Source: Flavobacteriales bacterium (GTDB taxonomy: Bacteria > Bacteroidota > Bacteroidia > Flavobacteriales > Schleiferiaceae). From it: a stretch of DNA of 38,254 bases. The stretch covers positions 48,003 through 86,256 of the forward strand of contig JAAXJR010000013.1 in NCBI GenBank assembly GCA_012269745.1, given 5' to 3'. The notes beneath the pieces were generated by a model. That model worked only from the letters and a program-made list of their open reading frames with translations. It made no database searches and was not told the origin of the DNA. Both the position numbers and the translations under genes were made by a program. Of this stretch, positions 1 through 38,254 are shown piece by piece; position 1 is the first letter of the stretch; each line of letters begins with the position of its first letter.

Positions 1-197
1 TCCAACGCCTTCAGCGTTGTGGTCTTCTTTTATGCCCTTCCTCCCTTGAGCAGGCAAAATTTTCCGACTAGGATTGCCAACCTCGGCTGCGCCGAGGATT
101 GGCCGTCCTCTGCGTCGGTAGGTATTGTCCTCGATAACGCCCTCCAACGCCTTCAGCGTTGTGGTCTTCTTTTATGCCCTTCCTCCCTTGAGCAGGC
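1..197. repeat. 55-bp direct repeat, two copies 142 bp apart
   Basis: Bases 1-55 and 143-197 are identical over 55 bp (start tccaacgcc, end gagcaggc). The first copy is cut by the window edge, so more units may lie to the left. Each copy contains a small hairpin (CAACGC-cttca-GCGTTG). The 87-bp spacer holds a strong GC-rich hairpin at 77-102 (CCTCGGC-tgc-GCCGAGG with flanking CCAA/TTGG). The second copy's TTTTATGCCC is also inverted at 208-217. No convincing protein is encoded on either strand; the plus-strand open frame through it (19-237) has no family resemblance and spans both repeat copies. The repeat lies immediately downstream of the tRNA-Gln terminator. Confidence 0.85.
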
Positions 198-213
198 TCA
201 GGTCGTAGGGCAT

Positions 214-242
214 AAAAAAAGCCCTTCACTTTCGTGAAAGGC
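214..242 (-). terminator. Rho-independent terminator of tRNA-Gln
   Basis: Read on the minus strand, a 9-bp stem (one G-U pair) closed by a GAAA tetraloop is followed directly by seven T. It begins 9 nt after the tRNA-Gln 3' end. Confidence 0.85.
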
Positions 243-250
243 TCTTATCG

Positions 251-321
251 TTACCCGACTAGGACTCGAACCTAGAATAACGGTACCAAAAACCGGTGTG
301 TTGCCATTACACTATCGGGCA
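251..321 (-). tRNA. tRNA-Gln (anticodon TTG)
   Basis: The minus strand folds as a full cloverleaf: acceptor stem TGCCCGA/TCGGGTA with one G-U pair, discriminator A, anticodon loop TTTTGGT giving anticodon TTG, and T-arm CTAGG-TTCGAGT-CCTAG. The anticodon stem has a mismatch at its outer pair. The 3' CCA is not encoded and must be added after transcription. It has its own promoter and terminator, so it is a single-gene transcription unit. Confidence 0.95.
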
Positions 322-341
322 ATCATTCCCATTTGGGACGG

Positions 342-372
342 CAAATATACTCCAAAACAGAAAATGCAAAAA
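342..372 (-). promoter_or_regulatory. Flavobacterial promoter of tRNA-Gln
   Basis: On the minus strand TATATTTG (342-349) matches the TAnnTTTG -7 element exactly. TTG (367-369, within TTTTTG) is the -33 element, and the spacing between them is exactly 17 bp. The predicted start falls about 14 nt before the tRNA 5' end. It is the best promoter in the window and supports assignment to the Bacteroidota. Confidence 0.8.
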
Positions 373-493
373 GACCGAAGGGAATTTTTTATGGTTTAAC
401 ATTCATTTCAAGCCTGCGGGGCTGTGTTTTTCTTATTTTCGAGCCAATTACTGAATACGGGGTGCCTTTTATCCCGCTAAACAAGCAGAATAC

Positions 494-3400
494 GTGAATT
501 ACAATAAGCTGAATACGATCGCTGGATGGGTAGTTTTTGCCATCGCTACGATTACTTATTTCATGACTATCGAGCCTACAACCAGTTTCTGGGATTGTGG
601 GGAATACATCGCAACATCGGTAAAGCTGCAAGTAGGACACCCTCCAGGTGCGCCTTTCTTCCAGTTGATGGGTAACCTCTTTGGCCAATTCGCAGGTTCA
701 CCTGAGAACCAAGCATTGATGGTGAATGCATTGAGTGCACTTTCAAGCTCGTTCAGCATTCTATTCCTCTTCTGGACCATCACAGCGCTTTCTGCTAAAC
801 TGTTAGGTGGAAGAGAAAAGCTTGATAATGCTGGTATTATCGCAATTTTGGGTGCGGGCGCAGTGGGTGCTTTAGCCTACACGTTCTCCGACAGCTTCTG
901 GTTCTCTGCAGTTGAGGGAGAGGTTTATGCGATGAGTTCATTCTTCACTGCGGTAGCCTTCTGGGCAGTGCTTAAATGGGAGCAGGCGGTTGATACTGAC
1001 CCTAATGCCAACAAGTGGTTACTGCTTATCGCTTACTTGGTAGGGCTTTCAGTAGGTGTTCACATCCTTGTGTTCTTGACCATTCCTGCTATTGGAATGA
1101 TCTACTACTTCAAAAAATATCCGAACCCAACGCGCAACGGTTTCATCATCGCTAATGGTGTGAGTATCGCTGTTTTAGGTCTTGTTTTCGCCTTCATTAT
1201 TCCAATCGTACTCCGATTGTTTAGCACCTTAGAGATCACCTTCGTAAACAACTTCGGCCTGCCGTTCCACTCAGGAACAGTAGCTGCTACGCTCATCTTG
1301 GTGGGTGCAGTTGTCTTCGGTATCCTGTGGACTAGCCGCAACGAAAAGCCATTGGCACAGCAAGCAGTTTTGGCTGTGATGTTGATTGTAATGGGATATT
1401 CAACGTTCATCATCTTGGCTATTCGTTCAAATGCGAACACCCCAATTGACGAGAACAACCCTGAAGATGCAATGTCGCTCTTGGCCTACTACAACCGTGA
1501 GCAATACGGTGATTGGCCAATTCTCTATGGTAAGTCGTTTAACGCACCTTACGATCGCACAGAGCCGTTTGATGATGGCAAACCGGTCTACCAGAAAGGG
1601 TTCGCTGTGATGAAAGGTCCTAAGCAGGTGACTGCATTCAAACTTCGTAGCGAGGCGGAAGCCTATGTGGCAGAAAATGGGGGCAACCTTAAAATTGACG
1701 CCAAATACTTGATGACGGACGATAAGAAAGCCAGCAAGCCGAATTACGATCCCAAATACATGGGCTTCTTCCCAAGAATCTGGAACGACGACCCACAATA
1801 CAAGCAGAACTACATTAACATCATGGGCATCAAAAACCCGGATGCACCGATCTCATTTGCACAGCATGTGAAGTTCTTCTTCCAATACCAAGTAGGTACC
1901 ATGTACTTCCGCTACTTCATGTGGAACTTCTCAGGACGTCAGAACGACGCACAGCACAGAGGGGAATTGACCAAAGGAAACTGGATTACTGGTATTCCAT
2001 TTATCGATAGTATCCGATTGGGAAGTCAGGACAATTTACCGGAGTCTTGGAAAAACGACCCTGCGCGCAACACCTACTTCATGTTGCCGTTCCTTCTAGG
2101 AATCTTTGGGCTTTGGTACCAGTACAAGAAAAATAACAAGGATGCATGGGCTGTAACGCTCTTCTTCCTACTCACTGGTTTGGCCATTGTGGTCTACACC
2201 AACCACAAGCCTTACGAGCCGCGTGAGCGCGATTATGCCTTCGTTGGTTCCTTCTATGCCTACGCCATTTGGATAGGTATTGGAGCCCTTGGGTTGTGGG
2301 ATACCCTTCGCACCAAGATGAGCCCAATGGTGGCTTCTTACCTCGTTATCGGTGTAACCATGTTGGCTGTACCTGTACGCATGGCGGCAGAAAACTGGGA
2401 CGACCACAACCGTAGCAACAGATACACTGCGCGCGATATCGCTAAAGCGTATCTCGACAGCTGTGAGCCGAATGCTATACTATTCACCAACGGTGATAAT
2501 GATACGTTCCCGCTGTGGTACGTTCAAGAGGTGGAAGGCTACAGAACGGATGTTCGTATTGTGAACTTGAGTCTATTGAATACCGATTGGTACATCGATC
2601 AACAGCGTCGTGCAGCTTACGATGGAGAAGCAGTACCGTTCAGCTTCGAGTGGAACCAGTACGTTCAAGGAACGCGCGATGTGCTTTACTACCGTGACCT
2701 CGGCGTCAAGGGCCGTTGGGACGTAAAAGACTTCGTTCAATTCACCAAGCGCGATGATAGCCAGGTGAAATTCAAAACTTCAGGCAACAAAGAATTGCCA
2801 TTGTACCCACAGAAGAAGCTGCGCATCAACATCGACAAAGAGGCTGTATTTGCGAATGGTGTGGTAGATGTGAAAGACAGCGCTAGTGTTGTGGATTACA
2901 TCGATTGGAATTGGAAGTCTAACGTGATAACCAAGCGCGATTTGATGGTCATTGACCTCATTGCAAACAACAACTGGGAGCGTCCTATCTACTTCTCAAT
3001 CACGGTAGGAAACAATCCAAAGGCTTACTTCTGGCTCAACGATTACTTCCGTCTAGAAGGTATGGCCTACCGCTTTGTACCGGTATACACTCCGAACAAC
3101 TCTCAAGGCATCGACTACGGTAAGGTGGATACGGACATTATGTACGACAACCTCATGAACAAATTTGCCTATGGAAACATGGAGCTTCCTGAGGTTTATC
3201 TAGACGAAACGAACCGTCGCTTGAGCTACAACCTCCGTACTATTTTCGGCCGCCTAGCGAACGAATTAACGAAGGAAGGCAAGAATGCAAAGGCTGTTGA
3301 AGTGCTCGACTTCGCCATGGAGAAAATGCCGGCTGAGAAGTTCGGTTACAACTACTTCCTCTTCGGAATCATCGATTCTTATTACCGTGCAGGAGCAACC

Positions 3401-3622
3401 GACAAAGCACGTCAGTTGACCAATGAATTTGCAGACTTCCTCGACGACGAGCTTACCTACTATGAAGGTCTCGACCGTCAAGATCGTAAGCGCATGAGAA
3501 ACGAATGGGGAACTGATCTTCAGTTCTATCAGATGCTGTTCCGCAACGTACAAATGCACGATCAAGAGAATCAGCAAAGCTTCTACCAGCGCTATGCTGC
3601 CATTGCACAAAGCTTTCAATAA
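494..3622 (+). CDS. DUF2723 membrane protein, TMEM260/O-mannosyltransferase-like
   Basis: The 1042-residue protein matches the Bacteroidota DUF2723 family, which is related to eukaryotic TMEM260, a GT-C-fold protein O-mannosyltransferase. The N-terminal signature is present: first membrane helix at about residues 10-25, then WDCGEYIAT (33-41; acidic D34 and E37 in the usual GT-C catalytic loop) and QVGHPPGAPFF. Many further membrane helices reach about residue 640. A soluble C-terminal half ends in TPR-like helices (about 920-1000). The start is GTG at 494; it is the only start that keeps the family's MNYxKLN beginning. It is a single gene, closed by a strong terminator. Glycosyl transfer to proteins at the cytoplasmic membrane is inferred from the family; the sugar donor and target are unknown. 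Confidence 0.85.
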   Translation: MNYNKLNTIAGWVVFAIATITYFMTIEPTTSFWDCGEYIATSVKLQVGHPPGAPFFQLMGNLFGQFAGSPENQALMVNALSALSSSFSILFLFWTITALSAKLLGGREKLDNAGIIAILGAGAVGALAYTFSDSFWFSAVEGEVYAMSSFFTAVAFWAVLKWEQAVDTDPNANKWLLLIAYLVGLSVGVHILVFLTIPAIGMIYYFKKYPNPTRNGFIIANGVSIAVLGLVFAFIIPIVLRLFSTLEITFVNNFGLPFHSGTVAATLILVGAVVFGILWTSRNEKPLAQQAVLAVMLIVMGYSTFIILAIRSNANTPIDENNPEDAMSLLAYYNREQYGDWPILYGKSFNAPYDRTEPFDDGKPVYQKGFAVMKGPKQVTAFKLRSEAEAYVAENGGNLKIDAKYLMTDDKKASKPNYDPKYMGFFPRIWNDDPQYKQNYINIMGIKNPDAPISFAQHVKFFFQYQVGTMYFRYFMWNFSGRQNDAQHRGELTKGNWITGIPFIDSIRLGSQDNLPESWKNDPARNTYFMLPFLLGIFGLWYQYKKNNKDAWAVTLFFLLTGLAIVVYTNHKPYEPRERDYAFVGSFYAYAIWIGIGALGLWDTLRTKMSPMVASYLVIGVTMLAVPVRMAAENWDDHNRSNRYTARDIAKAYLDSCEPNAILFTNGDNDTFPLWYVQEVEGYRTDVRIVNLSLLNTDWYIDQQRRAAYDGEAVPFSFEWNQYVQGTRDVLYYRDLGVKGRWDVKDFVQFTKRDDSQVKFKTSGNKELPLYPQKKLRINIDKEAVFANGVVDVKDSASVVDYIDWNWKSNVITKRDLMVIDLIANNNWERPIYFSITVGNNPKAYFWLNDYFRLEGMAYRFVPVYTPNNSQGIDYGKVDTDIMYDNLMNKFAYGNMELPEVYLDETNRRLSYNLRTIFGRLANELTKEGKNAKAVEVLDFAMEKMPAEKFGYNYFLFGIIDSYYRAGATDKARQLTNEFADFLDDELTYYEGLDRQDRKRMRNEWGTDLQFYQMLFRNVQMHDQENQQSFYQRYAAIAQSFQ

Positions 3623-3645
3623 GCACTAGAAAATTTTAAAGACTA

Positions 3646-3675
3646 CCCCCGCGCAGGTGGCGCGGGGGTTTTTTA
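3646..3675 (+). terminator. Strong Rho-independent terminator after DUF2723 gene
   Basis: CCCCCGCGC-aggtg-GCGCGGGGG forms a perfect 9-bp GC stem followed by six T. A second weaker hairpin (3677-3694, GCCCGAAA/TTTTGGGC with one wobble) follows in the 70 bp before the convergent helicase gene ends. Confidence 0.9.
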
Positions 3676-3744
3676 TGCCCGAAATTTTTTGGGCTTCTTT
3701 CTACATTTGAGTCTCTTAGAAATGGCTTCGTTCTTGAAACGCGA

Positions 3745-6192
3745 TTACCCGAAGTCCAGCTGCATGCGTTTGATGCGCTCTGCAAGGCTCTCGTTACCCA
3801 TTGTCTCCCGCAATCGGTCCACAAGGATTGGGAATGCCAAAGGGGTAGGCTTGTCGATGTGGTTGAATACGGTTTCCTGATTGGCAATGCGCTCTAGGGC
3901 GGCACGCATGCGCGCCTCCTCCAACTGGAACTCGTGCACCTCCTCATAGGCTTGGCGAAGTAGGAGGTTGTCCGGATCATAGTCGCGGAAGACCTCATAC
4001 ATCAACTTGGTGCTGTTGATGAGCTGTTTGGTGGTGATGTTTTTGCCTGGATATCCTGTGAATACGAGGCCCGAAATCTGAGCGATGTCTCGGAATCGGC
4101 GTTGCATCATCTCGCTTTCATTGAGACTGCTCACCAAATCTTCGCGGAGGTGCTCTAAAGAGAATATATCGCTGTCCAGACCGTCTTCTATGGGTATGGG
4201 CTGATCGCTGTAGAGCTCGAAGCCGTAATCGTTCATGGCAATGCTAAACGTCTGCTTCCCGAAATGACCGAGGCGGTAGGAAAGCAAGGAGGCCAACCCC
4301 TCGTGCACCAGTCGCCCTTCGAAGGGATATACGAAAAGGTGGTGGCCCTCTTTGTCCTCGAGGTATTCGATCAGGAATTGGTCCCTAGTAGGAACGGTAG
4401 AACGCTGTTTTTGTAGTGAAATGATGGGTTGTACAAGGGCAAGCTCTGGATCTTCAAAGGAATCTCGCGTGGCCGATTCCTCCAGCTTCTCCCTCAAAAA
4501 ATAGCCCAGCTCCGCGCTAAGTGGCATGCGTCCGCCCATGTACGAAGGGACTTGTCCTTTCTTCTGCTTCGAGAGCCTAACTGTGGCCTCCACCCCTTTG
4601 AACCGAACGAGCTCCAAGCACCTTCCAGCAAACCAAAAGGCGTCGCCAGGAATGAGTTTAGAGATAAAATATTCTTCGACTTGGCCCAGGAATTTGCCTT
4701 TCTGAAGCTTCACCTTAACCATCGTCGAGCTCACAATGGTGCCGATGTTGAACTTGTGGCGCATGCTGACCTTCCGCGAAATAACTTTGTACACGCCCTC
4801 TTCGACAACGACCTTGTGAAAATCGTCGTAGCTCTCAAGGCTCTCGCCGCCGCGAACAATAAAATCCAAGCACCAATTCCATTCCTCATCGCTCACCGAA
4901 GCAAAGCTGGTCGTTCCGCGCACCTCAGCAAGCAATTCTCCGCTTCTAAAGCCGTCACTCACCGCAAGGGTGACCATGTACTGGATCAACACGTCCAAGC
5001 TTCTTAAATAGGGCATTCTATCCTCGTTGGCCTTCTCATCGACCGCCTTCCTCAGTGCTGCACATTCCAACAGCTCCAAACTGTGCGTGGGCACAAAGTG
5101 AATCTTCGAGGTTGCCCCCGGCCGGTGGCCCGATCGACCTGCACGTTGCACAAACCGGCTAACCCCCTTGGGCGATCCTATCTGCACCACACAGTCTACC
5201 GGCCTAAAATCGACCCCTAAGTCCAAAGAAGACGTACAGACTACTGCCTTGAGTCGGCCGTCGTACAGGGCCTCTTCCACCCAAGCGCGTACCTCTTTTG
5301 AAATGGCACTGTGGTGCATCGCCAATATGCCTGCCAATGAGGGGTCCGCAGCCAATATCTGCTGAAACCAAATCTCCGCCTGCGCACGAGTATTCGTAAA
5401 TATCAACGTGCTCTGGTTCTCATGAATGAGCGGCACCACCTGATCTAGCAATCGTATACCTAGGTGCCCGGCCCACGGCAAGGTCTCTACCTCTTCGGGC
5501 AACACAGGCTCAATGACCAACGACTTTTCAATGTTGGCCTTAATGATCTGCGGCTCCGCACTAGGTTCTGCACCCATAAGGATCTCCATGCTCTCCTCCA
5601 TATTGCCGATAGTCGCACTAATGCCCCACGTTCGCAATTCTGGCTGAAGCGCTCTAAATTTTGAGAGGAACAATTCACACTGCACCGCTCTTTTGCTGCC
5701 CATCAGCTCGTGCCATTCGTCAATAACGACAGCGTGCAGATTCTTGAAGAGCTTCGCATAGCCCTTATTGCTGAGCATCACGTGGATGCTTTCTGGGGTA
5801 GTAATTAAAATTTGGGGGAGCTTCTTCTTTTGTGCCTGTTTGACTTTCTGCGTACTGTCTCCAGTGCGTACACCCACTTCCCATTCTGCGCCTAAGGCCT
5901 GAACAGCACGCTCCGCGCTCTGATGGATCTCCTTCGCTAGTGCACGGATCGGTGTGATCCAAATAAGTTGAACGCCATCGCACGACTTTGGATCCGTTTT
6001 CATGCGCTCCACGCCCTCGGCGATGGCCGGCAACAGCAGAGAATACGTTTTACCACTGCCTGTTGGGGCATTGACTAGACCGCACCCGCCATCGAGGTAG
6101 GTGCTCCATGCTTGCAATTGAAAAGGGAAGGGCTTCCAGCCCTGATCGGAAAACCAGCCACGGCAAAGCTGAAGTGCGCTGGCCGAAGACAT
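3745..6192 (-). CDS. Lhr-like, ligase-associated DEXH-box helicase
   Basis: The 815-residue protein is an SF2 helicase of the ligase-associated DNA-damage-response type, the Lhr-core family. Motifs in order: Q-motif region near 22-27, Walker A APTGSGKT (42-49), DEWH (158-161), SAT (192-194), and motif VI QRAGRSGHRPG (349-359), followed by the Lhr winged-helix and beta-barrel region. In most genomes this family sits beside an ATP-dependent DNA ligase, a metallo-beta-lactamase exonuclease and a phosphoesterase. None of these is here: its upstream neighbour is an FMN reductase, whose stop directly abuts its ATG (TAAATG), and it ends the operon. ATP-driven 3'-5' unwinding in DNA repair is inferred from the family. 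Confidence 0.85.
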   Translation of the reverse strand: MSSASALQLCRGWFSDQGWKPFPFQLQAWSTYLDGGCGLVNAPTGSGKTYSLLLPAIAEGVERMKTDPKSCDGVQLIWITPIRALAKEIHQSAERAVQALGAEWEVGVRTGDSTQKVKQAQKKKLPQILITTPESIHVMLSNKGYAKLFKNLHAVVIDEWHELMGSKRAVQCELFLSKFRALQPELRTWGISATIGNMEESMEILMGAEPSAEPQIIKANIEKSLVIEPVLPEEVETLPWAGHLGIRLLDQVVPLIHENQSTLIFTNTRAQAEIWFQQILAADPSLAGILAMHHSAISKEVRAWVEEALYDGRLKAVVCTSSLDLGVDFRPVDCVVQIGSPKGVSRFVQRAGRSGHRPGATSKIHFVPTHSLELLECAALRKAVDEKANEDRMPYLRSLDVLIQYMVTLAVSDGFRSGELLAEVRGTTSFASVSDEEWNWCLDFIVRGGESLESYDDFHKVVVEEGVYKVISRKVSMRHKFNIGTIVSSTMVKVKLQKGKFLGQVEEYFISKLIPGDAFWFAGRCLELVRFKGVEATVRLSKQKKGQVPSYMGGRMPLSAELGYFLREKLEESATRDSFEDPELALVQPIISLQKQRSTVPTRDQFLIEYLEDKEGHHLFVYPFEGRLVHEGLASLLSYRLGHFGKQTFSIAMNDYGFELYSDQPIPIEDGLDSDIFSLEHLREDLVSSLNESEMMQRRFRDIAQISGLVFTGYPGKNITTKQLINSTKLMYEVFRDYDPDNLLLRQAYEEVHEFQLEEARMRAALERIANQETVFNHIDKPTPLAFPILVDRLRETMGNESLAERIKRMQLDFG

Positions 6193-6723
6193 TTAGTCCT
6201 GTATTTTACCTACAAGCCATTGGAATTCTTCCAAAAACTTTGGGTAATTCAGGTTGAAATGCTCCTCCGTTGGTGTGCCTGCCTGGTCGAAAAGGTTCCC
6301 CACTCCGCTTACTTTAAGGTTGTTCGGCAGCACGATACCTCCTACGTAGAGCGCCCAAGAGTGGAATGCATGCCAAGCATTAAGTCCGCCAAAGGGACCA
6401 GCACTCACCGTTGCAGCAGCCATAGGTTTAAGGTTGTATTCTGGGCGGAAGTAATCTAGGGCATTCTTCATGGCGCCCGGCATTCCACCATTGTATTCTG
6501 GGAAGACAAAGAGCAATCCGTCCGCGTCATTTAACGTAGTGCGGAGCATTTCAATCTGAGGGATCTCGAGACCCGTATCGAAGTTTGGAAAATCTAATTC
6601 ACGAAGGGAGATAACCTTTGAGCCCACTCCTTCCTTGGCGTTTAGAGAATCGCACAGGAATTGGGCAACTTTAGCGGAATTGGACCCCGAACGAGGGCTC
6701 CCTTGAATAACAGTAATGTTCAT
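6193..6723 (-). CDS. NAD(P)H-dependent FMN reductase (flavodoxin fold)
   Basis: The 176-residue protein has the family N-terminus MNITVIQGSPRSGSNS, whose loop binds FMN phosphate. The central VFPEYNGGMPGAMKNALDYF segment contacts the isoalloxazine ring and is the hallmark of NADPH-dependent FMN/quinone/azo reductases of the ChrR/YieF type. It is cytosolic and probably dimeric. The length is normal. The gene starts 45 nt after gatC and is translationally coupled to the helicase behind it (no intervening base). The true electron acceptor cannot be told from sequence. Confidence 0.85.
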   Translation of the reverse strand: MNITVIQGSPRSGSNSAKVAQFLCDSLNAKEGVGSKVISLRELDFPNFDTGLEIPQIEMLRTTLNDADGLLFVFPEYNGGMPGAMKNALDYFRPEYNLKPMAAATVSAGPFGGLNAWHAFHSWALYVGGIVLPNNLKVSGVGNLFDQAGTPTEEHFNLNYPKFLEEFQWLVGKIQD

Positions 6724-6768
6724 GTTAGATGGCTTTTGTCTACAAACAATAGCCTAAAGAAAAAGGTT

Positions 6769-7062
6769 CTATACCTTCTTTCCGAATTTTGGAACGCGGA
6801 AGTAATCAGAATTTGCGTCTGGTGCGTTTTTCAACGCTTCTTCCTTCGGCAGCATGCCTTTTGCTTCGTCCTCACGCATCACATCAGTACTGTCACTCAT
6901 CTGCGTTAACGGCTCCACACCTTCAAGATCTAAGGCGTCGATCTGTGCAACAAATTCAAGGATTTTACCCATATCACCCTGCATCTCTTTCAGCTCTTCC
7001 TCGCTGAATTCAAGGCGGCTCAGGTGTGCTAAATGTTTGATTTGTTCTAGACTGATGCTCAT
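6769..7062 (-). CDS. gatC: Asp-tRNA(Asn)/Glu-tRNA(Gln) amidotransferase subunit C
   Basis: The 97-residue protein fits GatC in length and pattern: LEQIKHLAHLSRLEFSEEE at the N-terminus, a helical middle with LEFVAQIDALDLEGVEPL, and the conserved tail MREDE...APDANSDYFRVPKF that threads between GatA and GatB. GatCAB amidates Glu-tRNA(Gln) (and often Asp-tRNA(Asn)). GatA and GatB are not in the window. The ATG at 7062 was chosen over an in-frame start 10 codons upstream because the family begins MSISxEQI and the extension lacks resemblance. It lies 10 nt after plsC. Confidence 0.92.
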   Translation of the reverse strand: MSISLEQIKHLAHLSRLEFSEEELKEMQGDMGKILEFVAQIDALDLEGVEPLTQMSDSTDVMREDEAKGMLPKEEALKNAPDANSDYFRVPKFGKKV

Positions 7063-7072
7063 GCTTCTTTCT

Positions 7073-7825
7073 TTACTCCAAAGGTAAGGCAAGTTTGCCC
7101 TCGTGGCCCCAATTTTTCAAATCTTTAGCCAGCGCGAGGTAACAACGATCGCTTAATTCTTTTACGGGGTTTTCCGATTCTAAATCGGGCCAAAACTCTC
7201 CCAAAACCTTGGAGTCCACAAAGCCCAACGAAGACTGCTCACCCCAATCGCCTAAACGAAACTTGTTCTGATAAATGCTCATCAAGACCACGGGCACGTT
7301 ATTGTCCACGGCCAGCTTGAACGCTCCAGCTTTGAATGGACCAACCAAATGCTTTTGCGGCGGAATACCGCCCTCAGGATAAATCACGACGCTGTACCCG
7401 TCTTTAATACGCTGGTCTGCATCGCGCATCGCTTGTTTGCGGCCAGAAAATGAACTGCGGTCTACGGGAATGGAGGTTTGCTTAAAGAAATAGCCAAACA
7501 ACGGCAGCTTCAAGAGCTCTGCTTTGCCCATAAATACTGCTGGAGAGGGCGCAGCCAAAAAGGTCATTGGAATGTCCAAATCTGATGCGTGATTGGCCGC
7601 TAATACATACGGCCCCTGGTGCTTCAGCTGGTACTTTTTCGGGCGAGGAATAACGCCCATCAAAAGCAGGTAAATCCACGACCATAGCTTTCCTATCTTA
7701 AAAAAGACATTGTATTTGGCGCCAGGACGGGCGAAGAGTAACAGCGGCAGCAATAACGCCAGTAAAGCGATTAAGGCACAGAAGTAGTACCAGATGTGAT
7801 GTATGTAGCTCCCGAGTTTTCTCAC
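7073..7825 (-). CDS. plsC: 1-acyl-sn-glycerol-3-phosphate acyltransferase (PlsC family)
   Basis: The 250-residue membrane protein acylates lysophosphatidic acid to phosphatidic acid in phospholipid synthesis. Acyltransferase motif I NHASDLD (78-84) carries the catalytic His and Asp, and motif III YPEGG (149-153) binds the glycerol phosphate. One or two hydrophobic helices lie at about 10-32 and 48-60. The start is GTG at 7825; the next ATG would remove the first membrane segment, so GTG is preferred. It sits in the minus-strand operon between trpS (34 nt upstream) and gatC. An ornithine-lipid or other acyl acceptor cannot be excluded. Confidence 0.85.
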   Translation of the reverse strand: MRKLGSYIHHIWYYFCALIALLALLLPLLLFARPGAKYNVFFKIGKLWSWIYLLLMGVIPRPKKYQLKHQGPYVLAANHASDLDIPMTFLAAPSPAVFMGKAELLKLPLFGYFFKQTSIPVDRSSFSGRKQAMRDADQRIKDGYSVVIYPEGGIPPQKHLVGPFKAGAFKLAVDNNVPVVLMSIYQNKFRLGDWGEQSSLGFVDSKVLGEFWPDLESENPVKELSDRCYLALAKDLKNWGHEGKLALPLE

Positions 7826-7859
7826 GGCGCTAATATAGTATTGTCTGTGAACTAGACAA

Positions 7860-8828
7860 TTAGAACCCTAATTTTTCGCGAACTCTTGATAGAGTCGCTT
7901 GTGCAATAGGGCGTGCTTTCTCTGCGCCCACTTTTAATGCAGCCATTACCTCATCAGGGTTCGCCATGTAGTGGTCGAATTTCTCACGAGCCTCACCAAA
8001 CTCTTCTAAAATGAGTTCGAGCAACGCGGTTTTAGCGTGTCCATACCCAAAGTTTCCGCCGCGGTATTTGGCTGCTAAATCTGCAATCTGCTCCTCAGTT
8101 CCCAGCAACTTGTATAACGCAAATACATTACACGTTTCTGGATCCTTAGGATCTTCAAGCGGTGTAGAGTCTGTCTGAATACCCATAATCTGCTTCTTCA
8201 GCTGCTTTTTCGGCAAGAAGACATCCACCACGTTTCCGTAGCTCTTGCTCATCTTGCGGCCGTCGGTACCCGGGATGGTCATTACAGATTCTGAAATCTT
8301 CGATTCTGGCAATACAAAGGTCTCGCCGTATTTGTGGTTAAAGCTCGAGGCCAAATCACGAGTGATCTCCAAGTGCTGCTTTTGATCTTTCCCAACAGGA
8401 ACCACATGCGCGTCATACAACAAGATGTCCGAAGCCATAAGCACTGGGTAATCAAACAAGCCCGCGTTCACATCGCTTAGGTTGTCGCTTTTGTCCTTGA
8501 AGCTGTGCGCGTTTGCCAGCATTGGATAAGGCGTAAAACAATTCAAATACCAGGTCAATTCCGTACACTCAGGCAAATGACTTTGAGCGTAGAAAACTAC
8601 TTTTTCAGGATCCAAACCACATGCCAGCCATGCCGCCGCAGTAGCGAGCAAGTTCTCCTTGCGGAGTTCTGCGTCCTTAACTGTGGTTAAACTGTGCAAA
8701 TCTGCGATAAACAAAAAAGCCTCGTTTTTCGGGTCCTTGCTCATCTCGATGGCCGGGCGAATAGCACCCAATATATTTCCTAAATGCTGTCTTCCGGAAC
8801 TCTGAATTCCTGTCAATACTCTCGCCAT
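7860..8828 (-). CDS. trpS: Tryptophanyl-tRNA synthetase
   Basis: The 322-residue class I aminoacyl-tRNA synthetase has the expected TrpRS length. The HIGH motif appears as HLGN (15-18) after GIQSSGRQ, and KMSKS is intact (192-196, in GRKMSKSYGN). It charges tRNA-Trp with tryptophan in the cytosol. It lies 15 nt downstream of a small lipoprotein gene and is followed by plsC. No T-box or leader peptide is visible, and its position inside a long operon argues against tryptophan-specific control. Confidence 0.97.
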   Translation of the reverse strand: MARVLTGIQSSGRQHLGNILGAIRPAIEMSKDPKNEAFLFIADLHSLTTVKDAELRKENLLATAAAWLACGLDPEKVVFYAQSHLPECTELTWYLNCFTPYPMLANAHSFKDKSDNLSDVNAGLFDYPVLMASDILLYDAHVVPVGKDQKQHLEITRDLASSFNHKYGETFVLPESKISESVMTIPGTDGRKMSKSYGNVVDVFLPKKQLKKQIMGIQTDSTPLEDPKDPETCNVFALYKLLGTEEQIADLAAKYRGGNFGYGHAKTALLELILEEFGEAREKFDHYMANPDEVMAALKVGAEKARPIAQATLSRVREKLGF

Positions 8829-8843
8829 TACTGGTAGCTGATC

Positions 8844-9329
8844 TTATTTAATCAAGGTCAATTCTAAATCAATATCTGCCCAGTAGCTGCTATCTGCAGG
8901 TACTTGCATGAACGACGTTGTCCAAATTTGCTGGGTAGGCAAACCACTTACCATTACAAAGTTGAAGCTCACGCTGTCGTTGTCCAAAACTAAGGTGCTG
9001 TCGTTGTTGGTAAGCGTCCAAGTTCCAGAACTTTTCAATGATACCGGCACTTGGATAGAACTTAAATCTGCAACGAATGCAATATCAATGTTTCCCGTAT
9101 CTGGCATCTCGTACAAATTCACTTCACCAATCAACTGAGTGCCCAATCCAGAGAATTGCACCATAGCAGCTGGATTTAGTGGGTTCGGCATTTCACCGCT
9201 GTAGGCGACTTGGCTTACTATCCATTCGCCGAGGATGTCCTGACGAACGAATTGAGTCGTTGGTGTTGGCTCGTTGGTACAGGCTACCGCCAGGAATAGC
9301 ACGCTTAACATTAGGGCAATTTTCTTCAT
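8844..9329 (-). CDS. Small lipoprotein, lipocalin-like
   Basis: The 161-residue protein begins with a lipoprotein signal (MKKIALMLSVLFLAVAC, lipidated Cys17). It continues with beta-strand-rich sequence starting ILGEWIVSQVAYSGE, like the start of the Bacteroidota lipocalin-like domains (DUF4923/lipocalin_4-like). Alternating hydrophobic/polar strands fill the rest. It is likely anchored in the periplasm or outer membrane. The ATG overlaps the SDR gene's stop (ATGA), so translation is coupled. Ligand and role are unknown. Confidence 0.75.
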   Translation of the reverse strand: MKKIALMLSVLFLAVACTNEPTPTTQFVRQDILGEWIVSQVAYSGEMPNPLNPAAMVQFSGLGTQLIGEVNLYEMPDTGNIDIAFVADLSSIQVPVSLKSSGTWTLTNNDSTLVLDNDSVSFNFVMVSGLPTQQIWTTSFMQVPADSSYWADIDLELTLIK

Positions 9330-10036
9330 GATGTGGGGTTAATTTGTGAAATAGGAAAGACCACACCTGGCTTGTCGTCGGAGGCAATCACGTGCAGTAA
9401 TCGCTCGGCAACCGTTTCCGGCTTGACCAAATTTCCTGTTTCGTATTCTTCAATAAAATGGGCCACAGAAGGGAAATTTTCTGTGGTTGTATTTCTAATC
9501 TGAGCCTGCATGGGGGTATCCACCTTGCCCGGCTTAAAGGCATGGATAGGCACCTGTGGATATTCTTGTGCCAACACCTCAGCATACATGTGAATAGCGG
9601 CTTTTGAGGCGCAATATGCAGACCATCCAGGGATGGCGTACTGAGCAGCACCAGAGCCCGTAAAGTAGACCTGTTTATCGCCCTCCACTTCTTTCAGAAA
9701 GCGAGCGGTCAATCGCATAGGCGCAGTGACATTTAGTAGCATGCATGCCTCAATGTCAGAGCCCATAGCATTCTCACCTTGAACTACTGGACCCAATGTT
9801 CCCGCGTTGTTGATTAGGATGGTGTGTGCTCCTGTTTGAAATTTTAGGGCATCTACCGCGGCCAAATCGGTCAAATCACAAGCTGAAAATGACCAACAGT
9901 CGGCACCTTCTAATGCTTCTGGGGCATTTCGACCTACGCCTTGAACAACGTATCCGTTTTCAAGCGCCGCTTTCGCTATGGCTAGGCCAATTCCCGAGCT
10001 CACACCCGTGATAATTATATTTCCCTTATCAGACAT
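9326..10036 (-). CDS. Short-chain dehydrogenase/reductase
   Basis: The 236-residue classical SDR has the Rossmann glycine motif GVSSGIG (11-17), NNAG (76-79), catalytic Ser at about 128, and YCASK (141-145, catalytic Tyr141 and Lys145). An NAD(P)-dependent oxidoreductase activity follows from these; the substrate does not. The ATG shares one base with the stop of the upstream ktrA-like gene, and its own stop overlaps the lipoprotein start, so the three are tightly coupled. Confidence 0.88.
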   Translation of the reverse strand: MSDKGNIIITGVSSGIGLAIAKAALENGYVVQGVGRNAPEALEGADCWSFSACDLTDLAAVDALKFQTGAHTILINNAGTLGPVVQGENAMGSDIEACMLLNVTAPMRLTARFLKEVEGDKQVYFTGSGAAQYAIPGWSAYCASKAAIHMYAEVLAQEYPQVPIHAFKPGKVDTPMQAQIRNTTTENFPSVAHFIEEYETGNLVKPETVAERLLHVIASDDKPGVVFPISQINPTS

Positions 10037-10731
10037 TAAGCGTTGATCTCAATGAACCTGTTCACGTCATTGTTCAGGCCGAAGAGCACAAGCATATCAC
10101 CTTCCGCGACTGTGCTATCTGGCCCTGGAACCCCGTAAATGTGGTGCTCTGTTTTTTCTTCGTCGCCCTCACCAGTAACCGTCTTTTTCAGAACAGTCAC
10201 CATATTGAGGTTGTACTTTTTGCGCAAGCCTATGTCTTCAAGCGTACGGCCAATAACTTTCGACGGTGCCTCTACCTCGATAATCTCATAATCGTCTGGC
10301 AGCTCTACACACATCTTCACCCCTGGGTTGGTCAATTGCTCCGCAACGTTGTTCGCTACCTCAAGTTCTGGACTCAAAATCTCGTCAACGCCCATCTTGT
10401 CCAGAATTTTACGCTGAACCGGACCTTGTGCACGAGCAATGATCTTCTTCACTCCTAGTTCTTGCAGTTGAAAAACACACAAGAGCATTTCCTGGAAGCT
10501 TGATCCGATACTAACTACTACGGCATCTACCTCCTTCAAATTTTGTGCTTCGAGGGCTGCAGAATTGGTCGCGTCTAACTGAACGGCAAAAGCAACATCA
10601 GGAGCAATCATTTGCACACGCTCTTCGCTTTCATCAATCGCCATTACATCGGCACCACGCTCAGTTAATTTTCTTGCAATGGCAGAGCCAAAGACCCCAA
10701 GGCCAATGACCGCAAACTTACTATTCGTCAT
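10036..10731 (-). CDS. KtrA/TrkA-type potassium channel regulatory subunit
   Basis: The 231-residue protein has a RCK (TrkA-N) domain at 1-130 with Rossmann motif GLGVFGSAIA (10-19) and acidic end of strand 2 (AIDESEE), then a TrkA-C domain (about 140-228). It is a cytosolic nucleotide-sensing ring that gates a KtrB/TrkH-type potassium transporter. The membrane partner is not adjacent here. Its length and single RCK unit fit KtrA better than the doubled E. coli TrkA. It is 6 nt from metB. Confidence 0.88.
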   Translation of the reverse strand: MTNSKFAVIGLGVFGSAIARKLTERGADVMAIDESEERVQMIAPDVAFAVQLDATNSAALEAQNLKEVDAVVVSIGSSFQEMLLCVFQLQELGVKKIIARAQGPVQRKILDKMGVDEILSPELEVANNVAEQLTNPGVKMCVELPDDYEIIEVEAPSKVIGRTLEDIGLRKKYNLNMVTVLKKTVTGEGDEEKTEHHIYGVPGPDSTVAEGDMLVLFGLNNDVNRFIEINA

Positions 10732-10737
10732 AATTTC

Positions 10738-11889
10738 CTATTTGTCGAGGGCTTGCTCGAGATCGTCCAAAAGGTCGTCCACGTGCTCAATGCCCACGGA
10801 GAGGCGGATCAAATTATCCGTCACCCCTACTTTTTCTCGCTCTTCTTTAGGGATGGAAGCATGCGTCATTGAGGCCGGATGACCTGCCAACGATTCTACA
10901 CCCCCAAGGCTCTCTGCAAGGGTAAACACCTTCATAGCGCTTACTACCTCAGCAGTCTTTTCAAAGCCTGCATCTTTGACAGTAAAGCTGACCATACCGC
11001 CGAAGTTTTTCATTTGTTTTTTAGCCACATCATGACCGTTCTGCCCTTCAAGGCCAGGCCAATACACCTTATCGACTGCTGGATGCGCTTCCAAGAAGTG
11101 TGCTACGGCAGCTCCATTTTCACAATGTCTGTCCATGCGAACGTGCAAGGTCTTGATACCGCGTAGGGCAATGAAGCTGTCCATAGGGCCGAGAATGGCT
11201 CCTGATGCATTCTGAATGAAGTACATCTTCTCTGCAATCTCCTTGTTCGCCGTCGCCAACAATCCCAATACTACGTCGCTGTGGCCACCCAAATACTTGG
11301 TTCCACTATGCATGACTACATCAGCGCCAAGGTCTAAAGGACGTTGCAGGTACGGTGTAGCGAAGGTATTATCCACCACCATCATCGCGCCGGCAGCCTT
11401 CGCTTTTGCAGAAACCGCTGTAATGTCTAGCACATTCAGCATTGGGTTGGTTGGGGTTTCCATCCAAACCATTTTCGTGTTCTCATTCAACGCCTCAGCC
11501 CAACTCTCGTTCGACATGTCAACGAAGGTGAACTTCAAGCCGTAATCTGAAAACACCTTGGTAAACAGGCGGTACGTGCCGCCGTAGAGGTCGTTACAAG
11601 CAACAATCTCGTCCCCGGGTTTCAAGAATTTCAACAGACAGTCAATGGCCGCCAATCCAGATCCAAAGGCCGCACCATATTCACCGCCTTCAAGCGAAGC
11701 TATAGCTCTTTCGAGCGCGAATCGCGTTGGGTTTTGACTGCGGCTATATTCAAAGCCCTTGTGTTTACCAGGGTACTCCTGAACGTAAGTCGAGGTCTGG
11801 TAAATAGGCGGCATTACGGCCCCGGTGGTTGGATCGGGGTGCTGCCCGCCGTGAATGGCAAGGGTCTCTATGTTTTTACTTTTCTCCAT
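10738..11889 (-). CDS. metB: Cystathionine gamma-synthase/lyase family PLP enzyme
   Basis: The 383-residue Cys/Met-metabolism PLP enzyme has the Schiff-base lysine in [16 protein letters not shown] (Lys198), the PLP-ring stacking Tyr in [10 protein letters not shown] (about 102) and the phosphate-cup residues YSRSQNPTR (49-57). Full length is normal. Gamma-synthase (MetB) and gamma-lyase (MccB/CTH) cannot be safely separated by eye, so metB is the family-level choice. It forms or cleaves cystathionine in transsulfuration. It is directly downstream (15 nt) of a bacilliredoxin gene, consistent with a thiol/sulfur theme at the head of this operon. Confidence 0.85.
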
Positions 11890-11904
11890 GATAGGTGGTT
11901 GGAA

Positions 11905-12318
11905 TTACTTGCAGTACTCCTCAAATGCGCCAAGCAGATTACCTGCGATCATTTGAGCTGTACGACCTTCAATGTGGTGACGCTCAATCATGTGCACCAA
12001 CTCACCGTCCTTGAACAATGCCATAGATGGTGAAGATGGTGGGAAAGGCAACATGTGCTTTCTCGCTTCATCCACTGCTGCTTTATCATTACCAGCGAAA
12101 ACAGTGATCATGCGGTCTGGTTTCACTTCAGATTTTGCTGCTGCCATAGCTGCTGGACGTGCCGAACCTGCTGCACAACCACATACAGAGTTAACTACCA
12201 CCAAGGTCGTTCCTTCTGCCTGGATTGCAGCCGTTACTTCTTCAGGAGTTTTAGTCTCAGCATATCCGCTGTTTGCAAGCTCTGCGCGCATAGGCGCAAT
12301 CATATCTTCTGGGTACAT
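11905..12318 (-). CDS. brxA: Bacilliredoxin, BrxA/BrxB (YphP/YqiW, DUF1094) family
   Basis: The 137-residue thioredoxin-fold protein carries the family active site VNSVCGCAAGSARP, a CGC motif (46-48). Bacilliredoxins remove bacillithiol from mixed disulfides on proteins; bacillithiol synthesis is known in Bacteroidota. The start is ATG at 12318: an in-frame TTG at 12342 lies inside the -7 promoter element and so cannot be used. It is the first gene of the ten-gene minus operon and diverges from gltX. BrxA and BrxB cannot be distinguished here. Confidence 0.88.
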   Translation of the reverse strand: MYPEDMIAPMRAELANSGYAETKTPEEVTAAIQAEGTTLVVVNSVCGCAAGSARPAAMAAAKSEVKPDRMITVFAGNDKAAVDEARKHMLPFPPSSPSMALFKDGELVHMIERHHIEGRTAQMIAGNLLGAFEEYCK

Positions 12319-12339
12319 ATTTAGGATGTGTTTATTAAA

Positions 12340-12347
12340 CAAAGTTA
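12340..12347 (-). promoter_or_regulatory. -7 element for the brxA operon
   Basis: TAACTTTG on the minus strand matches TAnnTTTG exactly, about 22 nt before the brxA ATG. No clear TTG lies 17 bp upstream. It is 26 bp from the divergent gltX -7 element. Confidence 0.55.
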
Positions 12348-12373
12348 GTGTTTCCTAATGGTTTAAGCGATTG

Positions 12374-12381
12374 TACATTTG
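12374..12381 (+). promoter_or_regulatory. -7 element for gltX
   Basis: TACATTTG matches TAnnTTTG exactly. It places transcription start near 12388, downstream of the TTG at 12371, which therefore cannot be the gltX start codon. Confidence 0.55.
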
Positions 12382-12403
12382 CACCAATTCAAATGACAGA
12401 ATA

Positions 12404-13927
12404 ATGAGTTCAAACGTTCGCGTTCGATTCGCACCATCTCCAACCGGACCCCTACATATTGGTGGGGTGCGTACTGCATTGTACAACTACCTTTTTGCTA
12501 AAAAGCACGGCGGCGATTTCTTGCTGCGTGTCGAGGATACAGATCAAACAAGATTCGTGCCTGGCGCAGAGAAATACATCATCGAAGCATTAGCTTGGTG
12601 TGGCATTAGTCCTGATGAAGGAATTGGCGGCGAAGACAGGGGCAATGGCCCTTACCGTCAGAGTGAGCGTAAGCCTATGTACCGTCAGTATGTAGACCAA
12701 TTATTGGCAGACGACAAGGCATACATCGCCTTCGACACTTCTGAAGAATTGGATACTATGCGTCAAATGGCTAAGGATGCAGGTGCTGCGAACTGGCAGT
12801 ACAACTACATCACTCGCGGCAACATGAAGAACTCTTTGACCCTTCCACAAGAAGAGGTCGATGCTAAAATTGCAGCAGGTGAGCCGTACGTTGTTCGCAT
12901 CAAGCTTCCGCGCGACCACGAGGTTCGTTTCGAGGACACCATCCGCGGTTGGGTAAGCGTAAACACAAACAACATGGACGACAAGGTGCTTTTCAAAGCT
13001 GATGGCATGCCGACCTACCATTTGGCCAACATCGTTGATGATCATTTGATGGGCATCACCCATGTGATCCGCGGTGAAGAGTGGTTGCCTTCTGCACCCC
13101 TTCACGTAATGCTTTATGAAGCTTTTGGATGGGAGCGCCCAGTGTTCGCGCACCTTCCGCTTTTGTTGAAGCCAGACGGCCCAGGAAAATTGAGCAAGCG
13201 CGACGGCGATCGCCTTGGCTTTCCAGTATTCCCTATCGATTGGAACAACCCTGATACAGGCGAAACAGCTAGTGGTTACCGCGAATTTGGCTTCTTCCCA
13301 GGCGCTTTCATCAACATGCTTGCGTTACTAGGGTGGAACCCAGGTACTGAGCAAGAAGTCTTTGACCTTCAAGGTTTGATTGACGCCTTTGACCTGAGCA
13401 AGGTTTCTAAATCTGGCGCAAAATTCGATTTCGAAAAGGGCAAGTGGTTCAACCAACTGTACCTACGTGCATTGAGCGAAGATGAATTGGCAGCTGAACT
13501 TAAAAAAGAGCTAGATAAAGAAGGTCTTTCATACAACGAAGCGCACCTAGGCAAGATTGCAACGATGATGAGTGAGCGCGCAACGTTCCCACAAGATTTG
13601 CTCGCCGAGGGCCGATTCCTGTTCGAAACACCAACCGAATACGACGAGAAGACTCGTAACAAAAAGTGGAAAGACGACAGCGCAGGCATGATGCAGGACC
13701 TCGCTGCCCGCTTTGACGCATTGGCCGATTTCACAGAAGCCAACATTGAAGCTGCGTTCAAAGGCTATTTAGCAGAAAAAGAATTGGGCTTTGGAAAAGT
13801 AGGCCCATCCTTCCGCCTTGCTGTAACCGGTAAAGGCATGGGTCCATCAATGTTTACCATTTGTGAGGTTCTCGGCAAACAAGAAGTCCTTTCTCGCATT
13901 ACTAAAGCAATAGAAGTTTTAGGATAA
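12404..13927 (+). CDS. gltX: Glutamyl-tRNA synthetase
   Basis: The 507-residue class I synthetase has PSPTGPLHIGG (11-21, HIGH motif) and KLSKR (262-266, KMSKS motif). Its C-terminal helical domain is of normal length. It charges tRNA-Glu, and in an organism with GatCAB probably also tRNA-Gln, giving Glu-tRNA(Gln) for amidation. That fits gatC in the same window, although whether a separate GlnRS exists cannot be seen. The ATG at 12404 is preferred because the promoter -7 element occupies the upstream extension. Its stop shares one base with folB's ATG (TAATG). Confidence 0.96.
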   Translation: MSSNVRVRFAPSPTGPLHIGGVRTALYNYLFAKKHGGDFLLRVEDTDQTRFVPGAEKYIIEALAWCGISPDEGIGGEDRGNGPYRQSERKPMYRQYVDQLLADDKAYIAFDTSEELDTMRQMAKDAGAANWQYNYITRGNMKNSLTLPQEEVDAKIAAGEPYVVRIKLPRDHEVRFEDTIRGWVSVNTNNMDDKVLFKADGMPTYHLANIVDDHLMGITHVIRGEEWLPSAPLHVMLYEAFGWERPVFAHLPLLLKPDGPGKLSKRDGDRLGFPVFPIDWNNPDTGETASGYREFGFFPGAFINMLALLGWNPGTEQEVFDLQGLIDAFDLSKVSKSGAKFDFEKGKWFNQLYLRALSEDELAAELKKELDKEGLSYNEAHLGKIATMMSERATFPQDLLAEGRFLFETPTEYDEKTRNKKWKDDSAGMMQDLAARFDALADFTEANIEAAFKGYLAEKELGFGKVGPSFRLAVTGKGMGPSMFTICEVLGKQEVLSRITKAIEVLG

Positions 13928-14292
13928 TGGCAGCATTGCATCAGATCGACGTTCACGGCATTCGCATTTATACCAATCACGGTTGTATGCAAGAAGAGGC
14001 CGTTATTGGCTCTCACTATGAAGTAAACATTAGCGTTTGGGCCGACCTCAGCGCCTCAGTGGCTTCAGACGACCTTGTGGACACTGTTGATTACGTTGCC
14101 CTCAATGCCATCGCCAAAGAAGAAATGGCCGTTCGTGCGAAGCTCCTCGAGGTGGTGTGCCAGCGCATGATTGATCGCATTATGAACGAACACCCAATGG
14201 TTCAAAAGGCTTGGGTAAACGTCGCCAAACTCAACCCACCAATCAACGGTGATGTTGAACGCGTCGCACTGACTTTCACCGCAGAGCGATAG
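13927..14292 (+). CDS. folB: Dihydroneopterin aldolase
   Basis: The 121-residue protein matches FolB: IDVHGIRIYTNHGCMQEEAVIGSHYEVNI at the N-terminus with the substrate-binding segment, DLVDTVDYVALNAI in the middle, and a KLNPPINGDVERVALTF tail with the conserved P-I-x-G. It cleaves 7,8-dihydroneopterin to 6-hydroxymethyl-dihydropterin in folate synthesis, as a homo-octamer. It is translationally coupled to gltX; other folate genes are absent. Confidence 0.92.
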   Translation: MAALHQIDVHGIRIYTNHGCMQEEAVIGSHYEVNISVWADLSASVASDDLVDTVDYVALNAIAKEEMAVRAKLLEVVCQRMIDRIMNEHPMVQKAWVNVAKLNPPINGDVERVALTFTAER

Positions 14293-14329
14293 AGATAAAA
14301 TAAAGTCGAGGCTATATAGATTTTTCCAC

Positions 14330-14337
14330 TATTTTTG
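14330..14337 (+). promoter_or_regulatory. -7 element for tRNA-Cys
   Basis: TATTTTTG matches TAnnTTTG exactly and ends 10 nt before the tRNA 5' end. No good TTG is seen 17 bp upstream. Read-through from folB (55 nt upstream) is also possible. Confidence 0.5.
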
Positions 14338-14347
14338 GCCTCCCTAA

Positions 14348-14418
14348 GGTTCCGTGGCCGAGTGGCTAGGCACTGGTCTGCAAAACCAGCTACAGCGGTT
14401 CGAGTCCGCTCGGAACCT
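14348..14418 (+). tRNA. tRNA-Cys (anticodon GCA)
   Basis: A complete cloverleaf is present: acceptor GGTTCCG/CGGAACC (7 perfect pairs), discriminator T, anticodon stem CTGGT/ACCAG with loop CTGCAAA (anticodon GCA), and T-loop TTCGAGT. CCA is not encoded. It is followed by its own terminator. Confidence 0.96.
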
Positions 14419-14432
14419 CAGAATAAGAAAAG

Positions 14433-14463
14433 CCCCGGCTCGCGATGCGAGCTGGGGTTTTTT
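14433..14463 (+). terminator. Rho-independent terminator after tRNA-Cys
   Basis: CCCCGGCTCGC-gat-GCGAGCTGGGG forms an 11-bp stem with one G-U pair, followed by six T. It starts 14 nt after the tRNA 3' end. Confidence 0.88.
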
Positions 14464-14472
14464 AGTTATACC

Positions 14473-14600
14473 CCCCGAAGCTTGCTTCTGGGGATGGATA
14501 GCTAAAAAATCCCAGCAGGATGCGGAGCGGAATGCCGGGGTGATCGTTACTGACCTTGGGTGACCCAGCGGTCCGCCCGAACAAAGTGAGGGCAATCCGC
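14473..14600. repeat. Cluster of GC-rich hairpins between two terminators
   Basis: Three inverted repeats stand in 128 bp without a gene. The first is 14473-14493 (CCCC-GAAGC / GCTTC-T-GGGG). The second is 14557-14566 (TGGG-tga-CCCA). The third is 14568-14600, a two-step hairpin with GCGG and GCCC pairing to GGGC and CCGC across a symmetric 3x3 internal loop. It looks like REP/BIME-type or decayed repeat DNA. An open frame crosses it from the tRNA but has no family resemblance. Confidence 0.5.
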
Positions 14601-14631
14601 GACAGAATCTTAAATCCAAGTTCCTGGAAAT

Positions 14632-14661
14632 AAAAAACCCCCGGAGCCTGTTTCCGAGGGT
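14632..14661 (-). terminator. Rho-independent terminator of the GapN-like ALDH gene
   Basis: On the minus strand ACCCTCGG-(9 nt)-CCGGGGGT forms an 8-bp stem with one G-U pair, followed by six T, 23 nt after the ALDH stop. The plus-strand T-tract is interrupted, so it is mainly a minus-strand terminator. Confidence 0.8.
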
Positions 14662-14684
14662 TTCTTTACGATTTAGGTCATCGC

Positions 14685-16280
14685 TTACAACAAATAATCA
14701 GTCGTCATCCACTTGCTCTCACCACTTGAGATGACACTTCCTACAAGTTCTCTTTGATCGTCTCCCGAGGCAACCACTGTGCGGATCGAGAAACTACGTA
14801 GCGCGTCGTGCACACTCAAGGTGGCCACCGCGCTGTCTTTACGTCCGGTAAATGGTAAATAATCAGGACCGCGCTGACATGCCGCATTAATATTCACGCG
14901 ACACACTTGATTTACCATATTGTCTACGGCATAGGCAATAGTTGCCTCGTTCTCACTGAAGAGGCTACACTGCTGTCCATAATCCGATTGTGAAATCGAG
15001 TCCATAACATCTTCCAAATCTTCATACTCAACAATCGGAACCACAGGGCCAAATTGCTCTTCATGGAAAATATCCATATCTCTATTCACAGGGAATAGCA
15101 CTGTCGGGAAAAAGCTTGTATCACTCACTGCTCCCCCATTCTTATTCATCACTTTAGCGCCCTTCGAAACTGCATCATCCACATAGGCTTGCATCTGCTC
15201 CACTTTATTGCGCTCTGGAAGCGGTGTAAGCATAGCATCTGTTTCTGGGTGGTCCAATTTTAATCCGTCCACCGCACTGCTAAACTTCTTCATGAACTCT
15301 CCGCTGATGCTCTTGTGAACAAAAATGAGCTTAAGGGCTGTACAACGTTGCCCATTGTACGACAAAGCCCCATTCAAACATTGTTTAACTGCCAAATCTA
15401 TATTGGCGTCATCAAATACGATTCCTGGGTTCTTGGCCTCCAGACCCAGTACTTGACGCAACCTGTTTGGTTTAGGGTGTTGTGCAACTAGGGCATTAGA
15501 ACTTTTTGAATTACCAATGAGCGCAAGGACATCAACGTCGCCAGTTTTCATAATTGGTCCCGCCAAAGTTCGACCGCGACCAAAGAGAATATTGACCACT
15601 CCCGGAGGGAACGCTTCTTGGAACGCCTCAAGCAGTGGAGTTAACAAAAGCACCCCATATTTCGCCGGCTTAAATACCACTGTATTACCCATCAACACAG
15701 ATGGAATGAGCAAACAGAACGTCTCGTTTAACGGGTAATTGTACGGGCCCAAACAGAGCACTACACCAAGCGGTCCACGTCTTACCTGAGAAATAATTGC
15801 GCCTTTACGTGCCACTTTTGAACCGCGTCTGTTGAGCTCTTTGAATTCTTCGATTGTATCCTCTATGTAATCAACAGTACGATCAAATTCCTTGTACGCT
15901 GAACTCTTGTTTTTGGCAATCTCCCACATCAGAAGAGTACTTACCTCTTCACGTTTGGTCTTCATGATTTCCAGGAACTTCTCCATAGCGTCTATACGCT
16001 CTGAAGCGCTTGCCGTTGGCCAATAGCCTCTTCCGTTGTTGTATGCCTCCTTCGCTGCCGCCAACGCTTTAAGCCCAGAAGCTTCGTCAAGCGTAGGGGC
16101 CTCTCCTAGGTACTGTTTCTCTGTTGTACCATCGGCAGAAATGGGTCCCATTGGACTGTAGACTTGTTCCATCTCACCGTCCCAGGTGTGCATTTCACCA
16201 CCAATCAAATATTGCTTCCAAGAAATGGGAGTTGGTGCTTCGAATTGTTGAATTTGCTGTGCCAATTCTTTCGCGCTCAT
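14685..16280 (-). CDS. Aldehyde dehydrogenase, non-phosphorylating GAPDH (GapN)-like
   Basis: The 531-residue ALDH-superfamily enzyme has catalytic Cys313 in NGQRCTALK and general-base Glu281 in LGLEAKNPG (numbered from the ATG at 16280). The NGQRCTALK signature and PLGVVLCLGPYNYPLNE cofactor region resemble NADP-dependent glyceraldehyde-3-phosphate dehydrogenases. That reaction gives 3-phosphoglycerate plus NADPH without ATP. In-frame upstream starts at 16319 (ATG) and 16328 (GTG) would add 13 or 16 residues; MSAKELAQQIQ was chosen as the more protein-like start. It is a single gene, divergent from the MBL gene, with its own terminator. Substrate assignment is only moderate. Confidence 0.75.
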   Translation of the reverse strand: MSAKELAQQIQQFEAPTPISWKQYLIGGEMHTWDGEMEQVYSPMGPISADGTTEKQYLGEAPTLDEASGLKALAAAKEAYNNGRGYWPTASASERIDAMEKFLEIMKTKREEVSTLLMWEIAKNKSSAYKEFDRTVDYIEDTIEEFKELNRRGSKVARKGAIISQVRRGPLGVVLCLGPYNYPLNETFCLLIPSVLMGNTVVFKPAKYGVLLLTPLLEAFQEAFPPGVVNILFGRGRTLAGPIMKTGDVDVLALIGNSKSSNALVAQHPKPNRLRQVLGLEAKNPGIVFDDANIDLAVKQCLNGALSYNGQRCTALKLIFVHKSISGEFMKKFSSAVDGLKLDHPETDAMLTPLPERNKVEQMQAYVDDAVSKGAKVMNKNGGAVSDTSFFPTVLFPVNRDMDIFHEEQFGPVVPIVEYEDLEDVMDSISQSDYGQQCSLFSENEATIAYAVDNMVNQVCRVNINAACQRGPDYLPFTGRKDSAVATLSVHDALRSFSIRTVVASGDDQRELVGSVISSGESKWMTTDYLL

Positions 16281-16491
16281 AGAGTAAATAGTTTTGTTCG
16301 TTCTGCTAACATGACCCATTTCACACACTTAGGGCGTGCTAAAAGTCACCTCGCTAGCCGTGTTCTCTTAAAATGTCAAGGGCGCGTTCCGAGTGTATAC
16401 AATTAACTATCTACCGGTTAAAATGTTTAGCTATGAAGTCTTCGCATTTAACCCTACCGCTTTTGTACCTTCGGGAAAAATCCTATCCAAG

Positions 16492-17349
16492 ATGACCATA
16501 TACCCTATTCACACAGGAAATTTTAAACTTGACGGCGGCGCTATGTTCGGCGTTGTTCCCAAAGGTTTGTGGGAAAGAACCAACCCTGCAGATGAGAAAA
16601 ATCTATGCACTTGGGCCATGCGCTCGCTACTTATTGAAGACAGCAATCGACTCATATTAATAGACACCGGTATAGGTGAAAAGCAGAGCGAAAAATTCTT
16701 CAGCCATTACTATTTACACGGCGACCATAGTCTAGATGCCTCTTTGGCGGCCCTAGGTTTTAATCGAAATGACATTACCGACGTATTTCTGACCCACCTC
16801 CACTTCGACCACGTCGGAGGAGCTGTGCAATGGAACAAGGATCGTACAGGTTATGAGCCTGCTTTCAAAAACGCTACTTATTGGACCAACGCCCGTCATT
16901 GGAAATGGGCCACCCAACCAAACGCTCGCGAAAAGGCAAGCTTCCTCAAAGAGAACATCTTGCCGCTCGAGGAAAGCGGACAATTGAAATTTATTGACGC
17001 GGCAGAAGATGCCCATAGGATAGATACCGGTTTGGGTTTTGATGCCTTTGTGGTCAACGGACATACAGATGCTCAGATGTGCCCAATCCTCGAATACAAG
17101 GGAATGACCGTAGTTTTCATGGCGGATCTATTGCCTTCTACGGGTCACATACCTCTACCTTATGTGATGGGTTACGACACTCGACCGCTCATCACCCTTG
17201 ACGAACGCAAAAGAATTTTTACCGAAGCTGCCGAGAAGGGCTATCACCTGTTCTTGGAACACGACGCGTACAACGAGGTGTGTACCCTTCAAATGACCGA
17301 AAAAGGGGCCCGTCTTTTAGACAATGGCCGATTAGACCACTTCATGTAA
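16492..17349 (+). CDS. Metallo-beta-lactamase-fold hydrolase
   Basis: The 285-residue protein has the zinc motif THLHFDHVGG (HxHxDH, 102-107). Further ligands are NGHTDAQM (His), MADLLPS (Asp) and EHDAY (His), so a di-zinc site is complete. It resembles the quorum-quenching-lactonase-like/AttM-type and general MBL hydrolases of Bacteroidota; the true substrate is unknown. The longer frame upstream (from 16393) adds 33 residues unlike the family, while MTIYPIHTGNFKLDGGAMFG is the usual family start, so ATG 16492 is used. The M1-like peptidase starts 10 nt after its stop. Confidence 0.85.
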   Translation: MTIYPIHTGNFKLDGGAMFGVVPKGLWERTNPADEKNLCTWAMRSLLIEDSNRLILIDTGIGEKQSEKFFSHYYLHGDHSLDASLAALGFNRNDITDVFLTHLHFDHVGGAVQWNKDRTGYEPAFKNATYWTNARHWKWATQPNAREKASFLKENILPLEESGQLKFIDAAEDAHRIDTGLGFDAFVVNGHTDAQMCPILEYKGMTVVFMADLLPSTGHIPLPYVMGYDTRPLITLDERKRIFTEAAEKGYHLFLEHDAYNEVCTLQMTEKGARLLDNGRLDHFM

Positions 17350-17359
17350 TACACAACAA

Positions 17360-19171
17360 ATGAGAAAACTCCTTTCACTTCTTTTCATTTTTGGCGCAAT
17401 AGGCGCACAAGCTCAATATTGGCAACAGGCCGTCGACTATAAGATGCATGTCGACCTCGATGTGGAATCGCACCAGTACGATGGAACCAGCACCATCACT
17501 TACACGAACAACAGTCCGGATACCTTGCGCAAAGCATATTTCCACCTATACTTCAATGCATTCCAACCGGAAAGTATGATGGATGTCCGCAGCCGCACGA
17601 TCAAGGATCCTGACCGCCGCGTTCAAGACCGCATTTATGGACTGGGTGAGGATGAAATTGGCTATCAAGACATTCAGCTTTTAACCCAAAACGGTATAGA
17701 GATGTCCTGGTCGGTAAGCGGAACAGTGCTCAAGGCAGAGCTCGCTGAACCTATGCTTCCTGGCAGCTCGACTACGTTCGAATTGGCCTGGAAGGCTCAA
17801 GTGCCAAAGCAAATTCGTCGTTCAGGTCGTGATAATAAAGAGGGTATCGATTTTACCATGACCCAATGGTACCCTAAGCTTGCTGAGTACGATGAGGACG
17901 GTTGGCACCCGGATCAATACGTTGGTCGCGAATTTTACGGTGTGTGGGGGAATTTCGACGTAACCATTGATGCACATCGCGATTACCTCATAGGTGGTAC
18001 AGGAGTGCTACAAAACCCTGATGAAGTTGGTTTCGGCTATGGCGGTGTTGAAAAGGTGCGCGTTCGCAAGAACAAAAAGCGCCGCTGGCATTTTAAGGCG
18101 GAGCGCGTTCACGACTTTGCCTTCGCCGCTGATCCAGATTACATTCATCAGCAGATTGACATTCAAAACGGTCCTGTAGTCCACCTGTTGTTTGACCCTG
18201 AAACTGCAAACGAAGCCAATTGGGAGCTCCTAAAAACGGATTACCTGCAGCGCTATTTCGACTTCATGGCTGCCCATTTTGGGCGATACCCTTACCCTCA
18301 ATTCTCCATCATCCAGGGCGGTGACGGAGGTATGGAATACCCGATGTGTACCATGATTTTGGGTGGTGGTGACAATTTTGAAGGCTTCACAGGCCTCTTT
18401 GTTCACGAAGCCACACACAACTGGTACTACGGTGTACTTGCCACCAACGAAGCGGCCCACCCTTGGATGGATGAAGGGTTTACATCCTATGCAGAAGAGG
18501 AGTGTATGAACGTCCTGTTTGAGCACAATGCTGAGAACCCACACCTGGGCGCTTACCGCAACTACGTGTACCTCGACACCTCTGGTTTGAGAGAACCACT
18601 AAGCACACCAGCGGATCATTTCAACTACAACATGGTATACGGCATCAACAGCTACAGCGCGGGCGCTTTGTTCTTGAATCAGCTCGAATACATCATTGGA
18701 GAAGAGGCTTTTGCCCGTGGTATGAAGCGCTATTGGAACGCTTGGCAATTCAAGCACCCAACGCCTTATGACTTCCTGCGCATCATGGAGCGCGAAAGCG
18801 ACCTAGAGCTGGATTGGTACCTGAGCTACTACAAGGATCAAGTGAAGTCTATCGATTACAGCATATCAGCAGTAAACCCGGTAATGAACGGCACCACAGT
18901 GCTCTTCGAACGCAAAGGAAAGTTTCCAATGCCGCTTGATATTGAAGTGGTTTATGCTGGCGGCTTAGTAGAACACTATAATATTCCGCTAGTAAGCATG
19001 TATGGCGCGAAAAAGGACCCCAAGTACGATGTGCTTACTCCTTGGGCATGGACACATCCAACCTACGAATTCAAAATCCCATCCAACGGAAAGGAGGTAA
19101 TAGAAGTTAAGATTGATCCTAGTCAACGTCTTCTGGACATAGACATTACCAACAATACTTGGAAGAAGTAA
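17360..19171 (+). CDS. Secreted M1-family (gluzincin) metallopeptidase
   Basis: The 603-residue protein has a Sec signal peptide (MRKLLSLLFIFGAIGAQAQ, cleavage near residue 18) and an N-terminal beta-sandwich like the M1 aminopeptidase domain. The zinc site is HEATH (349-353) with third ligand Glu372 in MDEGFTSYAEEE, the exact HExxH-x18-E spacing. A GGMEYP-like exopeptidase motif appears as GGDGGMEYPMC just upstream, as expected for M1 enzymes. It is likely periplasmic or exported and trims peptides. No type IX sorting domain is visible at the C-terminus. It lies in a two-gene unit with the MBL hydrolase and ends at a bidirectional terminator. Confidence 0.88.
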   Translation: MRKLLSLLFIFGAIGAQAQYWQQAVDYKMHVDLDVESHQYDGTSTITYTNNSPDTLRKAYFHLYFNAFQPESMMDVRSRTIKDPDRRVQDRIYGLGEDEIGYQDIQLLTQNGIEMSWSVSGTVLKAELAEPMLPGSSTTFELAWKAQVPKQIRRSGRDNKEGIDFTMTQWYPKLAEYDEDGWHPDQYVGREFYGVWGNFDVTIDAHRDYLIGGTGVLQNPDEVGFGYGGVEKVRVRKNKKRRWHFKAERVHDFAFAADPDYIHQQIDIQNGPVVHLLFDPETANEANWELLKTDYLQRYFDFMAAHFGRYPYPQFSIIQGGDGGMEYPMCTMILGGGDNFEGFTGLFVHEATHNWYYGVLATNEAAHPWMDEGFTSYAEEECMNVLFEHNAENPHLGAYRNYVYLDTSGLREPLSTPADHFNYNMVYGINSYSAGALFLNQLEYIIGEEAFARGMKRYWNAWQFKHPTPYDFLRIMERESDLELDWYLSYYKDQVKSIDYSISAVNPVMNGTTVLFERKGKFPMPLDIEVVYAGGLVEHYNIPLVSMYGAKKDPKYDVLTPWAWTHPTYEFKIPSNGKEVIEVKIDPSQRLLDIDITNNTWKK

Positions 19172-19173
19172 AC

Positions 19174-19210
19174 AAAAAGCCCGGCTTATGAACCGGGCTA
19201 TTTTATTTCC
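19174..19210. terminator. Bidirectional terminator between M1 peptidase and paaE/microprotein
   Basis: AGCCCGG-(8 nt)-CCGGGCT forms a 7-bp stem at 19178-19199. It is flanked by five A on the left (T5 when read on the minus strand) and ATTTTATTT on the right. It lies 6 nt after the M1 stop and 3 nt after the minus-strand microprotein stop, so it serves both. Confidence 0.8.
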
Positions 19211-19367
19211 TTTTACGGCCGCCAGTGCCGTATTTTTTTGCCTTGTTCATGCGCTTTTTAGCGCCTTTGCCAATGTTGTAGTCCTTGGCGTTTTTCGGCT
19301 TCTTTTCATGAAACGACGGTCCGGGCTCATCGCTCACACCGTTCTTTCTTGGGCTGCTTTTACTCAT
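19203..19367 (-). CDS. 54-residue basic microprotein coupled to paaE
   Basis: Reading the minus strand from ATG 19367 gives 54 codons then TAA. The ATG overlaps the end of paaE by 8 nt (ATGAGTAA contains paaE's GAG-TAA), typical of coupled genes, and the bidirectional terminator begins 3 nt after its stop. The product starts MSKSSPRKNGVSDEPGP and ends KKYGTGGRKRK. About a third of residues are Lys or Arg, Gly is common, and there is no membrane segment or Cys, so it is probably disordered and nucleic-acid- or ribosome-binding. I do not recognise a family. Placement between stop and terminator makes it likely a real gene. Confidence 0.65.
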   Translation of the reverse strand: MSKSSPRKNGVSDEPGPSFHEKKPKNAKDYNIGKGAKKRMNKAKKYGTGGRKRK

Positions 19368-20487
19368 CGAAACTTACCACTACCTTGTCGCTAGTCGCAT
19401 GTGCCTGACAGGTCAAAATATACCCGTCCTTCACCTCATCGTCTACCAATGCATAGTTCATAACCATTTCCGCAGAGCCTTCCAGAACCTTAGCGCGACA
19501 AGTACAACAAACCGCACCTTTACAAGCATAAGGAACATCTGCTCCAGCATCTAGTGCTGCGTCTAGAATGAATTCTTTGCCCGTAGCCTCAAAATGAGTC
19601 TCCTCTCCGTCCAAGATTACTGTAACAGCAGAGGCACCAGAAGCAGAAGAGGACACCTCTTTCTTGGCAGCTCCTGCCGCTGTAGTATTAAACAGCTCAA
19701 AATGAATTTTCTCCTTAGGTGTACCCAAAGACTCTAGCGTTTCGGTAACACTTTCAATCAATCCCAACGGTCCACACAAGAAATGCGCAGTAGTGGTACC
19801 TACTTCAAAGAATTTCTCATTAAAAGCCTTAACCTTGTCGCCATCAATACGACCCTTAGTCACATCGCTACCTTGATCTTCACGGCTCAAAATGTGGTGA
19901 ACCTCTAAACGGTCTACGTAAGTGTTCTTGAGATCCTCCAAAGCATCCTTAAAGATGATGCTGTTGCTATTCTTGTTGCCATAAAACAGGGTGAACGTAC
20001 TGCTTGAATCGCTTTCCAACACTGTTTTTGCAATTGACATAATCGGCGTAATACCCGAACCTGCTGCCCAACCGACAACATGAGAAGCCGAGCCCGTAGG
20101 TTCCCATTTGAAGTTGCCCATAGGCGGCATTGACTCTAGGGTCATCCCTTCTTTTAGCTCTCGATTCGCATACGTTGAGAACTTTCCTCCCTCAATTTCT
20201 TTCACCGCCACACGCAATTCTCCATCACTTGGGGCTGCACAGATCGAATATGAACGGCGCACTTCCTCACCTGAAATGGTCGTTTTTAAGGTGAGGTATT
20301 GGCCCGGTAAAAACGTGAATTTATCCTTGTTCTCCGCCGGGACATCAAAGGCAATACTCACCGCATCTTCAGTCTCTCTGCGTACTTCAGAGATGGTTAG
20401 CGGGTAAAATGATGTATCTGTAGATTTGGTCGATTCCGCCATTAGCGACGGCTTTTCATCTTTCTTTTTCTTGAAAAACTTCAACAT
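19360..20487 (-). CDS. paaE: PaaE, phenylacetyl-CoA epoxidase reductase subunit
   Basis: The 375-residue protein has an FNR-type FAD domain (about 25-135, with RRSYSIC for FAD), an NAD(P)-binding domain (about 140-265, GWAAGSGITPIMSI), and a C-terminal plant-type 2Fe-2S ferredoxin domain. The cluster ligands are Cys322, Cys327, Cys330 and Cys360 (C-x4-C-x2-C-x29-C). It passes electrons from NADPH to the PaaAC di-iron oxygenase that makes ring-1,2-epoxyphenylacetyl-CoA. A lysine-rich start (MLKFFKKKKDEKPSL) precedes the usual beginning; ATG at the internal MAESTKS is an alternative. It is divergent from paaABC rather than being in one operon with them. Confidence 0.88.
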   Translation of the reverse strand: MLKFFKKKKDEKPSLMAESTKSTDTSFYPLTISEVRRETEDAVSIAFDVPAENKDKFTFLPGQYLTLKTTISGEEVRRSYSICAAPSDGELRVAVKEIEGGKFSTYANRELKEGMTLESMPPMGNFKWEPTGSASHVVGWAAGSGITPIMSIAKTVLESDSSSTFTLFYGNKNSNSIIFKDALEDLKNTYVDRLEVHHILSREDQGSDVTKGRIDGDKVKAFNEKFFEVGTTTAHFLCGPLGLIESVTETLESLGTPKEKIHFELFNTTAAGAAKKEVSSSASGASAVTVILDGEETHFEATGKEFILDAALDAGADVPYACKGAVCCTCRAKVLEGSAEMVMNYALVDDEVKDGYILTCQAHATSDKVVVSFDE

Positions 20488-20556
20488 GCTTCGTAATTTG
20501 AAGGGTAAAGGTAAGCCCGATTTTTAAACCATAACAGGAGATACCTTGTTGTGTTT

Positions 20557-20564
20557 TAACTTTG
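20557..20564 (+). promoter_or_regulatory. -7 element for paaABC
   Basis: TAACTTTG matches TAnnTTTG exactly, 22 nt before the paaA ATG. No TTG lies 17 bp upstream, so activation by a regulator is possible. No PaaX- or PaaR-type regulator gene is in the window. Confidence 0.55.
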
Positions 20565-20586
20565 TAAGCAACCAAATACACAGAAT

Positions 20587-21543
20587 ATGGGAACCAACGT
20601 TTCTTTAGAGGATAAATTCCAAGCCTTTGTGGACGCCGAAAACAAGGTAGAGCCCAAGGACTGGATGCCTGAAAAGTACCGCAAAACCCTCATCCGCCAA
20701 ATTTCTCAGCATGCCCACAGTGAAATCATTGGGATGCAGCCAGAGGCAAACTGGATTACCAGAGCACCGTCACTACGCGCAAAATTAATTTTGCTCGCTA
20801 AGGTGCAAGATGAAGCGGGTCACGGTCTTTACTTGTACTCTGCAGCTGAAACATTGGGCGAGCCAAGAGAAAAAATGATTGCCGACCTACAAAGCGGCAA
20901 AGCGAAGTACAGCTCCATTTTTAATTACCCTACACCATCATGGGCAGATATGGGCACTATCGGCTGGTTGGTTGACGGCGCTGCCATCCAAAACCAAGTG
21001 ATGCTGACAAGAACCTCTTACGGTCCTTATGCACGTGCCATGGTTAAAATCTGTAAGGAAGAAAGCTTCCACCAGAGACAAGGATATGAGGTCGTGATGA
21101 AATTGGCCCAAGGAACTCCAGAACAAAAAGCAATGGCTCAAGAAAGTTTGAACCGTTGGTGGTGGCCTTCGCTAATGATGTTTGGACCTTCTGACGACAA
21201 CAGCCCAAATTCTGAGCAAAGCATGAAGTGGAAGATCAAGCGTAAAAGCAACGACACCCTTCGTCAAGAGTTCGTCGATAAAACTGTTCCACAAGCAGAA
21301 TACCTTGGTTTGTCTATTCCAGATCCAGATTTAAAGTGGAACGAGGAGCGCGGTCATTACGACTTCGGCGAAATCAATTGGGCTGAATTTTATGATGTAA
21401 TTAAAGGCAACGGCCCTTGTAACAAGGAGCGTATCGCGCACCACGTGAAAGCCCACGAAGAGGGTGCTTGGGTGCGTGAGGCTGCCAATGCCTACGCTAA
21501 AAAACAAGCAGCTCGCAAAGAAGGCGACGCCTCAGCTGCTTAA
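20587..21543 (+). CDS. paaA: PaaA, phenylacetyl-CoA 1,2-epoxidase catalytic subunit
   Basis: The 318-residue ferritin-like di-iron protein carries [10 protein letters not shown] (Glu46), VQDEAGHG (Glu76, His79) and [13 protein letters not shown] (Glu159, His162), the two-helix-pair carboxylate/His iron ligands of PaaA. It inserts one O2 oxygen into phenylacetyl-CoA. Length is normal. The gene opens a paaABC operon (18 nt, then 3 nt gaps). The aerobic hybrid pathway's later genes (paaG, paaZ, paaJ, paaK) are not here. Confidence 0.95.
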
Positions 21544-21561
21544 TACCTAACCGCTACCGCT

Positions 21562-21849
21562 ATGAGTGAATCAAATTGGAAACTTTGGGAAGTCTTTCTC
21601 AGAAGTAAAAATGGCCTGTCCCACAAACATGTAGGAAGTTTACATGCTGCCGACGCTGATATGGCCATTAAAAACGCCCGAGACGTATATACCAGACGTT
21701 CTGAAGGTATTAGTATTTGGGTAGTTCCGTCCGAAGAAATTACGGCGAGCTCACCAGATGAAAAAGATCCATTGTTTACACCCTCAGATGATAAGGTGTA
21801 CCGCCATCCAACCTTTTATGACATCCCAGACGATGTCGAGCACATGTAA
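21562..21849 (+). CDS. paaB: PaaB, phenylacetyl-CoA epoxidase structural subunit
   Basis: The 95-residue protein matches PaaB: WKLWEVFLRSKNGLSHKHVGSLHA at the N-terminus, RSEGISIWVVPSEEIT in the middle and the FYDIPDDVEHM tail. PaaB bridges PaaAC heterodimers in the epoxidase complex and has no known catalytic site. It lies between paaA and paaC with short gaps, so it is almost certainly co-translated. Confidence 0.94.
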   Translation: MSESNWKLWEVFLRSKNGLSHKHVGSLHAADADMAIKNARDVYTRRSEGISIWVVPSEEITASSPDEKDPLFTPSDDKVYRHPTFYDIPDDVEHM

Positions 21850-21852
21850 GCC

Positions 21853-22644
21853 ATGGCAGGAGGTTGGTTAAACGGTGTAAAACGAGATTTTACCAAGGAA
21901 GAGGCACTCAAGGAGTACTTCTATTTCCTAGCAGATGATTCACTTGTATTAGGGCAACAGCTCAGTAAATGGTGTTCAAACGGCCCTGTTCTAGAACAAG
22001 ACATTGCTATTATCAATACTGCTTTGGATCACATCGGTCGGGCTAGATTGCTCTATCAAGAATTGGCTCGATTAGAAGGCGGCGATGCCACCGAAGATAC
22101 CTTGGCGTATTTCCGTGATCACTTACAATACAGAAATGCACTCCTTGTCGAGCAACCAAACGGCCACTGGGGAGATTCAGTCGTACGCAGTTTCTTCATT
22201 GATACTTTCAATTTCTATCTATACGACGCCCTTCGCAGCTGTAACAATGAAGCGTTGCGTGGCATTGCTGAAAAAGCCATTAAGGAAATAGCCTACCAAG
22301 CACAATGGAGCGCAGAGTGGGTAGTTCGCCTTGGAGACGGTACAGAAGAAAGTCACGCTAAGGTTCAAAAAAGCATTGACGACCTGTGGATGTGGAGCGG
22401 TGAGCTCTTTGAAGAACATCCAATTTTCGAGGTTTTAAAAGACGATCTTCCTGCCTTTTCATCCTTCAAAGACCATTGGGTGAAGAAGGTGGCAGAAGTG
22501 CTTAAAATGGCAACGCTAGTGATGCCTTCGCCAGAACTTTGGATGCAGACGGGAGGACGCTATGGAATCCACAGTGCTCAGTTAGGCTACATTCTCGGTG
22601 AAATGCAAAGCTTAGCGCGTACCTATCCTGATGCCACCTGGTAA
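21853..22644 (+). CDS. paaC: PaaC, phenylacetyl-CoA epoxidase structural subunit
   Basis: The 263-residue ferritin-like protein is the non-catalytic partner of PaaA. It has DDSLVLGQQLSKWCSNGPVLEQD near the start and NTALDHIGRARLLYQELARLEG, both PaaC signatures. It starts 3 nt after paaB. The usual next gene, paaD (Fe-S/MIP18-like maturation factor), is missing: a 144-bp non-coding gap follows, then a convergent metal-transporter gene. Confidence 0.93.
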   Translation: MAGGWLNGVKRDFTKEEALKEYFYFLADDSLVLGQQLSKWCSNGPVLEQDIAIINTALDHIGRARLLYQELARLEGGDATEDTLAYFRDHLQYRNALLVEQPNGHWGDSVVRSFFIDTFNFYLYDALRSCNNEALRGIAEKAIKEIAYQAQWSAEWVVRLGDGTEESHAKVQKSIDDLWMWSGELFEEHPIFEVLKDDLPAFSSFKDHWVKKVAEVLKMATLVMPSPELWMQTGGRYGIHSAQLGYILGEMQSLARTYPDATW

Positions 22645-22732
22645 GGTATAGGAAAGCTAGCCTTGTTGATTTCTTAACATTATTTAACCCTTCAGTTTAA
22701 TTTTTGGCACGTGCTTTGCACCATCGTTGGTA

Positions 22733-22746
22733 ACGATAGTTATCGT
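22733..22746. other. Interrupted palindrome ACGATA-GT-TATCGT
   Basis: A perfect 6-2-6 inverted repeat lies in the 144-bp gap between paaC and the convergent permease gene. It could be the stem of a small transcript or an operator. It has no T-tract of its own. Confidence 0.4.
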
Positions 22747-22770
22747 ACGTGTTTTTGTGTTAAGCGAGTG

Positions 22771-22806
22771 AGGGTTAGAGTGGGGACTTTAACCCTCTTT
22801 CTTTTT
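22771..22806 (+). terminator. Weak terminator after paaABC
   Basis: AGGGTTA (22771-22777) pairs with TAACCCT (22790-22796) across a 12-nt loop, and is followed by CTTTCTTTTTT. It overlaps the 3' end of the convergent permease gene. The stem is AT/GC mixed and only 7 bp. Confidence 0.45.
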
Positions 22807-23622
22807 TAAAAGGAATGCTGCTGCAAAGAGAATAAAGCTCACCACAGCCATAGATCCGCTGATAGAGGCTTCAAGGAAATCGGACAGAAAATACCCGCCT
22901 ACAGAACTCAAAAGTCCTTGAAGGATAATTAAGGCAACCATCCATTGCAAATCCTTCGTCAAAAGATAGGCCGTTGCTGCCGGGACCACCAAAAAAGCAA
23001 TGACTAGGATAGCGCCAACACTTTCAAAACTTACGACGGTTGCTACCGATGTAGCTGCCATCAAAGCATAGTGCCAGAGCGCAGTTCGAATACCGACGCT
23101 CTTGGCATATTCTGGGTTAAAACTTGTAAGAATCCAACCCTTGTAGCCGGCCCAAAAGACCCCTTGAATGAATATGAATAACGCAGCTAATGTCCATACG
23201 GCATTTGGTGCACTAAAGCCTAAATAGGTAGTTTGTTGTAAGGGTACAAAGGCTAATTCTCCGTGAAGCACACAATCTGCATCAATATCCGCCTGACCCG
23301 CAAATTTGGTTACGAGAATAACACCCACTGCAAAGAGAAAGGTGAAGACTGTTCCCATAGCAGCATCGCCTTGCATTTTACCTTTTGAAGAGAAAAATTG
23401 GATCAGAAAGGTGGTTAAAACACCCATGATAATAGCACCTAGAAGTAGTGGTAAGGAGGCTCTTGAACCGCTGATGAGATAAGCAATAACAATTCCCGGA
23501 AGGACGGCGTGAGAGAGCGCATCACCCATCATACTCATCTTGCGCAAAAGCAATAAATTTCCAAGCATCCCTGTTGAGGAGGCTACCAAGAAACCGGTTA
23601 TGATGATCCACACTGCGTCCAT
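22789..23622 (-). CDS. Metal ABC transporter permease (TroD/YtgD/MntB-like)
   Basis: The 277-residue integral membrane protein has about eight hydrophobic helices of the ABC-3 family. Its cytoplasmic loop LLLRKMSMMGDALSHAVLPGIVIAYL is the EAA-like contact for the ATPase. The ABC-3 family imports Mn, Zn or Fe. It begins 1 nt after the stop of the fused permease, so translation is coupled, and it is the last gene of the cassette. A heterodimer with the fused permease is likely. Confidence 0.9.
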   Translation of the reverse strand: MDAVWIIITGFLVASSTGMLGNLLLLRKMSMMGDALSHAVLPGIVIAYLISGSRASLPLLLGAIIMGVLTTFLIQFFSSKGKMQGDAAMGTVFTFLFAVGVILVTKFAGQADIDADCVLHGELAFVPLQQTTYLGFSAPNAVWTLAALFIFIQGVFWAGYKGWILTSFNPEYAKSVGIRTALWHYALMAATSVATVVSFESVGAILVIAFLVVPAATAYLLTKDLQWMVALIILQGLLSSVGGYFLSDFLEASISGSMAVVSFILFAAAFLLKKKEG

Positions 23623-23623
23623 A

Positions 23624-24928
23624 TTATGCTAAATCTGGATCTGGTATGATTTCGTGAATTTCAAGCAACGGATTGAACCTTGAACACAAGCCCAATTCAC
23701 GTAAAATTTCACCTTCAATCTCTGGTGTCAAGAAGTGCTCCATCGTCTCTGCTTCATCGTGAACCAAATGGACACTCATCTGCATTCGGCGCTGAAGATA
23801 AACTTCCCAAATTTTGTGGCGACGATCTATATCTGCACCGTAATTACGACCACTAGTGCTTAGCGTATATCCGCCGTGTACTTTACGAACTAAACCTTTG
23901 CTTGTTAATCGACCGATGGTTCTGTTCCATAGTTTGGATTCAAAGAATTGGCGCTCGTTGATGGTCGTTCTCGTAAATAGCTTGCCTTTACCGCGCACTT
24001 CACTTTGAACGGCAGCTTTCAATAAATTCTCTTCATTAATCCTGCGACGAAGTTGAAGCTTATTCCAACGCTGGTACACGATACCCTTCTTCGGAGCAAA
24101 CAACATGGATATAAATGCAATGATGCTTACACTAACAATGGTCCAGGGTCCGGTAGGCATGTTCGTTTGTGAATAGCTTACAAAAGCACCTATCCAACCA
24201 CCAAGTGATCCGAATATGCCGCTAATTACGAGCATAGGGATTAATCGGTCCGTCCAAAAACGTGCAGCAGTCGGAGGAATGATTAACAGGGCGCTCATCA
24301 TGACAATGCCTACAGCCTTAATACCAACGCTAATGGTAAGGATGGTAATGATGCTAATTAAGGTATCCGTCTTTCTGCGACTTATACCAATGCTCTGTGC
24401 ATAATCTGGGTTGAAGATAATGGCTTTAATACTCCAGTAACTCGCAATAATTAACCCTAAAACCACCAGGCTCACACTAGCAAAAGCTACACTATCCTCC
24501 GGGGTCATCGCGGCTGCATTTCCAAAGATATAATGGTCTAAACCGCTTTGATTACCAGTATATCTGGACTGAATCATTGTAAGTAAAACAATACCTAAAC
24601 CAAAGAAGCTTGAAAGCACTATCGCAAGGGCACTATCGCCTTTGATCTTGCTTTGTTGTGTGATGTAATCCACTACCCAAATACTCATCCAACCGCTAAT
24701 GGCGGCACCTAGTATCATGACTGCAGGATTCTTCACACCGCTTAAAAGAAAGGCTATCAACACTCCTGGCAACATGCTATGTGCAACGGTCTCTCCAACG
24801 AGAGTTTTCTTGCGTAAAAAATTGAAACTACCCACAGTACCACTCATGCCTCCAAGAAGCACAATAGCGATGACCACATAACGAACGTTAGGATCTTCTA
24901 AGCTGAGGTATTTGAGCAGTATATCCAA
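23624..24928 (-). CDS. Metal ABC permease fused to DtxR/MntR-like repressor (YtgCR-like)
   Basis: The 434-residue protein has residues 1-280 as an ABC-3 permease (eight to nine helices; LRKKTLVGETVAHSMLPGVLIAFLL loop). Residues 285-434 are a soluble domain: a winged helix (about 296-358, FESKLWNRTIGRLTSKGLVRK, then YTLSTSGR) and a DtxR metal-binding/dimerisation domain. The metal ligands align with DtxR/MntR: His371, Glu375, His390, Glu394, Glu397, His398. Glu394 replaces the DtxR Cys102, as in manganese-sensing MntR. Chlamydial YtgCR has the same layout and is cleaved to release the repressor. The start is TTG at 24928, directly after the stop of the binding protein; the next ATG is residue 28. 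Transport plus self-regulation is inferred. Confidence 0.88.
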   Translation of the reverse strand: MDILLKYLSLEDPNVRYVVIAIVLLGGMSGTVGSFNFLRKKTLVGETVAHSMLPGVLIAFLLSGVKNPAVMILGAAISGWMSIWVVDYITQQSKIKGDSALAIVLSSFFGLGIVLLTMIQSRYTGNQSGLDHYIFGNAAAMTPEDSVAFASVSLVVLGLIIASYWSIKAIIFNPDYAQSIGISRRKTDTLISIITILTISVGIKAVGIVMMSALLIIPPTAARFWTDRLIPMLVISGIFGSLGGWIGAFVSYSQTNMPTGPWTIVSVSIIAFISMLFAPKKGIVYQRWNKLQLRRRINEENLLKAAVQSEVRGKGKLFTRTTINERQFFESKLWNRTIGRLTSKGLVRKVHGGYTLSTSGRNYGADIDRRHKIWEVYLQRRMQMSVHLVHDEAETMEHFLTPEIEGEILRELGLCSRFNPLLEIHEIIPDPDLA

Positions 24929-25834
24929 TTATTTCAAGTATTCGGCAATGGTCTTGGCATTGAAGATAAGCATCTTAAAGTAGGTGTTTTGGTCCTCCTC
25001 ACTTCCTAAAGAATCGCTTAATAATTCCGGTCCAATTTCAACCTCAAATCCCTTTGAAGCACAGCCGCGCTGTACACTCTCCATGGCCTGCGGACTTACA
25101 ATATTTTCTAGAAAAATAGCTGGAACTTTAACTTCAACGATAAAATCTACCAAATCTGTAATCTCCCTCAAGCCAAACTCACTAACCGTAGAAGCGCCTT
25201 GTAATGTTTTTACTCGAAGACCGTATTGACGGGCAAAGTAGCTCAATGCATCATGGGTTGTAATAACTAATCGTTGCTCCTGTGGAATAGCTGAAACAAT
25301 ACTATCCACTTCTAAGGCAACCTCATCCATTGCCGTGAAATACGAACCCATATTATTTAATAAAGCAGCGCTTTCTTCAGCGTATGATTCCGATAGTTGA
25401 CCAACAATAGTTTTGATGGAGTTCTGAGCTAGAGTTTTATCGAACCACGCGTGAGGATCAGTAGACGCTGGGAAATTTGGATCGCGAATGATCAATTCAT
25501 TAGGGAAGTTTTTTGCTGCATCGATGATGAGTTTTCCTTCCATGTGTTCCAGCACTTCAATAATTTTTCCTTCTAAATGAAGACCGTGATAAATAATGAC
25601 ATCGGCATCACGAAAAATATCTAGATCCTTCTTTGAAGGTTTATACACGTGTGGATCAATACCTACTTTCAGTAGTGGAATAATCTCCATTTTATCAGTA
25701 GCTACATTACTTACCCAATCCGTCATGATGCTTGTAGTACATACAACTTTGATCTTTTCGTTAGCCGTATCTTGGGTGGGAGCAGCACACGAAAATAGAA
25801 CTAGTCCAGTAAGAAAGGAAAGGAGGTATCGCAT
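24929..25834 (-). CDS. Metal-binding lipoprotein, TroA/YtgA/ZnuA family
   Basis: The 301-residue cluster A-I binding protein has a lipoprotein signal (MRYLLSFLTGLVLFSC, Cys16). Ligand segments are GIDPHVYKP (His), TDPHAWFDK (His), IFLENIVSP (Glu) and ELLSDSLG (Asp), giving the His2-Glu-Asp site of Mn/Zn/Fe receptors. There is no His-rich loop of the kind that marks zinc-specific ZnuA, which favours Mn or Fe. The ATG at 25834 is used; an in-frame start 9 codons upstream would put 27 nt of leader before the signal. It heads the cassette; the stop abuts the TTG start of the permease-repressor. Confidence 0.9.
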   Translation of the reverse strand: MRYLLSFLTGLVLFSCAAPTQDTANEKIKVVCTTSIMTDWVSNVATDKMEIIPLLKVGIDPHVYKPSKKDLDIFRDADVIIYHGLHLEGKIIEVLEHMEGKLIIDAAKNFPNELIIRDPNFPASTDPHAWFDKTLAQNSIKTIVGQLSESYAEESAALLNNMGSYFTAMDEVALEVDSIVSAIPQEQRLVITTHDALSYFARQYGLRVKTLQGASTVSEFGLREITDLVDFIVEVKVPAIFLENIVSPQAMESVQRGCASKGFEVEIGPELLSDSLGSEEDQNTYFKMLIFNAKTIAEYLK

Positions 25835-25845
25835 CTTATTTTGAT

Positions 25846-25878
25846 TTATTCTAAATAACAAAAGTAACTCGTAGAGTT
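25846..25878. promoter_or_regulatory. Palindromes at the metal-transporter promoter
   Basis: TTATT-CTA-AATAA (25846-25858) and AACTC-GTA-GAGTT (25866-25878) are two 5-3-5 perfect inverted repeats either side of the -7 element. Their arms differ from each other. They are candidate binding sites for the cassette's own repressor domain. Confidence 0.35.
25859..25866 (-). promoter_or_regulatory. -7 element of the metal-transporter operon
   Basis: TACTTTTG on the minus strand matches TAnnTTTG exactly, 24 nt before the ATG at 25834. Confidence 0.55.
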
Positions 25879-25967
25879 GTTTAATACCCTTTGAGAAAGT
25901 CTTTTTTTATCACTGCACATCCGGCGGCTATTCATTGTATTTTTAAGGTGAATCTATAACCCAATAC

Positions 25968-27509
25968 ATGGAAGCATTTACACCTTCTCAGATCTTAGAA
26001 TCTTTAAACCTTACTGGAACTATCCACGGAACCTCAACGGGTCAGCAGTGGATGGAAAGTAGTGACACCATTTCCTCAAATTCGCCTATTGATAACCTCG
26101 AACTAGGCAGCGTAAGTATAACCACCAAAGAGCAGTACGATGTAGTAGTAACTGCCGCATCTGAAGCTTTTAAAACACTTCGTAGTATGCCCGCTCCAAA
26201 AAGAGGTGAGCTAATGCGCCAATTCGGAAATGCCCTGCGCGAAGAAAAAGCAGCACTTGGTGCCTTAGTTTCCCTAGAAATGGGAAAAAGCTACCAAGAA
26301 GGCCTTGGTGAAGTACAGGAAATGATAGATATATGTGATTTTGCAGTGGGTCTTTCACGCCAGTTATACGGTTTAACTATCAAGAGCGAAAGAACAGCCC
26401 ACCACATGATGGAGCAGTGGCATCCACTTGGAGTTGTAGGTGTAATTTCTGCGTTCAATTTCCCAGTTGCTGTTTGGGCTTGGAATTTTGCATTAGCCGT
26501 CGTTTGTGGCAATACAGTAGTTTGGAAAGGCAGTGAAAAAGCACCATTGTGTGCCGTTGCTTGCCAACACATTTGGAATAAAGTCGCTGCAGCAAATAAC
26601 CTTCCAGAAGGAATTTCTTCGATCATCACTGGTGATTATACACGTGGTGAATGGATGACCCACGATGAGAGAATGCCACTAATATCAGCGACAGGTTCCA
26701 CTAGAATGGGAAGAATAGTTGGTGCTCAGGTTGCCTCAAGATTTGGAAAGTCAATCCTAGAATTAGGAGGAAATAATGCCATCATCATTACGCCTACTTG
26801 TGATTTAAAAATGACCGTTACCGGTGCGTTGTTTGGTGCAGTTGGAACATGTGGTCAACGTTGTACCTCAACAAGAAGACTCATTATTCACGAGAGTGTT
26901 TATGATAAAGTGAAGAACGCTTTAATTGAAGCGTACGGTCAAATTAAAATTGGTAACCCACTTGATGAAAGTAATCACGTAGGACCATTGATTGATCAAG
27001 ATGCTGTCGATGCCTTCCTAAATACCATCAAAAATGTACAAGCCGAAGGTGGAACAGTACTCTACGGGGGTGAAGTTCTTCAGGGAGGAATTTATGATGA
27101 TGGATTCTATGTTCAACCTTGTATTGTAGAAGCATCGAACAACTATGATAGCGTTCAAAAAGAAACCTTTGCCCCTATTCTTTACCTATTAAAATATGAA
27201 GGTGAGGTAGAAAATGCGATCGCTATTCAAAACGATGTAAAGCAAGGATTGTCTAGTGCAATTATGACTAGCGATGTACGTGAAGCTCATATTTTCTTGA
27301 GTGAAAGTGGTTCTGATTGTGGTATTGCTAATGTGAATATTGGTACCTCAGGAGCTGAAATTGGCGGGGCCTTCGGTGGAGAAAAAGAAACTGGTGGTGG
27401 TCGTGAAAGTGGATCAGATGCCTGGAAAGCATATATGCGCCGCCAAACCAATACCTTGAATTACGGTAAAGATCTACCGCTTGCACAAGGCATTGAATTC
27501 AACATCTAA
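25968..27509 (+). CDS. ALDH7/antiquitin-type aldehyde dehydrogenase
   Basis: The 513-residue protein matches the ALDH7 family: L-aminoadipate-semialdehyde (piperideine-6-carboxylate) dehydrogenase of lysine catabolism. Catalytic Cys299 is in [13 protein letters not shown] and Glu265 in [21 protein letters not shown] and [10 protein letters not shown] match the family's cofactor region. NAD-dependent oxidation of alpha-aminoadipate semialdehyde is the inferred reaction. It is divergent from the metal cassette and 3 nt before the GSCFA gene. Other lysine-degradation genes are not present. Confidence 0.85.
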
Positions 27510-27512
27510 ACA

Positions 27513-28277
27513 ATGATTACAGCAGTAAAAGTGGGGACAGAAGAACTTTCTGCGCCCCCTTTTTTTTTCGGATTAGGCAGCTGCTTTGTTAGCAACCTCG
27601 ATCCTTATCTGGATGAATGGGGTTATGAGTACCAATTCAACCCTTTAGGCACTTCTTTTAATCCTATCAGCATCGCAAAACAATTGCGCTGGATTTTTTA
27701 CAAGCAGGAATTATCACCCACTTTTAATCATCAAGGCATCTTTCATCAGCTCGATGCAGCTAACAAATGGCAAGATGAAAGTGAAACTGCGCTTGAAGAA
27801 GCTATACATAGAGCGCAAGGTGAGGTTCTAGAATATCTAGACCAACCTGGTAAGGAGTTGGTTTTAATCATCTCTTTAGGAACGGCACACGCTTGGTTTA
27901 AAGAAGATCAATTAGTTAATAATTGCCACAAGTTGCCTGGGCAATTTTTTCAGCGAAGGCTGTTGAGTAAAGAGGAAATAGTAGCTAAGTGGAAACACAC
28001 TTTACAGCTACTGCCAGAAAATGTAAAAATCATTTTCACAGTGAGCCCGGTACGCTATACACGTATAGGACTACAGGAAAACTTCTTAGGAAAATCAATA
28101 TTACGAACAGCCATCGAAGAACTGTTAACATCTCCTAATGCTGTGTATTTCCCAAGTTTTGAAATTATCAATGATGAGCTCCGTGATTATGCTTACTTCG
28201 AATCCAATGGCACTCATCCTAATAAGAAGGCAATAGAAGTGGTTATGGAGCGATTTAAAACGTTTTTACATCTTTAA
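27513..28277 (+). CDS. GSCFA domain protein
   Basis: The 254-residue protein carries the family's opening motif GSCF (22-25 in FGLGSCFVSNL), and its C-terminal signature YFPSFEIINDELRDYAYFESNGTHPNKKAIE. The GSCFA family (SGNH-hydrolase-like fold) is common in Bacteroidota, with no settled function. It is shorter than the usual 300-330 residues, mostly by a compact middle. It follows the ALDH7 gene by 3 nt and overlaps the convergent Nudix gene by 12 nt. Confidence 0.85.
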   Translation: MITAVKVGTEELSAPPFFFGLGSCFVSNLDPYLDEWGYEYQFNPLGTSFNPISIAKQLRWIFYKQELSPTFNHQGIFHQLDAANKWQDESETALEEAIHRAQGEVLEYLDQPGKELVLIISLGTAHAWFKEDQLVNNCHKLPGQFFQRRLLSKEEIVAKWKHTLQLLPENVKIIFTVSPVRYTRIGLQENFLGKSILRTAIEELLTSPNAVYFPSFEIINDELRDYAYFESNGTHPNKKAIEVVMERFKTFLHL

Positions 28278-28832
28278 TAACCTTGGTCTTAGAATAGATA
28301 ATTTAAGTACCGCAGCAACGCTAATTGAATCTGTAATTATTCCATCCATCACTTGCTGGTACAATTCAGAAAAGTGAATTTTCTCAACTACAAGATTTTC
28401 AGTGTCTTCCGGCTGACTTTCACCTTCTGTAAGATCCTCAGCGATATAAACCAGGGCTTTTTCATCACTCACACTATTACTTAAGTGCATCTCTAATAAA
28501 GGTGTCCAGCATTCAGCAGTATATCCTACTTCTTCCAATAACTCACGCTTTGCACTTTCTAACGGATCAATACCGTGTGGACCTCCACCCTCTGGGATTT
28601 CCCAAGAATAGGCATTTAAAGGAAACCTAAATTGACCTACACGCCAAGTAAAACCTTGTTTATCAATAGGTAAGATACCAATAGCAAGATTTTTAAAATG
28701 AACTTCACCATAAATACCATCACTACCTCCAGGAGTAACAACTTCATGATGACTAATCTTTATCCAAGGATTCTCGTAACTGACTTTAGAATCTTTAATT
28801 ATCCAATCTCCTTTATATATAATAGAATTCAT
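28266..28832 (-). CDS. Nudix hydrolase, ADP-ribose pyrophosphatase-like
   Basis: The 188-residue protein has the N-terminal YENPWIKISHHEVVTPGG of ADP-ribose pyrophosphatases and a Nudix box at 82-104 ending in RELLEEVGY. The early Glu of the canonical box (GX5E) is Ile88 here; the metal-binding REUXEE core is intact. It hydrolyses nucleoside-diphosphate-linked compounds, likely ADP-sugars. It overlaps the GSCFA gene by 12 nt tail to tail, and starts at the left edge of the candidate origin. Confidence 0.85.
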   Translation of the reverse strand: MNSIIYKGDWIIKDSKVSYENPWIKISHHEVVTPGGSDGIYGEVHFKNLAIGILPIDKQGFTWRVGQFRFPLNAYSWEIPEGGGPHGIDPLESAKRELLEEVGYTAECWTPLLEMHLSNSVSDEKALVYIAEDLTEGESQPEDTENLVVEKIHFSELYQQVMDGIITDSISVAAVLKLSILRPRLLKM

Positions 28833-29235
28833 TTTAAAAGAATATAGTAGTAATAATAGCGTGTTGATAACCGTGATAACTTATCCTTTGGACAGGATAA
28901 AATTATGAGTTATTAATAGTTGTTATCCGTTCGAAGGTACTCTAATCTCTTAGTTTTAAAGCCTTAGTTGCACTTATCCACAATGTTGAATGGTTTATTA
29001 CGATAGAATTGTTAATGAATAGTTATTACCTCTCTTGTTGATAGTTGTTAGTCTCCTGTGTATCGATTTTGAAGAAGTAGAAATAACTATAGCACTTAAA
29101 TCAAAATATATTTTCCATATGCACGAATCTTGGAATATTCCAAGAGAGAGTTTTAAAATCCTGTTCATAGGTTGTTCACATTAATCACCATGGTTATTCA
29201 CAACATTTACGACCTTTGTGAAAACAACATACGTT
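28833..29235. other. Candidate replication origin (oriC), AT-rich, DnaA boxes
   Basis: This 403-bp stretch has no gene. It contains TTATCCACA (28974-28982) and TTATTCACA (29194-29202), exact TTATNCACA DnaA boxes, plus TTGTTCACA (29172-29180, one mismatch, 22 bp from the next box) and TTATCAACA on the minus strand (28862-28870, one mismatch). A very AT-rich stretch lies at about 29083-29120. An 18-bp perfect palindrome is at 29128-29145, and TTATCCT-ttggac-AGGATAA at 28881-28900. mnmG, a common origin neighbour, is 4 kb to the right, where genes run mostly rightward. dnaA is not here, which is common in Bacteroidota. The assignment is an inference. Confidence 0.55.
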
Positions 29236-29667
29236 ATGAAGATTGCCATTGGAACGGATCACGCAGGAGTAGAATTGAAAGCTGAACTAGTTAAAGTTTT
29301 AGAAGCACACGGTGCTGAGGTATTAGATCAAGGTCCTTTTTCTAGTGACAGTGTAGATTACCCAGACTTTGGTCACAAAGTTGCCTCATTGGTTTCTGAG
29401 GGTACCTGTCCTTTAGGTGTGGTTATCTGTGGTTCTGGTAACGGAATCAACATGACCGTTAATAAGTACCAAAACATCCGTGGTGCTTTATGTTGGTTAC
29501 CAGAGATTGCAGCATTAGCTCGTCAACACAACGATGCAAATATTATTGCCATTCCTGCTCGCTTTGTAAGCACTGAAGAAGCGAAAGAAATCCTTACAGC
29601 ATTCCTTACGAATGAATTTGAAGGAGGAAGACATGAACGTCGTGTTGGTAAAATAGCTTGTAGCTAA
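29236..29667 (+). CDS. rpiB: Ribose-5-phosphate isomerase B
   Basis: The 143-residue protein matches RpiB/LacAB: IGTDHAGVELK at the start (His9), catalytic Cys in VVICGSGNGINM, and ARQHNDANIIAIPARF with the second His. It interconverts ribulose-5-phosphate and ribose-5-phosphate. The ATG at 29236 gives the family's MKIAIGTDHAG start; an in-frame GTG 6 codons upstream is not needed. GACCTTTG (29211-29218) is a near-match to the -7 element. Its stop overlaps the stop of the convergent lipoprotein gene by 3-4 nt. Confidence 0.94.
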   Translation: MKIAIGTDHAGVELKAELVKVLEAHGAEVLDQGPFSSDSVDYPDFGHKVASLVSEGTCPLGVVICGSGNGINMTVNKYQNIRGALCWLPEIAALARQHNDANIIAIPARFVSTEEAKEILTAFLTNEFEGGRHERRVGKIACS

Positions 29668-30329
29668 GGCAGCAGGTTAAATTCTAACTTTCCTTCAAAA
29701 CTCTTCATGTAAATCTGAGGGGTTATATCCTTTAAACTCTCAAGGTATCTAAAGGAGTATCCTTGTATCATACCGGAAACTGGGTATGGACTGTTGATGT
29801 TTTCATAGATTTCCAATGCATCAAAGTCTTTTTTATACGCGGGAAATATCTTGGTACTACCTCCTAGCGCTAATCTCAAGTGATCATTGAGACTTTCTTT
29901 GAATAGTGGGAATAAAATGATTTCTGCCGTGCGTGTATTCATCGCCCAAGTGTAGATATGCAGGCATTCTAATCCGGAGGCGGCAATACCTTTTAAGGTT
30001 ATTTGATTGTTGATATGATTATATACCTCTATTCCCTGAAGTCCTCGAGTCAGTGAATTATCACCATTTAATTTATTCAGGGTATCCTCGTTGGTATCAA
30101 TTACTTTTATCACGTAATACTTCTTACTCAGGTACCTAATGATAGAATCGTTCGATTCTAGATTTTCATCTGAGAAGAATAGTAAGGCGGGATTCTTTGA
30201 TTTTCCTCGTGTCTCAAACTCAAAGCTGGAATAAGCCGTTAAATCCTTAGAAGTACTGCAACTGGAAATACATGAAAGAAAGAGTACAAATAGAACGCTT
30301 TGTAAGACGTATTTTTTTACGTAAATCAT
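29664..30329 (-). CDS. Putative lipoprotein, unknown function
   Basis: The 221-residue protein begins MIYVKKYVLQSVLFVLFLSCISSC, a lipoprotein signal with lipobox ISSC (Cys24). The rest has no family I recognise. GIAASGLECLHIYTWAM could be a nucleophile-elbow-like turn, as in alpha/beta hydrolases, but no complete catalytic triad can be argued. It is AT-rich like its neighbour. The 5' end overlaps the divergent DUF4175-like gene by 58 nt, and the 3' end overlaps rpiB. The start is the ATG that begins the signal peptide. Confidence 0.65.
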   Translation of the reverse strand: MIYVKKYVLQSVLFVLFLSCISSCSTSKDLTAYSSFEFETRGKSKNPALLFFSDENLESNDSIIRYLSKKYYVIKVIDTNEDTLNKLNGDNSLTRGLQGIEVYNHINNQITLKGIAASGLECLHIYTWAMNTRTAEIILFPLFKESLNDHLRLALGGSTKIFPAYKKDFDALEIYENINSPYPVSGMIQGYSFRYLESLKDITPQIYMKSFEGKLEFNLLP

Positions 30330-32773
30330 TGTATTTCAGTATATTAAGTATATTTATACTAGGTTCTCTAGGTATATTAATAGCTGCTATAAATCTATGG
30401 TTCCTACCAGATTTAAGCATCATGCAGAGTCTGTTTAGAGGTTATATTATTTTAACCTGTATTGCTCTGATCGGCGGTCCATTAAGATATATACTTCTAG
30501 GAATATTTAGTTCTACGCTTCCGGATCGATTTATAGCGAGAACTGTTAAAGATTATGATGGAGGTCGATTTGCACAATCGCTAGAATTAAAGGATGAGGG
30601 AAACTTGGGTAGTTGGTCCTCGAAAATTGCTACAAGGGAAAGCAATACGGTTTTAGGCGACGTTATAACATCATTACGTTTCCATTGGACGTTTCGATTC
30701 ATTCTCATAGGAACTGTATTTTCATTACTAGCTCTATTAGTTTTTTATAAACCTATCGAAACAAGTACTACTGAAATTGTAACAGGAAATTTGAGATCGT
30801 CTTTAACCCCACCTGACTTACCTGATTCACTTTTTGTGGATATCTATAATAGGCCAAATATTGAGGTATTTGAAAAACTTGGTTTTCAACTTAAAAGTCT
30901 TCCAGAAAGAGTAATTGATAATTCACTGCATCAATGGACGTTTAAGGGCAGGGAAATGAAGAGTACTTGGATTATATGTGATTCAATTATCAAGGTTAAT
31001 TCGTGGTCCGTAATAATTCAACCGCCTGATTATACTGGTCTAAATGAGTATACTGTTTCTGATACAATTACAGCTATTCAAGGAAGTAAGGTCAAGGTCT
31101 CTTTTAAAGGTGTACTCACAGACTTTTTAGTACCTCAGGTTTCACGTGAAACATTGATTAATGATTTTATTAAAGTAACATCTTCTACGAAAGAATTAGA
31201 ATTCAAGGGACTGGATCAGTCTTACGTTATACCAACTGTTGTTCGTGAAGATTTAAAACCGAGGATTGAGGTTGTTGCTAATTCTTACGACTCACTAGTG
31301 TTTAGAGTTTACGACGATTTTAAACTGTCCAAGGTTATTATAAATGACTTAGAATTTACCAGTGCAGCTTTTAATATAAAATGGGGTAATGATCAATTCT
31401 TAAATATTATTGCTCTTGATAATCTAGACCAACGTTCTATTAAGAAGGTTAAGCGACCTCAGAGAAGTCTTGATGAACTACGATCCAATATCAATAATGG
31501 TTTATCATCTACGTTTAAAAGGTTCAGTGAGATAAGAAACCCAATTTCATCAACTCTAACTAAAGAGAATGAGAATGAGAGAGAGGATAGAAAACTCATT
31601 CAGGACAAGAAACTCGAACAAACAACTGATGAAAAGGAAGAAACCCGCGACTCTACACTAGAAAAGGAGCTTGAAGAACTTTGGGAGATTCAAAAGTTGA
31701 TTGATGCATTAGAATTGGTTTCACGTGAAACAAATGAAGCATTAGACTCTTTAATAAACGAAAGTATAGAGGAATTAGAGGACAGTGAAAAGGAGGAAGT
31801 TCAAGAAGAATTGAAAGAGCTCAAAGAATTAGATAAAGAAGGTCAGAAGCGCGAAGACCAAGCTAAAGAGAGTGCTCAGAAACTAAAACAACTCCTTGCA
31901 GAATCTACCGTAGATATTCAGATAGATAACATCAAACGAATAAAAAGGTTACTTAAAAATTCATGGAAAACCAGCGTCTTACAAGAAGTAAATAAAGCCA
32001 TTGCTTCTGGTTCAAAATATCGTGAGCAGCGTTCGTTAATTCAAATACAGAAGGAAATTTCAGATTCCTTAGACGCACTTTTGATTACAGATCCAATGTT
32101 AGGAATGGTATTGAACGATGTAAATTCTTCTATTGAGGGTGCTGTGAAAGAGTTAGAATCGGCTATCCTACTATCTAAAAACATACAGGTGAAAACAGCC
32201 TATATGGTTACTGCGCTCAATGATTTGAATGCTGTTCTCTATGATATTTTAGAAAGTGAAAAGATGTCTCTTTCCAGTGCTAAGAAGCAGTGTAAAAGAG
32301 GTAAACCAGGAAAAACTGGTAAACCAAATAAAGGCAAGGATGGTAAAAAACCTTCTCCGAAACCAGGAGATAAACAAGGAAAAAAACCAGGTAAGAAAGG
32401 AGAACCAAGGAAACCTGGGGAGAATGGGACTAAGCCAGGTGAAAATGGCAAAGGGACTAAAGAACTACTCAAGGAGCTCGACAATAGGTTGGGCAATTCA
32501 GAACTTCCAGGTGGTTCAAAGCAGCGTGAAGCATTGGAACAATTGAAACGTGAAATTCTATTTGGAACTCCAAAAGAAAATGAAACACAAGAGGCTTTTG
32601 AAAATAGACTTTGGGAGAGTATAAAATCTGAATTTGATAAAAAGGAACAGGGTAATGATCGTAAGTCAAATTCTGGTGACGAAAATACTTCTGGTAAGGG
32701 GATAGAGATTAAAGTTGTACCGTCGAATAATAGGGTAATCGACTTACCTTTGCCAGTATTGAAAAAGAAGTAG
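30272..32773 (+). CDS. DUF4175-like membrane protein with coiled-coil and KGP-rich tail
   Basis: The 833-residue protein resembles Bacteroidota DUF4175 proteins. Membrane helices are at about 20-45, 50-75 and 140-165, followed by a beta-rich periplasmic-looking region (about 180-400). Then come a highly charged Glu/Lys coiled coil (about 420-590), a helical segment, and a Lys/Gly/Pro-rich low-complexity stretch (about 670-735). It is shorter than the family's typical 1000-1200 residues. It heads an operon with ybeY and mnmG (1-nt gaps). It is markedly more AT-rich than most of the window. The ATG at 30272 overlaps the divergent lipoprotein gene by 58 nt; a TTG near 30329 is a possible alternative. 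Function unknown. Confidence 0.7.
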   Translation: MKERVQIERFVRRIFLRKSLYFSILSIFILGSLGILIAAINLWFLPDLSIMQSLFRGYIILTCIALIGGPLRYILLGIFSSTLPDRFIARTVKDYDGGRFAQSLELKDEGNLGSWSSKIATRESNTVLGDVITSLRFHWTFRFILIGTVFSLLALLVFYKPIETSTTEIVTGNLRSSLTPPDLPDSLFVDIYNRPNIEVFEKLGFQLKSLPERVIDNSLHQWTFKGREMKSTWIICDSIIKVNSWSVIIQPPDYTGLNEYTVSDTITAIQGSKVKVSFKGVLTDFLVPQVSRETLINDFIKVTSSTKELEFKGLDQSYVIPTVVREDLKPRIEVVANSYDSLVFRVYDDFKLSKVIINDLEFTSAAFNIKWGNDQFLNIIALDNLDQRSIKKVKRPQRSLDELRSNINNGLSSTFKRFSEIRNPISSTLTKENENEREDRKLIQDKKLEQTTDEKEETRDSTLEKELEELWEIQKLIDALELVSRETNEALDSLINESIEELEDSEKEEVQEELKELKELDKEGQKREDQAKESAQKLKQLLAESTVDIQIDNIKRIKRLLKNSWKTSVLQEVNKAIASGSKYREQRSLIQIQKEISDSLDALLITDPMLGMVLNDVNSSIEGAVKELESAILLSKNIQVKTAYMVTALNDLNAVLYDILESEKMSLSSAKKQCKRGKPGKTGKPNKGKDGKKPSPKPGDKQGKKPGKKGEPRKPGENGTKPGENGKGTKELLKELDNRLGNSELPGGSKQREALEQLKREILFGTPKENETQEAFENRLWESIKSEFDKKEQGNDRKSNSGDENTSGKGIEIKVVPSNNRVIDLPLPVLKKK

Positions 32774-32774
32774 A

Positions 32775-33146
32775 TTGAAGCCTGTTGAATCACATATTTT
32801 AGAAGCGTTTCACGTTCTATATCCCGACTTTAGGTTTGGAGATATTTACATTCATTGGATGAGTGATGAAGAGCTTTTAGAGGTGAATAAAAAGCATTTG
32901 AATCACGATTACTATACCGATATAATTACGTTCGATTACACGCGTAGAAACAAGATATCTGGTGAGTTATTTATTAGTGAGGATAGAATAGCGGACAATG
33001 CCAAGCAGAATGGTGAGCCATTGGAGAGAGAACGCATTAGAGTTGTTGCTCATGGGATACTTCATTTGATAGGTTTTGGTGATAAAACCGACGCAGACAA
33101 AGTGGTTATGCGTTCAAAAGAGAATGAAATTTTAGATCGATTGTAA
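32775..33146 (+). CDS. ybeY: Endoribonuclease YbeY, short N-terminus, TTG start
   Basis: The 123-residue protein matches Ybe[31 protein letters not shown] and the zinc motif [17 protein letters not shown] (His93, His97). The third ligand, His in most bacteria, is Asp103 here, as in many Bacteroidota YbeY. YbeY acts in 16S rRNA 3'-end maturation and ribosome quality control. The only start in frame after the upstream stop (TGA at 32760-32762) is TTG 32775, 1 nt after the DUF4175-like stop. It therefore lacks about 15-18 residues (first beta strand) of typical homologues. Confidence 0.88.
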
Positions 33147-33147
33147 G

Positions 33148-35001
33148 ATGGTTCTAGATGAAAAATATGATGTAATTGTTGTTGGAGGCGGGCATGCTGG
33201 CTGTGAGGCGAGTTATTGTGCTGCGAAGATGGGTGCTAAAGTGTTACTCATTACAATGAACATGCAAACTATCGGCCAAATGAGTTGTAATCCAGCGATG
33301 GGTGGAGTAGCTAAAGGTCAGATAGTCAGGGAGATAGATGCTCTTGGAGGTGGATCTGGTACCATTACAGATAAGAGTATGATTCAGTTTAGAATGCTGA
33401 ACAGAAGTAAAGGACCTGCGATGTGGAGTCCACGTGTTCAAAGCGACCGAATGCTCTTTGCCCAGTATTGGAGAGACTTACTTGAAGAAACACAAGGCTT
33501 AAGTATGTTCCAAGATATGGTTACTGGAATGCTGGTTTCAGATGGAACTGTTCATGGAGTGAAAACAGCCTTAGGAATGACCTTTGAGGCACACACTGTA
33601 ATTCTTACTAGTGGTACTTTTATGAATGGTTTGATCCATGTAGGCGATCAAAACTTTGGCGGAGGTCGAGCTGGTGAAAGAGCAAGCACGGGAATTACAG
33701 AAGAACTCATTCAACTAGGCTTTGAAGCTGGTAGAATGAAGACAGGTACTCCACCAAGAATTGACGGTAGAACTATAGATTTTAATGTGATGGAAGAGCA
33801 GCCTGGTGATGAAGATCCAGGTCAGTTTAGTTTCTTAGGCCAGTCAAAATTAGAAAAGCAAAGAAGCTGTTGGATTACCCACACTTCACAAGAAGTACAC
33901 GACACCTTAAAAAAAGGTTTTGATCGCTCTCCCCTATTCAATGGTGCTATTCGTGGAACGGGACCAAGATATTGTCCGTCAATCGAGGATAAAATTGACC
34001 GATTTGCTGAGAAAAACTCCCACCAAATCTTTGTTGAACCCGAGGGTTGGAACACCGTAGAGGTATATGTAAATGGATTCTCTACAAGCTTGCCGGTAGA
34101 AGTACAGTACGAGGCGTTGCACAAAGTAAGAGGCTTTGAAAACGCGAAGTTCTTCCGCCCAGGCTATGCTATTGAATACGATTACTTCCCTCCTACGCAG
34201 TTAAAGCATACACTGGAAACGAAGCTAGTAAGTGGTTTGTATTTTGCGGGTCAGATTAACGGTACGACGGGCTATGAAGAGGCGGCATGTCAAGGTTTGA
34301 TGGCCGGTGTAAATGCGGTGCGTGCAGTGCGCGGAGAATCACCATTTATTCTAGGTAGAAACGATGCGTATATCGGAGTATTGATTGACGATCTCATCAC
34401 AAAAGGCACTGAGGAACCGTATCGAATGTTTACCTCTCGTGCTGAATACAGATTGCTTTTAAGACAAGATAATGCTGACTTACGATTGACTTCATTGGGG
34501 TATGAAATAGGTCTCGCTGGCGAGCAAAGAAAGAAGTTGCTTGAGGAAAAAATTGAGCTTATTGGTTTAGGCAAAGCTGCTCTAGACAAGAGTTTGCCGT
34601 TGGAAAAGATAAATACGGTTTTAACCGCTCAAGAAGAAAAGCCAGCTAAAGAGAAAACCAAGACGAATAAATTGGTTGCTCGACCTAACATCAAGCTTGA
34701 GAATTTTGAGCCGTATTATTCGGGAGAATCTTGGTGGACAGACGAGGTTGTTGAACAACTAGAAATTGATATTAAGTACGGCGGTTACATTGCGCGCGAA
34801 GAGGAAAATGTCGCAAAGATGAAGCGCTTGAACGATAAGGAAATCCCTGAAAACTTTGATTACTACAAGGTAAAAGGTCTTAGTTTTGAGGGAAGAGATA
34901 AGTTAGACGCTATTCGTCCAGCGACCATCGCACAGGCCAGCCGCATTAGCGGAATTAGCCAGAGCGATATTCACGTGTTGCTCGTTTACATGGGACGATA
35001 A
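33148..35001 (+). CDS. mnmG: tRNA uridine 5-carboxymethylaminomethyl enzyme MnmG (GidA)
   Basis: The 617-residue FAD protein has the dinucleotide motif [11 protein letters not shown] near the N-terminus, then [26 protein letters not shown], the FAD/5-carbon site signature, and [21 protein letters not shown] near residue 370. The C-terminal helical domain binds MnmE. With MnmE it forms cmnm5 at the wobble uridine of tRNAs. Length is normal. It starts 1 nt after ybeY. MnmG genes often sit near the replication origin. Confidence 0.97.
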
Positions 35002-35021
35002 ATCCAGCACCTAATTACGCT

Positions 35022-35906
35022 ATGAGAGAAGAGTTGAAACATTGTCCTGTATGTGAGGCCACGTCGATTGAAGAGGTGGTCAGTACCGTAGATTATTCTA
35101 CAAGCAAGGAAGCATTCACGGTTCATAAATGTACAGAGTGTTCACATTTGTTTACGAGCCCTAGGGTGGTTGAAACTGAGATTGGACCGTATTACGATAA
35201 TCCAAATTACATCAGCCACACGAATGAGAACAAGAGTCTTTTCGGACAAGTATATCAGGTGCTTCGTGGCGTTAATTTGAGAAGAAAACTCTCCTACGTG
35301 AATGCGGTTTTTACTGGTCAAGGCACTGTTTTAGATTATGGTTGTGGCACGGGCCAATTCTTAGAAACCCTAGTACAAAGCGGAAAAAACGCGGTTGGTG
35401 TTGAAATTAATAAAAATGCTCGTGCTGCTGCTCAATCTTACGGCTCTGTTAGTGCCTCTATTGAGGGTGTAGAAAAAGGCGTAGAGGTCATTACGATGTG
35501 GCATGTTTTGGAGCACATCTATGATCTGAACGGATTACTCTCAAGCTTCAAAGAAAGACTACTTCCTGGGGGTCATCTCATTATTGCGGTTCCGAACCCG
35601 GACAGTCATGATGCCGAGCATTATGGTAAACATTGGGCAGCTTGGGATGTGCCTATTCACGTCCACCATTTCACAGAGGCAAGCGTTTCTAAGCTATTGG
35701 GCAACCATGGTTTTGACTTGCAAAAAATCATCCCAATGAATATGGACAGCTACTACATCTCGTTACTATCCGAGCAATACAAGAGCGGCACAGAAAACAA
35801 AACCCTAGGTCACTGGATAAAGGCGCTATATAGAGGTTTTGTGAGCAATCTGAAAGCCGGCAAAACCAATACAAGCTCAAAGATTTACGTCTTTAAACTA
35901 GCCTAG
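35022..35906 (+). CDS. Class I SAM methyltransferase with N-terminal zinc ribbon
   Basis: The 294-residue protein begins with a four-Cys zinc ribbon (Cys8, Cys11, Cys37, Cys40) followed by a Rossmann methyltransferase fold. The SAM motif is VLDYGCGTGQFLE (103-115) and the post-motif is MWHVLEHIYDL. This Zn-ribbon/methyltransferase pairing is common in C- or sugar-methyltransferases and uncharacterised Bacteroidota proteins; the substrate is unknown. It follows mnmG by 20 nt and ends 1 nt from the convergent holB gene. Confidence 0.85.
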   Translation: MREELKHCPVCEATSIEEVVSTVDYSTSKEAFTVHKCTECSHLFTSPRVVETEIGPYYDNPNYISHTNENKSLFGQVYQVLRGVNLRRKLSYVNAVFTGQGTVLDYGCGTGQFLETLVQSGKNAVGVEINKNARAAAQSYGSVSASIEGVEKGVEVITMWHVLEHIYDLNGLLSSFKERLLPGGHLIIAVPNPDSHDAEHYGKHWAAWDVPIHVHHFTEASVSKLLGNHGFDLQKIIPMNMDSYYISLLSEQYKSGTENKTLGHWIKALYRGFVSNLKAGKTNTSSKIYVFKLA

Positions 35907-35907
35907 T

Positions 35908-36996
35908 TTATTGTCCTCTAAATGCGCGGTGCAGTTGGTAACTCGCGTGTGTGAGCGAGGTTTTTAAATGGATGTTTCGCTCTAAATCCCTGAGACAGGA
36001 TCCCAACGTTTTGGTAATCAATTGGGCACCGGCAGGAACCACGGCAGTGCTGAGTTTCTGAACGTTTATGGCGCCTAAATCTGTAGCTGAAGAATCTGTG
36101 GCTTGTACATTGTGGTAATAGCCACGTTCAAGGAAGTGCATAGATCTGGTGATCAAAGTTTTTACTGCCTCTTTAGGAAGTGCCGCCAATTCATTTACAA
36201 CACCTGTTATCTCTACAGGAGCTCCTTTGTAGCAGGTGCGCATCCAGTGGGCAAAGAGTTCTATTTGAGTGGTACTTGGATCATTTTTCGCTGTGATAGC
36301 CGCACCAAGATTTGGTGCAAACACCATATTCAAAAGCGCCTTTAAGTTTTCAGCTTCTCCACTAAAGTGCTGTTCAAAGGCATCTGCCGTTAAGGGTTTA
36401 CAGTGCCACGGTGCACAACGCGAAAGAATGGTGGATAGCAACCTTCCTTTGTTGTGTGTAACAAAGATGATGTAGGTATTGTCTAGAGGCTCCTCGATAA
36501 GCTTCAAGAGCTTGTTTGATGCACTTACTTTGATGGCTTCAGGCATCCACAACAGCAACACCCTATTTTTTCCTTCAGCTGCTGTGAGGCTTAGCTTGTG
36601 CTGCAGGTTTTGGATTTCCTTTACTGGAATTTGAAGCTGTTGGTTTTTGGTGGCAATGGTTTGTTGCCAGCTGTTCGGGTCGAGGAATGGATTCTCGAGA
36701 AAAGCCTGGCGGAATTGGACCAAAAAATCATCTGAAGTCCCTGTGGCGCCACCAGAGACTATGGGAAAGGTCAAATTCAGATCGGGATGCTCCAGTTTTG
36801 CAACCCGGTTACAACCACGGCATGTACCACATCCAGTTTCATTCTCACATAACAATAGCTTTGAAAGTTCTAAAGCCAACGGAAGGCCGTCCTCCCCTCG
36901 CCCGCTAGAGATAAGATTGGCGTGGTGCAGCTTTCCTGAGGAGGTTGCGTGTTTTATCTGCTCTAGCAGGCTGTTATTGTTATATGTTCTAACCAT
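35908..36996 (-). CDS. holB: DNA polymerase III subunit delta' (HolB)
   Basis: The 362-residue clamp-loader subunit shows HANLISSGRGEDGLPLALEL in place of a Walker A (no GKT), as expected for delta', which does not hydrolyse ATP. A four-Cys zinc site (Cys50, Cys56, Cys59, Cys62) and VLLLWMPEAIKVSASNKLLKLIEEP, a SRC/sensor region signature, follow. It loads the beta clamp with DnaX and HolA. The start ATG at 36996 faces pgk across 57 bp. It is 1 nt from the methyltransferase end. Confidence 0.85.
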   Translation of the reverse strand: MVRTYNNNSLLEQIKHATSSGKLHHANLISSGRGEDGLPLALELSKLLLCENETGCGTCRGCNRVAKLEHPDLNLTFPIVSGGATGTSDDFLVQFRQAFLENPFLDPNSWQQTIATKNQQLQIPVKEIQNLQHKLSLTAAEGKNRVLLLWMPEAIKVSASNKLLKLIEEPLDNTYIIFVTHNKGRLLSTILSRCAPWHCKPLTADAFEQHFSGEAENLKALLNMVFAPNLGAAITAKNDPSTTQIELFAHWMRTCYKGAPVEITGVVNELAALPKEAVKTLITRSMHFLERGYYHNVQATDSSATDLGAINVQKLSTAVVPAGAQLITKTLGSCLRDLERNIHLKTSLTHASYQLHRAFRGQ

Positions 36997-37053
36997 GGAT
37001 GTTACCGTAGAATTTCGCTTAAATTAGCCGACCAATTCAACACTCAAAAATAT

Positions 37054-38235
37054 ATGAAAAGCTTCGACTTCTCAGGAAAGAATGTACTCATTCGTGTGGA
37101 TTTCAATGTTCCACAAGACGAAAACCTAAATATCACAGACAACACTCGTATTAAAGCGGCACTTCCAACAATTATGAAAGTAGTTGAAGGCGGTGGTAAA
37201 GCAGTATTGATGAGCCATTTGGGCCGTCCAAAAGGAGAGCGTGTTGCTAAGCTTACTTTGTCTTCTTTGGTGGATGAGGTTAGTGCTTTGACTGGAACAA
37301 AGGTTCACTTCGCTGAAGATTGTATCGGTGATAAAGCTGCCGAGGCTATCGCAGCAGCATCGAACGGCGAGATCGTATTGTTAGAAAACCTGCGTTACTA
37401 CAACGAGGAAACCTCAGGCGATAGAGAGTTTGCCGCATCACTAGCAGAGCTCGGAGATATTTACTTGAACGACGCCTTTGGAACGGCACACCGTGCACAT
37501 GCATCAACGGCAATCATTGCTGAGTTCTTTGACGAAGAGAATAAAGGCTTCGGTTCGCTAATGAACGGCGAAGTAGAGAGCATTTCTAAAGCATTGGGAA
37601 GCGATAAGGCTTCAACTGTAGCCATTATTGGTGGCGCTAAGGTGAGCTCAAAAATTGGCGTAATTACCAACATGGTAGAGAACGTTGGCACTGTGGTAAT
37701 TGGCGGTGGTATGGGCTTTACTTTCGTTAAGGCCATGGGCGGATCTGTAGGTACGTCACTTGTAGAGGACGACAAGCTCGATTTGGCTAATGAACTTATC
37801 GCAAAGGCGAAGGAGTTCGGTTGTAACCTGATGATTCCTGTAGACACATTGATCACCAAGGATTTTGCGGATTCTCCTGCGGAGCGTGTGTGTCCAATTG
37901 GTGAAATCCCAGAAGGATATATGGGTCTAGATAACGGTCCAGAGAGCATCACTAAAGTTGAGGCTGTATTGGCCGATGCAAAAACGATTATCTGGAACGG
38001 TCCTATGGGCGTGTTTGAATTTGAAAACTATGCCGGCGGAACAAAACGCGTTGCTGAGGCGATCGCTAAGAGCACCGCGAACGGCGCATTCTCTTTGATT
38101 GGCGGCGGCGATAGTGTTGCTGCAATCAATAAGTTTGGTTTTGCTGATAAGGTGAGCTATATCTCAACAGGTGGTGGCGCGATGCTAGAATTCTTGGAGG
38201 GTAAAGAGCTTCCAGGTGTTGCGGCGTTAAGCTAA
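37054..38235 (+). CDS. pgk: Phosphoglycerate kinase
   Basis: The 393-residue protein matches Pgk. NVLIRVDFNVP and MSHLGRPKGER lie at the N-terminus (3-phosphoglycerate loop), IIGGAKVSSKIGV in the middle, and GGGDSVAAINKFG near the C-terminus (ATP-binding loop). It converts 1,3-bisphosphoglycerate and ADP to 3-phosphoglycerate and ATP. Length is normal and the gene is complete; only 19 bp of sequence follow. A GapN-type bypass of this step is encoded at 14685-16280 if that assignment is right. TAGAATTTC upstream is only a weak -7 candidate. Confidence 0.97.
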   Translation: MKSFDFSGKNVLIRVDFNVPQDENLNITDNTRIKAALPTIMKVVEGGGKAVLMSHLGRPKGERVAKLTLSSLVDEVSALTGTKVHFAEDCIGDKAAEAIAAASNGEIVLLENLRYYNEETSGDREFAASLAELGDIYLNDAFGTAHRAHASTAIIAEFFDEENKGFGSLMNGEVESISKALGSDKASTVAIIGGAKVSSKIGVITNMVENVGTVVIGGGMGFTFVKAMGGSVGTSLVEDDKLDLANELIAKAKEFGCNLMIPVDTLITKDFADSPAERVCPIGEIPEGYMGLDNGPESITKVEAVLADAKTIIWNGPMGVFEFENYAGGTKRVAEAIAKSTANGAFSLIGGGDSVAAINKFGFADKVSYISTGGGAMLEFLEGKELPGVAALS

Positions 38236-38254
38236 ATAGCCCGAGAGGATTTCA

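Follow-up and report, generated by a model that had tools for sequence, protein, structure and literature searches.

In Chlamydia, the protein YtgCR joins an ABC-3 permease to a C-terminal DtxR-like domain and belongs to a metal-import operon. The excerpted texts of two papers describe the chlamydial YtgR as a repressor that is cleaved from YtgCR (PMC5599777, PMC7755916). Orthologous permease-repressor fusions have been reported from 11 phyla, as stated in the excerpt of one review (PMC5599777); the fusion architecture itself is already known and is not new. Fused C-terminal regulatory domains of another kind stop import at high substrate levels in the ABC importers MetNI and ModABC (PMC10710835, in excerpt).

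We analysed such a fusion in a stretch of 38,254 nucleotides from a Flavobacteriales bacterium (hereafter, the window), whose genome has 2.27 Mb and was rated by the assessment tool as 100% complete and 2.33% contaminated. The first-pass annotation of the window had described one 434-residue frame with an ABC-3 permease and a DtxR/MntR-like domain, and had named YtgCR as the closest known case. Pfam, an AlphaFold2 model and a fold search all agreed with the first statement, and the shared architecture with the second. The Bacteroidota fusion differs from YtgCR in that it is usually accompanied by a dedicated MntR, and the window operon has no ATPase gene. By the chlamydial precedent, which has the same architecture, the C-terminal domain would be a metal-dependent repressor of its own operon that is freed by proteolysis or by an internal start, or that acts while tethered. 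We consider this unlikely, although it keeps some weight. We favour, tentatively and with a confidence slightly short of even, the reading that the fused DtxR domain senses metal and acts as a brake on the importer.

The fusion gene and its predicted fold

The fusion starts with TTG directly 3′ of the stop codon of the upstream gene (Table 1). Pfam matched ABC-3 at residues 15-277 (E = 2.9e-53) and Fe_dep_repr_C at residues 359-413 (E = 6.7e-12), while no HTH family exceeded its cut-off over the winged helix. The AlphaFold2 model was built from a 68-row alignment of fusions (pLDDT 84.3, pTM 0.72). Its residues 3-298 matched PsaC of Streptococcus pneumoniae (7kyp_F, Z 36.0, rmsd 3.7, 283 aligned), and residues 292-424 matched DtxR (1p92, Z 16.3, rmsd 3.0, 130 aligned), so that the structural check suggested by the first-pass annotation came out in its favour. 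IdeR, DR2539 and MntR also matched the modelled C-terminal domain (Z 14.3 to 15.3). In the model, the DtxR module starts a few residues after the last membrane helix, and the tail 421-434 is of low confidence. As predicted, the window fusion has both the winged helix and the metal/dimerisation fold of the DtxR/MntR family. It resembles MntR, DtxR, IdeR and DR2539 in this predicted fold and in its metal ligands. Unlike them, it is fused to a membrane channel, its DNA-reading helix and wing are not conserved, and it has no FeoA/SH3-like third domain. An assembly join or a chance frame was ruled out by orthologues with 71-98% identity in 20 other genomes of the genus.

Table 1. Features of the metal operon in the window (numbering of the window)
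Feature	Position	Strand	Basis or remark
Second ABC-3 permease, 277 aa, without C-terminal extension	22789..23622	minus	Pfam E 3.4e-47
Permease-DtxR fusion gene, 434 aa	23624..24928	minus	Frame, Pfam, AlphaFold2 model, fold search
DtxR/MntR metal-binding/dimerisation domain, residues 358-425	23654..23857	minus	Ligands H371, E375, H390, E394, E397, H398
Winged-helix domain, residues 283-357	23858..24082	minus	AlphaFold2 model and fold search
Helix 331-344, corresponding to the DtxR/MntR recognition helix	23897..23938	minus	Poorly conserved in fusions
ABC-3 permease domain, residues 13-277	24098..24892	minus	Pfam, fold search
Substrate-binding lipoprotein, ZnuA/TroA-like	24929..25861	minus	E 2.1e-58; TroA 1.1e-45
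Conserved promoter footprint TTTGTTATTTAGAATAAAT	25844..25862	minus	Part of imperfect palindrome TTATTTA-N3-TAAATAA

The MntR-type ligand set is kept

The MntR-type ligand set noticed in the first pass was largely invariant. H371, E375, H390, E397 and H398 were identical in 126 of 126 aligned fusions, sequences that had been excised with a motif containing H371 and E375; the sixth position, E394, was E in 100 and D in 26 of them. Two truncated frames (L115 and L146), both showing H371 and E375, were left out of the conservation counts. The count is also limited in that 80 loci, which we call the named loci, were retrieved with patterns holding some of the ligand residues; their carriers include the culturable environmental bacteria Reichenbachiella faecimaris, Ekhidna lutea, Marivirga and Pontibacter. 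Among fusions retrieved without residue patterns, the ligand string was present in 75 of 75, three of which had a longer C-terminus. Asn301 of the window fusion presumably occupies the position of DtxR Met10, and Asn was found at the equivalent position in 82 of 84 MntRs too. With these ligands conserved, the fused and presumably cytosolic domain might bind the import substrate.

Several other residues distinguished the fusions from MntR. R327, R366, H388 and Y430 (window numbering of residues of the canonical fusions) were conserved in fusions, and not conserved, or conserved differently, in MntR. The same was true of P402, E403 and E405, although these belonged to the search pattern for the 80 named loci; the search patterns themselves account in part for the motif TPE[LI]E, seen only in fusions, and for the metal-domain identity in those loci.

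Operon types and the company of MntR

We distinguished type A, the canonical order mntR-SBP-ATPase-fusion-permease (SBP, substrate-binding protein), from type W, the order SBP-fusion-permease of the window, in which no ATPase gene was found. The host genome encodes four ABC-3 permeases and three DtxR metal domains. Its other fusion locus (L008, on contig C65) reads mntR with a FeoA domain, SBP, ATPase, fusion, an outer-membrane-like protein and permease; the operon with SBP, ATPase and second permease is complete in this paralogous locus, and it is the ATPase that the window operon lacks. The L008 fusion has 420 aa and is 37% identical to that of the window. For the window SBP, the ATG at 25834 is more likely to be the start than the TTG at 25861; the nearest match of this protein was TroA, and Mn, Fe or Zn as substrate are all compatible. 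The window operon resembles PsaABC, TroABCD and SitABCD in its SBP and permeases, with PsaC as the match of the modelled channel and TroA as the best SBP match. It differs from them in having two different permeases, one with a sensor, in having no ATPase gene in the operon, and in a Glu46 that replaces Asp46.

The neighbourhoods had features of their own. The metal operon is flanked by PaaE and PaaABC phenylacetyl-CoA epoxidase genes (NCBIfam) and, at its opposite end, by an L-piperidine-6-carboxylate dehydrogenase gene, the flanking genes occupying 19360-22644 and 25968-27509 of the window. The outer-membrane-like gene of L008 (4911-5762; PF13557, E 3.8e-5), between the type A fusion and the second permease, was there in 20 of 21 type A loci of the genus, one of them weakly matched. 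It may encode an outer-membrane channel for metal.

By its named relatives, the genus falls among Schleiferiaceae/Cryomorphaceae (Flavobacteriales) genomes assembled from metagenomes. Among 25 genomes of the genus, a W fusion was present in 21, an A fusion in 22 (one partial) and both in 20, as counted by eye from the listed rows. MntR was encoded in 20 of the 21 type A loci of the genus (L008 and L076-L095); in L077 the contig ends first. Twenty further loci from the family and order comprised five of type W and 15 of type A, and mntR accompanied 11 of these 15. Thirteen of the 80 named loci were of type W. Of the remaining 67, 55 showed a standalone MntR within the fetched stretch, and contig ends cut several of the 12 stretches without one. 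In 52 of these 55 loci mntR lay upstream on the same strand, and in three (L147, L179 and L204) on the other strand. No ATPase or MntR was seen in any of the 25 type W stretches from the genus, family and order or of the 13 from the named loci, two sets that overlap and in which some stretches are cut by contig ends. Operon genes were called by phmmer against the proteins of the host genome of the window, with which distant genes can be missed. In most of the Bacteroidota loci read, a dedicated MntR goes with the fusion.

A separate MntR in 55 of 67 loci speaks against the fused domain as the repressor of the system. Alternatively, free MntR might form dimers with the fused domain by way of their dimerisation domains, which would hold MntR at the membrane or modulate it according to the state of the transporter. 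The two proteins are mostly encoded together and their metal/dimerisation domains are nearly equally conserved, as such a partnership would suggest. However, the positions conserved only in fusions and those conserved only in MntR differ inside this very domain, and W-type operons do not encode MntR. We consider such pairing quite improbable.

The DNA-reading helix has drifted

We compared mean pairwise identities in 83 loci with both proteins, thinned to 37 at an MntR identity below 75%. Identity of the recognition helix was 0.624 in MntR and 0.309 in the fusion, and that of the turn and wing was 0.423 and 0.241, whereas the metal domains were similar (0.658 and 0.615). The ratio of helix to metal-domain identity was 0.948 for MntR (bootstrap 0.865-1.045) and 0.502 for the fusion (0.44-0.573). 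The 25 sequences labelled W in this conservation alignment include L204, whose operon and place in the tree make it type A. Because loci retrieved with patterns favour metal-domain conservation, we made a control set of 38 loci from a whole-protein search with no residue patterns, of which 19 remained after thinning. Here, the values for MntR and fusion were 0.566 and 0.272 for the recognition helix, 0.460 and 0.265 for the wing, and 0.604 and 0.580 for the metal domain. MntR was the more conserved protein in 153 of 171 pairs for the helix and 165 for the wing, compared with 96 for the metal domain.

The same pattern appeared within the genus. For the A fusion, dN was 0.59 in the HTH and 0.066 in the metal domain, a ninefold difference; for the W fusion it was 0.295 and 0.091, a threefold difference, with 0.166 in the permease. 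The two values were close in MntR (0.189 and 0.156). The regions of MntR and the A fusion were set by their offset from the first ligand, and their edges are approximate.

The fusion helix retains its hydrophobic spacing. The winged helix carries more positive charge in the fusion than in MntR (+5.2 versus +3.0), a feature that can be counted for a repressor and would also be compatible with non-specific contact with DNA or with the membrane. In the excerpted text on IdeR, residues 36-47 of the recognition region, plus others, contact bases and backbone, and IdeR reads DNA largely by indirect readout and tolerates the loss of single base contacts (PMC8464063). Therefore, lost base-contact residues alone do not prove lost DNA binding. 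Judged by conservation, the window fusion does not share the conserved DNA-reading helix of DtxR and MntR, and the comparison suggests that the fused domain kept metal sensing and lost DNA reading. A recognition helix and wing left unconserved beside a conserved metal domain argue against a repressor freed by cleavage.

Operators and promoters

The motif TTTTAG-N6-CTAAAA was found before 74 of 84 mntR genes, above the 99th percentile of Markov controls, in a palindrome search trained on the same 84 upstream stretches in which the motif was counted. The ten stretches below the threshold included eight of Pontibacter. The motif is presumably an operator read by MntR. The fusion is unlikely to read it, because the fusion helix varies while the motif is shared. 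In the host genome, TTTAGN6CTAAA occurred twice, once ahead of the type A operon and once on contig C77, compared with nine times for the backward control. The second match (L266, G000 contig C77:19574-19589) may be due to chance.

Control of the window operon by MntR through this canonical operator was rejected. The best site in the window scored 7.7 bits, compared with a median of 21.3 for mntR promoters, and none of 30 W-type upstream stretches scored above 7.7. For this set, five non-W rows out of 35 had been set aside, L121 and L132 were outside it, and some genomes were represented twice.

In place of the MntR operator, the W promoters carry TTTGTTATTTAGAA(N)AAT, of which 17 of 18 genomes had a single copy, although the pattern was derived from the same W promoters in which it was counted. 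The first-pass annotation had pointed to 25846-25878 as a site to test for binding, and the conserved footprint of the window, at 25844-25862, overlaps it. The palindrome TATTTA-N3-TAAATA, chosen after looking, was perfect in L100, L116 and L117, from three genera, which 0 of 2,600 shuffles reached; the other loci of the genus had one or two mismatches. It was absent from L121, L122 and L132 (two or three mismatches elsewhere).

The promoter footprint counts for a repressor function of the W fusion, as does a possible internal start. In the window fusion, codon 275 is an in-frame ATG (24104-24106) where the last membrane helix ends, and translation from it could yield a free DtxR domain of about 160 aa. 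All 19 W loci read from the genus have this ATG, at residue 275 or 276. However, it was missing from three of four loci read from other W genera, and a Met that closes a membrane helix is probably common by itself. In L117, which is from another genus, the palindrome was retained perfectly while the HTH was shortened in the alignment, which also speaks against the fused domain as its reader.

The W clade and a candidate ATPase

In a tree of 140 distinct fusions, the 24 type W sequences formed one clade with support 1.0. Residue 46 was Glu in 24 of 24 W sequences and Asp in 116 of 116 others; residue 388 was His in none of the 24 and in 113 of the 116. The window permease has Glu46 and His50 at the positions of PsaC Asp46 and His50, which coordinate Mn within the membrane according to the excerpt of PMC11779740. 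On the tree, one branch thus carries the change of the channel site, that of a residue next to the sensor ligands, and the loss of the linked ATPase and mntR genes, the coincidence of D46E with the change at H388 being a single event. We would guess that the metal or the affinity for it changed in the W clade.

The type A ATPase, used as a query, had exactly one match (E ≤ 1e-40) in 26 of 28 genomes. The two without a match, G297 (340 contigs) and G309 (58% complete), are broken or incomplete. Three genomes with a W fusion and without an A fusion (G323, G328 and G341) also had one ATPase each, at a distance from the fusion; the nearest importer-related gene found was, for G328 and G341, an mntR on the opposite strand. 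The simplest reading of these distributions is that one ATPase may be common to both operons.

Prevalence and a putative winged-helix-only class

The first-pass annotation had left open how widespread such fusions are in Bacteroidota, and the counts in relatives answer this in part. The full fusion (class I) was found in at least 23 of 296 relatives at the Bacteroidota level, as counted by eye from the listed rows. In at least 28 of the 296 (class II), the permease frame extends by about 100 residues with no metal-domain match. We read 20 class II loci (L226-L245), from 19 of the 28 class II genomes plus one from the search that covered the genus. In these, both permeases end in a putative winged helix, as read by eye, with no metal domain after it. 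Histidines of the extension were conserved in 20, 20, 17 and 19 of 20 second permeases and in 17, 12 and 17 of 19 first permeases. PF02742 was not found within a permease frame in any of 20 class II genomes.

A separate DtxR protein was present in 19 of 20 class II genomes, in 27 of 28 genomes of a set of the size used in the ATPase search, and in 12 of 15 class I genomes. In the remaining three class I genomes (G204, G220 and G352), the fusion was the sole DtxR-family protein, which favours a repressor and counts against a brake.

Three other fusions (L247, L248 and L249) had frames of 498-516 residues, and no importer genes were found alongside. They keep the ligand string and extend past the metal domain, perhaps into a FeoA-like third domain as judged by eye.

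Fusions of Bacteroidota beside MntR were not found among the literature matches listed, although the 11 phyla of the review may include Bacteroidota. As far as the literature found goes, what is new in Bacteroidota is an MntR that shares the operon, a recognition helix that has been lost, a clade without the ATPase gene and the class with putative winged helices only.

A proposed metal sensor on the importer

Taken together, the ligands and fold are kept, the domain begins close to the membrane in the model, its DNA-reading face is no longer conserved and MntR is mostly alongside. For these reasons we read the domain as a metal sensor. The fusion would form half of the transmembrane channel in an ABC importer of the Mn/Fe/Zn type, and its C-terminal DtxR/MntR module the cytosolic metal sensor of the importer itself. 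At high cytosolic metal, the metal-loaded domain would keep the importer from working (transinhibition), as C-terminal domains of other folds do in MetN and ModC; once metal falls, it would release the transporter. Transcription of the canonical operon would be repressed by the separate MntR. The window operon might be a derived copy without an ATPase gene, which presumably borrows the canonical ATPase from the other contig. We infer the metal binding, the transport inhibition, the sharing of the ATPase, the choice of metal and the reading of the operator by MntR.

In this respect the fusion would be similar to MetNI and ModABC, where a C-terminal cytosolic domain on an importer subunit is likewise a proposed substrate sensor. 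It differs in that the domain has another fold and belongs to the channel subunit instead of the ATPase, and in that the inhibition is a proposal made here. Some observations do not fit a brake well. One permease of the two carries the domain, whereas a DtxR dimer would need two. The window operon has no MntR operator and has its own palindrome instead, and there is the ATG at 275/276.

Conserved ligands with a drifting DNA-reading face would also suit a simple metal acceptor, so the fused domain might be a passive metal buffer or a stabilising tail with no regulatory role. However, substitutions within the genus accumulate more slowly in the metal domain than in the channel, and the DtxR fold would be an unusual chaperone. 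We regard a passive role as improbable.

The proposal of the first-pass annotation, in which the fused domain represses the system after release by cleavage, is therefore not favoured for the fusions in general, given the separate MntR, the common operator and the unconserved DNA-reading face. For the window's own copy, it is weakened by the comparison and not dismissed, because this operon has its own palindrome, no adjacent mntR and no site for MntR, and an in-frame ATG275.

Returning to the sensor that brakes the importer, a broader claim can be drawn, to which we give somewhat less than even credence: Bacteroidota might have recruited a repressor of the DtxR family as an allosteric brake that acts on the channel subunit of a metal ABC importer. 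A second lineage might have gone further by shedding the metal domain; its winged helices, which carry conserved histidines on both permeases, could form a new intersubunit metal switch. We did not find an allosteric DtxR brake described for the metal ABC importer family. If this is true, a widespread permease-DtxR architecture has been misread as a repressor that requires cleavage, and metal importers would combine slow transcriptional control with a fast brake at the post-translational level. It would also offer, in culturable bacteria, a testable alternative to the puzzle of a membrane-bound repressor.
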